Positions 1-64,000 of a stretch of 64,000 bases of DNA are shown piece by piece (within the stretch, counting starts at the first letter, position 1; each line of letters starts with the position of its first letter). The notes under the pieces are model-generated. The model was not told the DNA's origin. It ran no database searches and was given only the letters and a program-made list of their open reading frames with translations. Source of the DNA: Verrucomicrobiales bacterium (GTDB lineage Bacteria > Verrucomicrobiota > Verrucomicrobiia > Verrucomicrobiales > DEV007); contig JARGOZ010000018.1 of NCBI GenBank assembly GCA_029213025.1, forward strand, positions 1 to 64,000, in the 5' to 3' direction. Position numbers and translations under genes: made by a program.

Positions 1-1174
1 CTCCGGGAAATGACCGTCCCGGAATTTCCATGGGATTGCGCGGATCAGACTGAAACGAAGTCGATCCTCCGTTCTCGCCGGCACGAGTTTTAGACAAGGC
101 CCCTTCGGCATTGAGGAAATAGGGCGTCTCCTCCCCTTCCGGCGGCCAATCCTGCAAATCACGCCACACATTTCCCGGCGCGCCCGCTTCTTCGACGGCC
201 CCCATTACAAAATAGCGAACCGGTGGGGCGCTTACCACATCGGCGGCCTCGGGCTTTCCTTTCAGCCAGTGGTCAAACCAGCGGATCATATGATCCTCGA
301 CCGGCCAGGCGGCCCGTTCGGGAAACTTCAGCTCACCCACCTGGTGGCCTTTATTCGTACGACCGTGCAACCAGGGCCCAATCGCGAGCCATTGATTGCC
401 GCGCGAGTTTTCTCCCCCTTTGTGCTGCCGCCCGACGAAACTCGCAATCGATCCCTGGTTCATGAAATCAAACCAACTGCCAATCGTGAAACACGGGACG
501 TTCATTTTGTCGAAATGCAGAGAAGCATCTTCAGCTTTCCAGTAGTCGTCGTAGTGCGGGTGCTGATACCATTCGCTCAGCAGTTTGCGATTAGCCTCTA
601 TATTTTCCTTTCCGCCAAATTCTGAAAATCGTCCCGGGCGGGTGGTGCCGCCGATCCGGTACCCTTCGTGAAAAAGGCTCAAGCCTGTGTCGATCATAAA
701 CTGGCAAACGAGATGAGGCGGTTGGGTGACGGCGAGGTAATTCTGCGCATAACCTCCCTGAGAACTACCGAAGGTGCCGACTTTGCCGTTGCACCACGAC
801 TGCTTTGCGAGCCATTCACAAACATCGTATCCGTCTTTTTTGTTGCCCCATTGCATGGCCCGATAGCCGACCCATGTTCCCTCTGAATCATGAGTGCCCC
901 GATAGTTGATCAGCGCAACGACATAGCCCGCACGGGCCAGACGCGCTGCGGATTCACGGGTCCGGTTGGCGCGCAACGATGCATAACGTTGTTCGAAAAT
1001 GGCCGGTAACGGGGTTCCGTTGTCCCGGGGGAAATACACCCATGCCGACAGTTTCACCCCGTCCCGCATCGGGATCATGATCTGTTTTTCGTCTACACCG
1101 GACAGATCAGGCTCCGCGCCGAATCCGAAGCCGGTGATGAGAACAAAGAGAGAAAATATCAGGCACAACCGCAT
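1..1174 (-). CDS. CocE/NonD (S15-type) family hydrolase, 3' end cut by window edge
   Basis: A reading frame runs on the minus strand from an ATG at 1174 to the window edge, so the C-terminus is missing. About 391 residues are visible. The N-terminus (MRLCLIFSLFVLITGFGFGA) is a typical Sec signal peptide, so the enzyme should be exported. Residues 27-60 have the family's opening (KQIMIPMRDGVKLSAWVYFP). The nucleophile elbow GSSQGG lies at residues 136-141, with Ser138 as the likely catalytic serine, and a GPWLHG motif follows near residue 280. This is the alpha/beta-hydrolase part of the CocE/NonD and X-Pro dipeptidyl peptidase (S15) family. The C-terminal jelly-roll domain would lie beyond the window. 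The substrate could be an ester, amide or peptide and cannot be told from the sequence. No partner gene is adjacent on the same strand. Confidence 0.88.
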   Translation of the reverse strand, partial: MRLCLIFSLFVLITGFGFGAEPDLSGVDEKQIMIPMRDGVKLSAWVYFPRDNGTPLPAIFEQRYASLRANRTRESAARLARAGYVVALINYRGTHDSEGTWVGYRAMQWGNKKDGYDVCEWLAKQSWCNGKVGTFGSSQGGYAQNYLAVTQPPHLVCQFMIDTGLSLFHEGYRIGGTTRPGRFSEFGGKENIEANRKLLSEWYQHPHYDDYWKAEDASLHFDKMNVPCFTIGSWFDFMNQGSIASFVGRQHKGGENSRGNQWLAIGPWLHGRTNKGHQVGELKFPERAAWPVEDHMIRWFDHWLKGKPEAADVVSAPPVRYFVMGAVEEAGAPGNVWRDLQDWPPEGEETPYFLNAEGALSKTRAGENGGSTSFQSDPRNPMEIPGRSFPG

Positions 1175-1362
1175 TCCAGACCGTGGTGACTATTTAAACG
1201 ATGAAAAGTCCGTGATGCCGCAAAACTGACAAGCCGGTCTGATTGATTGCCGGTTCAAGATTCGAAACTCTGTAACGATTTTTCGGAGAACGGTAAGAAG
1301 TCGGTAGAATGATACCGTTTCACCTCAGGTATCCAAAACCTATAGATAAAAATCAGAAAACC

Positions 1363-1734
1363 ATGAAAAAAATAATCATCGCAGGATTTGCGGTCTTTGC
1401 GGCTACCGTAGCGACCGGACTCATCTACGCCGACGAAGGCATTGTCGAACCTCAGATTGTGGAGCCGCAAGTTGTGCAACCACAGATCGTCGAGCCACAG
1501 ATCATCGAGGAAATCACCGAAGAGCCGCCGATTGAAGCCGTTCCGTGTCCCGCTCCGGAGCCGGTCAAGCCGCCTGTCTGTGAGACCTGCAATCCTGTTC
1601 AGCATACGGTCATCATCACGACCTATCATCAGCCGGTTTGGGTCGAACCATACTTTGACCACAGTTTTGCCAGCTACCATCCCTTCGGTGTGGCTCATTT
1701 CGGCGGTTTCCACTGTCTGCCGGTCTGCTGGTAG
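1363..1734 (+). CDS. Small secreted protein with VEPQ repeats
   Basis: This encodes a 123-residue protein of unknown function. The chosen ATG at 1363 gives MKKIIIAGFAVFAATVATGLIYA, a good signal peptide; the open frame extends 18 codons further upstream but those are not needed. The mature N-terminus holds degenerate five-residue repeats (IVEPQ, IVEPQ, VVQPQ, IVEPQ) followed by Glu/Pro-rich sequence. The C-terminal half has four cysteines (VCETC and a final CLPVCW) plus several His and aromatic residues (HPFGVAHFGGFHC). The cysteines and histidines could bind metal or form disulfides, but this is only suggestive. The gene stands alone and is followed within 5 bp by a 22-bp-period repeat array and then a strong hairpin terminator. 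Confidence 0.7.
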   Translation: MKKIIIAGFAVFAATVATGLIYADEGIVEPQIVEPQVVQPQIVEPQIIEEITEEPPIEAVPCPAPEPVKPPVCETCNPVQHTVIITTYHQPVWVEPYFDHSFASYHPFGVAHFGGFHCLPVCW

Positions 1735-1738
1735 ACTT

Positions 1739-1813
1739 AACAGGGTACAATCCCGAACCAAACAGGGTACAGTTTGAGACTTAACAGGGTACAGTGGGGA
1801 AAAACACCCTGTT
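1739..1813. repeat. Repeat locus A: three 22-bp units with AACAGGGTACA core
   Basis: The core AACAGGGTAC starts at 1739, 1761 and 1783, an exact 22-bp spacing. The 13-bp core is AACAGGGTACAAT in the first unit and AACAGGGTACAGT in the next two. The 9-bp spacers (cccgaacca, ttgagactt, ggggaaaaa) are unrelated to each other. At 1805, where a fourth unit would begin, a partial inverted core (CACCCTGTTAC) is present instead. The array lies between the convergent small secreted protein gene and ptsH. Confidence 0.85.
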
Positions 1814-1817
1814 ACAG

Positions 1818-1849
1818 ACCGTCCGGAGAGTATCTCTCCGGGCGGTTTT
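1818..1849. terminator. Hairpin terminator between convergent genes
   Basis: A 13-bp stem with one G-T wobble (1818-1830 paired with 1834-1846) encloses a 3-nt TAT loop and is followed by TTT on the plus strand. It lies between the plus-strand small secreted protein gene and the minus-strand ptsH stop codon at 1857. It best fits a plus-strand rho-independent terminator. The same stem could slow minus-strand transcription out of ptsH, although no good T-run follows on that strand. Confidence 0.75.
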
Positions 1850-1856
1850 CGGGGCT

Positions 1857-2126
1857 TCAGACATCTTTGTCGAAGCCGCTTTCGACAAGATCTTTGATTT
1901 CGCTCAGCGCCGCAGTGGCGTCTTCACCTTCAGCGGTGATGGTAATTACCGCGCCCTGCTCTGCCGCGAGCATCATTAAGCCCATGATGCTCTTGCCGTT
2001 GGTTTCGTCGTCGTTTTTCCGGACCCAGATATCACTCGAGAAACGATTCGCCAGTTTCACAAACTTGGCGGCCGGTCGAGCGTGAAGCCCTTCCTCGTTC
2101 GGGATGATGATGTTACAATCAGGCAT
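1857..2126 (-). CDS. ptsH: Phosphocarrier protein HPr
   Basis: HPr passes phosphate from PEP-loaded enzyme I to sugar PTS components. In many bacteria it is also phosphorylated on a serine by HPr kinase for carbon regulation. The 89-residue product has the usual HPr length. It shows the active-site histidine in GLHARPA (His15) and the regulatory serine in GKSIMG (Ser46), both at the standard positions. It lies 40 bp downstream of hprK, its expected modifying enzyme, on the same strand. No enzyme I or sugar permease gene is seen in the window, so a purely regulatory role is possible, as proposed for other bacteria with partial PTS sets. Confidence 0.97.
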   Translation of the reverse strand: MPDCNIIIPNEEGLHARPAAKFVKLANRFSSDIWVRKNDDETNGKSIMGLMMLAAEQGAVITITAEGEDATAALSEIKDLVESGFDKDV

Positions 2127-2166
2127 TTCGGTGTTGGTTGGTTGTGAATGAGCGGAACGGCCTACC

Positions 2167-3141
2167 TTATACCAAATCTGAACGTCGTTCCTGCATTCTT
2201 TTTAACAATTTTTTGTTAAATTCCACAGCAGAATCGTGGCCGAGTGACTTCAGTTTTTGATCGAGAGCGGCAACTTCCACCAGTTGAGCCATGTCGCGGC
2301 CCGGTGCGACGGGCAATTCGACCAAAGGTACACGCAAACCCAGCAGGCTGAATGTCTTACGATCCAATCCGAGCCGGTCCAATTCTTCCATTTCATCGGC
2401 ATGTTTCATCGCGACGACCAAATCGAGCCGCTTTTCGGTGCGAAAAGTGCCCACTCCGAAGAGGGCTGCCACGTTGATAATTCCGAGGCCGCGAACCTCC
2501 ATGTGACTGCGCCCCAGTTCGGGGGCGGTACAGATCAATTCCCGGCCTTCGATGTTGCGGATCCGGACCATATCGTCGGCCACCAGACTGGCTCCCCGGC
2601 GCAGAAGCGCGAGCACGGTTTCGCTTTTTCCGGTGCCGCTGTCGCCCCGGATCAATATGCCGATGCCCATCACATCGACCATACATCCGTGCTCGGTTGC
2701 GGTCGGCGCGAAGTCCCATTCCATGCGCACAGTAGCGGCATTTATGAAGTTCGTCGTGACCATCGAGGTTTTGAAAATGGAGATCCCGGCATTGTTAGCG
2801 ATCGAGATCAGATAATCGGGCAGGGAATCGCCCCGGCTGATGACGATGCAGGGAATATTGCGGTCACAAAGGGCTTTGAAGCGTTTTTCGGCATTTTCCC
2901 GGGAAAGGTGTTTGATGTAGGAGCGCTCGGCTTTCCCGATCACCTGAATCCGGTGAACGGCGAAATAGGTAAAAAATCCGGAAAGCGCCAATCCCGGGCG
3001 ATTGATGGTCGGTTCGAGGATTTCTCTTGGGAATCCGGTATCACTGCCGATCAGATCCAACTTCAATTCGTCCGCATGACGATCATAGAACTCACCAACG
3101 TTTAAGGTGGGAATTTTCGGCGCAATTTCTCTTCGAGGCAT
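2167..3141 (-). CDS. hprK: HPr kinase/phosphorylase
   Basis: This bifunctional enzyme phosphorylates and dephosphorylates HPr on its regulatory serine according to metabolite levels. The 324-residue product has the normal length. The N-terminal domain covers roughly residues 8-135. The C-terminal kinase domain has a Walker A P-loop GDSGTGKS at 166-173 and the HprK signature around EVRGLGIINVAALFGVG. The target, ptsH, follows directly and has the matching Ser46. The gene lies 28 bp downstream of aroD on the same strand, so the three probably share a transcript. Confidence 0.97.
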   Translation of the reverse strand: MPRREIAPKIPTLNVGEFYDRHADELKLDLIGSDTGFPREILEPTINRPGLALSGFFTYFAVHRIQVIGKAERSYIKHLSRENAEKRFKALCDRNIPCIVISRGDSLPDYLISIANNAGISIFKTSMVTTNFINAATVRMEWDFAPTATEHGCMVDVMGIGILIRGDSGTGKSETVLALLRRGASLVADDMVRIRNIEGRELICTAPELGRSHMEVRGLGIINVAALFGVGTFRTEKRLDLVVAMKHADEMEELDRLGLDRKTFSLLGLRVPLVELPVAPGRDMAQLVEVAALDQKLKSLGHDSAVEFNKKLLKRMQERRSDLV

Positions 3142-3169
3142 ACATACAGGTTAGCCTGGCCCTGAGAAT

Positions 3170-3859
3170 TCACAATTCACGGATCAATTCGGTAAGCTGC
3201 TGAGCAGACCATTGTCCCGGAGCGTTTTCTTTTTGCAGGTAGCCGTAATTCAGGCAGGAGCCGACTTTAGCGAGAACTAATCGCGACAATCGCCCCAGCG
3301 GCCCCATGCCCATGGCACTGACGGCACGGCCTTTTTCGATCTGCGTCCCAACGAGCTCCACCAGGGTATTTAACTCGGAAAATGTGGTCACGACGACGGC
3401 TACCTTGGCGATGTCCGCCCCTGATTCATATGCCTCCTCCACAGTTTCGAAAAGCAATCCGCGTTCCGGACATTTCTCAAAATCATGGAAAGACCCGACA
3501 ATTTTTGCCGTTGTTGAAGAAAACGAATCGCGGAAATTGTCATCCCGGAGTGAGCGAACCTCGGTGTCGATCAAGTCGCAGCGGCCGAGGAATGGCCGAT
3601 ACATCCCGATTCTTTCCAGAACGGAGAGCCCCCCTGCCCCGCCCTCTTCCGGGCAGCGCGCGGTGATTAGACTCAACACTTCGACGGGAATTACTTCGAG
3701 AGTGTTTTCCACCAGATCGAGATGATTGAGCAGATTATCGAGCCGGAATTCCAGAACATCCGGCAACTCAAGGCCGGCATATTGATTCAGAAAATCCAGA
3801 TCCTCCTTCTGCGTCACAGTCGCCACTACATTGGGCCGGTTTGAAAGAAAAGCTTTCAC
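3170..3859 (-). CDS. aroD: Type I 3-dehydroquinate dehydratase
   Basis: This enzyme dehydrates 3-dehydroquinate to 3-dehydroshikimate in the shikimate pathway. The 229-residue protein has the type I (class I aldolase-like) length. It carries the catalytic histidine in SFHDF (His125) and the Schiff-base lysine in DIAKVAV (Lys152). A C-terminal MGMGPLGRLSRL segment matches the family's substrate-binding loop. It is the first gene of an apparent aroD-hprK-ptsH unit. The next enzyme of the pathway, aroE, is also in the window but 40 kb away. Confidence 0.95.
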   Translation of the reverse strand: MKAFLSNRPNVVATVTQKEDLDFLNQYAGLELPDVLEFRLDNLLNHLDLVENTLEVIPVEVLSLITARCPEEGGAGGLSVLERIGMYRPFLGRCDLIDTEVRSLRDDNFRDSFSSTTAKIVGSFHDFEKCPERGLLFETVEEAYESGADIAKVAVVVTTFSELNTLVELVGTQIEKGRAVSAMGMGPLGRLSRLVLAKVGSCLNYGYLQKENAPGQWSAQQLTELIREL

Positions 3860-4031
3860 TCTGCCAATAACGGCAATTTGCCCGCAAACGCAACGATTCT
3901 GAATCGGTGAACAAAACTTTCTTAAGAAATTTTAAAAATAAGCACTTCCTTACTTAAAATTTTGTGATATTTTATAAAAACCTATTTCTAAGAAATCTTA
4001 ACTAGATTTCCACAATCCAAACACAATCGAG
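3860..4031. promoter_or_regulatory. AT-rich divergent intergenic region between aroD and the export lipoprotein gene
   Basis: This 172-bp gap separates divergently read genes and is much richer in A+T than its surroundings. It contains TATA-like hexamers (for example in gatattttataaaaac) and repeated TTAAGAAAT/CTAAGAAATCTTA words. It very likely holds both promoters, but no pair of -35/-10 boxes with standard spacing stands out by eye. Confidence 0.45.
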
Positions 4032-5153
4032 ATGAAACCTTCCATTTTGCAACAATCAATCATGCGGTTCGCCATCGCCGGCCTTTTGGGAGGCGCTTTG
4101 AGTTCCTGCACACCGACGCAGGAAGAGGGCAATAACCGGGCCGCATTTTTCAAATCGAAAGCGACTGAAGAGGTTCCCTGCAAGGAAGAGGTGTGTGCGG
4201 AGCCCGAGTTTCAGTGCGTAAAAATTGAGAAAACGATTTCCCCCATTTTGTTGAGGCCGCCGGCAGGCAGATACCGGATTGGGCCCGGTGATGAACTGGA
4301 TATTGAGATCGCGGAAGATGCCAATACCCGTGCGACGGCGAAAGTCATGCCCGACGGTCTGCTTTACTACAATGTAGCCAACGGTATCAACGTAAAAGGA
4401 ATGACCATCCGGGAAGTGTCCGACGCCCTGGCCGATGCGCTTTCCTACGACTATGTGGATCCCATTGTGACGGTGAATGTCGCCAGCGCCAGCAGCCAGC
4501 GCTTCTGGATTCTCGGCCAGGTGAAGAACCCCGGCACATTCCCGCTCGAAAAGCCGACGACTCTGATTGCGGCGCTTTCGCGGGGCGAAGGTCTCGGAGT
4601 ATCCAGCTTCGGTAATGAATCCGAGGAAACAGTCGATCTATCCCGCGCTATATTGATCCGCGACAAAAAGCTGGTTCCGGTCGATTTCGAAGCACTCATT
4701 GAAGACGGCGATATGTCGCAGAATGTTTACGTCCATCCCAATGACTATATTTATCTGCCATCCCGCCAGTCCAATTCGGTTTATGTATTGGGTGCGGTGA
4801 ACAATCCCGGTCCGGTTTTATACGACCACGATTCATCTCTGCTTTCTGCCGTCGCCTCAGCCGGTGGCCCCAGACCGGATGCCATCGTGACCAAAGCCCT
4901 GATTATCCGGGGCAGCACCAATGAGCCCAATGTCAGCGTGGTAAATCTCCAGCATTTGATGCGCGGAACTACGCAAAATTTGAAAGTGAAAGGCGGCGAT
5001 ATTATCTGGCTGCCCCGGAGTATGTGGACCAACATCCGGAACTACACTGAAGCAGTTCTCACAACAGCCGCACAAGCCGTAGCCGTGCAAGAGGGACTCG
5101 CCGTTCTCGGTTCGAGTGGAAGCGCAGGGGTTACGATTACAGCAGGGAACTAA
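4032..5153 (+). CDS. Polysaccharide export lipoprotein, Wza-like (Poly_export/SLBB)
   Basis: Proteins of this family form the outer-membrane/periplasmic export channel for capsule or exopolysaccharide. The 373-residue product begins with a signal sequence ending in the lipobox LSSC, giving lipidated Cys26. The Poly_export domain starts at about residue 80 (YRIGPGDELDIEI). Two SLBB-type segments follow, at about 155-180 (FWILGQVKNPGTFPLEKP) and about 250-285 (SVYVLGAVNNPGPVLYD). No glycosyltransferase, Wzc kinase, flippase or polymerase gene lies next to it, so it is an orphan here. A strong terminator follows. The ATG chosen is the first of two close candidates (the other is at residue 11); either leaves the lipobox intact. 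Confidence 0.88.
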   Translation: MKPSILQQSIMRFAIAGLLGGALSSCTPTQEEGNNRAAFFKSKATEEVPCKEEVCAEPEFQCVKIEKTISPILLRPPAGRYRIGPGDELDIEIAEDANTRATAKVMPDGLLYYNVANGINVKGMTIREVSDALADALSYDYVDPIVTVNVASASSQRFWILGQVKNPGTFPLEKPTTLIAALSRGEGLGVSSFGNESEETVDLSRAILIRDKKLVPVDFEALIEDGDMSQNVYVHPNDYIYLPSRQSNSVYVLGAVNNPGPVLYDHDSSLLSAVASAGGPRPDAIVTKALIIRGSTNEPNVSVVNLQHLMRGTTQNLKVKGGDIIWLPRSMWTNIRNYTEAVLTTAAQAVAVQEGLAVLGSSGSAGVTITAGN

Positions 5154-5186
5154 ACGAATTCTCATCCCGCAAACGAACGATGAAAG

Positions 5187-5219
5187 GCCGGCTGCGCATC
5201 TCTGTGCAGCCGGCTTTTC
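5187..5219 (+). terminator. Rho-independent terminator after the export lipoprotein gene
   Basis: A perfect 9-bp GC-rich stem (GCCGGCTGC at 5187-5195 with GCAGCCGGC at 5206-5214) can be extended inward by a G-T and a C-G pair. TTTT follows directly. It lies 33 bp past the stop codon of the Wza-like gene. Confidence 0.88.
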
Positions 5220-5297
5220 CATTTGCGGAGGGGAGACTTGAAGTCGCCTGTATTTTTAGTTTCTTCCTCACCGGAGATGGACTAGGAATCATTTACT

Positions 5298-6788
5298 ATG
5301 TTCGTAACACTTTTCCGGCTCTCTTCGCTTTGCCTTCTCATTGTCTCACAAGTTCACGGCGAGGAGGAATCACCTAAAGACGACAGCTTTTACGAAGCGA
5401 TAGTTCGAATCGAAAATACCTCGCAGAAAGCCAACTATTCCAACCCCTGGAATAACGGCTCCATCCGGCGAGGCTCCGGGACCGGATTTCTGATCGGCAA
5501 AAACCGCTTTTTGACCAACGCCCATGTGGTCAGTGACAGTCGGCTGGTGTACCTCAAAAAAAGGAACGACCCCAAACCCTACAAAGCCAAAATCCTGCAC
5601 ATCGCGCACGACTGCGATCTCGCCCTGCTCGCTCTCGAAGACCCTTCCGCGTTTGAAAAAGTGCCGCCGCTCTATCTCGGCGGAATCCCGAAACTGGATA
5701 CCACCGTGCGGGCTATCGGTTATCCGGTCGGAGGAGACCGCATGTCGATCACCCGGGGAGTTGTTTCCCGAATCGAATTTAATACCTATACTCACAGCCG
5801 GGTGGACTCCCACCTTTCTATTCAGGTGGATGCCGCCATCAACCCCGGTAACAGTGGAGGCCCTGTAGTGCAGAACGGCAAAGTGGTAGGCGTTGCGTTT
5901 CAGGGATACAACGGGTCGGTCGCGCAGAACACCGGCTATATGATCCCGGTTCCGGTCATCGATCGTTTTCTCAAAGACGTCGGAGACGGCGAATACGATC
6001 AATATGTCGATCTGGGTATTTCCGAATTTAATCTTCTCAATCCTGCACAGCGCCGCGCTCTCGGGCTGCAGAAGTACGAAGGGCTTGGAGTCATGGTCGG
6101 AGCCGCATACAAAGCCGGCAGTGCGGAAGACACCCTGCAAGTCGGGGATGTGTTGATAGAGATCGACGGTCTGCCCATTGCCAGCGACGGCTTCGTCACG
6201 ATTGGTGCAGACCGGGTTAACATGAGTGAAGTGGTGGAGCGGAAATTCCGTGATGAAACGGTGCAGATCAAATTTATCCGTGAAGGCAAAGAACAATCCG
6301 GGGAAATCAAACTGCGCCGCTTTGATCCTGCCTACATATCCGGAAACAACTACGAAGTCACCCCGCGCTACATACTCCTCGCCGGACTACTCTTTCAACC
6401 ACTCGACCGGAATATGTATGCCGCGCACAAAAACAGGAACCTGCACCAGAGGTATATTTACAACTACTATTCCACCGACGGGATCTATGAAGAAAGACCG
6501 GAAGTGGTGGTGTTAACATCGATCCTGCCCGATGAAGTAAACACCCATTTCTCTATGTTTGAAGACAATGTGGTAGACAAAATAAACGGAGTTACCATCA
6601 AGACTCTGCAACAGGCGTATGACTCCCTGCATCCCGAAGAAATGCCCGACTTTCACGTCATCGAATTCATCGGATCAGGCCGCCCTCTGGTCCTCGAAAC
6701 GGACCGGGTTGAAAAGGCTCATCAGCGGATACTCGATAAATACAATGTGACGCGGGATCACTATCTCGAGAAGCCGGAAAAAGGTTAA
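5298..6788 (+). CDS. HtrA/DegP-like secreted serine protease with PDZ domain
   Basis: This is a trypsin-fold periplasmic or exported protease of the HtrA (S1C) class. The 496-residue product starts with a signal peptide (MFVTLFRLSSLCLLIVSQVHG). The full catalytic triad is visible: His76 in TNAHVV, Asp107 in HDCDLALL and Ser186 in NPGNSGGPV. A PDZ domain follows at about 255-340 (GVMVGAAYKAGSAEDTLQVGDVLIEIDG). A further C-terminal region of about 150 residues ends in a second, weakly PDZ-like segment (NVVDKINGVTIKTLQQAYDSL). This tail is longer than in small DegS proteins. A close paralogue without the triad follows 20 bp downstream on the same strand, so the two are probably co-expressed. Confidence 0.92.
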   Translation: MFVTLFRLSSLCLLIVSQVHGEEESPKDDSFYEAIVRIENTSQKANYSNPWNNGSIRRGSGTGFLIGKNRFLTNAHVVSDSRLVYLKKRNDPKPYKAKILHIAHDCDLALLALEDPSAFEKVPPLYLGGIPKLDTTVRAIGYPVGGDRMSITRGVVSRIEFNTYTHSRVDSHLSIQVDAAINPGNSGGPVVQNGKVVGVAFQGYNGSVAQNTGYMIPVPVIDRFLKDVGDGEYDQYVDLGISEFNLLNPAQRRALGLQKYEGLGVMVGAAYKAGSAEDTLQVGDVLIEIDGLPIASDGFVTIGADRVNMSEVVERKFRDETVQIKFIREGKEQSGEIKLRRFDPAYISGNNYEVTPRYILLAGLLFQPLDRNMYAAHKNRNLHQRYIYNYYSTDGIYEERPEVVVLTSILPDEVNTHFSMFEDNVVDKINGVTIKTLQQAYDSLHPEEMPDFHVIEFIGSGRPLVLETDRVEKAHQRILDKYNVTRDHYLEKPEKG

Positions 6789-6808
6789 CTCCGTGAACTC
6801 TACCGACT

Positions 6809-8266
6809 ATGAAATCTTTACTTATCATTCTTTCCTTTCTGCTCAGCTCTTTTTGTTTGGCAGATCCCGGTCCGGTGCAGTCGCTGGTGCGCGTCAATAT
6901 GACAAGCCAGAGCTACTATTTCTACCAACCCTGGGAGAAACAGGATCCGTCCACCCGCCGCGGTCTCGGAGCTGTGATCGCAGGCGACAAAGTTCTCACC
7001 GGAGCGAAGTATCTCGCGAACTCCACTTACATCGAAATCGAACATCCGGTGACCGGCAAAAAGCTGCCTGCAAAAATTGAGGCGATCGATTACGAAGCCA
7101 ACCTCGCGTTGCTGAGTCCGCTCGAACCGATGTTTCCCGACCGGGAACCGCTCGAACTTGATACGGATGCCTCCGCCGGTGATACCCTCGAGGCCTGGCA
7201 GGTTGAAAGCAACGGAACACCACTCATCATCGAATCGAAAATTTCCCGCACCCAGGTGGGCACGACCTTTCTTGATGATCACGAATTCCTTCAATATGAA
7301 GTTTCCGGAGTTATGCAATTCCGCGGTGGCAGCGTCACTGTGCCGATGATTCGGGACGGAAAGCTCGCCGGGCTTCTCGTGTCCTACGATTCCAAAGAAC
7401 AGGTTTCCGAAGTGATTGCGGGCCCTATTATCGAACACTTCCTGACCGATATCGCCGACGGTGAATACGAAGGCTTCCCCAGTCTCGGCATATCTGTTTC
7501 CCAAACCCTGGATGATCAATTTCGCAAATATCTACAACTGCCGGAAAACGGCGGAGGTATCTACGTGAGTGAAGTCAAACCCGGCGGAACCGCTGATCAG
7601 TCCGGGCTGAAGAAAGGTGATGTCATCCTCTCCATCGACGGAAATCCGATCGATGCCCGAGGATACTATACTCATCCCGAGTTCGGCAAACTGGAATATC
7701 TCCACCTGATTCGCAGTAAGCCGTTCGTCGGTGATAATCTGAAACTCGGCATCCTTCGCAGCGGGGAAAATTCCGACCTTATCGTCACTCTCGATAAACA
7801 GCCGGCCTCGGCTGAGTTAATCGATCCCTACATGTTTGATCGAGCGCCCCGCTATATCGTTTTAGGCGGACTGGTTTTCCAGGAACTGACCCGCACCTAT
7901 CTGGAAATGTATGGCAGCGACTGGAAAAACCGGGCTCCTTTCAAACTGAGTTATGCCGATGCCTACCCCAGCAAATACGAAAAAGAGGGCCTCGATAAAC
8001 TTGTCTTCCTGAGCCGGGTCATCCCTACCAAAAACAATGTCGGTTACGAAAAACTTTCCCACCTCATAGTAAAGAAAGTGAACGGCACGAAGATTACCGA
8101 TATTAAAGACCTGGACAAAGCACTTGCCGAACCGTTGGAGGGTTTCCACAAAATCGAATTCACCGAGTTCCCGTCCGTAATCTATATCGATGCTGAAGAA
8201 GCCGGGAAAACGAATGTCCAACTCAAGAAAGACTACGGGATTCACGAGTTGAAACAAATTGAGTAG
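6809..8266 (+). CDS. HtrA-like pseudoprotease, catalytic triad lost
   Basis: This 485-residue paralogue of the preceding protease keeps the same domain order: signal peptide (MKSLLIILSFLLSSFCLA), trypsin-like domain, PDZ domain near 245-340 (GIYVSEVKPGGTADQSGLKKGDVI) and the same C-terminal extension. All three catalytic positions are changed. The TNAHVV motif reads TGAKYL (His to Lys67). The DCDLALL motif reads YEANLALL (Asp to Asn98). The GNSGGP motif reads RGGSVTVP, so no serine sits in the oxyanion-loop position. It should not cleave peptides. The intact fold and reading frame argue for a kept non-catalytic role, such as substrate binding or control of the active partner, rather than a decaying gene. 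Its stop lies 1 bp from the convergent opgH stop. Confidence 0.88.
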   Translation: MKSLLIILSFLLSSFCLADPGPVQSLVRVNMTSQSYYFYQPWEKQDPSTRRGLGAVIAGDKVLTGAKYLANSTYIEIEHPVTGKKLPAKIEAIDYEANLALLSPLEPMFPDREPLELDTDASAGDTLEAWQVESNGTPLIIESKISRTQVGTTFLDDHEFLQYEVSGVMQFRGGSVTVPMIRDGKLAGLLVSYDSKEQVSEVIAGPIIEHFLTDIADGEYEGFPSLGISVSQTLDDQFRKYLQLPENGGGIYVSEVKPGGTADQSGLKKGDVILSIDGNPIDARGYYTHPEFGKLEYLHLIRSKPFVGDNLKLGILRSGENSDLIVTLDKQPASAELIDPYMFDRAPRYIVLGGLVFQELTRTYLEMYGSDWKNRAPFKLSYADAYPSKYEKEGLDKLVFLSRVIPTKNNVGYEKLSHLIVKKVNGTKITDIKDLDKALAEPLEGFHKIEFTEFPSVIYIDAEEAGKTNVQLKKDYGIHELKQIE

Positions 8267-8267
8267 A

Positions 8268-10361
8268 CTACAGCGAGGCTCTCTGCATCCGAATTGCATC
8301 GTTCCATTCAGCTCCCAGCCGTGACGCAGGGCGAAGCCAGGCCTCACGATGCAGCCACAACATGTTATCGATGTCGGACAGAAGAGACATCACCTCATCC
8401 TGCGACAGGGAACCCGGGCCGAAAGAGAGAAAGCGTTCCGCCAGTTCGCGAATCTGCAGAGAAGGCGCCCCTTTACTCGGGGCGGACTTCACATCGTCCG
8501 CGCAGTAGACATTTTCGCGGTTCCCCTGAATGAGGCGGCGACGATTTCTGCGCAGCAGGGAAACATGTACCGCATTGAGAAACGGGTCCAGAACCGATGC
8601 GACAACACCCCTGAATCGCCCTGGTGGTATTTCTACCGGAGCCAAAGCGGCAGCCACTTCAGCGGGTGGGCAGATTTCTTCCGGCGTGACGAAGAGTTTC
8701 TCCTTCCGTGCGGCAAGCCCGGGTCCGGCCAGGCTGGTAAAAACCGAAACCGGAACAGCCAGCCACAGTCCCAGTAACACCGGAATCAACCACAGGAAAA
8801 GGGTGGTGTTCACCAGAGCGACCACTGTGCCAACCAAAATTCCGGCAAGTGTTTGCCAACCGTGAACGGCCAGAGCTTCATCCAGCGTCGTGCCGCTGGC
8901 GCCCCTTTGTTGAGGAGACCAGTCTACCGTTTTGCCGATCAAATTGGTAAGCACAAACCTGGTGTGAAACAACATCATGACAGGAGCGAGAAGAGCGGAA
9001 AAAACCGTCTCCAATATCACACTGCAAATCGCATTGGATGCCCCGCCGAATTGCGCGGTGCGTTTTCTGTCCACTAACAAATCGATCAGACACAGAATCT
9101 TGGGCCCGAACAAAAGAACCGCTGTCATGGCGAGCAGGGCTGCGCCGCCATTCGGAGCAGCGGATAGTAAATCTTCATTGCTACCTATAGCAAAAGCTGA
9201 CAGGATCATGAAAAGCAACCAGAGCGGGCTGCTGACATACCCGAGTATACCATTCGCTAAATGCACCCGGGTGCGGCCTCGAAATCCCCGGGCAAAAAGT
9301 AGCATTCCGTGTTGCAAATTTCCCTGACACCAGCGCCGGTCGCGGACCGCCGATTCGACAATTCCCTGGGGGCCTTCTTCGTATGTGCCCTCCAGCTTAT
9401 GCGCCATCCACACCTCCCAGCCCACCCGGCGAAGCAAACCTGCCTCTACGAAATCGTGCGAAAGTATATGCCCGCCAAACGGCGATTTGCCGGGCAGTTT
9501 GGGCAAATCGCATTGCCTGATAAACGGCTTCATCCGAATGATCGCATTGTGCCCCCAGAAATTCCCTCCGCTCTCCTGCCAGAAAGCGAGGCCTTCCATA
9601 AACACTTCACCGTAGAGTCGATTCGAAAATTGCTGTATTCTGCCGAACAGAGATTCCCCGCCCACGAGCCGCGGTGCAGTCTGGATCAATGCAACTCTCG
9701 GATTCTTTTCCATCATCCCTACCAGGTGCAGAAAAGTTTTGCCGGTCATGATACTGTCCGCATCGAGAACGATCATGTAGTCGTAATGCTTTCCCCAGGT
9801 GCGGCAAAAATCCGCGATATTGCCACTCTTTTTTCCCGTGTTACCCGGACGGCGTCGATAGAAAATCCGGTCGATACCGTTACACTCTCTGGTGAGTCGA
9901 GCCCAGGCCGCTTCTTCGGCCAACCATTGCTCCGGCTGATTGGAATCGCTCAGCACAAAAAAATCAAACATATCGCCGCCCGGTACCGACACCGTGGATT
10001 CAAAGATCGCACGAAGCCCGGCAAACACTCTGTCTACCGGTTCATTATATACCGGCAAAGTGACTGCAATGCGGGGTTTGCGGCTGCTCTTCGACGTACT
10101 TTCCAAATCCGGGGACGGTGGCAAGCCCGCCGACCGGACTCCGAGTCGACGAATAAAAAATCCGGTCGCCGCATGGGTAAAACCAAAAGCCAGATATCCG
10201 AACAGAATCGTAAAGACGATCCACAGACCTACCAGTAGCGGTTCCATACCGAAGCGCCACAAATAGTCAGCCATCAAATAGGAACCGATGGCCGTGATAC
10301 CCAAAACAATCGAAAAGAATAGATACATTTTCCAACCGGAATCATGAGACTCTGTTTTCAT
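8268..10361 (-). CDS. opgH: Glucans biosynthesis glucosyltransferase H
   Basis: OpgH (MdoH) is an inner-membrane family 2 glycosyltransferase. It polymerises the beta-1,2-glucan backbone of osmoregulated periplasmic glucans from UDP-glucose and passes it to the periplasm. The 697-residue product has N-terminal membrane helices (residues 10-70). The catalytic domain shows TLPVYNEP, the metal-binding VLDADS, the catalytic-base region HDFVEA, and RRWCQGNLQH (the Q/RxxRW acceptor motif). C-terminal membrane segments follow. It is somewhat shorter than the E. coli protein of about 850 residues because the cytosolic N-terminus is reduced. It is the last gene of the opg operon, 4 bp after the unknown membrane-anchored gene. 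Confidence 0.95.
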   Translation of the reverse strand: MKTESHDSGWKMYLFFSIVLGITAIGSYLMADYLWRFGMEPLLVGLWIVFTILFGYLAFGFTHAATGFFIRRLGVRSAGLPPSPDLESTSKSSRKPRIAVTLPVYNEPVDRVFAGLRAIFESTVSVPGGDMFDFFVLSDSNQPEQWLAEEAAWARLTRECNGIDRIFYRRRPGNTGKKSGNIADFCRTWGKHYDYMIVLDADSIMTGKTFLHLVGMMEKNPRVALIQTAPRLVGGESLFGRIQQFSNRLYGEVFMEGLAFWQESGGNFWGHNAIIRMKPFIRQCDLPKLPGKSPFGGHILSHDFVEAGLLRRVGWEVWMAHKLEGTYEEGPQGIVESAVRDRRWCQGNLQHGMLLFARGFRGRTRVHLANGILGYVSSPLWLLFMILSAFAIGSNEDLLSAAPNGGAALLAMTAVLLFGPKILCLIDLLVDRKRTAQFGGASNAICSVILETVFSALLAPVMMLFHTRFVLTNLIGKTVDWSPQQRGASGTTLDEALAVHGWQTLAGILVGTVVALVNTTLFLWLIPVLLGLWLAVPVSVFTSLAGPGLAARKEKLFVTPEEICPPAEVAAALAPVEIPPGRFRGVVASVLDPFLNAVHVSLLRRNRRRLIQGNRENVYCADDVKSAPSKGAPSLQIRELAERFLSFGPGSLSQDEVMSLLSDIDNMLWLHREAWLRPASRLGAEWNDAIRMQRASL

Positions 10362-10365
10362 ATTG

Positions 10366-10998
10366 TCAGCGGGTTGCTATGAAGATCCAAACACAGAACA
10401 AAATGCCAATCAGCCAGAGAATGCGGACAAAGGTTTTCCTTCTCCGGGACATTCTCTCCAGAGTATTAGATGCGATTTTCACCAGCCCCAAATCGATTGG
10501 TCTCGGTTTCATCTCAACGAATTGAAAGTCCGGATCCGCATGCAGATAGGCGGTTTGCATCTTCTCTCGGTAGTGCCGGGGTAAAGGCTCGTCCGAAAGG
10601 AAATACTCCTGCCAGGGGACTTCCTCCTGCACATTCCACAACGCCAGCCGCCCCCTGGCGGAAATCCGGTCTTTGAATTCCGAGCCCGGATCATCCAATA
10701 CATTTCGAAACCAGTCGACAAGGAGCCGGTCGGCCTCATAGCAGGCCAGCTCTACGGGAGACTGTCCGGCGTCTTCTGATTCCATTCTGTCGCTCGCTTT
10801 ACCGAGAATTTTAAGCACCACCGAACTGAGCAGAAGTTTATTTTCCACACCGAGAGCGAGAAAGTAATTTTCAATCCGCTGATAGGCTTCATTCCATTCA
10901 TCGAGCGACCTTTCGTGAGAAAAATCCATTTGATGATGAGTTTTACCACCGCTTCGATTGGGCGGTTCTATATAGAGGGGCTCCACTGATAACTCCAT
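10366..10998 (-). CDS. Unknown membrane-anchored protein inside the opg operon
   Basis: This 210-residue protein is not recognised. It is mostly soluble and helical-looking (residues 25-180, many charged residues and Leu) and ends in one hydrophobic segment (FVRILWLIGILFCVWIFIA) preceded by RRRK. That suggests a C-terminal tail anchor with the bulk in the cytosol. It overlaps the 3' end of opgG by 31 bp and ends 4 bp before opgH, so it is translated with both. The position suggests an accessory or control part of glucan synthesis, for example tethering to or regulating OpgH. The usual proteobacterial operon has only opgG and opgH. Confidence 0.8.
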   Translation of the reverse strand: MELSVEPLYIEPPNRSGGKTHHQMDFSHERSLDEWNEAYQRIENYFLALGVENKLLLSSVVLKILGKASDRMESEDAGQSPVELACYEADRLLVDWFRNVLDDPGSEFKDRISARGRLALWNVQEEVPWQEYFLSDEPLPRHYREKMQTAYLHADPDFQFVEMKPRPIDLGLVKIASNTLERMSRRRKTFVRILWLIGILFCVWIFIATR

Positions 10999-12512
10999 GT
11001 TTCACTGAGGATTTGGTTGGTTGTTGAATTCTTCAGAAAGCATCGCAGTTCGACCGGATCGCGGTTTCCCGAATCGGTATCGAGTTTAAATTCGATTCGC
11101 CACCCGTCGGTGACGACGTTCTTGTAACATTGATTTTCGGTAATGTATCCATTGGCACTGGAAGTAATTTCTGCAAAAACCGGGCCATCCGCAGGTATAG
11201 ATGAAATGCCAGGTCCGCAAAAATCGACAACAAACCTTCTGGTATCAGGATACTCTCTGATTTGTCCGATTCTTGTGGCCGTCACCCGATCAGCAGAAAG
11301 CTCTGCTTCATCTTCGAGCTTTTTCGAAACGGTATAGGCATAGTCATACGGCTCACCCGGAGACGGTGAGGTTCCAGGTTGGAAAAAAGATACGATATTA
11401 TCATGCGCCTCTACATCGGTAGGCAACTCGACCAGTGCTACAGAACCCTCCCCCCATTTGCCCTTCGGCTCAATCCAGGCGGAAGGTACCCGGTGATACG
11501 TCGCGGTCAGATCCTGGTAGTTTTGGAAGTCCCGGTCCCTTTGCATCAGACCGAAACCTTTGGGGTCGGGAGTATTGAAAAAGGAGTACCGGATCAAGCG
11601 GTGATTGTATAGAGGTCGCCACACCACTTCGTCGTTCCAGGTGCGAAACAGCAGACCGTCGGAATCGTGAACTTCAGGCCTCCAGTCAGGAAAACTGTTT
11701 TCCGTGGAATTTTCCCCGAACCAAAACATGGACGTCAAAGGAGCCAACCCTACCGAATCAACCTTCTTTCTGAAATTCAGCTGGACGCGGGTTTCCGCTG
11801 AAGTGGAACTGCCGGGGCGAATTTTGAAATGGTAGGCCCCGGTTACGCTGGGACTGTCGAGAAGCGCATAGACTTCGAGAAAACCCGGGCTCGCCTGCGG
11901 CTTTTTGATCCAGAATTCGACAAAATCAGGAAACTCCTCCCGCTCTGTTGGATGGACTACATTCAACGCAAGACCGCGTGCGGAAATTCCGTATCGTTGC
12001 CCCCTGCCGACGAGGCGAAAATAGCTCGCGCCGAGAAACGAGCCGATCTCATCATACCCACCTCCTTCATCAGCGTGAAGGGGGTGGAGAATCCGGAAAC
12101 CGGCGTAGGCTCCGGATTTCGCCGGATCAAATTCGTCCTCCAATACCAGGTTGGAGTAGTCAAAAAACGCGGGATCAAATTCCAGCGGCCTGGCGATATT
12201 TTTTTCATCAATGAGATAAAATCGCACCGGCTTTGTAAACAGGTAACCGGCGTGGTGAAATTCTACCCGGAAAGGCAGCTGTTCATCTTTCCACAAGCCG
12301 CCTGCCTCTGCCGGCCGGATCGCTCTGTATTGATCGTAGTTCAGCCCCGCGAGAACCGGGGCCACCGGTGGAGTCGGTTGGCAGGGACGCTTGGCGAGGT
12401 TGCCCGCCCGCTGTTTCAAAAAGTCGAAAGAGAACGGAGTCTGACTGAAGACCCCGGTGGGAATCAGGGTAAACAAAAGAAACGCGGATGTGGAGAAAAG
12501 GGTGCTCCTCAT
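10968..12512 (-). CDS. opgG: Periplasmic glucan biosynthesis protein G/D
   Basis: OpgG (MdoG) family proteins act in the periplasm on the linear glucan made by OpgH and are needed for branched or mature osmoregulated glucans. The 514-residue product has a signal peptide (MRSTLFSTSAFLLFTLIPTGVFS), then FSFDFLKQRAGNLA, a typical family opening. The conserved LNYDQYRAIR segment appears near residue 60, GQRYGISARGLAL near 175 and TSMFWFGENS near 265. Length and order fit the family. It is first in a three-gene minus-strand operon. OpgG and OpgD are close relatives, and by eye the choice between them is not certain. Confidence 0.93.
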   Translation of the reverse strand: MRSTLFSTSAFLLFTLIPTGVFSQTPFSFDFLKQRAGNLAKRPCQPTPPVAPVLAGLNYDQYRAIRPAEAGGLWKDEQLPFRVEFHHAGYLFTKPVRFYLIDEKNIARPLEFDPAFFDYSNLVLEDEFDPAKSGAYAGFRILHPLHADEGGGYDEIGSFLGASYFRLVGRGQRYGISARGLALNVVHPTEREEFPDFVEFWIKKPQASPGFLEVYALLDSPSVTGAYHFKIRPGSSTSAETRVQLNFRKKVDSVGLAPLTSMFWFGENSTENSFPDWRPEVHDSDGLLFRTWNDEVVWRPLYNHRLIRYSFFNTPDPKGFGLMQRDRDFQNYQDLTATYHRVPSAWIEPKGKWGEGSVALVELPTDVEAHDNIVSFFQPGTSPSPGEPYDYAYTVSKKLEDEAELSADRVTATRIGQIREYPDTRRFVVDFCGPGISSIPADGPVFAEITSSANGYITENQCYKNVVTDGWRIEFKLDTDSGNRDPVELRCFLKNSTTNQILSETWSYQWSPSI

Positions 12513-12677
12513 AAGGATGAGTCATCAAATTTGAAGCATGGGTCGTGCCAGATAGCGCGATCGCGGTAAGCTTTTTCCGGATACCACCATTAACAAGTGC
12601 CTATATGAACAGCAAAAACTACCGATGGCCCGTTTCCTGCGAAATTGATAGACCAAACAGAAAGCAGAAGGGCAATT

Positions 12678-14819
12678 GTGAAACCGGAAGACAGAACTAC
12701 CATCATTCAACCAGGGGAAAATTGCTGGAAAAAAGCAGAAGTGGAGCGCGGTGCAATCATCATCGGCGGGGAGGATTATTTCCGTGCATTTCGTGAAGCG
12801 ATTCTTTCGGCCAGGCATCGCGTACTCCTCATCGCATGGGAGATCCATACCAAAGTCGAACTCCTGCGCGGGGACGACTGGAAGAACTGTGAAGACGGCT
12901 ATCCACAGCAACTCGGTGATTTTATGGAGGCTGTTTTAGAAGACCGGCCGGAGTTGCACATCCATCTGTTGTTATGGGATTTCTCACCCATCTATGCCAA
13001 AGAGAGAGAATGGCCGAGCTTCAATGAATTTCTCAAAAATCATCATCCGAGATTGCACTTTGCAATGGATGATCAACTCCCGAAGACGGCGTCTCATCAT
13101 CAAAAGATGGTTGTCGTTGATGATGTCCTCGCTTTTTGCGGAGGGATCGATCTCAGTATTTGGCGATGGGATACGAACGAGAACATTGTCGGTGACGAAC
13201 GCCGCACCACGCCGGAGGGCGAAAAGTACCATCCGTATCACGATACCCATACCGTAGTGACCGGCGGGATGGCGACATTGCTGCGCGATCACTGCCGGTA
13301 CCGTTGGGAAAGAGCTACAGGTGAATCCCTGCCTCCCCTGCAAGCCGACAAGAAAGAAAAAGCCCTGTGGCCGGAAAGCATTGATCCTGACTTTGAAAAC
13401 GAACCGGGATGCCTCGCGAGAACGTTTTCGAAATTTGAACCCTATGACGAAATTTTTGAGATCGAGAAACTACATCTCGCTGCCATCGAAGCCGCGAATG
13501 ACTACATCTTCATCGAAAATCAATACTACTCGTCTCCGCAAATTAACAACGCGCTCATCGAAAAGCTGGAAGACCCGGACGGCCCGTCGATCATTCTGAT
13601 TTTAAATAAAAGTGCGGGTTGGCTGGAGAACCACACATTGGGAGTTGTGCGCGACCGCCTGCTCGGAAAATTGACGCATGCATCGGGAGACAGCGACCGG
13701 TTGCGCATTCTCTACCCGTACGCGGAAAATAACGGCGGCTGCGAGGCCGTCTATGTTCATTCCAAATCGATGATTGTAGATGACCGGTTCATCAAGATCG
13801 GATCGGCCAATCTCTCGAACCGGTCGATGAGGGTTGACTCAGAAATCGATATCGCCTTTGAAAGTAGCGAAGCGAGGCAATGGATTCAACACACTATGGA
13901 TCGCCTGCTCGCCATTCATCTACAACTGACACCGGAAGAGATCCGGCAACAGATCAATGCTTCCGGATCTCTACCCGCAGCGATCGACAAACTTCGTTGC
14001 CAACCCGGAAACACCCTGAAAGATCTGCCCCATACGTGTAAATCACTTTGGAAGAAAGCACTCGCTGACTCCCGTCTGCTCGACCCGGAAGAACCTGTCG
14101 ATCCTGGCCACTGGATACAGAAAACCATTCCGGAGAACGACCGCACCTTTACTCTGAAGCGCATCAGTCTCGTTTCCGCCGCTCTGGTCACCGCGATCGG
14201 TCTGGCGTTGCTGGTGAAAAACGGATGGGGCAATTTGCTCAGCGAAGATGAGCTGACAGCCTGGTTGGAGAGTTTCCGCGGCGATCATTTTACCATCCCG
14301 CTGCTGCTACTTTTATTCTTCGCCGCCGGCATGACTGGCTTCCCCCTGAATCTGCTACTGGTAGCAGCAGTCACCGTTTTCGGCGCGTGGCCGGCTCTGT
14401 TCAGTGCGGTATCCGGATCTCTGCTCAGTGCTCTGGCGGGCTTCGGGCTCGGGAGAAAGTGGGGCCGTCCGCTGATCGAAAAATGGAACTCGGAAAAAAT
14501 TGATCGAGTGAACAACATGCTGAAAAATCGCAGCCCTGTTTCGGTAGCGATGATACGACTCCTGCCGGTAGCACCGTTTATCATTGTCAATCTCGTAGCC
14601 GGGGCATCGCATCTGCGCTTTTGGGTGTATACCGCCGGAACATTCCTCGGTTTACTTCCCGGCATGCTGGGAGTGGTCTGGCTCACTTCATCTATTGGCT
14701 CGGTAATAGAGAATCCCGGTTGGGAAACGATTCCCGGTCTTGTTCTCGCCGTGGTCGTCGTCTTTGCCGGTATCTACTATTCGAGAAAAGCGTTAAAAAG
14801 CCAAACCAGCCAGGCCTGA
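12678..14819 (+). CDS. Phospholipase D-like enzyme fused to a VTT/DedA-type membrane domain
   Basis: The N-terminal half is a phospholipase D/cardiolipin synthase-type domain with two HKD-type motifs. The first is HHQKMVVVDD near residues 140-150 and the second is HSKSMIVDDRFIKIGSANLS near 360-380. The C-terminal third (from about residue 490) is a SNARE-associated/VTT (DedA-like) membrane domain with several hydrophobic segments and the typical GRKWGRPLIEKW and LLPVAPFIIVNLVAGAS stretches. The product is probably a membrane phospholipid-processing enzyme. A GTG at 12678 with AGAAGGG upstream is preferred; an in-frame TTG at 12645 is the alternative. The next gene, an EEP-family enzyme, starts 9 bp later. 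This pairing is known from other bacteria. Confidence 0.9.
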   Translation: MKPEDRTTIIQPGENCWKKAEVERGAIIIGGEDYFRAFREAILSARHRVLLIAWEIHTKVELLRGDDWKNCEDGYPQQLGDFMEAVLEDRPELHIHLLLWDFSPIYAKEREWPSFNEFLKNHHPRLHFAMDDQLPKTASHHQKMVVVDDVLAFCGGIDLSIWRWDTNENIVGDERRTTPEGEKYHPYHDTHTVVTGGMATLLRDHCRYRWERATGESLPPLQADKKEKALWPESIDPDFENEPGCLARTFSKFEPYDEIFEIEKLHLAAIEAANDYIFIENQYYSSPQINNALIEKLEDPDGPSIILILNKSAGWLENHTLGVVRDRLLGKLTHASGDSDRLRILYPYAENNGGCEAVYVHSKSMIVDDRFIKIGSANLSNRSMRVDSEIDIAFESSEARQWIQHTMDRLLAIHLQLTPEEIRQQINASGSLPAAIDKLRCQPGNTLKDLPHTCKSLWKKALADSRLLDPEEPVDPGHWIQKTIPENDRTFTLKRISLVSAALVTAIGLALLVKNGWGNLLSEDELTAWLESFRGDHFTIPLLLLLFFAAGMTGFPLNLLLVAAVTVFGAWPALFSAVSGSLLSALAGFGLGRKWGRPLIEKWNSEKIDRVNNMLKNRSPVSVAMIRLLPVAPFIIVNLVAGASHLRFWVYTAGTFLGLLPGMLGVVWLTSSIGSVIENPGWETIPGLVLAVVVVFAGIYYSRKALKSQTSQA

Positions 14820-14828
14820 TATCTGAGC

Positions 14829-15521
14829 ATGCGGGTTCTCTCCTACAATATCCACGGCTGCGTGGGGACTGACCGGAAATACAACCCGGACAGGATCTGT
14901 TCAATTATCGAACAATCGGAGGCAGATATCGTGGCTCTCCAGGAAGTATATGAATATCGAAGTATAAAAAACTTCTTCCACACTCTTGAGGCCCTAAAAG
15001 GATACCATATTATCCGGGGCCCCACCCTCGACCGGGAGGACGGTAGCTACGGCAATGTGCTGATGTCGCGATATCCCGTCCTGCAGGAAGAGCGAATCGA
15101 CATCAGCGTCCCGCACCGGGAACCCCGCGGAGCCATCCGGGTGATGCTGGAAGCGGACGATGAACTCGTCGAAGTGACGACGACCCACCTCGGATTGACC
15201 GCCGGGGAAAGAATCCGGCAGCTTGAAAAGCTGATCGAATCCGGGGACAAGAACCCTGATCCCGACCTCCGGATTTTCGCCGGAGATCTCAACGACTGGT
15301 TTTCCCGCAGCCGTTTCTCCCGCTTGTTGGAGCAGCGCTACGGGAACGTTCCGAAAATGTCTCCGCGAACTTTTCCCGCTTTTTTACCGCTGCTGAAACT
15401 GGACCGCATCATTGTCGATCCGCCCGGCAGGCTTCTCAGCCTCGCGATTCTGAATTTGCCTTTCGTCAAAAAAGCATCCGACCACCTGCCACTTCTCGGT
15501 GAGATCAAAGGCCAAACATGA
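14829..15521 (+). CDS. Endonuclease/exonuclease/phosphatase (EEP) family enzyme
   Basis: This 230-residue protein belongs to the DNase I-like EEP superfamily. The key motifs are in order: SYNIHG (metal-region Asn) near residue 6, LQEVYE (metal-binding Glu) near 37, the AGDLNDW catalytic Asp/Asn motif near 150, and the C-terminal SDHLPLL motif with its catalytic His. It has no signal peptide. It follows the PLD-VTT gene by 9 bp, so the two are probably one operon. EEP proteins in this setting are often assumed to act on phosphodiesters of lipids or nucleic acids; the substrate is unknown. Confidence 0.9.
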   Translation: MRVLSYNIHGCVGTDRKYNPDRICSIIEQSEADIVALQEVYEYRSIKNFFHTLEALKGYHIIRGPTLDREDGSYGNVLMSRYPVLQEERIDISVPHREPRGAIRVMLEADDELVEVTTTHLGLTAGERIRQLEKLIESGDKNPDPDLRIFAGDLNDWFSRSRFSRLLEQRYGNVPKMSPRTFPAFLPLLKLDRIIVDPPGRLLSLAILNLPFVKKASDHLPLLGEIKGQT

Positions 15522-16077
15522 TAGAGGTTTCTTCTTTGTTTTGGAAGGTGGATTCCGATACCCTGGACCGCGCTCACAAACTCGCTTTGCCCGGGCTGGC
15601 GGGGCATAGGTCCCCAAAGGTCCGAAACCGTACCCTGTTTAATGACGGACTGTACCCTGTTAGGTCGGGGACTGTACCCTGTTAGGTCGGGGACTGTACC
15701 CTGTTGAATGGTGATTTGCTTCTGTGGAAGCAAGTCGGGAAGAGAGCATCACCTGATTTTGGCAGCAAACCGTTTCACTCTGCGCGGAAGAGGGAAAAAC
15801 TGCATCCCTCAACGCCCGCGCTCGCATGACGCTCCGGAGGACCGAACCGATCGTAGCACGGGGTGCAGCGAAGCGAACCCCCGGGGAAATGGCAAAAAAC
15901 ACTACCTGCCCCGGCAGGGCTGCAGAACAGCTATCAAACATTTTTACCATCCATACCGGGGCTGCACTCTCAAAAAACGAAGCGCCCCGGAATGGTTGCG
16001 CTCAAAGAGTGGCAATATGGTCACTTTTCATTCGGGAAAATGGAGGAATATTTATTACCTAATCCAATTCCCTTACC
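15522..16077. other. 556-bp intergenic region with repeat array and a GC hairpin
   Basis: No convincing gene is seen here. Short open frames exist but have poor start sites and no recognisable content. The region holds repeat locus B (15627-15705) and a hairpin-capable stretch at about 15858-15886 (CGGGGTGCAG followed by CGAACCCCCG). The last 60 bases carry a GGAGGA and an ATG giving a 13-codon frame whose TGA overlaps the ATG of the possible small membrane protein at 16078. Confidence 0.6.
15627..15705. repeat. Repeat locus B: four 22-bp units, inverted orientation
   Basis: The reverse-complement core GTACCCTGTT starts at 15630, 15652, 15674 and 15696, exactly every 22 bp. Read on the minus strand, the units are AACAGGGTACAGT three times and AACAGGGTACGGT once. 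Two of the 9-bp spacers are identical (ccccgacct) and the third differs (ccgtcatta). The array lies about 105 bp downstream of the EEP-family gene. Confidence 0.88.
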
Positions 16078-16197
16078 ATGATAAGTAGCGTTACCTTCAT
16101 TCTGGCGAAGCTTGTTATTCTCTACCTTGCCTACCTGGGCGCCCTGCTGATTTTGGAAGACTTTTCGGTCAGCCAATCAGAGGGTAAAAGTGAGTAA
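16078..16197 (+). CDS. Possible 39-residue single-span membrane protein
   Basis: An ATG at 16078 opens a short frame with one strongly hydrophobic segment (FILAKLVILYLAYLGALLIL) followed by a charged tail (EDFSVSQSEGKSE). It has no clear ribosome binding site of its own. Its ATG overlaps the TGA of a 13-codon frame that starts at 16040 next to a GGAGGA, so coupled translation is conceivable. It overlaps the 3' end of the convergent kinase-like membrane protein gene by 29 bp. Evidence is only hydrophobicity and the overlap, so this stays tentative. Confidence 0.3.
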   Translation: MISSVTFILAKLVILYLAYLGALLILEDFSVSQSEGKSE

Positions 16198-17191
16198 CAA
16201 TCCAGATCGCAGAACAACCAACCAAAGCCAAAGCGGGCCCATCGTTGGTATGAGGACTTATGGCCTCGGCGAGAGTCATGGATATGGGCAAAGTTCCCAG
16301 AAGAATCCAAAACGCCACGGGATCAAACTGTTCTTTAAAAATGAACAGCACAATGATCGATACGATAAAAACCGCAGCGCTGCCTTCGTAGGATCTTTCG
16401 AAATTTCCGTTCCAGAATTTTCCATCATACCAGAGCGAGCGGGTGCGGTACTTGTGCTTGCCAAAACGAATCCCGACCGGTTCAGCGAGCCCGTCCCCGA
16501 ACTCGTTGATCAAATTCGGAATCATCACGAGAAGAGCACTTTTACCGAAAAGACAGATGAAAGGCAGGTAGACGAGGAATCGCAGAATGTCCTCCATGAT
16601 GTCGTATCGCAAGGTGTAGGGACGGTCTTCAATCCGGTCCCAGGCCAGGAATGCCCGCTTCAGAACCGGCACTTTCCGGCGCAGCACGTTCCACTCGGTT
16701 CCGATGGTTTTCAGTACATCGAGAAAAGTAAACATGATGACCGCGACAACTTCGCCGCCACCGCCTTTTTCCAGACCGAATATACCGATCAACATCAGCG
16801 GAATCACATAGGTCTTGAGCTTCCGCCACGGGCGCAGCCCCAGCTTCCTCACATAGTTGATTTTGATGTTGAAACGGAGGATCGCCCACGAAAAAACGAG
16901 CTTGCCAATCAACTCAAAAATAATCCAAACTCCGAACAGAGCGTAGGTAAACGGACTTATCGCCGAGGCATATCCGAAATACTGTGCGGCCATTACGGCC
17001 AACACCCCGATTATGGCCAGGGGGCCGACGACTGCGACAAAACGGTTTTCACCGCTCCAGTCATATTTTTCATTTTCCAATCCATAGGGATCGGCGTGAA
17101 GTGTCTCGAAATATTTTTCCCGGGATGAATGCACATCCATAGGATTCTCCAAAGACACCTGCGGTGAAGACGAGGGTTGCGTAGGGCTCAT
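16169..17191 (-). CDS. Dolichol/phytol-kinase-like (CTP-transferase superfamily) membrane protein
   Basis: This 340-residue polytopic membrane protein has about 60 hydrophilic N-terminal residues and then several transmembrane segments. The C-terminal third carries the pattern of the dolichol kinase/phytol kinase/CDS-like superfamily: a basic and aromatic stretch (RFGKHKYRTRSLWYDGKFW) leading to ERSYEGSAAVFIVS, then a membrane span, then LAEAISPHTNDGPALALVG. In this superfamily those motifs bind the nucleotide (CTP) and lipid alcohol. A lipid-alcohol kinase or a cytidylyltransferase role is therefore possible. Assignment rests on motif resemblance by eye, so the exact substrate is open. It lies downstream of the hybrid kinase, separated by a terminator. 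Confidence 0.62.
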   Translation of the reverse strand: MSPTQPSSSPQVSLENPMDVHSSREKYFETLHADPYGLENEKYDWSGENRFVAVVGPLAIIGVLAVMAAQYFGYASAISPFTYALFGVWIIFELIGKLVFSWAILRFNIKINYVRKLGLRPWRKLKTYVIPLMLIGIFGLEKGGGGEVVAVIMFTFLDVLKTIGTEWNVLRRKVPVLKRAFLAWDRIEDRPYTLRYDIMEDILRFLVYLPFICLFGKSALLVMIPNLINEFGDGLAEPVGIRFGKHKYRTRSLWYDGKFWNGNFERSYEGSAAVFIVSIIVLFIFKEQFDPVAFWILLGTLPISMTLAEAISPHTNDGPALALVGCSAIWIVTHFYPLIG

Positions 17192-17261
17192 AGCGTGGGT
17201 TTTAAGATGCAGTTAAGCACGGCTATAATAACTACCTTCCTGGACGGCACCAGAAAAAATG

Positions 17262-17288
17262 TAAAAAAAGTCAATTTTTCCTGACTTT
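17262..17288 (-). terminator. Rho-independent terminator at the end of the hybrid kinase gene
   Basis: On the minus strand the sequence reads AAAGTCA, an 8-nt loop, TGACTTT, then more T residues. The 7-bp stem (17282-17288 with 17267-17273) overlaps the TAA stop codon of the hybrid kinase gene by two bases. It separates that gene from the kinase-like membrane protein gene downstream. Confidence 0.7.
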
Positions 17289-19623
17289 ATCCCGCCAAAG
17301 CAACTTCGCTCTCAACCTTTTCGACGAACCCTCTGAGCAATTCGATGTCCAGCGGCTTGGGGATAAAATCTTCAATACCCATCAGATGACAGTCGTCTTT
17401 GGCCAGTATTTCCGCCGAGATAACGGCTATCGGAATTTCCTTGTACCTCGCCCCGGCATCGCCATTCCGAATTTTTTGAGCCACGGTCAACCCGTCCATT
17501 CGCGGCATCCGTAAATCGAGTAATATGGCATCGAAGGTTGAATCCCTGGCGAGGTATTCGAGACACTGCAGTCCGTCACCGGCATAAGCGGGACGAATCC
17601 CGAAGAGATCGAAAATTTTTCCGATGAGATGCTGGTTGATTTCCTGATCCTCCACGACAAGAACGTTCAGGCGGCTGGGTTTGGACCTGGCTAGCTTATT
17701 TTCTTTCTTTTGTTTCGGCTTCACTCTGGCAGCAGGCTTGTTGACCGTCTCGAGAAAGTTCCTCAAATCATTGAAGTCCACCGGTTTTGATATCACTGCA
17801 TCCACGCCCAGCTTTTCACTTTGCTCGGCTCCGAAGACATCCGCTGACATGATCGCGATCTTCACACCGGCTGTCTTTTCCCCGAATTTGCCGTCCCGGA
17901 TTTGTTCCGCTATTTCCATGCCCCCGATTTTAGGCAGATGGAGATCGAGAAAGATCACATCATAGTTCTCCCCGGCGGAAAGAAGGTCCACACAAATCTG
18001 ACCGTCTTCGGCGAACTCCACATCGAAGCCGATTTTGCGGAAGACTTTTCCGATCAGCAGGCGGTTCATTTTTTCGTCTTCAACCACAAGTATCCGCTGA
18101 CCCTCGCTTTCACTTCTTCCAGAGCCAAGGCTCATCACATCACCGGATTCGTCCGCCGGGATTTCACAGGCAGGCACAATCTCCATGTCTATTTCAAATG
18201 AGAATACCGATCCTTTGCCCGTTTCACTTTCGACGTCAAAATTGCCGCCCATCAATTTGACGAGTTGATTGGAAATCGAAAGCCCGAGTCCGGTACCTCC
18301 GTGTTTGCGACTGATCGAGTTATCCGCCTGCGAAAACGGTTTAAAAATTTTCGACACGATTTCTTCTGACATTCCCACACCGGTATCGATCACGGAAAAT
18401 CGAATCCGGTTAGTTCCTGCTACGCAATTCTCTATTTCGCGGGCTTCCAGAGTTACGGATCCTTTCTCCGTGAATTTCGAAGCATTACCTATCAGATTCA
18501 TCAGAATCTGTTTCAGGCGATGCTGGTCTCCCACTACCCAGGCGTCTTTCACTTCGTCATAGTTGGTCTTAAATTTCACGCCGCGCTCCAGGAACACGGG
18601 TGACATCAAATTCCCCATCGCTTCGCAAAGATTGGGAATACTCATCGGCCCGGGGTCGAGCTGCAACCCGTCGGCCTCGATCTTTGACAGATCAAGAATG
18701 TCATTCACAATTTGGAGAAGGAATTCGCCGCTCTGGTTGATATTGTGTACGTAGCCGAGATCCTCATTGTCCAGGTCCGCCTCGGCCAGCAGTTTACTAA
18801 AACCTATGATCACACCCAGAGGCGTGCGGATCTCATGGCTCATCAGGGACAGGAAATCCATCTTCGCCTTGGCTGACTCTCTCGCCGAGCGTGCCTGCTC
18901 CGTGGCGCGAATGATCCGGGATTCATCCGCCGCCTTTTCGGCAAGGATTTTCGCAGTCGTATCCAGACTGTTATTCAAATTGCGAAATTCTCTTGTTCGA
19001 ATCCGAAATTCCGGTTTCTCCGGAGTGGAATGAATCGCGATGGACTGTACCTTGTGATCCAGATATTCGATGGGTTTCACAAAAGTTTTCTGAACGAAAA
19101 GAATCATGAAAAACATCAGAATCAGCCCCGCCCCGAAAATCATCAGACAGTTTTCGATCACATTGCGAACGACGGGCCCGGCAAAATGTTCGTAGGACCA
19201 GCTCATTTTCGCTTTTCCGAATTCCAGCCCGAGATACTTCACCGGCTGGACGGTTTTTACCGTTTTCAGGGAATCACTGTTTTCGCGTTTCCAACTTGCC
19301 AGGACCTCGCCCTGCTGATTGAGCAACTCCACGGATACCAGTCCGGTTTCCAGCGACTCAAGACCACTAACTACCGTCTCCAATACCGGCCGGTCTTCCG
19401 AAATGAGAGCGTCCAGAGACAACAGGCAGATCATCGCTGTACCGGCACGGCTTTTCTCCGCCACGATATCGTGGATACCATGCAATTTGACCAATAGAAA
19501 TGTCGCTGCGATCACCGGAAGCAGAACACTTCCTACGATCACGGAATTCAAAATCATCGATTTGTGAACTGACATTTCCTCTGGCTCAGCCTCTGTTTTG
19601 GATAAGTTCATTCCTGGGGGCAT
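17287..19623 (-). CDS. Membrane hybrid sensor histidine kinase with two receiver domains
   Basis: With the start at 19623 the product is 778 residues. A first membrane helix near residues 22-42 and a second near 155-178 flank a periplasmic domain. A HAMP-like linker is followed by the HisKA domain (FLSLMSHEIRTPLG, phosphoacceptor His near 264) and an HATPase domain (GTGLGLSISNQLVKLMGG). Two receiver domains follow: RILVVEDEKMNRLL with FLDLHLPKIGG, and LNVLVVEDQEINQHL with LLDLRMPRMDG. No output domain is present, so phosphate probably goes to a separate regulator. The open frame extends upstream into the PhnD-like gene, but 19623, 19611 and 19575 are better starts; the last has AGAGGAA just before it. 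The pairing with a PhnD-like lipoprotein suggests ligand sensing through it. Confidence 0.9.
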   Translation of the reverse strand: MPPGMNLSKTEAEPEEMSVHKSMILNSVIVGSVLLPVIAATFLLVKLHGIHDIVAEKSRAGTAMICLLSLDALISEDRPVLETVVSGLESLETGLVSVELLNQQGEVLASWKRENSDSLKTVKTVQPVKYLGLEFGKAKMSWSYEHFAGPVVRNVIENCLMIFGAGLILMFFMILFVQKTFVKPIEYLDHKVQSIAIHSTPEKPEFRIRTREFRNLNNSLDTTAKILAEKAADESRIIRATEQARSARESAKAKMDFLSLMSHEIRTPLGVIIGFSKLLAEADLDNEDLGYVHNINQSGEFLLQIVNDILDLSKIEADGLQLDPGPMSIPNLCEAMGNLMSPVFLERGVKFKTNYDEVKDAWVVGDQHRLKQILMNLIGNASKFTEKGSVTLEAREIENCVAGTNRIRFSVIDTGVGMSEEIVSKIFKPFSQADNSISRKHGGTGLGLSISNQLVKLMGGNFDVESETGKGSVFSFEIDMEIVPACEIPADESGDVMSLGSGRSESEGQRILVVEDEKMNRLLIGKVFRKIGFDVEFAEDGQICVDLLSAGENYDVIFLDLHLPKIGGMEIAEQIRDGKFGEKTAGVKIAIMSADVFGAEQSEKLGVDAVISKPVDFNDLRNFLETVNKPAARVKPKQKKENKLARSKPSRLNVLVVEDQEINQHLIGKIFDLFGIRPAYAGDGLQCLEYLARDSTFDAILLDLRMPRMDGLTVAQKIRNGDAGARYKEIPIAVISAEILAKDDCHLMGIEDFIPKPLDIELLRGFVEKVESEVALAG

Positions 19624-19676
19624 TAGGGGTTGTAATAGTGGGTAGCCCTCCTCCGGGGGGAGGCGGAGATTACTGG

Positions 19677-20582
19677 TTAGAATTCCTTCGACATGGCTAT
19701 GGCCTTCTGAATAGAGGAATAGTCCTCGTCCGCCGCCGCCAAATACCCGTCTTTGCTCACACTTGAAGTCTCCATTTCCAGCAGAGCGGACCGTAGAGCA
19801 TCGATCACTTCCCGTTCCAGTTTCGGGTGGGCGACCCATGGTTTAGTTACATTGTCGAACTTCAAAAGAACCCGCAGAGGTTCACCCTGTTCCACCAGAG
19901 TATTAAAGGTGCTTTCTTTTAAGGCGCCGGCTGTAAAACTACCCGCTGCCACTGCCATGCCCACCTTGTCGTGACGGCCGAGATATTCATATTTTGAAAA
20001 GTCCTCACCGCTCAATCCGGCTTTGAGCAATTCTGTCTGGGATAGATAGCGCCCTATAGTGGAAAGCGGATCTCCGAACGCGAAACTTTTGCCCTTCAAC
20101 TCACTGAGTTCCCGGATTGGACTGTCCCGGTGGACTGCTATAATTCCGTTAAACACTCTTTCTCCCTTTTTCGATTCCATGGCGAGAAGTTCCAGATCAG
20201 GATTTCTCTTTTTGGCTATCACAAACGAAGCAGGCCCGAGTCGGCTGAAATCAACGATACCCTCTTCGATGAACTGAATCCCTTTGCCATATTCTGTAGT
20301 AATCTTCAGTTGCAACTTAACCGGACGACCAAGCCGCTCCGTTAACGACTTTTCCAGCTGCGTCAAAGTCGGGGCGAATTGTTCCACTACAGTGGAAGCT
20401 TTGTCCGCTGCGTAGAGACCGAAAGTCAAGACTTCCGCTTCCTGAGCCGATGCCGACTTCCTTTTTCCGGTGTGGTAATCATTTGTTTCACCAATCTCGT
20501 CTCCACCACAGCCGCAAATCAAAACGGATGCAGTTGCAAGCAGGAGAAACTGAACCAATCTGGTTGAAGATATATTTTCCAT
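19677..20582 (-). CDS. PhnD-like substrate-binding lipoprotein linked to a hybrid kinase
   Basis: This 301-residue protein has a lipoprotein signal sequence ending in ICGC (lipidated Cys25). The body resembles the PhnD/phosphate-phosphite-phosphonate binding family: AEVLTFGLYAADKASTVVEQ opening, FAPTLTQLEKSLTERLGRPV, and VDFSRLGPASFVIAKKR in the middle. No ABC permease or ATPase gene is nearby. Instead a membrane hybrid kinase follows 53 bp downstream on the same strand. The protein therefore more likely acts as the periplasmic input of a two-component system than as a transport component. The ligand is not predictable. Confidence 0.85.
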   Translation of the reverse strand: MENISSTRLVQFLLLATASVLICGCGGDEIGETNDYHTGKRKSASAQEAEVLTFGLYAADKASTVVEQFAPTLTQLEKSLTERLGRPVKLQLKITTEYGKGIQFIEEGIVDFSRLGPASFVIAKKRNPDLELLAMESKKGERVFNGIIAVHRDSPIRELSELKGKSFAFGDPLSTIGRYLSQTELLKAGLSGEDFSKYEYLGRHDKVGMAVAAGSFTAGALKESTFNTLVEQGEPLRVLLKFDNVTKPWVAHPKLEREVIDALRSALLEMETSSVSKDGYLAAADEDYSSIQKAIAMSKEF

Positions 20583-20693
20583 CAGGGATTTTTTCGAATC
20601 GTAAATTAGTAACGAAACCGTAACACTAATTATTGCTATTTCAATTATTTATGGTTTTTATGGAAAATATTTGTTTTTCTGTTATTTTTCGGC
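20583..20693. promoter_or_regulatory. AT-rich divergent promoter region
   Basis: This 111-bp gap between the divergent PhnD-like gene and a small membrane protein gene is strongly A+T rich, with TAACGAAACCGTAACACTAAT and long A/T runs. It probably carries both promoters. No standard box pair is clear enough to place. Confidence 0.4.
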
Positions 20694-20927
20694 ATGAACA
20701 TCGAAAAATCCCTGCTTGTTGTGATCACCTTATTACTGGTGTGGCTGGCGATCACTTATGGTGCGCATCTCCCGGATACGGAACTGAGAACCCCTGCTAA
20801 CGGTATTACTGCTAAAGGATATCAGGTAATCGGCACCCGCTGTGGCTTCCTTTTCCTCGCCTTCTTATCTACACTGTACCTCCTCGATTCGATTATTCCC
20901 GTATCGGAAGAGGACGATTTGCGATAG
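20694..20927 (+). CDS. Small two-span membrane protein
   Basis: This 77-residue protein of unknown function has two hydrophobic segments: SLLVVITLLLVWLAITYGA (residues 6-24) and FLFLAFLSTLYLLDSIIPV (residues 52-70). A short hydrophilic loop joins them and an acidic C-terminus (SEEDDLR) follows. No known family is recognised. It is divergent from the PhnD-like sensor gene and lies 51 bp before the DUF1080-esterase gene. Confidence 0.65.
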   Translation: MNIEKSLLVVITLLLVWLAITYGAHLPDTELRTPANGITAKGYQVIGTRCGFLFLAFLSTLYLLDSIIPVSEEDDLR

Positions 20928-20978
20928 CTCTGAATAGGCCAGGTTACGAACCGGATTTTCCGGCTAACCGTTAGGCGT

Positions 20979-22553
20979 ATGAGATATTTCATCTGCGCTA
21001 TTGCCATCTACCCGCTGCTCACGTTTCAGTCGCCCGCCGATACACCCAAAGGATACCAACCTTTATTCAACGGCAAAGATCTTACCGGCTGGTATGGCTT
21101 AAATCCACACAGTGTGGCTAAACTGGAAGGCGACAAAAAACAGGCCCGCCTCGATCAAATGCGAAACGAATTCGCCGATCACTGGCGCATCGAAAACGGT
21201 GAACTGGTAAATGACGGACACGGTCCCTACGCCACCACCGAAAAAGACTACGGGGATATCGAGCTGCTCCTCGAGTATAAAACGGTAGCCGGGGCCGACA
21301 GCGGCATCTATCTGCGCGGAACACCGCAGGTCCAGATTTGGGATAAGACGCAGAAATTCAATCCCGAAAAACCAACCCGCCGCCCCCACCTCGGATCGGG
21401 TGGACTTTTCAACAACGATCCCGCAACTCTCGGCAGAGACCCACTCAACCTCGCGGACCGTCCCTTCGGCCAGTGGAACAAGATGAAGATCCGCCAAATC
21501 GGCGATCGTACCTGGGTATGGCTTAATGACCGCCCGGTTGTGCAAAATGTTGCCATGGAAAACTACTGGGACCGCAGCAAAAAACTGCCCGAAACCGGAC
21601 CGATTATGTTACAAACCCACGGCGGTGAAATCCGGTGGCGAAATATCTATATCCGCGAATATACCGATAAGGAAGCCGCACAAATTCTCGAAATCAGCCC
21701 GCCACCGCTGCCCAACCCTACCGAATTCGATGTTTCCTACGGCCCGCACTGGAAACAGAAACTACACTTTTGGAAAGCCGAATCAGCCACTCCCACCCCG
21801 CTGCTTTTCTTCATTCACGGCGGCGGCTGGAACGGCGGAAACCGAATGAGCGGACTGGTCAATATGCTGCCGCAAATTATCGGCGCAGGCATTTCGGTAG
21901 TTTCCGTTGAATACCGGTTTACTCCGGAAGCTATAGAAGATGGCGTAACACCACCGGTGAAAGGACCGCTCCACGACGCCGTGCGAGCTCTGCAATTTGT
22001 CCGCAGCAAAGCAGAGGAATGGAACATCGATAAAGAAAGAATCGGTGCCTCCGGCGGTAGTGCCGGAGCCTGCTCCTCGCTCTGGCTCGCGTTTCACCCC
22101 GATATGGCCGATCCCGACAGCAAAGACCCAATTTCCCGCGAATCGACCCGGCTCTACTGTGCCTCGGTCACCGGGGCGCAAACCACACTCGACCCGAAAC
22201 AAATGAAAGAATGGACGCCGAACAGCCGTTACGGCGGTCATGCGTTCGGGTTCAAAAATTTCGCCGAATTTCACGAAAAGAGAGATACCATTTTGCCATG
22301 GATCGCGGAATACTCGCCCTACGCTCTCGTTAGCAGCGACGATCCGCCGGTATATCTCCAATACAGTTCACCACCACGTTTGGGCGAAGACGAAAAAGAC
22401 CCGACTCATACCGCTAACTTCGGTATAAAACTACAGGAACACTGCAAAGCAAACGGAGTCGAAAGTATACTTTTCTATCCCGGAGCTGAAGGAAATACAA
22501 AATACCACAGCACCACCGACTACTTAATCGCAAAACTCAAAGAGTCCCGGTAA
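20979..22553 (+). CDS. Secreted fusion of a DUF1080 domain and an alpha/beta-hydrolase esterase
   Basis: This 524-residue protein joins two modules. After a short signal sequence (MRYFICAIAIYPLLTF), residues 25-225 are a DUF1080 (3-keto-disaccharide hydrolase-like, LamG-fold) domain, recognised by LFNGKDLTGWY, SGIYLRGTPQVQIWD and GPIMLQTHGGEIRWRNIYIRE. Residues 245-524 are an esterase/lipase of the BD-FAE (HSL-like) type, with oxyanion-hole HGGGWNGG near residue 280 and nucleophile elbow GASGGSAGA with Ser near 360. A C-terminal STTDY may hold the histidine-containing turn (KYHSTTDY). The fusion points to breakdown of acylated sugars or polysaccharides outside the cytoplasm. The target is inferred, not shown. 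Confidence 0.88.
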   Translation: MRYFICAIAIYPLLTFQSPADTPKGYQPLFNGKDLTGWYGLNPHSVAKLEGDKKQARLDQMRNEFADHWRIENGELVNDGHGPYATTEKDYGDIELLLEYKTVAGADSGIYLRGTPQVQIWDKTQKFNPEKPTRRPHLGSGGLFNNDPATLGRDPLNLADRPFGQWNKMKIRQIGDRTWVWLNDRPVVQNVAMENYWDRSKKLPETGPIMLQTHGGEIRWRNIYIREYTDKEAAQILEISPPPLPNPTEFDVSYGPHWKQKLHFWKAESATPTPLLFFIHGGGWNGGNRMSGLVNMLPQIIGAGISVVSVEYRFTPEAIEDGVTPPVKGPLHDAVRALQFVRSKAEEWNIDKERIGASGGSAGACSSLWLAFHPDMADPDSKDPISRESTRLYCASVTGAQTTLDPKQMKEWTPNSRYGGHAFGFKNFAEFHEKRDTILPWIAEYSPYALVSSDDPPVYLQYSSPPRLGEDEKDPTHTANFGIKLQEHCKANGVESILFYPGAEGNTKYHSTTDYLIAKLKESR

Positions 22554-22565
22554 TCCAAACCATTA

Positions 22566-23255
22566 CTACTCCGAAGTAAGCAACTCCCTCAAATCATTCA
22601 CCACGGTCGGAGTTGGTGCCAGAGGTGCGTTGGCTTCCGAGGGGAAGTAGACAAAGTGCGCACCGACGTGGAGTGCGGCTTCCTGATCGGCATTGGCATC
22701 GCCGATAAATACCGTTCGCTGCGGTGCGGTTTGCGTTTCTGTCAGGATTCCTGCCAGGCTTTCCGGTTTGGCGGGAGGTGATCCGATAATAACATCGAAA
22801 AGATCCGTTCCACCGGTCGACTCCAGCATATCTTCGAGCGGACGTTGCGGGGTGCCGGACAAAACATAACGCGGAATTCCGGCCGCCATGCATGCCTCAA
22901 CAAACTCCCGGGAACCCGGGCGCCACGGCGCGGTTGCACAGAGAGGTTCGCAGATGCCGGTGAATCGGTCAACTTCGGCTTCGATAAATTCGGGCGACAC
23001 TTCTTCCCTGGCGATTTCCGAATAAAATGATTTCACATGATGGAGTCGGGCCCTGCCGAAACCACCCATCACTATATTCATAAAATCCTCGCGCAGATGA
23101 GCATATTTCTCCGGCACCCAGTCCCGGAACGCCTGAATCTTCACACCCATGCTGTCGAGAAGGACGCCGTCACAATCGAAAACGACGAGGTCGATCTGTG
23201 TTGTAGAACCGGCTATCAGTAAATTCATCCAGGACTCATGAACCCGTTTTTCCAT
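22566..23255 (-). CDS. HAD-superfamily phosphatase
   Basis: A 229-residue HAD hydrolase of the phosphoglycolate phosphatase/beta-phosphoglucomutase-like subfamily. Motif I is [10 protein letters not shown] (Asp27 nucleophile, Asp29). Motif II is YVLSGTPQ, the conserved Lys is probably in PPAKPESL, and motif IV is [13 protein letters not shown] helical cap lies between motifs I and II. The ATG at 23255 lies 14 bp after the decarboxylase-like gene and is preferred; a TTG at 23279 would overlap that gene. As last gene of a five-gene operon it may remove phosphate from an intermediate, for example one related to O-phosphoserine chemistry. That role is inferred. Confidence 0.85.
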
Positions 23256-23269
23256 CCTGGCAAACCCGA

Positions 23270-24661
23270 TTATCTGCAATCGATATCGTCCAACCGTTGC
23301 TCACCGATCTGGTAATTTTTCGCCAGCGGAAACTGGTGCGACCGGCTCTCAAGGAAATGCATAAAATATCCTGCAGTATTCGGGATAACTACTAAATCGC
23401 CTCTCTGAATGCCCGACGGAAATCGAAATTTTCGCAAAAATATCAATTCCGATTCCGTGCAATAGGCACCTACCAGGTACCCCTCCATTTGCGTTGAACT
23501 TTCAGACCCTGATTTCACTACCAGTGGATCAATGAGAAAATCATCGCTTCCGGTCCGGCACTGGGTTCGATTCATAGACAGACCTATATAGAACTCCCCG
23601 TCACTGTTCGCCCGCGGTTTGACAAATTCCACTCTGGCAATCGTGCAGCCAGCCCCGTCGAGCAAGGCCCTGCCGGGTTCACAGCGAAGTTCAATTCCAA
23701 CGTCCGAGATCTCCCTGTGAACTTGTTTGAGAATGTCGGTCAACCATGTCTGTCTGTTGTGCTCCTGGAAAAAGGTATAGGTATTCGGCCGGCCATACAC
23801 CTGCCCTTCGAAAACCTGTAATCCAAGCGGATGATTCTTGTAGGTTACGGGAGAGTTGTTCGATACTAACGCATTCCGATGATGGTCCCAAAATTGTTGC
23901 CATTGATCCGCTTTCTCCAAATAACAGACGGGAAACCCTCCACCCATGTCAATAAAGTCGACCGGGTGGCCGTTCCTCCGCAATTCCCTCGTCAGCTGTA
24001 GCGATTGAAGAATGGCACTGACCCGTTGATCGGGGTCATATCCATCAAGATGAAAATGAACGCCAACGATCGAAGGCGTCCCCTTTTCCCGGCCGATGAG
24101 GAGTGCTTCCGGGACGGGAAAACCAAATCGCGAATTCAGAGTCGCACCGTTGTGATCAAAACCACTGACCCGGAGGGCGATTTTTGCATTCCCCGGTCTT
24201 TGCGCTACCAGGCCATACTCATCCCGGTTATCGATCGCGAGAACTACACCTTTCTCGACACAAAGTGCAATCAGCTCTCTGCTTTTGACCGCAGCGGTAC
24301 AAATGATTTTTTCGGCAGGCACGCCGACATCGAGAACTTGAACAAGCTCCTCGAGAGACGCCACATCAATCCCCCCTTGCAGTGATTTCATCTCGCGAAC
24401 AAAACTGATGCATTTGTTCGCTTTCCTGGCGAAGAACACGTCGAAGTCGATGCCGAACGATTTTGCTACTCCTCGCAGCTGAATCACATTTCTCCGAAAC
24501 GGCTGGGTGTTGATCACATTAAGCGGTGAACCATACTTCGATACCAGGCTTCCGGGATCGTCGGCAGCCAGGTCCTGAATCCATGGTTCCAACTGTCCTT
24601 CCAACGGAGGTAATCCGGCACAATTTGCCCGGGTAAATTTTTCAGACTGTGGAAAACTCAT
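23270..24661 (-). CDS. Y4yA-like PLP-dependent decarboxylase (ornithine/DAP decarboxylase fold type III)
   Basis: This 463-residue protein has the alanine-racemase-like barrel plus C-terminal beta domain of group IV decarboxylases. The PLP lysine is in FFARKANK (Lys80). [17 protein letters not shown] and [10 protein letters not shown] match the cofactor phosphate-binding and barrel motifs. GAYCTESEL takes the place of the substrate-binding GxxCxSxD motif, with Glu for Asp. It resembles the Y4yA family more than lysA. The ATG at 24661 has AAGGA just upstream and overlaps the FAD-protein gene by 20 bp. A decarboxylase next to an SbnA-like enzyme recalls SbnH in staphyloferrin B synthesis. The true substrate is unknown. 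Confidence 0.82.
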
Positions 24662-26222
24662 ATCCTTGTGACAGTTGATGAAAATGGCGCGCCCCAACGC
24701 TTTGCGCCCATCGGTCTATATGTGTATTTAGAGTTCGACTGAGTGTGTCATTTCCTATCACACAGCCTTCGGTAGCCCGGCCGACAACAGCGAGCCCGGC
24801 CACTGGATCTCCACTGGATGAAATGGCGTAACCACTTCGCCCAATCTCAATGCCCCGGTTGCCATTGAGCCGACGAACGTAACCTTGCTCCTGCAATTTT
24901 CGGAGGGGTGAATCCTTCGCCAGCGAATCAGGAGGTGGCATTCTTGCATCTATCACGCAATCGTATTCTTCCAGGCTGTCGACCGTCTCATCCACCAGAA
25001 CAATTCCCTCCTCTACGAGCGCCAGCATTTTGGCTACATTGATCGCCGACGGCCCGAAAGCGATTCTTTCCAATTCCGATGAATAATAGAGATAGGATGG
25101 CCAGCCTTTCGCACCCAAACCTCCATGCTCCAGAAGCCGAACAATTTCGGGGTAGAGATTTCGCCATGCTTCAGCAAGTGCGAGAGACTCACCTGCCGGT
25201 ATTTTCCCCGTTGCCGCTTCGTAGCTGACTCTCATTTTCTCCAGAGCCGGTGTCGGAGCGAGAAAGGACTGGAACCAACCTGCCGTATCACGGTTAGCCG
25301 CCTCGTCAGCGGCTTCAGATACCAACGGCATAATGTCACCGGAGAAATTTACTTCGCCGGTGTGATCGCTGATTTTCCGTCCGTAGTATCCCCATATGTC
25401 ATTCCAACGATCGGGAATACGCACCTGGCTGTAGTCGGGTTTTGCCAACATCGGCCTGCCCGACCGGGAAAATGGAGTGATCGATCGCGGCTCTGAACCG
25501 GACCGTTCATAGCCTCCCCCTTTGGAAAATTTCCCGCCCCTGCCTTCGGTCAAAGCCAACGCGGCATCGATAAAGGTGAGTGAAAAACCCCTGACCGCCA
25601 CTTTTGATCCCGGCGGGATCGAGGCCACTGACAACTGTCTGTCCACGGGAAAAACCCGGCGCTCGCCACTGCTTTCCGAGACAGGTCGCCATCCTTCATG
25701 CCCCACCGTTACTATGACTTCGTCACAACTAAAGTTCGAACGATCGGTTTTTACAATCCAACCGGAGGGATCTTCCACTATTTCCCCAGCCCTTTCCGCA
25801 ACAACCTCTAGACTCATTCCGTCGGGCAGGGTTGCTGCAACGCGGCGAAAGCCATCGTGGAGATACTCGCCTACCATCGAGCGGGGCACAAAGTGATGCG
25901 GCGCTGAGAGTTCAGGGTACTTTTTCATCAACCACCGGTTGAGATTTTGCCGCACACCGGGGAAGTCGAGATGACTCTCTTCACTCCAAATATCAATATT
26001 CCCGACGGAGAAATTCATTAATAAATAATCCGGCTGTTGCAACGCATAGATTGTTCCCGCACCCGGATGTTCCGCCGTCTCGAATAAAGTAATATGGACT
26101 GGACGCCGCAACGCAGGGCATATATTGCCAAACTCAATCGCCAGTCGTTCGAGACAGAACAATCCCCGCGGGCCGCCTCCAACTATTCCGATACGAATCG
26201 CTTTATCTACCTGGTTGTTCAT
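24642..26222 (-). CDS. FAD/NAD(P)-binding protein
   Basis: This 526-residue flavoprotein has an N-terminal dinucleotide-binding motif GIVGGGPRGLFCLERLA (residues 12-28). ETAEHPGAGTIYALQQPDYLLMN follows as split motif ETAEHPGAGTIY at residues 49-60. A second nucleotide-binding-like strand lies near residue 205 (KVAVRGFSLTFIDAA). The C-terminus has IGRSGYAISSSGDPVAGLAVVGRAT, typical of flavoprotein closing motifs. It fits the FAD-NAD(P)-binding (PF13454-type) family. It overlaps the SbnA-like gene by 4 bp and the decarboxylase-like gene by 20 bp, so the three are translationally coupled. It could supply the oxidation step carried out by NAD-dependent SbnB in the staphylococcal pathway; this is inference. 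Confidence 0.8.
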   Translation of the reverse strand: MNNQVDKAIRIGIVGGGPRGLFCLERLAIEFGNICPALRRPVHITLFETAEHPGAGTIYALQQPDYLLMNFSVGNIDIWSEESHLDFPGVRQNLNRWLMKKYPELSAPHHFVPRSMVGEYLHDGFRRVAATLPDGMSLEVVAERAGEIVEDPSGWIVKTDRSNFSCDEVIVTVGHEGWRPVSESSGERRVFPVDRQLSVASIPPGSKVAVRGFSLTFIDAALALTEGRGGKFSKGGGYERSGSEPRSITPFSRSGRPMLAKPDYSQVRIPDRWNDIWGYYGRKISDHTGEVNFSGDIMPLVSEAADEAANRDTAGWFQSFLAPTPALEKMRVSYEAATGKIPAGESLALAEAWRNLYPEIVRLLEHGGLGAKGWPSYLYYSSELERIAFGPSAINVAKMLALVEEGIVLVDETVDSLEEYDCVIDARMPPPDSLAKDSPLRKLQEQGYVRRLNGNRGIEIGRSGYAISSSGDPVAGLAVVGRATEGCVIGNDTLSRTLNTHIDRWAQSVGARHFHQLSQGYEFSTV

Positions 26223-27211
26223 AATGTTTCCGGATTCTTAACTCCCAGTTCAGATTTCACCCATTCATCATTGAAAACCGTATCGAGATACCGTTGACCC
26301 GAATCATGGAAAATCGCAGCACAGGTCTTGCCTTTTAATTCACTTCTACGTCGGTCCACGGCTTCGACAATACCTCCGGAAGAACCACCCACGAGGACCG
26401 CTTCAAGGCGGGCTATTTTACGACACCCCCGTACACAGTCAGTGTCTGTAACCCGCTCCACTGTATCGAATTGCTGCCCCCGGGCGAGATCAGAGACCAC
26501 TCCGGCACCGAGTCCGGGGATTTTTCTTTCACCCCGTTTCCCTCCAAACAAAATGCTGCCTTCCGCATCTACCGCCACGATTTTGGTGTGCCTGTTTTTT
26601 TCCCGCAAAAAGTCGCGACACCCGCGGGCTGTCCCGGTGCTACTGGTGGCGACGAAAAGAACATCCAACTCGCCATTCATTTCCCGGTCTATCTCCCGGA
26701 TAGTCCCTTTATAGTGGGACCGGGGATTGTTTAGATTAGCATACTGGTTGGGCCAGTAATAGCTCCGGTTCTGTTTCACCAATCGATTAACGGCGGACAG
26801 CCGTGCGGAGAGAAAGTCACCATCTTCCGCTTCCTCTACCATCATGATTTTGCCACCGTGAGCCCGGATGATCGCCAGATTCTGCTTTTGCGCATGCGGA
26901 TCGACCACACATATAAACTCGAGGCCATAGTACCGACAGGCTTGTGCCAGCCCTATCCCCATATTGCCGGATGAGGATTCGACGACGGTATCCCCTTTGT
27001 GTAGTTTGCCCGTCTTCAACGCCGCCTCGATCATCGCTGTGGCCGGGCGGTCTTTGGCACTACCTCCGGGATTGAAGAATTCCAGTTTCGCGTAGAATTC
27101 CATCGGGACTGAGGCAAACAGACGCTCCATTTTCACCAAAGGAGTGTTCCCGATAGCCCCCAGAATCCCACAAGAGCGGGAACGACTTACCGTATCTTGT
27201 TTTGCTATCAT
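26219..27211 (-). CDS. SbnA-like PLP-dependent cysteine-synthase-family enzyme
   Basis: This 330-residue fold-type II PLP enzyme carries the PLP lysine in NPGGSAKDRPA (Lys53), the cofactor loop SSSGNMGIGLA and the phosphate-binding loop ATSSTGTARG. Several stretches resemble Staphylococcus SbnA more than CysK: AKLEFFNPGGSAKDRPA, CVVDPHAQKQNL, NQYANLNNPRSHY, VAVDAEGSILFGG and RYLDTVFNDEW. SbnA condenses O-phosphoserine with glutamate on the way to 2,3-diaminopropionate. The gene begins directly after the GH13 stop codon (TGAATG) and overlaps the FAD-protein gene by 4 bp. The SbnA assignment is by remembered sequence; a generic cysteine synthase is the alternative. Confidence 0.83.
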   Translation of the reverse strand: MIAKQDTVSRSRSCGILGAIGNTPLVKMERLFASVPMEFYAKLEFFNPGGSAKDRPATAMIEAALKTGKLHKGDTVVESSSGNMGIGLAQACRYYGLEFICVVDPHAQKQNLAIIRAHGGKIMMVEEAEDGDFLSARLSAVNRLVKQNRSYYWPNQYANLNNPRSHYKGTIREIDREMNGELDVLFVATSSTGTARGCRDFLREKNRHTKIVAVDAEGSILFGGKRGERKIPGLGAGVVSDLARGQQFDTVERVTDTDCVRGCRKIARLEAVLVGGSSGGIVEAVDRRRSELKGKTCAAIFHDSGQRYLDTVFNDEWVKSELGVKNPETL

Positions 27212-28987
27212 TCAGGCACGGATTAAGATGATACAATCGTAACTGCCCAGGTTGACCGTAGCAGACTGAGGCAGCCCGTGAAAAGACTCAGGCTCGGTGA
27301 CAACCTCTATTGTGGCCGTATCACCAAAGTCGCCGCCATAGACTTTCGCATCGGCCTGAAAGATCACTTTCCATTTACCGCTTTGAGTGAAACCGATGCG
27401 GTACCCGTGCCGTTCGTCTTTACTGAAATTCATCGCTACGATGACCTGATTATCACCTTCTCCCCGCGCCAGGCAGATCACTTTGTTTTCGTCGTCACAT
27501 GCTATGAATTCCAGGCATCCGGATTGCAGGCCCTGAGTTTTGCCCTCCCGGTTTGTTCGCAGGCGAATCAAATCGCGGTAGATATTCCTCACCCCTTCTT
27601 CATGGGGTTCTGACGCCCAGTCCATCTCGTGACAGTCCTGAAAATGTCCGGTTTCGAGAAACTCCTGCCCCTGAAATATCATGGGTATTCCGGGAGAAGT
27701 CATGGTTAGACAGGCTCCAAGTATCGACCGCTTTCTCGCCCAGTAACCTTCCTGGTCATATTCATCCACTTCAGTAGGCACCCGGCTTTTGCCATTCGCC
27801 ACTTCATCATGGGATTCGGTATAGATAACCCGCTGGGCAGGGTCGCCGTTATAGGAGAAGCCGATTGCTCCGGCAACCACATCCATACTTCTGTTGCAGT
27901 CATCCTGCTCCGTCAACACAGATCGTATCGGGTGAACAAATTGCTCGTCCCATTGGCTGCCAAATCCGGCACCGCCTTCACCGGTTGTTTTTGTAATCCA
28001 TTCGTTCGAGCGCAGGTCCTCGGCAATGGTAATCGCCCCCGGATGGTGTTGAGAGATTTCGTCATTTATCCACTGCGCGAGCGACCAACCATCGGGGATA
28101 TCTGCACCATCGTCCACTGACCTCATATAAAAAGTCATATCCATCCGCAATCCGTCGACGTGATAGACATCCAGCCACATCAGGGCATTGTCCCGAATAT
28201 ATTGGCGAACCTCGTTTCTGCCATAGTCCGGCCGGGTATCACCCCACGGAGTACTGGCCCGCCAGTCATTGTAGAAGTAGATTCCGCCTTTTCCGTTTTC
28301 CTCCCAACCGTCAAACTGCCAAAGATCGAGATCACTGGGGCCAAAATGGTTGTAAACTACATCGATAAACACCGCAATCCCCCGTTCATGACAGGCTTTT
28401 ACGAACCCTTTTAAGCCGTTAACTCCGCCGTAGTCTGACTCGATGGCAAATGGAAAGGCCGGATTGTAACCCCATGATTGATCGCCGGCAAACTCCGCAA
28501 CCGGCATCAGCTCAATCACATTGACACCTAAATCAACGATATGGTCGAGCCGGGCAATCGCATCGTCGAATGATCCGACAGTTTGTTTGTCATCCCCGCG
28601 ATGGTAGGTGCCGAGATGCATTTCATATATCACCAGTTCATTCCAGCCGCGTAACTGGAAATTGTCATCATCCCCCCAATCAAAATCACTGTCATCGACA
28701 ATGATGCTGTTGCCTGCGGAATTTGTCATCGCCCTGGCGACCGGATCATTTCGCCAGAGAACCTGGTCGCCATTTTTAATCACATATTTGTACTCGGCAC
28801 CGGGAGCCGCTTTAGGCACCTGAACTTCCCAATAATCGTCGTCGCCCCGCTTAAGAGGATTGGCTTCCTCGTTCCAGCCATTGAAGTCACCCGCCACGAA
28901 GACTTTCTCTGCGTGGGGGGCCCAAACCTTAAACCTGGTTTCTTTCCCGTCAAAATTGGCACCTGTGCCGGTAAACGTGTTTTCCAT
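27212..28987 (-). CDS. GH13 alpha-glucan-active enzyme with CBM48 (branching-enzyme-like)
   Basis: A 591-residue glycoside hydrolase family 13 protein. Residues 5-95 are a CBM48-type domain (FKVWAPHAEKVFVAGDFNGW). The TIM barrel shows DVVYNHFG (region I), DGLRMDMT with the nucleophile Asp (region II), ITIAEDL with the acid/base Glu (region III) and YTESHDE (region IV). A C-terminal beta-domain ends near the stop. The pattern fits a glycogen branching enzyme-like or related glucan-modifying enzyme; exact specificity is open. The open frame extends 53 codons upstream through repeat locus C, but that stretch is repeat-derived, so the ATG at 28987 is chosen. The stop directly adjoins the SbnA-like start. 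Confidence 0.9.
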   Translation of the reverse strand: MENTFTGTGANFDGKETRFKVWAPHAEKVFVAGDFNGWNEEANPLKRGDDDYWEVQVPKAAPGAEYKYVIKNGDQVLWRNDPVARAMTNSAGNSIIVDDSDFDWGDDDNFQLRGWNELVIYEMHLGTYHRGDDKQTVGSFDDAIARLDHIVDLGVNVIELMPVAEFAGDQSWGYNPAFPFAIESDYGGVNGLKGFVKACHERGIAVFIDVVYNHFGPSDLDLWQFDGWEENGKGGIYFYNDWRASTPWGDTRPDYGRNEVRQYIRDNALMWLDVYHVDGLRMDMTFYMRSVDDGADIPDGWSLAQWINDEISQHHPGAITIAEDLRSNEWITKTTGEGGAGFGSQWDEQFVHPIRSVLTEQDDCNRSMDVVAGAIGFSYNGDPAQRVIYTESHDEVANGKSRVPTEVDEYDQEGYWARKRSILGACLTMTSPGIPMIFQGQEFLETGHFQDCHEMDWASEPHEEGVRNIYRDLIRLRTNREGKTQGLQSGCLEFIACDDENKVICLARGEGDNQVIVAMNFSKDERHGYRIGFTQSGKWKVIFQADAKVYGGDFGDTATIEVVTEPESFHGLPQSATVNLGSYDCIILIRA

Positions 28988-29046
28988 GAAGTCCCGTTTT
29001 GCACACACTGTGCCAGAGAAACGAAACACCGTTACCGGCGACCCCC

Positions 29047-29095
29047 AACAGGGTACATTCCCTGATTGTACCCTGTTACATGAGACAGGCAGGAG
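29047..29095. repeat. Repeat locus C: inverted pair of the AACAGGGTAC core plus a half ACAGGCAGGAG element
   Basis: One core (AACAGGGTAC, 29047-29056) faces an inverted core (GTACCCTGTT, 29068-29077) with 11 nt between them, giving a perfect 10-bp stem. The units are AACAGGGTACATT and, on the other strand, AACAGGGTACAAT. Eight bases further on, ACAGGCAGGAG (29085-29095) matches one arm and the loop of the palindromic units found at 41621. The locus lies between the divergent GH13 and DUF2945 genes. Confidence 0.8.
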
Positions 29096-29245
29096 ATACA
29101 TTCCCCTACTTCGATGACGGAAATTCCATTGCACCGGGTTGCACAATGCAATAAGCCGTTCCGCGATTTGCGCGATTCGCCTCTTCTTAACAATATCAGC
29201 CGTTCACGCTGCGCCAAAACCAAACGCCCGACGTAGTACTTCAGT

Positions 29246-29458
29246 ATGATCAGAAAAGGAACAAAAGTAGAATGGAGTTGGGGAAACGGAACGGCCGAAG
29301 GTACGATTACAGAGACCCACTCCGATCCGATCACAATAGAGATTGACGGAACGGAGGTGACAAGAAACGGATCTGACGAAGATCCCGCTTGTGTGATCGA
29401 GCAGGAAGACGGCACCCGGGTTCTAAAGCTTAAAAGTGAGCTTTCCCGGGCTGATTAA
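29246..29458 (+). CDS. DUF2945 (HVA1/Tudor-like) small protein
   Basis: This 70-residue protein matches the DUF2945 family, small basic-acidic beta-rich proteins with a Tudor-like fold. The opening KGTKVEWSWGNGTAEGTI, then ITIEIDGTEVTRNGSDEDPACVIEQ and the end VLKLKSELS are typical of the family and cover its full length. No biochemical role is established. It is followed by the convergent YetF-like gene. Confidence 0.85.
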   Translation: MIRKGTKVEWSWGNGTAEGTITETHSDPITIEIDGTEVTRNGSDEDPACVIEQEDGTRVLKLKSELSRAD

Positions 29459-29514
29459 CCCATTTACGAATCTCGTGCAATCGAGAATCGAAGGAAGCAA
29501 AGATCGGGCAAGGG

Positions 29515-30045
29515 CTATGAAACGGGCCGACGCACGCCGGTTAGTACCGCATCTTCCACCTTTTCATCTCCACTGGAGTGCAATACTGAAACGTCCCCGG
29601 TTGATTCGAGCACGACGCATTTCACCTCAGAGATTTGTAGAACGTTTGCCTCCCGCAGTTTTGCCATCAAGTCCCCTTCAGACATATTCACTTTACGCAG
29701 GACGTCGTGATGAATCCTTTCACCGGACATTAGCACAACCGGCTTATTAGTGAGCAGACGATTCATCAATTCGAAGCGGATAACCAGTCTCGAGAAAATC
29801 GTTTGGTAGAGTAAGATAAAGCCCACCGCCAATCCCCCGACGATCATAGACGGGCTTTTATTTAGCAAGGTTGATGCGAGTACCGAACCTATAGCAATCG
29901 TCGATGCAAAATCAATGATCGACATTTTTGCAAAGGATCGCAAACCCGAAATCCTCACAAAGAGAATCAGAAGAGTAAACACTCCCACCGTGGAAACGGC
30001 TACAAAAACTACCTGCTCAAAGTCTGATAAAATCCAATCTTTCAT
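29515..30045 (-). CDS. YetF/DUF421 membrane protein
   Basis: This 176-residue protein has three N-terminal membrane segments (residues 10-85) and a soluble C-terminal domain with the family motifs LFVRISGLRSFAKMSIIDF, IAIGSVLAS, KPVVLMSGERIHHDVLRKVNMSEGDLMAKLREANV and ISEVKCVVLESTGDVSVL (quoted here in pieces across residues 20-160). These define the DUF421/YetF family, whose function is not settled. The ATG at 30045 is chosen because it starts directly before the first helix; the open frame reaches back to 30117. The next minus-strand gene lies upstream. Confidence 0.88.
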   Translation of the reverse strand: MKDWILSDFEQVVFVAVSTVGVFTLLILFVRISGLRSFAKMSIIDFASTIAIGSVLASTLLNKSPSMIVGGLAVGFILLYQTIFSRLVIRFELMNRLLTNKPVVLMSGERIHHDVLRKVNMSEGDLMAKLREANVLQISEVKCVVLESTGDVSVLHSSGDEKVEDAVLTGVRRPVS

Positions 30046-30079
30046 AGTATTTTTACTGATCGGTACACCGGTAAAGATT

Positions 30080-30589
30080 TTACGAAACGGCAGCCCGTTC
30101 TGACACGATGGGCTCAACCGGTAGCCCCACCATAATCCGGTCCAGCCATGTGGCGAACCGGGCCGGTACGATTTGTCTACCTACCGGTTGAAAATCCGCC
30201 ATCCAGCAGGAGCCGTATTGGAAAACTCTCACCGGCGCGCCCCATTTCTCTGCCAGCGCAAGCGCAACGGCATTGGAGGTGGACAGATCGCACATGCCGG
30301 AATCGAATCGACGGAACATTTCGTCTATGTGATGACTTTCCACCGCGCAAGTTTCCCAGTCAAAGGGACTATTCTCAGTTTCTTTTTCAACAATTCTAAT
30401 TCCGATTCGGCTTGCTGTGTTTGCCCGATCTCTCCGGGGGGCGTTGGCATTGTGTGACGTGGAAACCGGGCTGATTGACATATCGTGAAGAAGTTTGTTT
30501 CTGAAGCTTCGGGATTGTTGCAGAATATGGACCACAGCGACCGGTGCCATGATACCAATGGGCATTCCATCCTTTGAATTTCTTCTCAC
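30080..30589 (-). CDS. Hypothetical protein
   Basis: A 169-residue frame with no recognised domain. The N-terminal 60 residues are basic and low in structure. The C-terminal part (WETCAVESHHIDEMF, LALAEKWGAPVRVFQYGSCW, RFATWLDRIMVGLPVEPI) looks like a folded protein. No signal peptide or membrane span is present. It ends 34 bp before the YetF-like ATG on the same strand. An internal start is possible. Support is limited to frame length and protein-like composition. Confidence 0.4.
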   Translation of the reverse strand: MRRNSKDGMPIGIMAPVAVVHILQQSRSFRNKLLHDMSISPVSTSHNANAPRRDRANTASRIGIRIVEKETENSPFDWETCAVESHHIDEMFRRFDSGMCDLSTSNAVALALAEKWGAPVRVFQYGSCWMADFQPVGRQIVPARFATWLDRIMVGLPVEPIVSERAAVS

Positions 30590-30822
30590 CCGCTCTCCAA
30601 CCCGTTATGCAGGAACAATGCAGTCCGTCCATCCCCTTTCATAACCTGACCGACATCTTTGTTCTGAGCCGTCCATCCATCCGGGGTGTGCCGGATAAAT
30701 ACCGTGCAAAATACAAACCGGGATAACAGGATTTGCACGATTGCCGGGCCGAAATCAGGGGCATTCCCTGTAACTTCGGTTGCCTGGCTGTGGCATCGAT
30801 ATTGCAGAATCCCGGAACCACT

Positions 30823-31299
30823 ATGGAAACTGTTGCGGCAAAGATGCTGTCTGAATTTATCGATTATGAGGCACTGTTAAAACTGGGGGGAGCCTTTTTG
30901 CTGGCTCTGCCAATCGCCTACAACAGGGAAAAAGCTCAACGCACAGCGGGCCTCCGTACATTTCCGATCGTCGCGATGACAGCCTGTGGATTCCTCATGA
31001 TCGGACTCCGGTTTCTCGGCGGGGATTCAGAAGCGAATGCAAGATTGATCCAGGGAATAATTGGCGGACTCGGCTTCCTCGGCGGCGGAGCTATACTAAA
31101 ATCCAACGGGTCGGTGAGCGGAATGGCTACAGCTTCTGCAATCTGGTGCGCCGGTGCATTGGGCGCCGCGTGTGCCTACAGCCAGTGGGAAGTCGCCGCC
31201 GCCCTCATGGTCGGCACACTTATCACGTTACAATTTGGACCGGAAATTAAAAAGGCGGTCAATGAAAACGATGACAAAGACCGACCGGCTACCGACTGA
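30823..31299 (+). CDS. MgtC/SapB family membrane protein
   Basis: This 158-residue protein has several membrane segments and the MgtC/SapB signature: IAYNREKAQRTAGLRTFPIV near residues 32-50 and GIIGGLGFLGGGAILK near 80-95. The family is linked to magnesium or acid stress and ATP synthase control in some pathogens, while many environmental members have no known role. The ATG at 30823 is chosen; the open frame extends 30 codons upstream without protein-like content. It is convergent with the receiver-kinase gene, with 1 bp between them. Confidence 0.87.
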   Translation: METVAAKMLSEFIDYEALLKLGGAFLLALPIAYNREKAQRTAGLRTFPIVAMTACGFLMIGLRFLGGDSEANARLIQGIIGGLGFLGGGAILKSNGSVSGMATASAIWCAGALGAACAYSQWEVAAALMVGTLITLQFGPEIKKAVNENDDKDRPATD

Positions 31300-31300
31300 A

Positions 31301-32392
31301 CTATGCGGGAAGAAAGAAAGAGAATTTACTACCTTCACCCAGACTGGATTCAACCTCGAGGTAACCGCCGTGTCTTTCGATAATCTGTTTCGAGAAACTC
31401 AGACCAATGCCTGTCCCGGGTATTTCAGAATGGCCGGAAACCCGGTAGAATAAATTCGACACCTTAGGCAGATCTGTTTCGGAAATCCCAACCCCGTTGT
31501 CTTCGATAGAAATCATCCAGCCGTTTTTCTGCAGTTTCGCCGAAACAGTCACTTTAAGAGGTCTTTCGTCCCGGTATTTAAACGCATTTGAAATCAGGTT
31601 TAATACGACCTGACGCAGCTGCAAAGCAGCCCCCATTACTACCGGCATTTCGCCTTCGACAATGACCTCGGCATCGTCCATCACATGGAATGCCCGCACC
31701 TCTCTGATTACATCCTCCACCAAAGCAGATAACTCGACAGGTTGTTTGGCAAAGTTCTCACCATCATATTTCGCGAAGGCAAGGAGTTCATTGACCAGAT
31801 TTGTTAAATGGGTTGTCGAATCGATACCCAAATCAACCAACCTGCCGAGGGTGTTTTTTTCATCTTTCGGCAAGGCACTTTCCCGTATCAAGTGAAGGGC
31901 GGTCACTACACTCTGCAGCGGGGATTTAACTTCATGAGCAACGGTATGGGAAAATGTTCGCAAGGCTTCGTTTTGTTTCCGGAGATGGTTCAATGACTCT
32001 TTCCGCTTAATCGCATAGCGGAGCGATCTCGCCATCAGTTCACTTGTCACAGTCGATTTATCGAGGAAATCCTGCGCCCCCCAACTGATCGCGTTCTCGA
32101 CCAGATCCTCATCCGCCAGAGATGTCAGAACCACAATGGGCAAAGCGGGAAATTCATCCGCAAACGCCCTCAAGGTATCTTCCGGCCGACTGTCAGGCAG
32201 ACTGAGATCCAGCAGTACGATATCGAATCTCCCGGATTTCAGGATTGATATACCCTCCGAGGCGAGGGATTCCCATTGAACCTTTACAGGAAACCAGGCA
32301 ACCTTCGAAATCTTCGAGAGGATTAAGTCGCGGTGATCCGGATCGTCTTCCACCAGCAAGACCCGACAGGTTTTTTTTCTTGTGACAGACAT
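31301..32392 (-). CDS. Receiver-histidine kinase without membrane domain
   Basis: This 363-residue cytosolic protein has an N-terminal receiver domain (CRVLLVEDDPDHRDLI, phosphoacceptor in VLLDLSLP, LTSL, conserved Lys in DKS). A histidine kinase part follows, with HisKA (FSHTVAHEVKSPLQS) near residue 160 and an HATPase domain with ISNAFKYRD, EDNGVGI and GTGIGLSFSKQIIE. A receiver-first kinase can be switched by another kinase's phosphate. It is the last gene of the phytochrome operon and its start directly follows the Rcp1-like gene's stop, so it probably takes phosphate or a signal from the photoreceptor system. No DNA-binding output is encoded nearby. Confidence 0.9.
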   Translation of the reverse strand: MSVTRKKTCRVLLVEDDPDHRDLILSKISKVAWFPVKVQWESLASEGISILKSGRFDIVLLDLSLPDSRPEDTLRAFADEFPALPIVVLTSLADEDLVENAISWGAQDFLDKSTVTSELMARSLRYAIKRKESLNHLRKQNEALRTFSHTVAHEVKSPLQSVVTALHLIRESALPKDEKNTLGRLVDLGIDSTTHLTNLVNELLAFAKYDGENFAKQPVELSALVEDVIREVRAFHVMDDAEVIVEGEMPVVMGAALQLRQVVLNLISNAFKYRDERPLKVTVSAKLQKNGWMISIEDNGVGISETDLPKVSNLFYRVSGHSEIPGTGIGLSFSKQIIERHGGYLEVESSLGEGSKFSFFLPA

Positions 32393-32836
32393 CTACTTTT
32401 CGTTGGTTGGAGGTTGATTCCATACTCCCCAATAGAGGCACAGATCGCTGACCATTTGGTGGAACTGTTCGAAATCCAGAGGCTTCTTCAGATAGGAATT
32501 CACGTTGTAGCCGTAGGCGGCGGCTATATCCCTATCGTCACCCGAAGTGGTTAATACAACTACCGGTAAGGCCCGCAGTCTTTCGTCGGCTCTGATCTCA
32601 CTCAGAACTTCCAGCCCGGATTTTTTCGGCAGATTCAAATCGAGCAGTACCACAGTGGGCAATTTCTTCCCCGAAAACTGACCTTCGCCGCGCAGGTATT
32701 CGATCGCCTCGACGCCATCTTTGACCCGGTCAATGGAATTTACGATACGGGCTTTTTTGATCGCCCGTTCTGCCAGGATCGCGTGGTCGTCGTCGTCTTC
32801 CACGAGTAAAAATGTAACTAATGCTTCCTTTCTCAT
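32393..32836 (-). CDS. Rcp1-like single-domain response regulator
   Basis: This 147-residue receiver protein has no output domain. TFLLVEDDDDHAILAERAI, VLLDLNLPKKSGLEVL (phosphoacceptor Asp in LLDLNLP), VVLTTSGDDRDIAAAYG and YLKKPLDFEQF give a complete receiver. The DDDDH opening and the long loop near EYLRGEGQF are typical of the phytochrome-linked Rcp1 type. It lies 3 bp after the phytochrome gene, its likely phosphodonor. Such regulators act as shuttles to other kinases. Confidence 0.93.
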   Translation of the reverse strand: MRKEALVTFLLVEDDDDHAILAERAIKKARIVNSIDRVKDGVEAIEYLRGEGQFSGKKLPTVVLLDLNLPKKSGLEVLSEIRADERLRALPVVVLTTSGDDRDIAAAYGYNVNSYLKKPLDFEQFHQMVSDLCLYWGVWNQPPTNEK

Positions 32837-32839
32837 AAC

Positions 32840-35071
32840 TTAGTTTTCCCCGAGTTCCCCGAACTCAATCCAAAATTCCGCCCCTTGCCCCGCAGCGGAT
32901 TCCACTCCGCATTTACCGCGATGGAATTGCGCCACCTTTGCGACCGATGCCAAACCAACGCCGGTTCCCGAATGCGACGTATCAAGCCGCTGAAACAATT
33001 CAAAAATACGCGACTGGTATTGGGTTTCAATCCCCTCACCGAAATCTTTCACCGAAAAGCGATAGCCATTATCCAGTTTTTTGCCACTGATACAGATACG
33101 AGGCTGCTCTTTGGTGCACCCATATTTGATGGCATTACTAATTAGATTCTCCAACGCCCGGCGCACTTCGATTTCATACCCGTGGAAAGCAGGCAGATCG
33201 TCATCTATCTCCAGTTCGATTCCTTTTTCCGCCAGCAGGATCTGCAACTCTTCCCGGATATCCTTACACAGTTCATCCATGTCGATCAATTCGATCTCCC
33301 CTTTCATCCGACCGATTTTCGAAAAGGCGAGAAGATCTTCGATCAGAAGCCCCATTCTGGTGGCTGCCCCCTTGATCCGTTCGAACGCCTCGCGCGCCTC
33401 CTCGTAGTTTCCGGCCTCAAGCTCTTCTTCGAGCGCAGCAATCCATCCGTTAATTGTCACCAGTGGTGATTTCAAATCGTGCGACACAGAGTAGGCAAAC
33501 TGCTGAATTTCGATGTTCTTTTCCCGCAATTGACCATACAGTTTCTGCAGCACAACGGCCTGATGCATTACGAATACCATAAAAACACTGCGCAGTTCCT
33601 CCGCGACAAGTAGATCGACCTCTGTCCAGGGATGGCAGCGACCCTGCACAGACTCGACCCATTCGGCGAACGAGTTTCGCGGCGTCAGCACTTTTTTTTC
33701 CGCCGACTTATCACCGGGATCACCGCCCCAGCGAATTTCATGGATGTATTCTTTCCGGAAAAACATCAATTGCCAGTCCTGGCTGCAGTGAATGACGAGA
33801 AATCCTGCCAGTGGCGAGGCTTCCATATCGACATCAGGGAAGGATTCGGCAATCGAATCGCAAGCGTGGATCTTTGCATCCGGTCCACCTGGACAGCGCT
33901 TCCACAATTCGACAATGGTTGTTTCAGAAGGGGTAATCCCTTCGGTAAAAATCGAATCGCCATCCAGAAACGCCATTCCGTCAGCATGGCACATCCCGAT
34001 TAACTGTAAGGCCCGCTGTTTGATTGTGGTGTGGAGATCGGCGCTTTTTGATAAGATCTTTACTTCCCCGGCAATCCCCTCCTTGCGGAGATTCAGTTCC
34101 CGTGAGAAGAAACTTCTCATCATAACCTGTAGTTGAGAAGCGATTACAATTCCATAGTGGACGCAGGATACTCTCGTCGAACAGGGAACCAACATAGGAC
34201 CCTGGTAGTGATGACACGCCAGCAACCCCCAAAGCCGGTCACCCTCAACAAGGGAAATCGACATTGAGGACGCCACTCCCATATTCTGTAGATATTTGAT
34301 ATGAAAAGGTGAGACCGCCCGCAACGAACTCAGTGACATATCCATATCACCCTCAGCCGGATACAGACCAACAGGATCCGCATTGACGTCCGCAATCAAC
34401 CGAATCAAATTCTTTATATACAGATCCCGCGCATTTTTCGGAATATCGCCAGCGGGAAAATGCAATCCGAGGAAGGGTTCCAACTCCGGTTGTTTCGCTT
34501 CCGCAATCACTTCCCCGTGATTGTCAGGGGCAAACAAATATAACATCACCCGGTCAAATCCGGTAAATCCCTTCAGCTCGCGACACACCGTAGCACCTGC
34601 CTCGGCTACATTCGGTAAATTTCGAATCAAATCGAGGGTTCGTGAAGTGAGACCAAAATGATGCTCGATACCGCGGGCGACAGCATTCGAACGGAAAGAA
34701 ACCGGTCTGCGATTTTCCAATTCCAGAATGATTTGCCCGTCGGCCCGGTGAGCAATACCGTCGTAATCGCAGGTTTCGTCACCCGAGACAACTGAAATAG
34801 TGAGGGGATTCGGATAGGTGACCACTTCGCCGGAAAGCAGATCCTCCAGAGAAGCCTGATTGGCGGACGATAAAAATTCCGTCACTTTTCGGCCGATTAA
34901 CTCCTCCGGTTCCAGACCGAAGTATTCTTTTGCGTTGAGCGAGATTCTTTCGATTAAAAACGTTTTCTCCTGGAGCGCCAGCAGCACTCCGTGAGGCTGG
35001 ATAAATTCCGGTCGCGAGATGACTTCCATCTCGCAACTCTCCAAATCGGTGGGCATGGAACGACCGCTCAT
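32840..35071 (-). CDS. bphP: Bacteriophytochrome histidine kinase
   Basis: This 743-residue red/far-red photoreceptor kinase has a PAS-GAF-PHY-HisKA-HATPase order. The biliverdin-binding cysteine expected in bacterial phytochromes is present near the N-terminus (Cys13 in DLESCEMEVI, followed by IQPHGVLL). The GAF domain has LHFPAGDIPKNARDLY, matching the PASDIP motif with Gly for Ser, and SPFHIKYLQNMGV with the conserved chromophore-contacting His. The kinase has FAYSVSHDLKSPLVTI with the phosphoacceptor His, and an HATPase domain ending with TGVGLASVAKV. The ATG overlaps the heme oxygenase stop (ATGA), so chromophore supply and apoprotein are coupled. An Rcp1-like regulator and a receiver-kinase follow. 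Confidence 0.96.
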   Translation of the reverse strand: MSGRSMPTDLESCEMEVISRPEFIQPHGVLLALQEKTFLIERISLNAKEYFGLEPEELIGRKVTEFLSSANQASLEDLLSGEVVTYPNPLTISVVSGDETCDYDGIAHRADGQIILELENRRPVSFRSNAVARGIEHHFGLTSRTLDLIRNLPNVAEAGATVCRELKGFTGFDRVMLYLFAPDNHGEVIAEAKQPELEPFLGLHFPAGDIPKNARDLYIKNLIRLIADVNADPVGLYPAEGDMDMSLSSLRAVSPFHIKYLQNMGVASSMSISLVEGDRLWGLLACHHYQGPMLVPCSTRVSCVHYGIVIASQLQVMMRSFFSRELNLRKEGIAGEVKILSKSADLHTTIKQRALQLIGMCHADGMAFLDGDSIFTEGITPSETTIVELWKRCPGGPDAKIHACDSIAESFPDVDMEASPLAGFLVIHCSQDWQLMFFRKEYIHEIRWGGDPGDKSAEKKVLTPRNSFAEWVESVQGRCHPWTEVDLLVAEELRSVFMVFVMHQAVVLQKLYGQLREKNIEIQQFAYSVSHDLKSPLVTINGWIAALEEELEAGNYEEAREAFERIKGAATRMGLLIEDLLAFSKIGRMKGEIELIDMDELCKDIREELQILLAEKGIELEIDDDLPAFHGYEIEVRRALENLISNAIKYGCTKEQPRICISGKKLDNGYRFSVKDFGEGIETQYQSRIFELFQRLDTSHSGTGVGLASVAKVAQFHRGKCGVESAAGQGAEFWIEFGELGEN

Positions 35072-35646
35072 GCTGGTGTTTTCTGAAATTGACCGAGAAA
35101 ATAGCTAAAACACCGATCTGCGCCCTCAGCCGCTGAATCGAGCCGGTCAACAGCGAGCACCGAATCGGCCCATTTTGTAAACTGCTTCCACATGGCCGCG
35201 GTCTCATTTCCATAGCCGGAGAAAAACTTCCCGCCCCATGCCGGGGTGATCCCCAAATGCCCGGCTTCACGCAAAATGACGCTGCCGCCAAACCGCGACC
35301 CTTCAAGCACATACAGCGCACCAATTGCTTCCTCCAGCGTCATTTCAGGAACCGGCACGTATTCACACACCCCGGTAGTCCGGTCTGCGAGGCTGGTCTT
35401 CACCGTATTCAAATCTCTGCGAAGATCATCACTCCTCATCCTGCGGTCGAGCTGAATCGTTTCGCAATTCCGAAGTTCGGAGGCTTTGATCGACGCCTCC
35501 ACAGGGATCCAGACACTGGCAAAACGGAGCAGCAAATCACGATATCCCGACAGGTCGGAAAGGTGTTTCTCCAGCGAAATCTCCCGTTCGACTTGCGAAT
35601 GGACTTCAGAGGTCCTGCTCCGCATAACTGTGAGGAAATCACTCAT
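35068..35646 (-). CDS. bphO: Heme oxygenase (biliverdin-producing)
   Basis: This 192-residue heme oxygenase opens heme to biliverdin, the chromophore of the bacteriophytochrome encoded next. The proximal histidine is in SRTSEVHSQVE (near residue 16). ALYVLEGSRFGGSVI matches the distal helix region of bacterial HemO/BphO proteins. Length is normal. The ATG at 35646 is preferred over an upstream TTG at 35658. The stop overlaps the phytochrome start by 4 bp. It is first gene of a four-gene light-sensing operon. Confidence 0.92.
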   Translation of the reverse strand: MSDFLTVMRSRTSEVHSQVEREISLEKHLSDLSGYRDLLLRFASVWIPVEASIKASELRNCETIQLDRRMRSDDLRRDLNTVKTSLADRTTGVCEYVPVPEMTLEEAIGALYVLEGSRFGGSVILREAGHLGITPAWGGKFFSGYGNETAAMWKQFTKWADSVLAVDRLDSAAEGADRCFSYFLGQFQKTPA

Positions 35647-35887
35647 AACGAAAAGCAATACGGTTGAATGGCACGATGTGGTTTGGGTGGAGGTGTACGC
35701 ATCTCTAACTTCAAAAAATCGACCAGGTATTGGCCGAAATCAGAACGACGTTGTTCTTTACGAGCAATTCCCAGGCGACGTTGGCTGAGTTAGCTTTGAA
35801 CCGGATTTTTCCACAATTGAGTTGGTTATGCAATACGAAAACGGCAACCCGACATTTGCATTCGTGGATCGAACTTACCATCTGGCG

Positions 35888-36973
35888 CTAAGACAAGCCT
35901 GACAGTCGACGGTTTTCAGCAAGCAACGCGGTGTAGGCGGAATTGCCGTTTCGCTGATCAAACTGCTCCGCCAGACGGGTTGATTCATTGCCAAACCAGG
36001 TGGCAAGCTCAGCTGGATCATAGACGCCCTCACTGTTGCGGAGCGGGAAAGAGCGGGGTAGAGAAATCTCCCACTTACCACGGCCGCCCCGCTCTGCCAC
36101 AGCTCCGGCAAAACACGCCACTCCGCTGTAAAACCGCATCTGCAGCTCCACGGCGGAGGTCTCCACTGCGAGAGGCAAATTGCCCTCAATCAGATCTGTT
36201 CCCAGGTTCCACTTATCTGTCCGCGCGAGAAGAACGAGTAGATCACCCATCGTTCCGAGATAGTTATTATCGCCTTTGACCGCTCTCGAAGCTTTGGCAT
36301 ACAACTTACCCGCCGCATCAACTTCACCGGCATTGAGGTAGGAGCGCACGACATGTCCGTAGGTAAATTCCGGAACTTCGGCACAGCCCATCTTTCCGCT
36401 CAGGATCGGCTTTGCCAGCTTCATGCAGTCATTATGGCGATGCATACGGCTCATCAGCTCCACCTGGCGATCCCTTTCGCAGGCTTCGCAATCGGAGTAA
36501 TAGTTGCGCCGCATACCGGTATACATTTCATGGTATTTCAGAGCTTCATCGTAGTCGCCCATTCGCATCAAATTCCACGAACGGAAATAGTGAGCGGTGC
36601 GGACCGACTGTCCTGCCTCTACCAGCCTTTTCTCCATATCATCCTGGACCTGTCTGATTTGCTCACGACTGATCGTGGGAAATACCGGAACATACTCAAG
36701 GATAATTTTGTAGTTATCCAGCGGACTCCAGTGTCCGGCGATTTGCGGATCTTTATCGTGTTGCGCAACGCACCAGGAAAAAGCGACCAGCATCTTATCC
36801 GGGAAGCCGGCATCATTGGCCATCCCGATCAGCCTGCTCCTTTCAGAGAAAGCGGCCCGGATATCTTTCTGCGCATCGTAGAGACGGATTATGTCCTCTG
36901 TGACCGTGACCCTTTCACTACTTTCATAAGGAAGCTCGTTCCTCTTTTTCAATAAACTTTCGATACTATCCAT
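35888..36973 (-). CDS. TPR-like protein paired with the Hsp90-family gene
   Basis: This 361-residue soluble protein appears all-helical, with repeat-like helix pairs (for example AHYFRSWNLMRMGDYDEALKYHEMY, split across residues 126-150, and VVRSYLNAGEVDAAGKLYAKA). These resemble tetratricopeptide repeats, but no single repeat is canonical. A DCEACERD motif sits mid-protein. The start overlaps the Hsp90-family gene's 3' end by 8 bp, so the two are translated together. Eukaryotic Hsp90 uses TPR co-chaperones, which makes a partner role attractive but unproven here. Confidence 0.75.
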   Translation of the reverse strand: MDSIESLLKKRNELPYESSERVTVTEDIIRLYDAQKDIRAAFSERSRLIGMANDAGFPDKMLVAFSWCVAQHDKDPQIAGHWSPLDNYKIILEYVPVFPTISREQIRQVQDDMEKRLVEAGQSVRTAHYFRSWNLMRMGDYDEALKYHEMYTGMRRNYYSDCEACERDRQVELMSRMHRHNDCMKLAKPILSGKMGCAEVPEFTYGHVVRSYLNAGEVDAAGKLYAKASRAVKGDNNYLGTMGDLLVLLARTDKWNLGTDLIEGNLPLAVETSAVELQMRFYSGVACFAGAVAERGGRGKWEISLPRSFPLRNSEGVYDPAELATWFGNESTRLAEQFDQRNGNSAYTALLAENRRLSGLS

Positions 36974-38771
36974 TTGAATTTTCGTTTAAAAAATGATTGA
37001 TCAACCCCAGCAGTCCATTGCCGAGGATCTCCAGTTCACCGGAGCGCAGGGGATAATGTCCGAGCAACAGGGACTGCAGATAGAGCAGCTCGATAATCCT
37101 CGCAACCAACGTATCGTCAGCCATCGCAGCCAGCCTGCGGATCAGCGAATTTCTATAGTTCAGGACCAGACGGGAGTAGGCATCCATACTGCGGGTTTCC
37201 GCGACAGAATCGAGGATCCCGCTCCACAGTTCATCGGTTTCCTCCCTGGCATTGTCAATCGTGCGAAGAAATGCGGCGTTATCGTTCGCGGTATATAATG
37301 TCGGCAGTTCATCGGGTTCAAAATTTCTTGCGATAGCGGAGCATTCGTAAGGTTTTAGAACGGCGTCAGCCAGCTTCACCAGACAAAATACCGCCTCCTT
37401 TTCATCGAGTGACAGTTCATCGAAATTCAATACCAAATCCGTGACATCAACCCTTTCCACGATTCGTCCGGGGATAACATCCGCCATCCGCTCAAACAAC
37501 TCGGAGTCGTAGGTGTAGCCACCGTTAAATACACACATTTGCTGGGCATTGGCGACGCTGGCGACCTGACGAAACTGGTCGTGGCTGCGAACATAGTTGA
37601 GACTTTTATCGCCGCGAAAATGATCACCCAACGTTGTTCTCCCCAGCGATGATTCGAACGGCAGCCAGTCGATAAACAATTTGAAAAACTCATCATCTTC
37701 CACGGCCAGTGCTTTCATCGGCAGAAAATGCAAAGCGATAATGGCGTCGAGCCGTTTCCGGTCTGTCGCCGCCAGTTTTACCATATAGTTTTTTATACTT
37801 TCACCGAGATGATCTCTGGCTTTGGCAAGAGCGTCATCTTCGTGAAAAGCCTCGCGGGCCGCATTGGGGCGCAGGTCGTTGGCATTTACGACACACTTTA
37901 CAAAGAACGCCCATTCCGGCAGCAGTCCCTCCGCATTTTCGGCGAGTAACATATTTTTCAAATAGACCCGATGGGATTGCCTCGATACCGCGCTGGCCGT
38001 GTAGGGCAGGATAAATGCGACTCCCTGGATCTGCCCGGCTTCCGACTCCAGCGGAATCGCATCGAGAAAATCGGTTTCAAAAACCTCCCGCCCGTAGTTG
38101 AGGTACTTTTCCTTTTTCTGTTCGTGCGGGATTTCCGGATTTTCCCACGGAGCCGCTTCGTTGAGAAGTTTTTCCCCGCCCCCCGTGGTCAGGCTGATTT
38201 CGCACGGCAAATGACAGCCGTAGTGACGCAGAAGTTTCTCTACTGTCTCCGGCTCAAAATATTCCTCACTGCCCGTTTTGGCCCGCAGATAGACCCGCGA
38301 GCCCGGTGCGATCTGCCTGTCGAGAATCCGCACGGAATAGGTCCCGTCCACCTGGCCTTTCCATTCCACCGGCGTGCTGTCATCTGCGAGCGATTTGGTG
38401 ATGACCGTGATTTCGTCAGAAACGACAAAACCGGAAAGCAAACCGATCCCGAACTGACCGATAAATCCTTTCCGGGAGAAATCTCCTTTTTTGGACGACT
38501 GACCAATCGTGGCGAGAAACTCGTGAACTTCGGCTTCGGTCAGACCGATCCCATCATCCTCGACCACCAGGGTCGGAGCGGAGCCTGCGGAGGAAGGCAA
38601 CACCTCGATTCGTATCCGGCCCGGGTGCCCCGGTTGCTTTATCTTGCGGGCTGTGACGGCATCCACCGCGTTTTGCATTAGCTCGCGAAGATACACTTCC
38701 GGACCGCTGTACAAATGGTCCGACAAAAGCTTTATGACGCCCTCCAGATTGACCTGAAAATTACTTTCCAT
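36966..38771 (-). CDS. Hsp90-family chaperone, divergent HtpG
   Basis: This 601-residue protein has the GHKL ATPase of Hsp90: YLRELMQNAVDAV (residues 27-39, with Glu30 and Asn34), VEDDGIGLTEAEV, GQFGIGLLSGFVV (lid and nucleotide contacts), and the middle-domain ANDLRPNAAREAF, where Arg contacts ATP gamma-phosphate in the family. It is shorter and more divergent than E. coli HtpG, mainly in the C-terminal part. It fits the Hsp90-like group seen beside TPR-like genes. The open frame runs 89 codons upstream across repeat locus D, but that part is repeat sequence; ATG 38771 opens the real homology (MESNFQVNLEGVIKLL). Confidence 0.9.
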   Translation of the reverse strand: MESNFQVNLEGVIKLLSDHLYSGPEVYLRELMQNAVDAVTARKIKQPGHPGRIRIEVLPSSAGSAPTLVVEDDGIGLTEAEVHEFLATIGQSSKKGDFSRKGFIGQFGIGLLSGFVVSDEITVITKSLADDSTPVEWKGQVDGTYSVRILDRQIAPGSRVYLRAKTGSEEYFEPETVEKLLRHYGCHLPCEISLTTGGGEKLLNEAAPWENPEIPHEQKKEKYLNYGREVFETDFLDAIPLESEAGQIQGVAFILPYTASAVSRQSHRVYLKNMLLAENAEGLLPEWAFFVKCVVNANDLRPNAAREAFHEDDALAKARDHLGESIKNYMVKLAATDRKRLDAIIALHFLPMKALAVEDDEFFKLFIDWLPFESSLGRTTLGDHFRGDKSLNYVRSHDQFRQVASVANAQQMCVFNGGYTYDSELFERMADVIPGRIVERVDVTDLVLNFDELSLDEKEAVFCLVKLADAVLKPYECSAIARNFEPDELPTLYTANDNAAFLRTIDNAREETDELWSGILDSVAETRSMDAYSRLVLNYRNSLIRRLAAMADDTLVARIIELLYLQSLLLGHYPLRSGELEILGNGLLGLINHFLNENSNG

Positions 38772-39073
38772 CAGAAAGTTGTGTATACGAGATTTAACAA
38801 CGCGTCCAGACCCGTTTTTAAACGGGAAAAAGAATTCGTTTTCTATTGCATTCTGAAAAGCGGCTCCGTGCAGACTGCTCGAAAGCGACCCTGCACGGAC
38901 GGAGGTACCGTGGTCCGGCGCTGGCACACTTCGAGCAAAAGAAAGACTTTGATGAAACACCTCCGGCTGTTCAACAGGGTACAATGCGCCACCGTACAGG
39001 GTACAGTCGGGCACTGTACAGGGTACAATCGAGGACATAACAGGGTACAGTCGTGCCGTCCGGTTCCCCGCCC
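38772..39073. other. 302-bp divergent intergenic region carrying repeat locus D
   Basis: The stretch lies between the Hsp90-family gene (minus) and the lipoprotein hydrolase gene (plus). Apart from the four-unit repeat array at 38973-39051 no gene or clear promoter is visible. Both genes' promoters must lie here or inside the array. Confidence 0.6.
38973..39060. repeat. Repeat locus D: four 22-bp units
   Basis: Cores start at 38973, 38995, 39017 and 39039, exactly 22 bp apart: AACAGGGTACAAT, TACAGGGTACAGT, TACAGGGTACAAT and AACAGGGTACAGT. The 9-bp spacers (gcgccaccg, cgggcactg, cgaggacat, cgtgccgtc) differ. The array lies 14 bp upstream of the hydrolase ATG at 39074 and about 200 bp upstream of the Hsp90-family ATG. 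Confidence 0.88.
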
Positions 39074-40270
39074 ATGAAAGGAAAGTCGGTTATACGGGCA
39101 ATCCTGCTCCTCGCGATGTCTATGAGCACGAGCGGCTGCCTGTTGCGCACTCCGTATTGTGTGACCCACGAAGTCGCCGCCAACTACAAACTTGAGCGCG
39201 GGCAGTACAACGTCTCCACCACAGCGGAGGAGTTCCCCGGTGCCACGCCCGGAAAACCGGTCGGCGGATGGTATGGCTGGAACAGCTTTCTCAATCGAAA
39301 AATCGCCAGTCGTCGCTGCGGTATCTATACTTCCGAACCTTTTGATGCATCGAAAACTCCGGTGCTGTTTGTTCACGGACTCGTGTCCGATCCCTATACC
39401 TGGTCAAGAACAATCAAATGCCTGACGAAAGACCCGCAGATCACTTCGAACTTTCAGTTTTGGTTTTATGCTTATCCTACCTCCACCCCCCTGCTGAACT
39501 CCGGTGCGGTATTCCGCGAACACTTCCACAGTTTCGTGAGGGATATAGAAAAGGAACACCGAATCTCACTACAGAGTAAAGTCATCCTGGCAGGACACAG
39601 CCTCGGCGGGATTCTCTGCAAAACGCTGGTCTCCGACAGCGATGATATACTTTGGAACAAAGCCTTCCAATGCCCGATCGATGACTTGAAGCTCGAACAA
39701 TCCGAGCGCGAGCTGCTGCGCAAATCTTTCTTTTTCGAACCGAGTCCCTACGTATCGCGAGTCTGCTTTTTCGCCCCTCCGCATCGCGGCAGCCGGCTGG
39801 CGGAAAGCGGAATCGGCCGCCTCGGAATGAAAATCGTCAATGTCCCGGGGTTCATCGCCGATCTCGATAAAAATTTGAAACGCCGGGAAAACCTCTCCCG
39901 GGTTCGGCCCGGATTCCGGGAGTATTTTGGTAACCCGCTCAGCTCGGTCGCGTCTCTGCAACCTTCGGCACCGGTTACCAGACTCGTGGCGGAGTTGCCC
40001 GTCGATCCGGACACACCTTTCCACACCATCGTCGGGCGAAAGGACGAGAGCGAGGCTGGCGACGGAATCGTATCGATAAAAAGCTCCAGACTGGCCGGGG
40101 CGATCAGCGAGATCGTGGTGAATTCGGGCCATAATGTGCACCAATCCCGCGACGCGGCGCGGATCTTTGCCTACCTCTTGAAGTGTCACATCGGCCTGAT
40201 ATCTGAAGATAAGGCCCACCGTGAGATTCGGAAAATCAAAGGCGTGGGGCTGGCGAGAAGTCTCGGCTAG
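39074..40270 (+). CDS. Lipoprotein alpha/beta hydrolase (lipase-like)
   Basis: This 398-residue protein begins with a lipoprotein signal (ILLLAMSMSTSGC), so it should be membrane-attached outside the cytoplasm. The hydrolase fold shows VLFVHGLVSDPYTW (oxyanion region), AGHSLGGILCK (nucleophile Ser), a likely acid in GDGIVSIKSSRL and a likely catalytic His in NSGHNVHQS. The pattern resembles PGAP1-like/triacylglycerol lipase relatives. ATG 39074 is used; a GTG at 39053 lies inside the repeat array. The gene is convergent with the next, 3 bp apart. Confidence 0.85.
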   Translation: MKGKSVIRAILLLAMSMSTSGCLLRTPYCVTHEVAANYKLERGQYNVSTTAEEFPGATPGKPVGGWYGWNSFLNRKIASRRCGIYTSEPFDASKTPVLFVHGLVSDPYTWSRTIKCLTKDPQITSNFQFWFYAYPTSTPLLNSGAVFREHFHSFVRDIEKEHRISLQSKVILAGHSLGGILCKTLVSDSDDILWNKAFQCPIDDLKLEQSERELLRKSFFFEPSPYVSRVCFFAPPHRGSRLAESGIGRLGMKIVNVPGFIADLDKNLKRRENLSRVRPGFREYFGNPLSSVASLQPSAPVTRLVAELPVDPDTPFHTIVGRKDESEAGDGIVSIKSSRLAGAISEIVVNSGHNVHQSRDAARIFAYLLKCHIGLISEDKAHREIRKIKGVGLARSLG

Positions 40271-40273
40271 CGA

Positions 40274-40987
40274 TCATTCGATGCGCAAAAACAGCTCGTC
40301 TTTGGTCGAGGAGTAAATCATTTTCTCGATCTCGGATGCCGGATTGGACTGGCGCAGCGAGCCCCGCGATATTTCATTGACATTCACTTCGCTCAGATGG
40401 GCGACCTCTTCCTCCGCGTAAAAAATATCCGCGATCACACGGATGTAATCCAGACCGCCCCTGCCGTTCTGCGCCACACAGACCCACAGCTTCGAGCCGA
40501 GAGTGCCGTTGGGCCCGTGCCATTCCTCAAAGCCTTTGTGGCCTTTGCCGAAGAAGGCTTCCAGCGCCTCGAGTGTGCGGCATTTTTTGATCTCGTCGTC
40601 CCCCGGGATCTTTTCCACCAGCAGTGGGCTTTCGACTTCCATCTCCCCGGCGGGATCAATGCTGATCAAATAAATTTTGCCCTTTCTGATCTGCCCCATT
40701 TCGAGCCGCAGCCGGGTAAATTCGCCATTTACCTCACGCACCTCCCCGATCCAGTCCCGATCCAGCGGCAGCGGATCCTGCGATTTTCCCTGCTTTTCCC
40801 GGACCGCCGCCAGCATTTGTTTCAGACTGGTGGTCTTTTTCGACTTTATCACCAAGGCCGGCTGCGAAAGCTCCAGCTTCGGCGGCGTTAAACTGGCCGG
40901 AACGGGATCTTTTTGCACGGTGGAATCCTGCGCGTAGGAGACGCAGATCCAGACGGCAAAGAAGCCGAGGTAAAAAGGGACTTTCAT
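40274..40987 (-). CDS. Secreted hypothetical protein
   Basis: This 237-residue protein has a signal peptide (MKVPFYLGFFAVWICVSYA). The next 60 residues are Pro/Lys-rich. The region from about 80 is a mixed alpha/beta domain (DRDWIGEVREVNGEFTRL, GKIYLISIDPAGEMEVE) with no family recognised. A C-terminal EIEKMIYSSTKDELFLRIE ends it. Nothing in the neighbours gives a role. Confidence 0.7.
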   Translation of the reverse strand: MKVPFYLGFFAVWICVSYAQDSTVQKDPVPASLTPPKLELSQPALVIKSKKTTSLKQMLAAVREKQGKSQDPLPLDRDWIGEVREVNGEFTRLRLEMGQIRKGKIYLISIDPAGEMEVESPLLVEKIPGDDEIKKCRTLEALEAFFGKGHKGFEEWHGPNGTLGSKLWVCVAQNGRGGLDYIRVIADIFYAEEEVAHLSEVNVNEISRGSLRQSNPASEIEKMIYSSTKDELFLRIE

Positions 40988-41089
40988 GGTGGTGGTGAAG
41001 CCTGAATTCTTTCCGAATCTAAAAAACCTCTTCGGAAAAACAAATTATAAAGAACGACTGATCGCGCAACTGATTGATTTTAAAACTTT

Positions 41090-41527
41090 TCAGTTTCGAC
41101 GGCGGCGCCTGAACTCAGCTTGCATTTTTTTCCGATGCCGCCGCCCAAAAACAACGGCCGGAATCAGCAAAATCACGGAAATCATCCACACCGGGAGCTG
41201 CGCGATGATAATTTTCGTCCCCGGTAATGCAACCGTGTTCGGGCCGGTTTCGATCAGTTGAAGGGCCGGTGGACTCCCCAACAACGACAAAAGATGAACC
41301 GGCGCGGCCTGGTCCCAGTCGGGAGTAAGGCGGAATTTGAAGGTATCAAAACTGTCGGTATGCCGAAAGCTCGTCAGCTGCAGATTCCCATTGCGCAGCA
41401 CTACATCGATCTGCCGTTTGTTGTAGTTCGATTGCAGGTCGTAACTGGTTTTCACTACCGCAGTATGGAACGCGCAGAGAATCGGGATCAGCGCCGGAAT
41501 CAGCAGTATGGCGAAGGATGACTTCAT
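41090..41527 (-). CDS. Hypothetical protein with N- and C-terminal membrane segments
   Basis: This 145-residue protein starts at ATG 41527 with MKSSFAILLIPALIPILCAF (signal anchor). A beta-rich exported part of about 80 residues follows (DLQSNYNKRQIDVVLRNGNL). It ends with a membrane helix (LPVWMISVILLIPAVVFG) and a very basic tail (RRHRKKMQAEFRRRRRN). The open frame extends upstream through the palindromic repeats, which argues for the internal start. Function is unknown. Confidence 0.65.
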   Translation of the reverse strand: MKSSFAILLIPALIPILCAFHTAVVKTSYDLQSNYNKRQIDVVLRNGNLQLTSFRHTDSFDTFKFRLTPDWDQAAPVHLLSLLGSPPALQLIETGPNTVALPGTKIIIAQLPVWMISVILLIPAVVFGRRHRKKMQAEFRRRRRN

Positions 41528-41574
41528 GATTTCTACACGGCCTGCATGCAACATAGCACCATTCGAAACGTGTA

Positions 41575-41639
41575 ACAGGCACTCTTGCCTGTAGCGATGC
41601 GGGAGCCGTCGTGCCAGCCCACAGGCAGGAGTGCCTGTG
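41575..41639. repeat. Pair of inverted palindromic 18-bp units
   Basis: Unit 1 (ACAGGCACTCTTGCCTGT, 41575-41592) and unit 2 (ACAGGCAGGAGTGCCTGT, 41621-41638) are each palindromic with 7-bp arms and 4-nt loops. Unit 2 is nearly the reverse complement of unit 1 (one mismatch in 18). They are 28 bp apart, so they can also pair with each other. They lie between two divergent genes, 48 bp from one start and 76 bp from the other. A half copy occurs at 29085. Confidence 0.8.
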
Positions 41640-41714
41640 ACACATCCACGCCGCCCCGATTGCGGAGCGAAATTCCCGGCCCTTCCAATCAATTTCCTCT
41701 ATTCTGTTTTTGGT

Positions 41715-42818
41715 ATGAGAATCATAGCTCTGTTGCTTGTTTTGTCCGTTTCAATCGGAATTTGCGAAGAACCGCCTCCTCTTCCCGGCGATGATTTTGA
41801 CATGGTCCAGCGCCTGCACAAGCGCGCCGTAAATTCCGCGAAAACTTCGAAACTCATCGACTACACATTCACGTACGACAGCACCGACCCCGAGCCTAAA
41901 ACGAACGAAATCGAGATGGTGGCTATCAAAGGGGGAACCTTTACGATGGGCAGCAAAGGCAGAGGCAAGCCCGATGAATCGCCACCTCACAAAGTGCGGG
42001 TGTCACCATTCTGGATGGGAAAATACGAAGTTACCTGGGATTTGTATGAACCCTTTATGTTTACGCGCAACCATCGCAACCGCTACGGAAGCCCGACCCA
42101 AATTCCACCTGGCGCGGATGACGCATTTGTTGTATCCAAACCAACGACTCCCTATACCGAAATGAGTTTCGGTATGGGCGTAAACGGCTACCCGGCGATC
42201 AATATGACGCAGCACGCCGCCAGCAAATTCTGCCAGTGGCTCAGTGCGAAAACCGGGCATTTCTATCGACTGCCCACCGAGGCGGAATGGGAATACGCCT
42301 GCCGGGCCGGAACTACAGGACCCTTTAGTTGTCCGCAGGGGAAAATTCACGAATATGCAGTCTGCGAACCGAATATAAACAACCCGCTCCTCGTTGGCTA
42401 TGCTCCGGTAGGCACAAAGAAACCCAACCCCTGGGGGCTCTATGATATGCATGGCAACGTGATGGAGTGGTGCCTCGATCAATACAATTCTTTAACCTAT
42501 AGAATGCGCCCTCAAGGTAGAGATTTGATCGTCGATCCGTGGATTCGGGCGAACCGCGTTTACCCGAGAGTAGCGCGCGGCGGCTCGTGGTATGATCCAC
42601 CGGAAGACTGTACTTCTACAGTCCGGTATTTCTCCGATCCCGACTGGAAAATGGCGGACCCTCAACTACCGAAATCAATCTGGTATCATACCGATGCGCA
42701 CTGGCTCGGGTTCCGGATTGTGCGTCCTTTCGAAATCCCGTCTGCGGAAAAAATGGATACTTACTGGAACAGTGCCCACCCCGACCGGATAGAGAAAGAG
42801 GAATCGGAAAATGAGTAG
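41715..42818 (+). CDS. Formylglycine-generating-enzyme-like (SUMF1/FGE-sulfatase) secreted protein
   Basis: This 367-residue protein has a signal peptide (MRIIALLLVLSVSIGICEE) and a single SUMF1-type domain from about residue 70: MVAIKGGTFTMGSKGRG, YEVTWDLYEPF, RLPTEAEWEYACRAGT, LYDMHGNVMEWCLDQY and RVARGGSWYDPPEDC, ending LGFRIVRP. True FGE enzymes convert a sulfatase cysteine to formylglycine; most secreted bacterial members are not proven to do so. No sulfatase gene is in the window. Function is therefore uncertain. Confidence 0.88.
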   Translation: MRIIALLLVLSVSIGICEEPPPLPGDDFDMVQRLHKRAVNSAKTSKLIDYTFTYDSTDPEPKTNEIEMVAIKGGTFTMGSKGRGKPDESPPHKVRVSPFWMGKYEVTWDLYEPFMFTRNHRNRYGSPTQIPPGADDAFVVSKPTTPYTEMSFGMGVNGYPAINMTQHAASKFCQWLSAKTGHFYRLPTEAEWEYACRAGTTGPFSCPQGKIHEYAVCEPNINNPLLVGYAPVGTKKPNPWGLYDMHGNVMEWCLDQYNSLTYRMRPQGRDLIVDPWIRANRVYPRVARGGSWYDPPEDCTSTVRYFSDPDWKMADPQLPKSIWYHTDAHWLGFRIVRPFEIPSAEKMDTYWNSAHPDRIEKEESENE

Positions 42819-42824
42819 AACTCA

Positions 42825-44060
42825 CTACACGATTTGCACCGCTTTCCGAAACTGCCGCAGCGCCGACTTCGCCGCATCGTCACCGGCAGCGTGAACGCGT
42901 CCGATCAGATCGCCGGATGTCACTTTGGTCCCGGTTTTTACGATTTGATCAAAGCCCACCGAAAAATTGATCTCGTCATCGGCACGTGATCGCCCGGCGC
43001 CGAGAGCAAGGCTGGCGCGACCAATGGTATCGGCATCGACGGCAGCGACTTCTCCGGATGAGGTGGCTTTGATGTCTTTGACCACTGCAGCGGGATGAAT
43101 CGAGGCAAACCTGTCGAGACGCGAGGAATCGCCTCCCTGGGCATCGACCAACTGTTCGAATTTGGCCCACGCCGTGCCATCATCCAACCACTGCCCGAGC
43201 TTTTTCGCATCCGCCTTGACGGTGACTTTTGCGGCGAGACTGATCACGATTTTGCGCAAATCTGAAGGCCCGCCTCCGCGGAGGGTTTCGAGCGCCTCCT
43301 GCACTTCGAGAGCATTGCCGACTGTCTGACCGAGCGGCTCTTCCATGGGATTTAAAACGGTGTGTGTCTCAACGCCCATCGCTTTGCCGACCCGCTTCAT
43401 CGCTGAGGCGAGGGATTGGGCATCGCTCTTTTCCTTCATAAATGCGCCGCTGCCGTATTTCACATCGAGAACCAGCGCATCGAGACTCTCGGCGAGTTTC
43501 TTTGACATAATCGAAGCGACGATAAGCGGCTGACTCGGCACTGTCGCCGTTACATCGCGCAAAGCGTAGAGCCTTTTATCAGCCGGACAAACTTCCGGGG
43601 TTTGCCCCATCATGACGACGCCAATTTTTTCGAGCTGCGCCACAGCGTCTTTCCGGGAAACCGATACGTTAAACCCGGGAATCGATTCCAGTTTATCGAG
43701 CGTTCCGCCGGTGATGCCCAACCCCCGCCCGGAAATCATCGGCACCCAGACATCATCGCAGGCGAGCAGAGGAGCAAGTGCCAGCGAAACCTTGTCGCCA
43801 ATGCCGCCGGTGGAATGTTTATCCACCACCCGGGGGGCGGTTTTCGGGTATTCAAAAACCTCGCCGGACTCCAGCATAGCATGGGTCAAAGACGCGGTTT
43901 CCTTGGCATTCATTCCCTGAAAATAAATCGCCATAGCGAGAGCCGACATCTGGTACTCGGCAATCGAGCCACTGGTATAACCGCTGATAAAATCGCGGAT
44001 TTCAGAGTCGGACAGGGTTTTGCCATCTCGCTTTTTTTCAATCACCGAAGGAACATGCAT
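42825..44060 (-). CDS. deoA: Thymidine/pyrimidine-nucleoside phosphorylase
   Basis: This 411-residue enzyme splits thymidine (or uridine) with phosphate to the free base and (deoxy)ribose 1-phosphate for nucleoside salvage. It shows VDKHSTGGIGDKVSLALAPL (phosphate-binding), SGRGLGITGGTLDKLESIPG, ALRDVTATVPS and LDVKYGSGAFMK, all at the usual places. Length is slightly short of the 430-440 typical. DeoA versus Pdp is not settled by eye. It is divergent from aroE. Confidence 0.93.
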   Translation of the reverse strand: MHVPSVIEKKRDGKTLSDSEIRDFISGYTSGSIAEYQMSALAMAIYFQGMNAKETASLTHAMLESGEVFEYPKTAPRVVDKHSTGGIGDKVSLALAPLLACDDVWVPMISGRGLGITGGTLDKLESIPGFNVSVSRKDAVAQLEKIGVVMMGQTPEVCPADKRLYALRDVTATVPSQPLIVASIMSKKLAESLDALVLDVKYGSGAFMKEKSDAQSLASAMKRVGKAMGVETHTVLNPMEEPLGQTVGNALEVQEALETLRGGGPSDLRKIVISLAAKVTVKADAKKLGQWLDDGTAWAKFEQLVDAQGGDSSRLDRFASIHPAAVVKDIKATSSGEVAAVDADTIGRASLALGAGRSRADDEINFSVGFDQIVKTGTKVTSGDLIGRVHAAGDDAAKSALRQFRKAVQIV

Positions 44061-44136
44061 GACCGAAAACTAAGCAGCGAAACGCGCTAAAGCGATCTTG
44101 AAATTCATGTTCGGCCTGGCTAGGATTCGCCCTGCT

Positions 44137-45012
44137 ATGGCAAAAGAATTGAATTTCAAACAAGAGTTGGTGGGGTGCTTCGGGTTTCCCGTTTCGGAAA
44201 ATCCGACCCAGGCTATGATCGAGCCAGCCTTCCGGGATATGGATTTGGACTGGCGCTATCTCACTCTCGAGGTAAAGCCCGATGACCTCCCCGCCGCCGT
44301 AGCCGGGGCACGGGCTTTTGGTTTCCAGGGTTTTAATTGCACAATTCCCCACAAGGTTGCCGTAATCGAGCATCTCGACGGTCTCGGTGAGTCCGCTGAA
44401 TTGATGGGCGCCGTGAACTGCGTGGTGAATCGCGACGGCAAACTCATCGGGGAAAACACCGATGGAAAAGGATTTGTCTCCAGCTTCCAGGAACTCGCCG
44501 ACCCGGCGGGGAAATCGATGGTTCTCCTCGGCGCGGGTGGCGCGGCCCGCGCTATCGGAGTGGAAATGGCCCTCGCCGGAGTCAAGTCCATCACTGTCGT
44601 CAACCGCAGTGTAGAGCGGGGCAATGAGCTATATGAACTTTTCACAGGAAAACTCAACAATGCCGTTGGCGGAGGTCTGGACGTCAAATTTGTCCCCTGG
44701 GAGGGTGATTTCGAAATCCCGGCTGGAACCGATATCGTCGTAAACGCTACCTCGATCGGACTTTTCCCTGATGTCGATGCGCGAATTGCTTTGAATACAG
44801 ATACCTTGACCTCGGAAATGCTAGTCGCCGACGTAATACCGAATCCCCCGAAAACCCGCCTCGTCCGCGAAGCTACAGAAAAGGGGTGCCAGGTCATCGA
44901 CGGACTGGGTATGCTCGTCGCGCAGGGAGTTATTGGTATCGAATACTGGACCGGTCGAACCCCGGACGCTTCGGTTATGCGCCGGGGACTGGAAGATGTT
45001 TTCGGAGCGTAA
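44137..45012 (+). CDS. aroE: Shikimate dehydrogenase
   Basis: This 291-residue enzyme reduces 3-dehydroshikimate to shikimate with NADPH. The N-terminal domain has CFGFPVSENPTQAMIEPAF (SxS variant SEN), the catalytic Lys in NCTIPHKVAV and NTDGKGF with the catalytic Asp. The dinucleotide-binding motif GAGGAARAI follows, and VVNATSIGL and DGLGMLVAQG near the end complete the pattern. ATG 44137 (MAKELNFKQEL) is preferred; 44098 is an alternative. The Ser-x-Ser motif of many AroE enzymes reads SENP here, a small deviation that might affect substrate contacts. Confidence 0.93.
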   Translation: MAKELNFKQELVGCFGFPVSENPTQAMIEPAFRDMDLDWRYLTLEVKPDDLPAAVAGARAFGFQGFNCTIPHKVAVIEHLDGLGESAELMGAVNCVVNRDGKLIGENTDGKGFVSSFQELADPAGKSMVLLGAGGAARAIGVEMALAGVKSITVVNRSVERGNELYELFTGKLNNAVGGGLDVKFVPWEGDFEIPAGTDIVVNATSIGLFPDVDARIALNTDTLTSEMLVADVIPNPPKTRLVREATEKGCQVIDGLGMLVAQGVIGIEYWTGRTPDASVMRRGLEDVFGA

Positions 45013-45031
45013 AGACTATAGATATACGACG

Positions 45032-45877
45032 ATGAAAATTCCGATCCTGATTTCGCTCTTCGCCATTCTGTTACATCTATCAGTTCAGGCGGAAAATACC
45101 TTTCGCAACTGGACCAATTCGGAAGGGCGAACCATCACTGCTGAGCTCGTTGAATTGAAAGGAGACAACGCGACACTCCGAATGAAAAACGGCAGGAAGT
45201 ATGTCGTCGCGCTGTCCACACTCAGTGAAGAAGACCGGCAATATTCCGCCACATGGCTTGAAGAAAAAGCCGCCGCTGAAGCGCTCAGCGGAGTTGACAC
45301 CAAACTCGGAGTACCGACTGGAACCATCGTGGAGACGACTTTTGACAAAGACACACCTCCGACACGCAAAGGCGACATCGCCGGGTGGAAGGCGGGGATC
45401 GGGGAATGGCAAGTCGCCGACGGATCTTTGATCGGGAATGAGTTACCGGAAGACAACCATCACTCCTCGCTCACCTATCGATTTGAAGCAACGGATCTTA
45501 TCATCACCACCACGGTCATGCTGGGCGAAGCCACACAAATCGCAATTGCCTGCCGGGATACCGTTCCGCCCAACCTGCACCTCGGGCGTCTCTACATTAC
45601 CCCGGACAAGTTATGGATTCAACGCATGTCGGGAATCGCAAAGACGACCAAAGCCGAACGACTGGTAACAAAGGAAGTCAATCTGAAGCCGGATGAGTGG
45701 TACGACGTGACTATAGAAATCATCGGCGACACCTACCGGGCGAAAGTTGGAAAAGAGGAACTCGAAGCAAGCCACTCCCGCTTCGCCGACGCAAAAGGTA
45801 TACTGGCTCTGGTGAACAAAGGTCAGGGAGCAAGATTCAAAGATGTCGCCATCCGCAACGCGAAGCCGATCGAATAA
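45032..45877 (+). CDS. Secreted SHD1-like/LamG-like protein
   Basis: This 281-residue protein starts with a signal peptide (MKIPILISLFAILLHLSVQA). Residues 25-75 (FRNWTNSEGRTITAELVEL, ATLRMKNGRKYVVALSTLS, EDRQYSATW) match the SLA1-homology-like (SHD1) domain common in PVC bacteria. The rest resembles a DUF1080-like concanavalin-type domain (GIGEWQVADGSLIGNEL, DEWYDVTIEIIGDTYRAKV). It starts 19 bp after aroE, likely co-transcribed. Its role may be binding rather than catalysis. Confidence 0.82.
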   Translation: MKIPILISLFAILLHLSVQAENTFRNWTNSEGRTITAELVELKGDNATLRMKNGRKYVVALSTLSEEDRQYSATWLEEKAAAEALSGVDTKLGVPTGTIVETTFDKDTPPTRKGDIAGWKAGIGEWQVADGSLIGNELPEDNHHSSLTYRFEATDLIITTTVMLGEATQIAIACRDTVPPNLHLGRLYITPDKLWIQRMSGIAKTTKAERLVTKEVNLKPDEWYDVTIEIIGDTYRAKVGKEELEASHSRFADAKGILALVNKGQGARFKDVAIRNAKPIE

Positions 45878-45985
45878 AATTCATCGTTTGTGACGAATGT
45901 GTTCGCGGTGATGAACTGTCAAAGGCCGGATTCCTTCCTGTCTTTCACGTTCAAATTATCGAATCTTATGATATCGTGCCTTCGA

Positions 45986-48370
45986 ATGACCGATTTCAGC
46001 CGCAGATCAATTCTATCGAATCTGGCAGTTCTCCTTTCCATCGCAATTCTCACTACATCCCGTGGTGAAGACTCCAGCGAAAAAAGCCCGGGCTCTGATG
46101 TCGTTCTGAGTCTGGACAAACAGAAGGTAATTTGGGACGGTGAACACTGCGCGTTTTTGATCGAAACCCATTTTGGCAAACCTTTGCTCAGCGAACTTCG
46201 GGAACAGAAGCTCGAATCAGTTAGACATCGATGCTGCGACGACTTTTCCGGATCGGTTTTGCAGCGAACACAACCGCAGCCAAAAACGGCAGGCAATGTG
46301 ACAGAAATCAATTTCCCGAAGGGGTCGGAAACACGGGCCGTGAACCCTGACGAATTTTGCGAAGCTTTATTGAAGAGATTTGCCGGTTTTTCAGAGATCA
46401 AACAGACCGGGCTCCGGGCTCTGAAAACAAAAAGTGTCGAAGACGGAAAAGTGTGGACGTGCAGGCTCATGATCAGTGTTTCGGGCATTGCTGCCGACGG
46501 GCGCATGTACGAATCAGTTTCCGAGCACGATGTCGATTTCCAGGTTTCCGCCGATGATGACTTTAAAAAAGACCTTCAGGAAAAGCCGGTCATCCTGCGT
46601 TGGAAAGATGTAAAAGAGGCGAACCGGTATTCCGAAAACCTTCTACTGACAGAAGTGACAGCCGGGGCGGGTCTGAACCGGTTTTCACTTCCTGATAACT
46701 GGATTAACACGGAATACTCCGAGCAATACTGGTTCCAGTTCGGGGTTCATGATTTCAATCTCGACGGTGTCAACGACATCGCAGTGGCTACCACTGAAGG
46801 AAGAATCCTGCTGCTTAGCTCCCTGAACGGGCAACCGTTTGCCGACTACGCCCAACAATTAGGGATAGCAAGTCATCCCCATCCAACGAAAAACTTCACC
46901 TTTCTCGTTTCCTGGATCGACTATGATAACGATGGATTTGCCGATCTGTTCGCCGGGGACCGGCTGTTCCACAATGAAGGAGGGAAATACTTTGTCGACG
47001 TGACTATACCATCAGGGATCAGGGTACCCTTCCTCGCCATGGGCGCGACTGTGGCGGACTTCGATTGCGACGGATTACCGGATCTGTACGTCTGTGCCCA
47101 AAGACCGTCGAGTGTTAGTGGGAAAAGCTCAAAACCGGCTTCCTGGGTGGGCGATCATGAAAACGGAGGCATCAACCAGCTATGGCGCAACCTCGGGGAC
47201 GGACGCTTCGAGAATATCGCGAAAAAGGCGGGCGCAACCGGCGGAAGGAGAAAAAGTTTCGCCGCCTCAGCCTTCTTTTATGATGATGACCATTTCCCCG
47301 ATCTCTATATAGCCAACGATTTCGGAGAGAATGTCATGTTGCGAAACCGTGGCGACGGAACTTTTGAGGATATCACCAAACCTACCGGAACAGGAGATTT
47401 CGCAACCAGTATGGGAGTCTGTGCCGGTGATATCGACAATGATGGTAAGGCAGAGCTATACGTAGCCAATATGTTTTCGAAAATGGGTCGGCGAATCATT
47501 GCCAACGTCTCGGAAGCGGATTATCCACCGGGAATTTACCAGCAAATCAAAGGGTCGTGTGCCGGAAATAGACTCTATCAACTCCGGGAAGGTGAAACTG
47601 TTTACCGGGAACTCAGTGAAGATCTCCATGTCAATAAAGTCGGCTGGGCCTACGCGCCGGCAATGGGGGATTTTAACAGAGACGGCTGGCTGGATTTGTA
47701 TGCCACTACAGGGTTTTTGAGTAGAAACCGCGGCAAACCCGACGGATGAACCTGTCTCTGGAGGGCTGTCGTGTCACAGCCCATGAATTGCGGGAGCATA
47801 AATCCAGTCCTCGGAGCGATTGACAAAGAGAACGGTGAGTTTTGGGTGGAAAATCCTTTTCAACTGGCGCAGCACGATGAAAACCTGAGTGCTTACGAAA
47901 AGAACCGCCTGTTTCTGAACAACGGCAAAATGGAATTTGTCGATGCCTCCTTTTGTTCCGGTGCGGATCTCGATTCCGATTCCCGTTCGGCTGTAGTCTC
48001 CGATTTCGATCTCGACGGGAAACCGGATTTGCTGGTCGGATCAGCGGGTGGCGGAGCGCTGCGATTGTTTCGCAATACCTTTCCCGACGAAAACAACTGG
48101 ATCCGCCTGCGCCTGCAGGGAACGACCTCCAATAGATATGCAATAGGTTCGAGAGTGGTTTTACAAGTCGGCGAACGCAAAATTGTCCGCGACCTTTTTC
48201 CGGTAAACGGATTCCAGGGACAGAGCCCCTGCGAACTCCTCATCGGTATTGGTAAATCAGACTTTATTGATCAGTTAACCATTCGATGGCCCACCGGAGC
48301 GATGCAATCCTACCAAAAATTGCCAAGCGATCAGACCTACCGGATCACCGAGGAAAAAAAGCCGTGGTGA
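45986..48370 (+). CDS. CRTAC1/UnbV-type FG-GAP protein with in-frame TGA, candidate selenoprotein
   Basis: Read through one TGA (47747-47749) this frame gives 794 residues plus the recoded codon's residue counted among them. The N-terminus has a twin-Arg-like signal (SRRSILSNLAVLLSIAILTT). FG-GAP/VCBS repeats run from about residue 245 (HDFNLDGVNDIAVA, DYDNDGFADLFAG, ADFDCDGLPDLYV, GDIDNDGKAELYVA, GDFNRDGWLDLYA). After the TGA the frame continues with TCLWRAVVSQP, another FG-GAP (SDFDLDGKPDLLVG) and a C-terminal ASPIC/UnbV domain (NWIRLRLQGTTSNRYAIGSR, LTIRWPTG). The domain order is that of a complete CRTAC1-family protein, so the TGA interrupts an otherwise intact gene. UGA-T-C would make a U-x-C pair. 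A hairpin lies 13 nt after the TGA. The alternative is a nonsense mutation. A start at 45968 is also possible. Confidence 0.75.
47763..47782 (+). promoter_or_regulatory. Candidate bacterial SECIS hairpin
   Basis: GGGCTGT (47763-47769), a CGTGTC loop and ACAGCCC (47776-47782) form a perfect 7-bp stem with a 6-nt loop. The stem starts 13 nt after the in-frame TGA and the loop 20 nt after it. A G is the second loop base. Reported bacterial SECIS elements have their apical loop about 16-37 nt after UGA and a G in the first two loop positions, so this fits. It is inside the coding frame, as bacterial SECIS elements are. Confidence 0.6.
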
Positions 48371-48673
48371 TGAAGAAAATCCTCAAGTGACAATATTGTT
48401 GCAGAGCGGAATCCGACTGGCAACTGATCGATACATGGATTTCCGGACACATTTCAGGCGGCTATAACGGGCCTGCATTAAATACATTTATCGTATATTT
48501 TATAATTTCTATAAAGCAAATACGATTTCACCAACTTTTTCACGATTTTTGTTGACGAAATTTCGCCAGTTTCACAGTCTCGCAGTCAAGCAAATAGGCT
48601 CTGTTTCAAAAGCTTGTGAATATTTTCACGAATCTTCAGCTGCGCTTAACCACCACACACCACCGGAAATATT
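48371..48673. promoter_or_regulatory. 303-bp AT-rich region upstream of the giant gene
   Basis: No gene is seen. The middle is A+T rich and contains a TATAAT at 48501-48506 with no good -35 box at 17 bp, and a TTGACG at 48552 without a matching -10. One of these probably marks the giant gene's promoter, giving a 5' leader of about 100-170 nt. No strong ribosome binding site precedes the ATG at 48674; the nearest purine-rich word is CCGGAAAT. Confidence 0.4.
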
Positions 48674-51600
48674 ATGAAAAAGCGATCCTTACTTGACAAG
48701 ATTCTGCCACAAAACAAATCGGAAAAGGAGGACACGCAACGGGAATATATAGCTGAACAGTTGGAATCCAGAATTCTCTACTCCGGTGCCCCGGCCCCCG
48801 CTGAAGTCCCCGTGCAAGAGGTGGTTCAGGATTCATCGGGGGAATCTCCCGGGTTCGAAGGTGTTGAAAGTTTTACCGGCCCGGATCATCCGGTTATAGC
48901 TGATCAATCAGCGAGTGAAACGCTGAATGAGATTGTGACCTTAACAAGTCTCGACAACCTCTCGGCGGACGAAATCGACTACCTGGCAAACGCAGCGGTG
49001 GAGCGTTGGAAAGCAGCCGATCTCTCGGCGGAGCAGTTAGAAGCACTCGAGGCGATTGAAATTTCTATCCTTGATATCGAAGGGTTGGCTATCGCGGAGA
49101 CAAATGGCTATGACATCGAGCTCGATTTAAATGCCAATGGATCCGGCTGGTTTATCGACTCGACCCCGTTTCTTGATGAAGAATTTGACTATGCAGAAAG
49201 CTCAACTGTCTTCCGGGATACCGATGGAGATGCGCAGCACGGCATAGATCTTCTCACTGTGATGATGCACGAAATGGGACACGTGCTGGGTATGGAAGAT
49301 ATCTATGAGTCCGCTCAAGAGCATAACTTGCTCTACGGCGGCTTTGAAGAGGGAGTTCGGAAATTGCCTGTCGCCGGTCAGGCGGATGGCGCCGCGGCGG
49401 GGTCTCAGTCCGATGCCCATGCCAGTATTACGGTGACCAACTTACTTGATGATGATGGTGCGTCAGGTACTCCTTCGCTGCGAGATGCCATTAATCAGGC
49501 TGTATCAGGTGAAACTATAACTTTGGTAGATGGTCAATATGTGATCTCAAAAGTTTCGACCAGTGAAAACGGAAATCTAGACGGTGACTTTGATATCAAT
49601 AACAAAAATATCACAATCGTCGGCGCCGGAAAATGGGACTCAACCCTGATGACAGGCACCCTTATCGACGCACAACAAATCGACCGCGTTTTTCACATCC
49701 TTGGAACATCGAATGTAACGCTCCAAGACATGACCATAACAGGAGGTCTGGTTACCGAAGGAAACGGAGGCGGAATTCTTCACGAGGGAGGAACTCTGAT
49801 GCTGGAAAATGTAGCCATCGACAGTAATGAGGTGCAGGACACGGTAGACAACAACACTAACGCTCTGGGAGGCGGTCTGTATAATAACAACCGAACCCTG
49901 ATCGCCACGAACACTGACTTTACCAATAACAAAGCAACCAGAAACGGTGGCAACGAAACGGCCGGTGGCGGTGGTCTGTTCAGTAGTGGAGGATCAGCTG
50001 ATGTGACCATAACCGGGGGAACGATTTCAGGAAATACGGCCCGTGACGGCGGCGGCCTCTATATATGGAGTCAGGGAGCAACGGCAACACTGGACGGTGT
50101 GACGATTACCGCGAACCGAGGGGACAATACGGGAGGCGGATTCCGGTTTCATGACGGTGCAACTATCGATTTTGTAAATGGTGCTACCATCACGGATAAC
50201 ACAGCGCACAATTCCGGTGGCGGTGGCTATATCTCCGCGGCTGCTACCGTTAACATGAATGACGGCAGCGCGATTACAATCACAGGAAATAAAGTCGCCG
50301 ATGCGGCGGGAACGACAATTCGAGGCTCCGGCGGAGGATTTTATGTCCACGAAGGCAGTCAACTGAGCATCGACAACGCCACTATTCAGGGTAATACAGC
50401 TGATGAAGGCGGTGGTTTCTATATCATAAGAAGGGATTCGACTATAGACATCAGCAACTCGACCATTTCGGAAAACTTTGCCGAGGTCCGTGGAGGTGGT
50501 TTCCGCTCAGCCCAGGAGGGAACGATCGTTAACATGACCAACACAGTGATCTCGGAAAATACTGCCGAGACAGAACACGGTGGTGGATTTTATAACGTCG
50601 GTGACGTGAAGTTGACCGGAGTAACCATTTCGGCGAACCACGCAGGAATCGGCACCGGAGATCGCGGGGGCGGCTTCTACAACACGTTGGGTAACGTGAC
50701 CATCATCGGAGACAGCAAGATTATCGACAACTCAGCCACCGAACACGGGGGCGGATTTTGGAACAGGAACGGAACCGTTACGATCACAGGAACGGACACT
50801 GAGAAAATCGAGATTCAGGGCAACAAGGTTGGGGTCAGTAATGCGGGAACAATCCTGGGCAACGCCGGTAATGGAGCGGGATTTTGGTCCTCCGACGCCT
50901 CGACCTCGAAATTAACTCATGTCGATCTGATTGGCAACATCAGCTCAGAAAACGGCAGTGGTGTCCTCAACGGAGTCGGTGCCGGTGCCTACATTACCAG
51001 CGCCAGCCAGGTAGAGCTGACCGATGTAACTATCGACGGACACACGGCGAACGAAGGCGGGGCTTTTTACATCTCTGATCCTCATTCTAAGTTGACGGGA
51101 ACCAGGGTTAGCCTGGATGACAACACGGCCCGAACCAGGGGCGGCGCCTTCCGCGTGGCCCAAACATTTGCAACTGTCGAACTGACCAACTCGACGATCA
51201 ACAATAACATCGCACAAAACGAGCACGGCGGCGGTTTTTACAACAATGGAACGGTTTCTCTGACTAACACGTCAGTAGACAATAATCAGGCCCTTGATCT
51301 TGTGACCACCGGTATCAATCTCGACGGGACCGACGGAATATTGTATCGCCGGGCCAGCTACGGCGGCGGCTTTTACAATGGCGGGGGATCGGTCAGCTTA
51401 TTGGGAAGCTCCACAGTGAAGGATAATGATACCTATGGGCATGGGGCCGGTTTTTATACATCCGGCGGTACCGTTACAGCTGCAGGAACAGTTATCAGCG
51501 GCAATGAAATTTTACGGGACCTCGCTGTAGCAGCATCCACAGCGGATGGTGATACGATTAGACATGGCGCTGGTTTTGCCAGTTTCGGCGACGGAAACGT

Positions 51601-54600
51601 AAACCTCACTGACGTAACGATTTCGGGAAATAAAACTGGCATTGATACCGGCGATATCCTGAGGGGTTCAGGTGGAGGTTTCTACAATCAGGATGGTTCC
51701 ACTGTCAACATAAGTGGAGATAGCCAGATCATAGGAAACCATGCCCAGGAGGGCGGCGCCTTCTATAACACTTCAACCGGTAGCACAGTGGAGATAACGG
51801 GCACTACCGGAAACGCAATTGAAATTGGCACCCAGACAGATCCCAATGTCGCAAGAGTCCGGGGGGGCGGGTTCCGCTCCACAGGAAATACCAACGTAAA
51901 TTTGTCGTATGTAGATATTAGCTTCAATACGGCCGAGGGCGAAAGAGGTGGCGGCATTTATGCTGACGGCGCTCACATCGTTGGTGATAATGTATCTATT
52001 ACCAACAACGCAGCTATTGATACCGGTGGCAGTCGCGAAGGTGGAGGGTTGTTTCTCTCCGGCAACGGTCTCACCGAGTTGACCGACAGCACCATTTCCG
52101 ATAACTCCACCAATCACCACGGGGGCGGTTTCTACCTCGAAAGCGGCCAGATCGATTTGGCTGCCACCACCATTAGCGGAAATTTCACTAATAATTCAGG
52201 GGCCGGCTATTTTGTGACCGGTAACGGTATCGTGAATCTGACGGATAGTTCGGTTACCAATAATATCGCCCATGACCATGGTGGTGGTTTTTACTCAGCC
52301 AGCGATTCAAAAATCACGGCCACACGCTCGAATATCGATGGCAATCTGGCCGGACACAGCAACGCTACCACCCGTGATGAAAGCGGCACCAGTGGAATTG
52401 GGGGTGTTGCCCTGGGCGACGACCTGCGTGGCGGTGGATTTTGGGCCTCCGAGCGGGCCAATATTACCCTGATCGATTCAGCCCTTACCAATAATGAAGC
52501 TGCACGATACGGAGGCGGGGGAAATCTGGAAAACGAGGCTACCCTTACTCTTCTGGGAAGTACTGTGAGCGGCAACGTTGGTGATCAGCACGGTGGCGGT
52601 TTTCGGATTGCCTCGAATGCGCATCTCTATGCTACCAATTCTACGATAAGCGGAAACTATGCCGGCTTTGTCCGGGCTGAAAACAGCGGAGTGGTGAAGG
52701 CCAACTATGATGGCCGGTACGGTGGGGGGATCTGGGTCCAGAGCAGTGGTAATCAGGTCATCCTCAATCACACTACCGTGACCAATAACTTTGGCACTTC
52801 CGGAGGGGCGGCAGGAGGTGCCGGAATTTACCGAAGCGCGGGATTCATCCAGGCAGAGAACAGCATCATCTATGGCAACATTGCCGATGCGGATCTTGAC
52901 GCGGCTTCACAGGACGCAAGTGACATGCGCGGCGCGATCACTCTGATTGGCGCCAACGTCCTGGGAACCCACAATAACGGTACGGTTACCCTGGCTGAAG
53001 ACGCATTCAGAATCACAGCTGACCCGGGCCTTGCTGCTCTGGCCGATAATGGCGGCGTGGCCACCCCTGGTGGAAACGTACAAACCCATGCCATTACCGG
53101 TTCCAGTGTAGCAGCCGATGCGGCCGTCAATTCCAGGGTCAGCACCGATCAGCTCGGGAACGGGCGACTGCCAGGGGCATCTGCGGCTACGACTTCCGTC
53201 CTTTCAGATATCAACGGTGCGGACCTCCTCACCGACACCACCAACGTCACCATGGGAACAGCCCGGACCACCACTGTGGACGGCACATCCCTCGATTTTA
53301 ACGCCGGTTCTGCCACTAATGAAACGCTGTTTGACGTCGCCGTCGCACAGGCAGGTACTCTGGCTGCCGGTGATCTGATCACGGTTACCGTGACTCTGGA
53401 TTACACCCGCCCAAGCGGTGACCATGACCCGGCATTTATTTTGACTGATGGTTCGACCAATTTGACCATCTCAACTTCGGATAATGCTCCGGGCACAGTC
53501 AGTGGAAACGGCACTCTGTTTACCGGGACTCACCCGGCCAACGGAGCCGCTTCTCAGATCGTGTTAACCTATACGTTCTCCGACGCCGGTAACCGTCTCG
53601 GCGCAGCGGAAGGCGGCAAGTCGGGATCCAACAGCGGGACTGCCAGCTTGAACGCGGCCAATGGACTTACCTGGCGTATGCGCGGAGGTAATGCGGGTGA
53701 GCTTTTTCAGGTGGATAAAGTTTCTGTCAGTTACGACGTCATCTCCGGCACCAGCGATATTGGTGCCTTCGAAGTTGATCCGGTCACCGACACGCTAACC
53801 CTGGATACCATTACCATCCCGCAAAACGCAATTGTTACAGATGGTGCTTCTTCAGCAACTGTCGAATTGAGCGCCGCAGCAACCAGCACCGGTGCGGGCC
53901 CCCTTAACTACGACTGGACGGCAACCGCACCGGATGGCAGCGATCTGGCCGTGACCGGCAACGGAACGTCCGCTGCCAGCTTCGCCTACGGTCCGTCTGC
54001 GGATAACCCCGTCGGGTTTGTCGATGTTTCGCTCACGGTCACTGATGCGACCACCGGGCAGTTGGTGACGTCAGAAGTGCACCAGGTCCGCTTTGTGGAC
54101 CCTAACGTCACACCCGCCACATTCACTGCCGGTACGATAGAAGTCGACACGCTTGGCGATGAAAATGACGGAGTTCGTCTCGACTACAACACCGAAACAG
54201 CCGATTTTAACGTTGGCCAGATTCTCACCGGAGCAACGACCGGAACTCAGGCAACGATTATCAGTGTGACTGACAACGGGGCGGATGGCACCCTGGTTCT
54301 GGAAATGATCCCGAACACCGGTACCGGGAATTTTGCCTCTGGTGAAGCGATCACCGATGATGGAACGACTCCGGGAGCTGCGCTTGCCGCCTCAACCCTC
54401 TACGACATCACTTTGCGCGAGGCCATCAATATGGCTAACGCGAGTGGCGCGGGGAACTTTGAAATTACGTTCAATGCGGGAGTTACCGATGCTAGTTCTA
54501 TTCAGTCTTCTCTTACCTACAGGGAACTGAATTACGACTCCCAGAACGGCACTGATTTTATAGTTGGAGAAATCATAACCGGAGCATCTGACGGAACTCA

Positions 54601-57600
54601 GGCCACAATCATTGACATCATTGGAGATAGCGGTGGTTCCGACACTACAGGTCGACTGGTGCTTGAAATCATTGGCGGCACCGGCGACGGAGACTTTAAT
54701 AACAACGAATCCATTAGCGCCCCCTCGGGTTCAACCGCATTAGCAAATGGCAGCCTGTTCCAAAGTTACAACTCCGGCTACGACTATGACATTACTAAAT
54801 CAAATGGAATGCTCGTCATAAATGGCAACGGTCCCGCTTATACGATCATCGATGGCAACGGCGTCGACCGGGTCTTTGATATACGTCCCGACGCATCCGT
54901 GATTTTTAAAGATCTCACTATCCAGGGCGGTGCCACAACTTTGACCGACGGCAACAGTGAGCACGGAGGCGGAGTGAAAAATGAGGGCGGAATCGGTATC
55001 TTCCAGGGCGTAACTATCAGCAACAACAGTGCCGCAGCCGGCTCAAACGCCGGTCAGGGCGGAGCCATCTACACTACCAGCAGCGGGCGCAGCAATGGAC
55101 TCATCCTGATGACGGACAGCCTGATCGAGAACAATTCTTCCGAAAGTAACGGTGGTGGTATCTATATGGCAGGCACCAATGTCGGTGAAAGTCTACTCTA
55201 CCTCAAGGATACGGTTATCAGAGGTAATACCGCTGCGTCAGCGGGGGGGAATTTGGATGATCGCCGTGGTGGAGGTTTTTACATCACGGATGACGGCAAC
55301 AAAATTGTCTTCGATAATGTGACAGTGTCAGATAACCTGACCAACGGTCGGCATCGCAACGATGGAGGTGGAGGGGCATTTACCGGTGCAGATCATACCA
55401 TTGAAGTCACTGGAGGTTCATTTATCCGCAACAAAGCAGGACAGGATACCAACGGTAGCGACTCTGACGGAGGTGGTTTTTGGTCCGGCGCGACACGGAG
55501 TCAATTTACGTTTGATGGAACTGAGATCGGTGGTGCACTGGATGGAAGTGGCAATGTTGATTTGGGCAACACATCAGAAGACGACGGAGGTGGTTTCTAT
55601 CTCGAAGGCCGCTTTAATACTTACGATTTCGTAGATGTAAAGATTGAGGGAAACCGTTCTTACGACGGAGGCGGAGGCTTTTTCGTTGCCAACGATTCTG
55701 AGACCTTGCATTTCGTTCAGACAGCAACCGGAAATTCCTATATTAAAGACAATTACTCGGAAACTGAACACGGCGGCGGCTTCAGAAATGATGGCGTCGT
55801 ACATATCAACACAACCGACTCCAAAGGCAATGCATCGGTAGGTGTATTTACGATTTCGGGAAACCAGGCTCGTACCAACGGAACGTTACTCCTGCCGGAT
55901 GGCACCGGCTCAACCAATGCCGACCGGATTGGAGGCGGCTTTTATGCGACCTCGAATTCTGAAACAAATCTTCAGGATGTTGTACTCGAAAACAATATCG
56001 CCAACCGTCGCGGGGGAGCTTTTTATGCCGCTGGCGGATCAGTCGTCAACATAACCTCTACATCGGCTTCTACATCGGGCGACGACTCCTCTTTTGTATC
56101 AAAAATTCAGAACAATCATACGGTAGATCTCAATGACGGTGATGGAGGTGGATTCTATGTATCCGGTGCCAACACCAGAGTAAACCTTACCGACGTCCTT
56201 GTGGACAGTAACACGGCATCCGATGATGGCGGTGGATTTCTTTCCCAGTCGAACAACAGTCATACCTCTCTAACCAGGGTTGATCTAACCAACAATGTCG
56301 CGCTTGACAACGGGGGCGGCTTCTACAATGAATCGCAAAGCTCCAGGGTCTCTCTCGACACCGTCCAGATCGATACAAACCGTTCGACCACATTACACGG
56401 TGGGGGATTCCGCAATAACGGTATCGTAGAGGGTAAGCTCGTAACGATAACGAACAATTCCGCCAACAACACCACAGACGGGCTTGAGAACACCATACTT
56501 ACCAACAACCAGGACAGGATTGGTGGAGGTTTCTACAACTATCAGGGAACAGTAACCCTGGAAGATGCGATCATCGAAGACAACCGCGCATACAGCCGCG
56601 GAGCAGGTATCTTCAATCAGTCCGGAGGGATCGTGATAATTACGTCCAATACGATCCGTTCCAGCATTTCCAATAATCTGATTGATCAGAACTCAGACCA
56701 AAACAACCAACAGTGGAGAAACTTCGGAAGCGGGGCCGCGATCTTTCAGGAAAGCGCGGGTAGTATGTTTGATCTAACGGGCGTCGACATCGTCGGCAAT
56801 ATGGCAAAAGATGACGGCGGCGGTATCTTCATGACCAGTGACGGATCCAGCGGCAGTCTTACCGATGTTCTGATTCAATCAAACCAGGCCGGCGACGAAG
56901 GTGGTGGTATCTATATAGCTTCCGGAGGCATCACGTTGACTCTGAGTCATGTCGCAATCATCGGAAATATGTCGGAAACTATAGTCGGAGCACTGCGTCC
57001 TGACGACCAGAGCCTGACGCTGGGCGACAGTGGTCATGGTGGCGGTATCAGCAACCGGGGTGTAATCATCGGCGACAACGTTACCATATCAGGCAATAAA
57101 TCCGGAGTAAGCGATGTTGCTGCCGGTAACGACAGTAACAATGTAGGAGGCGGAATTTACAGCACTGGAACCAGTGCCCGGGTCCAGTTAACCAACGCGG
57201 CGATTACAGACAACGAAGCGTACGGTCGTGGCGGCGGCGTTTACAATGCGGAAGGTATCCTCGAACTGACCGACTTTGTGGTTTCCGGCAACTCGGCCGA
57301 TCAGGGAACCAGCGAAAGCCAGGGTCGCGCGGGCGGTATCTGGAACAGCGGAAACGGTGATGTAACCTTGACGGGAGGCCTCGTCAGCGATAACAAATCG
57401 TTCGGTCATTCCGGAGGTATTCATAACCAGGACACCGGTTCGACGCTGACGATTTCAAATGTGACCTTAACCGGAAACACCGCCGGCTATGATGTGAATG
57501 CGGGAGCATTCGTCGACAACCGGGTCGCCGGCGCACTGTGGGCGCTGAGCGGCGGGGCTGCCAATGTGACATTGACTCACAGCACGGTTACCAACAACCA

Positions 57601-60600
57601 TACCACCAGAAACGGAACAGACAGTGGTGCGGGTATCCGAATCGATAACGGCGGAAAAAAAGTCATCGTGAGCGACAGCATTATCTATGGAAATCGGCGC
57701 GACGTCGACAACGCCGGAGGTGTAGTGGAAGATATCGATAATAACATCGGCGCTGAACTGATATTTGAAGGAACCAATATCGTCGGCACAACGGCCGGAA
57801 CAATCAGTGGAGGTACGATTCTTCGTGACGACCCGACTCTCGACACCCTGGCGGACAATGGCGGCCCTGCAGTGGGAGCAACGCTAACCACTACAAGTGG
57901 AGCGGCGAGTGCTAATACTGATTCGCAGACCGCGATTATCCAAACCCATTCGTTTCAAGCAGGAAGTGCCGCCACCAACGCAGCCGCCAGCACGGCTTCT
58001 GCTACAGTAACGACTGATGCCAGAGGATTTGACCGTCCAGCCGGTGACACCAGCGACCTCGGTGCCTACGAGCGTTCGGTTCCAACTTTGAATGTGACTG
58101 CTACACCTACGTCCATTGCGGAGGGCGCCACAGTTACATTGAGCGGTGATATACTTTACGATTTATTTGGCTCAGATACAGTGTCAGAGGTCGTCCTGAC
58201 GGTTGACTGGGGAGACGGCACGGAAGGATACGTTGAGCACTTTCCCGAAACGACAGATTTTGCGGCGACGACTCCTGATATCAATCTCGATCATATCTAC
58301 GGGTATGGTACAGACGGGCAATTCACTTTAACTGTATCGCTCCAGGACGCAGTAAACGGCCCTGTAGTCTCTACGGCAACATTCACTGTAAACGTAACTG
58401 ATACCGAAATCACCGTGATGCTGAACGGCGAAGACCTCACTGCTTCGACTACCGAAGATGACACGGTGACCATTGATCCATTTGACACCACAGGCGGTAC
58501 GGCAACTCAAATTGGAGATCTCAGTATACCTTTCGGCGATTTGAATGCCACCGGCAACCGCATGGGTTGGTCGGTAGATGTTTCCGGTGATGTGGCGGTA
58601 ATCGGCGGGGAAGGCCGAGACGGGGAGGAAGAAGTCTGGGTGTACCGTCTCAATAGCGGGACGAGTGAATGGGAGCTGGAGCAACGCCTCAAAAACGACG
58701 ACATCACCCAATTTGACGACTTCGGCTATGCTGTCGCAGTCGTTGATGACGGCGTGAATGAACGCATTTTCGTCGGTGCTCAACTGGATGACACGGGAGG
58801 CAGCGATAAAGGTGCCGTTTACTACTACAGATTCAACGGCACTGACTGGGTCATGGAACAAAAGATCCAGGGCGCTACCGGACATGACAGTGGCGATTAC
58901 TTTGGTGCCTCATTAGCGGTGACTTCCGATGGACAATATCTTGCAGTTGGAGCTCCACGCGAAGACTCTGATTCACTGACGGATTCAGATGTGGGCGGCT
59001 CCAACGATTCGGGCGCCGTATTTCTATTCTCCTTCGATGGAGCGGACTATGTGCAGGAGGACAAGGTTAAAGCTCAACTCACAGCCGGAGTGATCGATAA
59101 TCAGGGAGGAGATCAATTTGGCCAATCCGTGGCTATCGATGGCACGACTCTTGTGGTGGGCTCAGAGCTTGAAGACATAGGCGGTTCAAATTCCGGAGCG
59201 GCATGGGTCTACATTCGAAATGCCGGGACATGGGATTTGGAGCAGAAGATCGACGGCGGAACCGGTATTGATGCGGATGATCGATTCGGATACCGAGTCG
59301 CGATCAGCGGCGACACCATTGCGATCGGAGCCCGTCTCGCCGACACAGGGGGTAGTAATACCGGACAGGTAAACATTTTCACCCGGACAGGCGGAGTCTG
59401 GACTGAAGCACAGGTCATCGGCGATGCCGACGACGGAACTATCTCAGACAGTGATACTTTCGGCACATCCGTATCCCTTGATGGTAACCGACTCATCATC
59501 GGGTCTCCGGCGGAAGATAATCCTACCAATAGCGGCGCAGCCTATATTTTTGACCGCGCTGATGCAAGCTCAGCCTTTACTCTGACCGGCATTCTCAATG
59601 CCGACGACGAGACCGCCAGGGATTCTTTCGGCTGGTCTGTCGCGGCAGATGGCGAGAACTTCGTCATTGGGGCACGCCAAGCCAACTTGACCTATGATAT
59701 CGATGCGATCAACCAGATCGAAATTCCCGATTACGGAGCTGCCTACATATTTTCCGGAACAGGGTCTCCGACCCAGGTGGGAACCCGCCTTGATGGAGAT
59801 TTCGCCAACATCACCCGCCTGACTCTTGAAACCGATTATGGACGGCGAGTTGCTATTGAGGGCGATTTCGCGATCGTCGGTCAACCCAAAGGAGCGAAAG
59901 ATCCAGCCAACGCTGACGAGCGGACCGGCCAGGCCCACGTTTTCCGAAAAAACAACAACGGCACACCCGGCAATGCTACCGATGATACGTGGGATCTTAT
60001 TGCAACGCTTGCTCCTCCGACAAACGCAGATGATAACGATGACTACTTTGGCTGGGGCGTAAATATATCCGCTGATGGTTCAGTCGCTGTGGTTACCGCC
60101 ATCTACGATGACAACCCCAGCAATTCGGGAGCCCTCTATGTATTTGAACAAAATGCCGATGGTGATTATGACTACCAGGGGCGGATTAAATTAACGGATG
60201 CAACCAGCAATGACAACCTGGGCCGTAAAGTCGACATCAGTTCCGACGGCAAAGTCATTATTACAGGTGTCCCGGGAGATGATGACGGAGGTAGCGGCTC
60301 CGGATCGGCAGTCATCTACGACGTCAGAGATACCGGGACTTATCCCAATGGATGGAGCAGTTTCTTCACCAGCGTCAATATTGCTTCAGATGGAGTGAAG
60401 CTGCTCCCCTCTCTCGATGTAACCAGCACGGCATCTGATCAGTTTGGCTATGCGGTAGCGATTGACGCCACCGGTAATAGAATCGTTGTCGGAGCCTGGG
60501 ATGATGACTATCCGACTGATGACAATTCAAACAACAACAGTCGAGATCGTGGTTCTGCCTACGTGTACGACTGGGACGGAAGCAACTGGGTAATGTCGCA

Positions 60601-63600
60601 GAAGATTTTTGCATCCAACAACGGTAAAGACGACCGCTTCGGTCGCGATGTCGATATCGATGGTGATGTCATAGTTGTCGGAGCCTATACAGAAGATTCC
60701 AGCAGCCCGGCTGGAAACAACAACAGCGTGGGCGATTCAGGAGCGGCCTATGTATTCGAACGGAATAATACCACAGGGCTCTTTGAAGAAGTCCAAATCC
60801 TAAAGGCGATTGACCGTTCGGGTAGTGATCAATTCGGAATCAATGTAGCTATAGATGGGAATGACATCGTAGTTGGAGCCTTTGTCGAAGACACAGGCGG
60901 CAATCAGGCGGGCTCCGCCTATGTATTCCGCAAAGACGCGTCTGCCGCCGCCGGTCAACAGTGGGTCACCACCGATGTATTGCGAAACCCAAATCAGAAC
61001 GGAGTAACTGTCGATCAATTCGGTCTCGCTGTTGATGTCAGCGATGGAATTGTCATAGTGGGTGCACCAAACGATTCATTCACTTTGCCTAACGGGGTGG
61101 AAGCAGTCAATTTCGGATCGGTATACTCGTATGCTTTGGATCCAGACAGTGATCCAACATCCGCAGCAAATAATCCCGGAATCGTGGATCAGGGTGCTCT
61201 TTTTGTGCCTGATGAAGCTGATCTCGCAACAGCCAACCGCATCGGTTACGCCGTTCATATCGATGGAAACCTCGCCATTGTTGGCAGCGAAGGACTGGGC
61301 CACCAGGAAGAAGTCTATATCTACCGGGACACCACCGGTAACGGCGACTGGGTTCTCGAGAGCACCCTGTTCAATCCGGCCGCACTAACCTCGGGAGTCG
61401 ATCAGGATCAAATCGATGATTTTGGACAGTCTGTATCCATTATTGACAGCGGAACTGTCGACGGAATTGGAGACAGAGCTTTTGTCGGTGCACGACTGGA
61501 AGACAACGGAGGAACGGATAAAGGACGGGTCTACTTCTATGAATTCGACGGAACCGACTGGGTATTGAAACAGCAAATTATCCAGGGTAATTCCGGGGAT
61601 GATTTTGGCTGGGCGATGGCAGCCGACGGTGATTTCCTCGCCGTGGCAGCCCGCCTCGAAGATGCAGACACTGATGACGCTGCCGACACCGGCGGGGCAA
61701 ATGACTCCGGAGCGGTTCTCACTTTCGTTTACAACAGCGGCACCGGTGAATATGATCTGGTTCAAAAAATCAAGCAAACCGATGAAACCGGAACCCTTGA
61801 TGTTTTTACCAGTGATCAGTTTGGCTCCTCTGTGGCGATTGACAATGGCACCCTTGTCATAGGTCAGGAGTTGGAGGATTATGACGTGATCGGTGGCACT
61901 AATGACACTGCCAGTAACTCCGGGGCCGCGTATGTCTGGGTCTGGAACGCGACCACATCGACCTTCGATTTCGAAGCTAAACTCAAATCGTCTGACAGCC
62001 AGGCTGATGACCGGTTCGGAGTCAAAGTGGACATCAGCGGTGATACAATTGTAGTGGGAGCCTCCCAGGAAGATACCGGCGGCTCCAATACCGGTTCGGC
62101 CTATGTTTTCACCCGCACCACCGGTGTATGGACCGAAAGCCAGAAACTCGGTGATGCAGATGCCGCCAGGATTTCCGACGATGACCGCTTCGGGCATTCC
62201 GTAGCTATCGACGGCAACAGAATTTTAATTAGCGGCCGCCTTGATGATACGTCAGGCAGCAACTCCGGCCGGGTATGGGTATTTGAGCGGGCGGACTCCG
62301 ATCTGGCTACGCCTTTTGTCATAGCCGATATAAATGGTATAGCCGCTTCGGGCACGGAGGCACGGGATGAATTCGGCTACCATATCGCGATGGATGGAGA
62401 TAGATATCTAATCGGTGCCCGCCGCGCAAACGTCACGCTCACGATTGATGATGCGACGAAGGAAACGATCAACATTTCCGATTGGGGAGCAGCCTATGTA
62501 TTCGAAGCAGGAAGCGGTGGTGCCGTAACCGAGCAACACAAGTTTGATGGCGATATTCAGAATAAAACGGAAATCGGATCAACATCTGAATACGGACGCC
62601 GGGTAGTTATCAGTGGCGACTACGCAGTAGTGGGAGCTCCACGCGGAGGAAAAGGACCTAACACAGGTGATGAACGCACTGGTCGCGCCTATGTCTACCA
62701 TCGGGAAGATATGGGTACCAACGATACCTCTGACGATCAGTGGACGCTTGTCTCTGAGGTAGCTCCTCCCACCACCGATGATGACTTTGATGATTACTTT
62801 GGACAGGGAATCGACATTTCCGAGGACGGAAAGGTTCTCGCTGTGGGAGCCTACAATCACGAAGGGGCCGGTGGCGGCACGGATCGCGGAGCGGTCTACA
62901 TCTATGAACTGAACGCAACCGGGGATGGATACGATTTACAGGGTCGTATTCGACCTTCAACCATTGCAGGCAACAATACAAACGACCTCGAATTCGGTCG
63001 AAGCGTGACGTTAAACGAAGACGGCAGCGTGCTCGCTGTAGGCCGGTGGCTCGATGACAACGAAGGAGTCGCCACTAATGTCGGCGCGATTTTCCTCTAC
63101 GATGTTACCAGCCAGGCCGGAGCCACTTCCTCCGCAAAATGGGATACATTCCTGCAGGCCAACGGAACTGTCCAAAATGGAATCGACTACAGCGTAAATG
63201 ACGACGGCATCCATATCGTCGGTGATACGGCTGATGATCGTTTTGGCCGCAGCCTGGCGCTAAGCGGTACCACCCTCGTAGTAGGTGCCTACAATAACGA
63301 TACCGGCGGCAGCAACAGGGGCATGGCTTACGTCTTCGATCAGGATAGCGGTGGAGCCGGAAGCTGGGGACTTACTCAGGCTTTCCAGGCTTCAGATGCC
63401 GGCAATTCCGATCAGTTTGGTATCGATGTTGATATCGATGGAGACAAAATCATTGTGGGCGCACAGGGGCAGGATGCCAGCTATTCCGGCAGCACCGATA
63501 ATTCCCTCGGCGATTCCGGCGCGGCCTATATATTCACCCGGAGCGGAGCTGCTGGAACTGCGACCTGGACGGAAACGCAAATACTCAAAGCAAGCGTTCC

Positions 63601-64000
63601 CGGTGGTGGAGATCAATTCGGATTCTCCGTTGGAATTGACGGTGACATTGCCGTTGTGGGTGCCTACCTAAACGACAGCGCCTCGACAAATGCCGGAGCC
63701 GCCTACGTTTATCAAAATGATGCTGGAACCTGGAGTGAAATCAGTACGCTGCTTTCGCCGAACGGCGATACCAACGACAACTTCGGCCGGGCTGTTGATG
63801 TAGGAAACGGTTCCGTCATCGTGGGTGCACCGAGAGCTGACCGTACTCTCGCAGGCGGAATCGTGAACAAGGAATTTGGCGCGGCTTATACCTACCAGGT
63901 GGTTCCGGTTTCAACTGCAGGCAATACATTGACAATTGCTTCGGTCGATGATCCAAACACCCATCTGACTACCGGAAGCATAACGACAGACGGGTCTACG
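48674..64000 (+). CDS. Giant modular surface protein (LEPR-XLL-like, metalloprotease-like, beta-helix, FG-GAP), 3' end beyond window
   Basis: A single open frame runs 15,327 bp (5109 codons) to the window edge without a stop. Residues 1-60 hold a basic start and LESRILYSGAPAPAEVP, a variant of the LEPR-XLL motif of giant PVC surface proteins. HEMGHVLGMED at 199-209 fits a zinc-protease HExxHxxGxxD motif, followed by GFEEGVRKLP as in related giant proteins. A first beta-helix follows SLRDAINQA (about 270-1500), with dozens of GGGFYN-like turns, and ends in a DIGAFEVD closing motif near 1695. A PKD-like linker and LREAINMANAS lead to a second beta-helix (about 1910-3130, closing SDLGAYERS). A VDWGDGTEG PKD-like domain then leads to 28 FG-GAP units. 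No classical signal peptide is visible. Likely a secreted adhesin or cell-surface protein; a C-terminal anchor or sorting domain would lie outside. Confidence 0.92.
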   Translation, partial: MKKRSLLDKILPQNKSEKEDTQREYIAEQLESRILYSGAPAPAEVPVQEVVQDSSGESPGFEGVESFTGPDHPVIADQSASETLNEIVTLTSLDNLSADEIDYLANAAVERWKAADLSAEQLEALEAIEISILDIEGLAIAETNGYDIELDLNANGSGWFIDSTPFLDEEFDYAESSTVFRDTDGDAQHGIDLLTVMMHEMGHVLGMEDIYESAQEHNLLYGGFEEGVRKLPVAGQADGAAAGSQSDAHASITVTNLLDDDGASGTPSLRDAINQAVSGETITLVDGQYVISKVSTSENGNLDGDFDINNKNITIVGAGKWDSTLMTGTLIDAQQIDRVFHILGTSNVTLQDMTITGGLVTEGNGGGILHEGGTLMLENVAIDSNEVQDTVDNNTNALGGGLYNNNRTLIATNTDFTNNKATRNGGNETAGGGGLFSSGGSADVTITGGTISGNTARDGGGLYIWSQGATATLDGVTITANRGDNTGGGFRFHDGATIDFVNGATITDNTAHNSGGGGYISAAATVNMNDGSAITITGNKVADAAGTTIRGSGGGFYVHEGSQLSIDNATIQGNTADEGGGFYIIRRDSTIDISNSTISENFAEVRGGGFRSAQEGTIVNMTNTVISENTAETEHGGGFYNVGDVKLTGVTISANHAGIGTGDRGGGFYNTLGNVTIIGDSKIIDNSATEHGGGFWNRNGTVTITGTDTEKIEIQGNKVGVSNAGTILGNAGNGAGFWSSDASTSKLTHVDLIGNISSENGSGVLNGVGAGAYITSASQVELTDVTIDGHTANEGGAFYISDPHSKLTGTRVSLDDNTARTRGGAFRVAQTFATVELTNSTINNNIAQNEHGGGFYNNGTVSLTNTSVDNNQALDLVTTGINLDGTDGILYRRASYGGGFYNGGGSVSLLGSSTVKDNDTYGHGAGFYTSGGTVTAAGTVISGNEILRDLAVAASTADGDTIRHGAGFASFGDGNVNLTDVTISGNKTGIDTGDILRGSGGGFYNQDGSTVNISGDSQIIGNHAQEGGAFYNTSTGSTVEITGTTGNAIEIGTQTDPNVARVRGGGFRSTGNTNVNLSYVDISFNTAEGERGGGIYADGAHIVGDNVSITNNAAIDTGGSREGGGLFLSGNGLTELTDSTISDNSTNHHGGGFYLESGQIDLAATTISGNFTNNSGAGYFVTGNGIVNLTDSSVTNNIAHDHGGGFYSASDSKITATRSNIDGNLAGHSNATTRDESGTSGIGGVALGDDLRGGGFWASERANITLIDSALTNNEAARYGGGGNLENEATLTLLGSTVSGNVGDQHGGGFRIASNAHLYATNSTISGNYAGFVRAENSGVVKANYDGRYGGGIWVQSSGNQVILNHTTVTNNFGTSGGAAGGAGIYRSAGFIQAENSIIYGNIADADLDAASQDASDMRGAITLIGANVLGTHNNGTVTLAEDAFRITADPGLAALADNGGVATPGGNVQTHAITGSSVAADAAVNSRVSTDQLGNGRLPGASAATTSVLSDINGADLLTDTTNVTMGTARTTTVDGTSLDFNAGSATNETLFDVAVAQAGTLAAGDLITVTVTLDYTRPSGDHDPAFILTDGSTNLTISTSDNAPGTVSGNGTLFTGTHPANGAASQIVLTYTFSDAGNRLGAAEGGKSGSNSGTASLNAANGLTWRMRGGNAGELFQVDKVSVSYDVISGTSDIGAFEVDPVTDTLTLDTITIPQNAIVTDGASSATVELSAAATSTGAGPLNYDWTATAPDGSDLAVTGNGTSAASFAYGPSADNPVGFVDVSLTVTDATTGQLVTSEVHQVRFVDPNVTPATFTAGTIEVDTLGDENDGVRLDYNTETADFNVGQILTGATTGTQATIISVTDNGADGTLVLEMIPNTGTGNFASGEAITDDGTTPGAALAASTLYDITLREAINMANASGAGNFEITFNAGVTDASSIQSSLTYRELNYDSQNGTDFIVGEIITGASDGTQATIIDIIGDSGGSDTTGRLVLEIIGGTGDGDFNNNESISAPSGSTALANGSLFQSYNSGYDYDITKSNGMLVINGNGPAYTIIDGNGVDRVFDIRPDASVIFKDLTIQGGATTLTDGNSEHGGGVKNEGGIGIFQGVTISNNSAAAGSNAGQGGAIYTTSSGRSNGLILMTDSLIENNSSESNGGGIYMAGTNVGESLLYLKDTVIRGNTAASAGGNLDDRRGGGFYITDDGNKIVFDNVTVSDNLTNGRHRNDGGGGAFTGADHTIEVTGGSFIRNKAGQDTNGSDSDGGGFWSGATRSQFTFDGTEIGGALDGSGNVDLGNTSEDDGGGFYLEGRFNTYDFVDVKIEGNRSYDGGGGFFVANDSETLHFVQTATGNSYIKDNYSETEHGGGFRNDGVVHINTTDSKGNASVGVFTISGNQARTNGTLLLPDGTGSTNADRIGGGFYATSNSETNLQDVVLENNIANRRGGAFYAAGGSVVNITSTSASTSGDDSSFVSKIQNNHTVDLNDGDGGGFYVSGANTRVNLTDVLVDSNTASDDGGGFLSQSNNSHTSLTRVDLTNNVALDNGGGFYNESQSSRVSLDTVQIDTNRSTTLHGGGFRNNGIVEGKLVTITNNSANNTTDGLENTILTNNQDRIGGGFYNYQGTVTLEDAIIEDNRAYSRGAGIFNQSGGIVIITSNTIRSSISNNLIDQNSDQNNQQWRNFGSGAAIFQESAGSMFDLTGVDIVGNMAKDDGGGIFMTSDGSSGSLTDVLIQSNQAGDEGGGIYIASGGITLTLSHVAIIGNMSETIVGALRPDDQSLTLGDSGHGGGISNRGVIIGDNVTISGNKSGVSDVAAGNDSNNVGGGIYSTGTSARVQLTNAAITDNEAYGRGGGVYNAEGILELTDFVVSGNSADQGTSESQGRAGGIWNSGNGDVTLTGGLVSDNKSFGHSGGIHNQDTGSTLTISNVTLTGNTAGYDVNAGAFVDNRVAGALWALSGGAANVTLTHSTVTNNHTTRNGTDSGAGIRIDNGGKKVIVSDSIIYGNRRDVDNAGGVVEDIDNNIGAELIFEGTNIVGTTAGTISGGTILRDDPTLDTLADNGGPAVGATLTTTSGAASANTDSQTAIIQTHSFQAGSAATNAAASTASATVTTDARGFDRPAGDTSDLGAYERSVPTLNVTATPTSIAEGATVTLSGDILYDLFGSDTVSEVVLTVDWGDGTEGYVEHFPETTDFAATTPDINLDHIYGYGTDGQFTLTVSLQDAVNGPVVSTATFTVNVTDTEITVMLNGEDLTASTTEDDTVTIDPFDTTGGTATQIGDLSIPFGDLNATGNRMGWSVDVSGDVAVIGGEGRDGEEEVWVYRLNSGTSEWELEQRLKNDDITQFDDFGYAVAVVDDGVNERIFVGAQLDDTGGSDKGAVYYYRFNGTDWVMEQKIQGATGHDSGDYFGASLAVTSDGQYLAVGAPREDSDSLTDSDVGGSNDSGAVFLFSFDGADYVQEDKVKAQLTAGVIDNQGGDQFGQSVAIDGTTLVVGSELEDIGGSNSGAAWVYIRNAGTWDLEQKIDGGTGIDADDRFGYRVAISGDTIAIGARLADTGGSNTGQVNIFTRTGGVWTEAQVIGDADDGTISDSDTFGTSVSLDGNRLIIGSPAEDNPTNSGAAYIFDRADASSAFTLTGILNADDETARDSFGWSVAADGENFVIGARQANLTYDIDAINQIEIPDYGAAYIFSGTGSPTQVGTRLDGDFANITRLTLETDYGRRVAIEGDFAIVGQPKGAKDPANADERTGQAHVFRKNNNGTPGNATDDTWDLIATLAPPTNADDNDDYFGWGVNISADGSVAVVTAIYDDNPSNSGALYVFEQNADGDYDYQGRIKLTDATSNDNLGRKVDISSDGKVIITGVPGDDDGGSGSGSAVIYDVRDTGTYPNGWSSFFTSVNIASDGVKLLPSLDVTSTASDQFGYAVAIDATGNRIVVGAWDDDYPTDDNSNNNSRDRGSAYVYDWDGSNWVMSQKIFASNNGKDDRFGRDVDIDGDVIVVGAYTEDSSSPAGNNNSVGDSGAAYVFERNNTTGLFEEVQILKAIDRSGSDQFGINVAIDGNDIVVGAFVEDTGGNQAGSAYVFRKDASAAAGQQWVTTDVLRNPNQNGVTVDQFGLAVDVSDGIVIVGAPNDSFTLPNGVEAVNFGSVYSYALDPDSDPTSAANNPGIVDQGALFVPDEADLATANRIGYAVHIDGNLAIVGSEGLGHQEEVYIYRDTTGNGDWVLESTLFNPAALTSGVDQDQIDDFGQSVSIIDSGTVDGIGDRAFVGARLEDNGGTDKGRVYFYEFDGTDWVLKQQIIQGNSGDDFGWAMAADGDFLAVAARLEDADTDDAADTGGANDSGAVLTFVYNSGTGEYDLVQKIKQTDETGTLDVFTSDQFGSSVAIDNGTLVIGQELEDYDVIGGTNDTASNSGAAYVWVWNATTSTFDFEAKLKSSDSQADDRFGVKVDISGDTIVVGASQEDTGGSNTGSAYVFTRTTGVWTESQKLGDADAARISDDDRFGHSVAIDGNRILISGRLDDTSGSNSGRVWVFERADSDLATPFVIADINGIAASGTEARDEFGYHIAMDGDRYLIGARRANVTLTIDDATKETINISDWGAAYVFEAGSGGAVTEQHKFDGDIQNKTEIGSTSEYGRRVVISGDYAVVGAPRGGKGPNTGDERTGRAYVYHREDMGTNDTSDDQWTLVSEVAPPTTDDDFDDYFGQGIDISEDGKVLAVGAYNHEGAGGGTDRGAVYIYELNATGDGYDLQGRIRPSTIAGNNTNDLEFGRSVTLNEDGSVLAVGRWLDDNEGVATNVGAIFLYDVTSQAGATSSAKWDTFLQANGTVQNGIDYSVNDDGIHIVGDTADDRFGRSLALSGTTLVVGAYNNDTGGSNRGMAYVFDQDSGGAGSWGLTQAFQASDAGNSDQFGIDVDIDGDKIIVGAQGQDASYSGSTDNSLGDSGAAYIFTRSGAAGTATWTETQILKASVPGGGDQFGFSVGIDGDIAVVGAYLNDSASTNAGAAYVYQNDAGTWSEISTLLSPNGDTNDNFGRAVDVGNGSVIVGAPRADRTLAGGIVNKEFGAAYTYQVVPVSTAGNTLTIASVDDPNTHLTTGSITTDGST
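49427..53175 (+). repeat. First beta-helix repeat region of the giant gene
   Basis: The encoded stretch (residues about 252-1500) is made of short units built around GGGF/Y (for example GGGLYN, GGGFRF, GGGFYN) followed by a Val/Leu-rich strand (VTLTDVTIS-like) and an Asn-rich turn (NNTA-like). Unit lengths are mostly 20-45 residues. This is the pectate-lyase-like right-handed beta-helix pattern seen in choice-of-anchor Q-type surface proteins, opened by an SLRDAI motif. Confidence 0.8.
54403..58068 (+). repeat. Second beta-helix repeat region of the giant gene
   Basis: The encoded stretch (residues about 1911-3132) repeats the layout of the first helix: an opening LREAI motif, then GGGFY/GGGI-type units with Asn-rich turns, then a closing SDLGAYE motif. 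The two regions share their architecture but not long identical DNA, which suggests an old duplication. Confidence 0.78.
58507..61178 (+). repeat. FG-GAP block, copy 1 (14 units)
   Basis: Fourteen FG-GAP units of about 55-65 residues each follow the pattern DxFGxxVAIDGDxxVVGAxxxDxGGSNSGAAYVF. Marker variants, in order, include the EEEVWVYR unit, the VNERIFVGAQLDD unit, a long DSDSLTDSDVGGSNDSG insert, an IDAINQIEIPDYGAAY insert and a DERTGQAHVF unit. The same order returns in copy 2. Confidence 0.8.
61179..63900 (+). repeat. FG-GAP block, copy 2 (14 units)
   Basis: Fourteen FG-GAP units parallel copy 1 one by one: QEEVYIYR for EEEVWVYR, IGDRAFVGARLED for VNERIFVGAQLDD, a DTDDAADTGGANDSG insert, a DDATKETINISDWGAAY insert, and DERTGRAYVY. 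The last unit (ADRTLAGGIVNKEFGAAY) matches the last unit of copy 1 (NDSFTLPNGVEAVNFGSVY). The copies are clearly diverged in sequence. Confidence 0.78.

Follow-up and report, generated by a model that had tools for sequence, protein, structure and literature searches.

The window, a 64,000-nucleotide stretch of a Verrucomicrobiales genome, carries a gene of the CRTAC1/UnbV family whose frame passes through a single internal TGA that is proposed to encode selenocysteine (Sec). The features of this gene, in window coordinates, are the following.

45986..48370 (+), predicted Sec-containing CRTAC1/UnbV-family gene, 794 residues, with Sec at 588
45986..46066 (+), N-terminal signal-like segment MTDFSRRSILSNLAVLLSIAILTTSRG, with a low-confidence helix at residues 8-22 in the structural model
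46103..46633 (+), N-terminal alpha+beta domain, residues about 40-216, from the secondary structure of the model; weakly NTF2-like
46643..48085 (+), FG-GAP beta-propeller, residues about 220-700, CRTAC1-like by Pfam (FG-GAP_3/FG-GAP) and Foldseek
47747..47749 (+), candidate Sec codon TGA, residue 588, the only interruption of the frame
47747..47776 (+), helix 588-597 of the AlphaFold2 model, with Sec at its N-terminus
47753..47755 (+), Cys590, the putative U-x-C partner
47763..47782 (+), SECIS-like hairpin, stem 47763-47769/47776-47782, loop CGUGUC at 47770-47775 with G second
48140..48340 (+), UnbV_ASPIC domain (PF07593), residues 719-785, made only with readthrough of the TGA

Translation of 45986-48370 yields 587 sense codons, the TGA as codon 588, another 206 sense codons and a terminal TGA at 48368-48370; the 588 and 207 codons given in an earlier note on this DNA describe the frame exactly, with each stop counted. 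The ATG at 45986 is a plausible start, and in-frame starts also exist upstream (GTG at 45890). FG-GAP repeats detected with Pfam precede the TGA, and beyond it Pfam finds an additional FG-GAP repeat as well as a UnbV_ASPIC domain (E = 7e-16), where the note had placed them; both families score above the Pfam cut-offs (FG-GAP_3, 141.7 bits; UnbV_ASPIC, 56.2 versus 23.4). PHROGs and NCBIfam returned no informative match for the gene, no NCBIfam selenoprotein model matched, and neither an Rfam search nor ARAGORN produced a match over the window.

The AlphaFold2 model of the protein (mean pLDDT 84, pTM 0.87) comprises the alpha+beta domain, the propeller, and the helix of which Sec588 is the first residue. 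Murine CRTAC1 (cartilage acidic protein 1; 9etn) ranks first in the PDB both in the sequence-profile search (E = 5.6e-28) and in Foldseek (E = 1.7e-27, TM 0.71 on the target), with a TMq of the window protein to CRTAC1 of only 0.50. Both proteins possess the FG-GAP propeller and the UnbV/ASPIC region; unlike the window protein, CRTAC1 has no Sec and no N-terminal alpha+beta domain in the match, and the insert that bears Sec is without counterpart in human or mouse CRTAC1 in the profile alignment. The weak NTF2 likeness derives from a Foldseek match to 3er7 (E = 4.6e-3), in which the matched region is not localized. The N-terminal segment presumably acts as an export signal.

Selection on the coding sequence is similar on both sides of the TGA, with Ka/Ks between close relatives of 0.07 to 0.11 before it and 0.07 to 0.09 after it. 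The equally low values downstream exclude decay, and the 120 independent relatives that bear the same TGA exclude a sequencing error, which had been named as a threat to the proposal. The residues that follow (TCLWRAV), which the note had read as a normal extension of the fold, are conserved in relatives and purifying selection continues; the UGA lies in frame inside conserved coding sequence. A true stop, whether in a pseudogene, through a sequencing error, or between two genes of which the second would be the 199-aa ORF that does exist from GTG 47771, is contradicted by the recurrence of the TGA, by the conservation of TCLWRAV between the TGA and that GTG, by purifying selection on both sides, and by the finding that relatives do not, as a rule, carry another disruption besides this one, and we give it practically no credence.

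Conservation of the TGA and of the downstream hairpin

A genome-wide search identified eight close homologues (L001-L008) in planctomycete assemblies, 43 to 56% identical to the window protein, and all eight carry TGA at the aligned codon within the motif PDG-U-TCLWRAVV. Across 144 distinct relatives aligned at exactly this site, as the earlier note had advised, the column holds TGA in 120, Cys in 4, and other residues in 20 (7 Glu, 4 Asn, 3 Ala, 2 Asp, 2 Arg, 1 Met, 1 Gln), a TGA share that is inflated and provides no population estimate, since Sec members alone went into the search profile (A1) and scoring was confined to the top two hits in each genome. Asp occupies position -2 in all 120 TGA members and Trp position +4 in 116 of them, and Trp is found at the Sec column itself in 0 of 144. 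When the profile was run against 392 genomes of the planctomycete phylum, 92 matched at E <= 1e-50, and most of the matches in these genomes contain exactly one in-frame TGA. The Cys forms are few and distant in the tree. The occurrence of Glu, Asn, Ala, Asp, Arg, Met or Gln in 20 relatives implies that a thiol or selenol is not essential in every member. These replacements, seen in the non-Sec members L149-L161, L009-L011, and L044, are unusual for selenocysteine, and several of the proteins concerned are encoded in SelA-positive genomes.

Some genomes encode more than one Sec copy. Four of the five genomes examined encode 2 to 5, the maximum of five being reached in G715, and the complete 8.9 Mb planctomycete genome G702 holds two copies of the gene. 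In L001-L003 a second Sec paralogue (PDG-U-SCIWQAVAAQP) adjoins the first, the two lying side by side (G388:C33), and in L008 a third type (DL-U-SFFWRQV) is joined to a thioredoxin-like domain. CRTAC1 proteins found on public plasmids are all distant.

The hairpin of the window gene (GGGCTGT-CGTGTC-ACAGCCC) starts 13 nt past the TGA and consists of a perfect 7-bp stem and a 6-nt loop that begins after 20 nt with G as its second base, exactly as first reported, and it falls within the published limits for bacterial SECIS elements (loop 16 to 37 nt after the UGA, G in the first two loop bases). As a single sequence, the hairpin is unremarkable (z = -1.66; 12 of 200 shuffles fold as well), and the case therefore rests on comparison across relatives. 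The SECIS rules are satisfied by 79% of the 120 TGA members, compared with 23% after synonymous recoding that keeps to the codon usage of the gene concerned and 20% at five control sites elsewhere in these genes, whereas the 24 non-TGA members satisfy them in 25% of cases against 21% expected. Furthermore, the best hairpin is centered at one or the other of two narrow registers in nearly every TGA member (i+j = 40 in 72, 45 to 47 in 38) and scattered in non-TGA members. Minimum free energy by itself does not separate the two groups (p = 0.54); position and loop rules do.

Within the clade of the window gene, the stem shows compensatory changes, such as the replacement of UA by CG at columns 21/32, seen in 6 sequences. 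The stem covariation score is 0.226, versus 0.139 +/- 0.018 for shuffled alignments (0 of 500 shuffles as high), and double-changed cells number 13 versus 5.1. Covariation is taken as support and not as proof, given that the stem bases are also under coding constraint and that the aligned sequences share ancestry; the former objection is addressed by the synonymous and non-TGA controls. The perfect 7-bp stem holds for the window gene but not for the family: only 10 of 26 sequences form the outermost pair, which leaves a common core of 6 bp. Thus, as a predicted SECIS element, the hairpin is beyond chance through its fixed position, covariation, and loop G across the 120 relatives.

Selenocysteine machinery and distribution of the family

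The assembly from which the window was taken comprises 7.9 Mb in 338 contigs (95% complete, 4.5% contamination), and the sel genes are located on other contigs. The full set that the earlier note had asked for, selA, selB, selD, and a tRNA-Sec, was recovered in this genome. SelA (E = 4e-122) and SelB (over the cut-off, 277 bits) were identified; a single Rfam match over the cut-off (57.5 bits; L081, 200-294, minus strand) represents the tRNA-Sec, whose TCA anticodon was read by eye and which ARAGORN missed. SelD (L098, G000:C303:1490-2404) contains an in-frame TGA in KTCG-U-AAK and is itself a selenoprotein. A second SelD-like gene, lacking a TGA, is present at G000:C148:70411-71328, and the tRNA-Sec of L081 adjoins an apparent cysteine desulfurase (NifS-like) gene.

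Nine further genomes carrying the Sec gene were checked, and every one of them has SelA. Among planctomycete genomes, SelA accompanies the family in 86 of 92, compared with 156 of 300 genomes without the family (Fisher p = 9e-15). Three near-complete genomes with the Cys or Asp form lack SelA, the Cys forms L112 and L114 being among those in such genomes, and in four genomes with the Asn, Met or Glu form SelA persists, so that loss of Sec at this site does not result solely from loss of the machinery. Altogether, SelA exceeded the cut-off in 239 of the 392 sampled planctomycete genomes; the Sec trait is far more widespread in this phylum than is discussed in the reviews consulted.

These data bear directly on the possibility that an ordinary tRNA (for Trp, Cys or another residue) decodes the UGA, or that the codon is reassigned, with no Sec involved. 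The non-Cys residues at the site in some members would fit such readthrough. Conversely, TGA still serves as the terminal stop of the window gene and of others, which rules out a reassigned code; the SECIS-like hairpins go specifically with TGA members; the Sec machinery co-occurs with the gene; and Trp never appears at the site among the 144 relatives and Cys only four times. Decoding without Sec is accordingly considered improbable, with only a slim chance of being right. Several independent computational lines support the conclusions that the UGA is coding and that a SECIS element and the machinery are present, and the original proposal that the UGA is read as Sec gains support from TGA conservation, the SECIS comparison, and the sel genes. 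In the proposed mechanism, ribosomes would read UGA 588 as selenocysteine, using Sec-tRNA(UCA) made by SelA, SelB, and the hairpin 13 nt downstream.

The comparative data strongly support a large family of predicted Sec-containing CRTAC1/UnbV proteins that is frequent in Planctomycetota. The sets of genomes drawn around the window's genome (G000) and around that of L001 (G388) did not overlap, consistent with a host outside Planctomycetota. Among 388 sampled genomes of the window's own phylum, only one other (G350) possesses Sec copies (L111, L117). The window gene is nested within a planctomycete clade of PDG-U types (SH-aLRT 95 to 100), which suggests that it was acquired by horizontal transfer. 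At least 8 changes between Sec and non-Sec states, in either direction, are required on the tree, versus 22.5 with shuffled labels.

The earlier note was not certain whether Sec forms of this family had been catalogued, and no FG-GAP, UnbV or CRTAC1 selenoprotein family was found in the accessible literature. The family does not belong to any of the 119 prokaryotic selenoprotein families and subfamilies of a 2026 inventory, which has no FG-GAP, UnbV, ASPIC or CRTAC1 entry (PMC13188914). The same four terms are absent from a 2022 review (PMC9312934), the deep-Sep paper (PMC12013277), ocean surveys (PMC2398784, PMC9402790), two further studies (PMC5029168, PMC1794560), and the main text of a planctomycete study (PMC4807772). 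A search of openly available full texts for selenoprotein or selenocysteine together with UnbV, FG-GAP, VCBS or ASPIC returned nothing, and the combination with CRTAC1 returned two unrelated papers. Like catalogued bacterial selenoproteins, the family combines an in-frame UGA, a SECIS-like hairpin, the Sec machinery, and some Cys homologues. Unlike characterized selenoproteins, which according to the review mostly adopt a thioredoxin-like fold, the window protein is a beta-propeller. Judged on the sequences compared here, its insertion mechanism is that of an ordinary bacterial selenoprotein, and its protein family marks it as a new Sec-bearing form of CRTAC1/UnbV. According to the deep-Sep paper, methods that rely on Cys homologues could miss families (PMC12013277), and the present one exemplifies such a family.

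Candidate partner thiols and the proposed role of selenocysteine

The distribution of thiols around Sec divides the family. Cys590 of the window protein, the partner in the U-x-C redox pair that had been proposed, is matched in 25 of the 26 members whose Sec follows Gly, and in 1 of 94 others; the motif thus holds in the clade of the window gene but not in the family at large, and a family-wide conserved Cys partner sought elsewhere in the domain was not found. UxC-type frames end 200 to 260 codons past Sec. Of 16 other members with complete frames, 14 continue directly after UnbV into a CxxC domain resembling the TlpA/ResA-like periplasmic thioredoxins, with L139 and L126 missing this fusion; unlike these many fused Sec members, the window gene has no such domain. 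Outside the clade of the window gene, the fused TlpA-like domain seems to take the place of U-x-C. Fusions of Sec and TlpA-like CxxC domains are seen in L111, L117, and L133-L147, often followed by TPR repeats, and reach about 1350 residues. The U-x-C motif is shared with thioredoxin-like selenoproteins, namely Thioredoxin-like Sec.2 (PF13192) and the SO_0444 family transporter, which differ in having an unrelated domain, whereas UxC occurs here in one clade only.

This pattern, UxC in one clade and a fused CxxC domain elsewhere, suggests an exported redox protein. Sec would be the first residue of a helix within an insert that separates blades of the propeller; a helix N-terminus is the usual setting of a low-pKa selenolate. 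Sec would most likely be a selenolate redox centre, with a resolving thiol that is either local, at +2 (U-x-C) in the window gene's clade, or, in other clades, provided by the fused TlpA-like CxxC domain, making the family one of exported selenol/thiol redox proteins. The main rival to a redox role is an inserted Sec that serves as a ligand for a metal or metalloid, or that plays a structural part in a binding protein. FG-GAP propellers generally serve as recognition modules that bind Ca, no thiol partner is universally conserved, and Glu, Asn or Asp replaces Sec in several members, all of which would suit a non-redox Sec; against it stand the predicted location of Sec at the helix N-terminus and the presence, in almost every complete member, of either UxC or a fused thioredoxin-like domain with CxxC. 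A non-redox Sec is judged the less likely reading, though a realistic one.

Taken together, the locus very probably encodes an exported selenoprotein in which UGA 588 specifies Sec, with a CRTAC1-like FG-GAP propeller and a UnbV domain, that belongs to a large family with a likely redox function; selenium incorporation, export, and redox activity would follow from this reading. We lean, with less assurance, toward the broader view that these proteins are among the most abundant selenoprotein families of Planctomycetota, exported beta-propellers in which Sec and an in-cis thiol (UxC or fused CxxC) would form a redox relay, and that they escaped notice because gene models end at the UGA and because Cys homologues, which some search methods need, are rare. 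Genes of the family are probably annotated as truncated and devoid of the UnbV domain. The fold of this probable new selenoprotein family is far from the usual thioredoxin type, and the family is widespread in a phylum for which few descriptions of selenoproteomes exist. The proposal renders testable the job of a selenium-bearing propeller outside the cytoplasm and puts forward a first specific chemical hypothesis for some of the many bacterial CRTAC1/UnbV proteins.

Two neighbors of the gene are of separate interest. Three genes upstream, an FGE-sulfatase-domain protein (formylglycine-generating enzyme-like) is encoded at 41631-42818 (+). Finally, 300 bases downstream of the gene, a single frame of at least 5109 codons (48674-64000, +) would encode a giant protein and runs off the end of the window.
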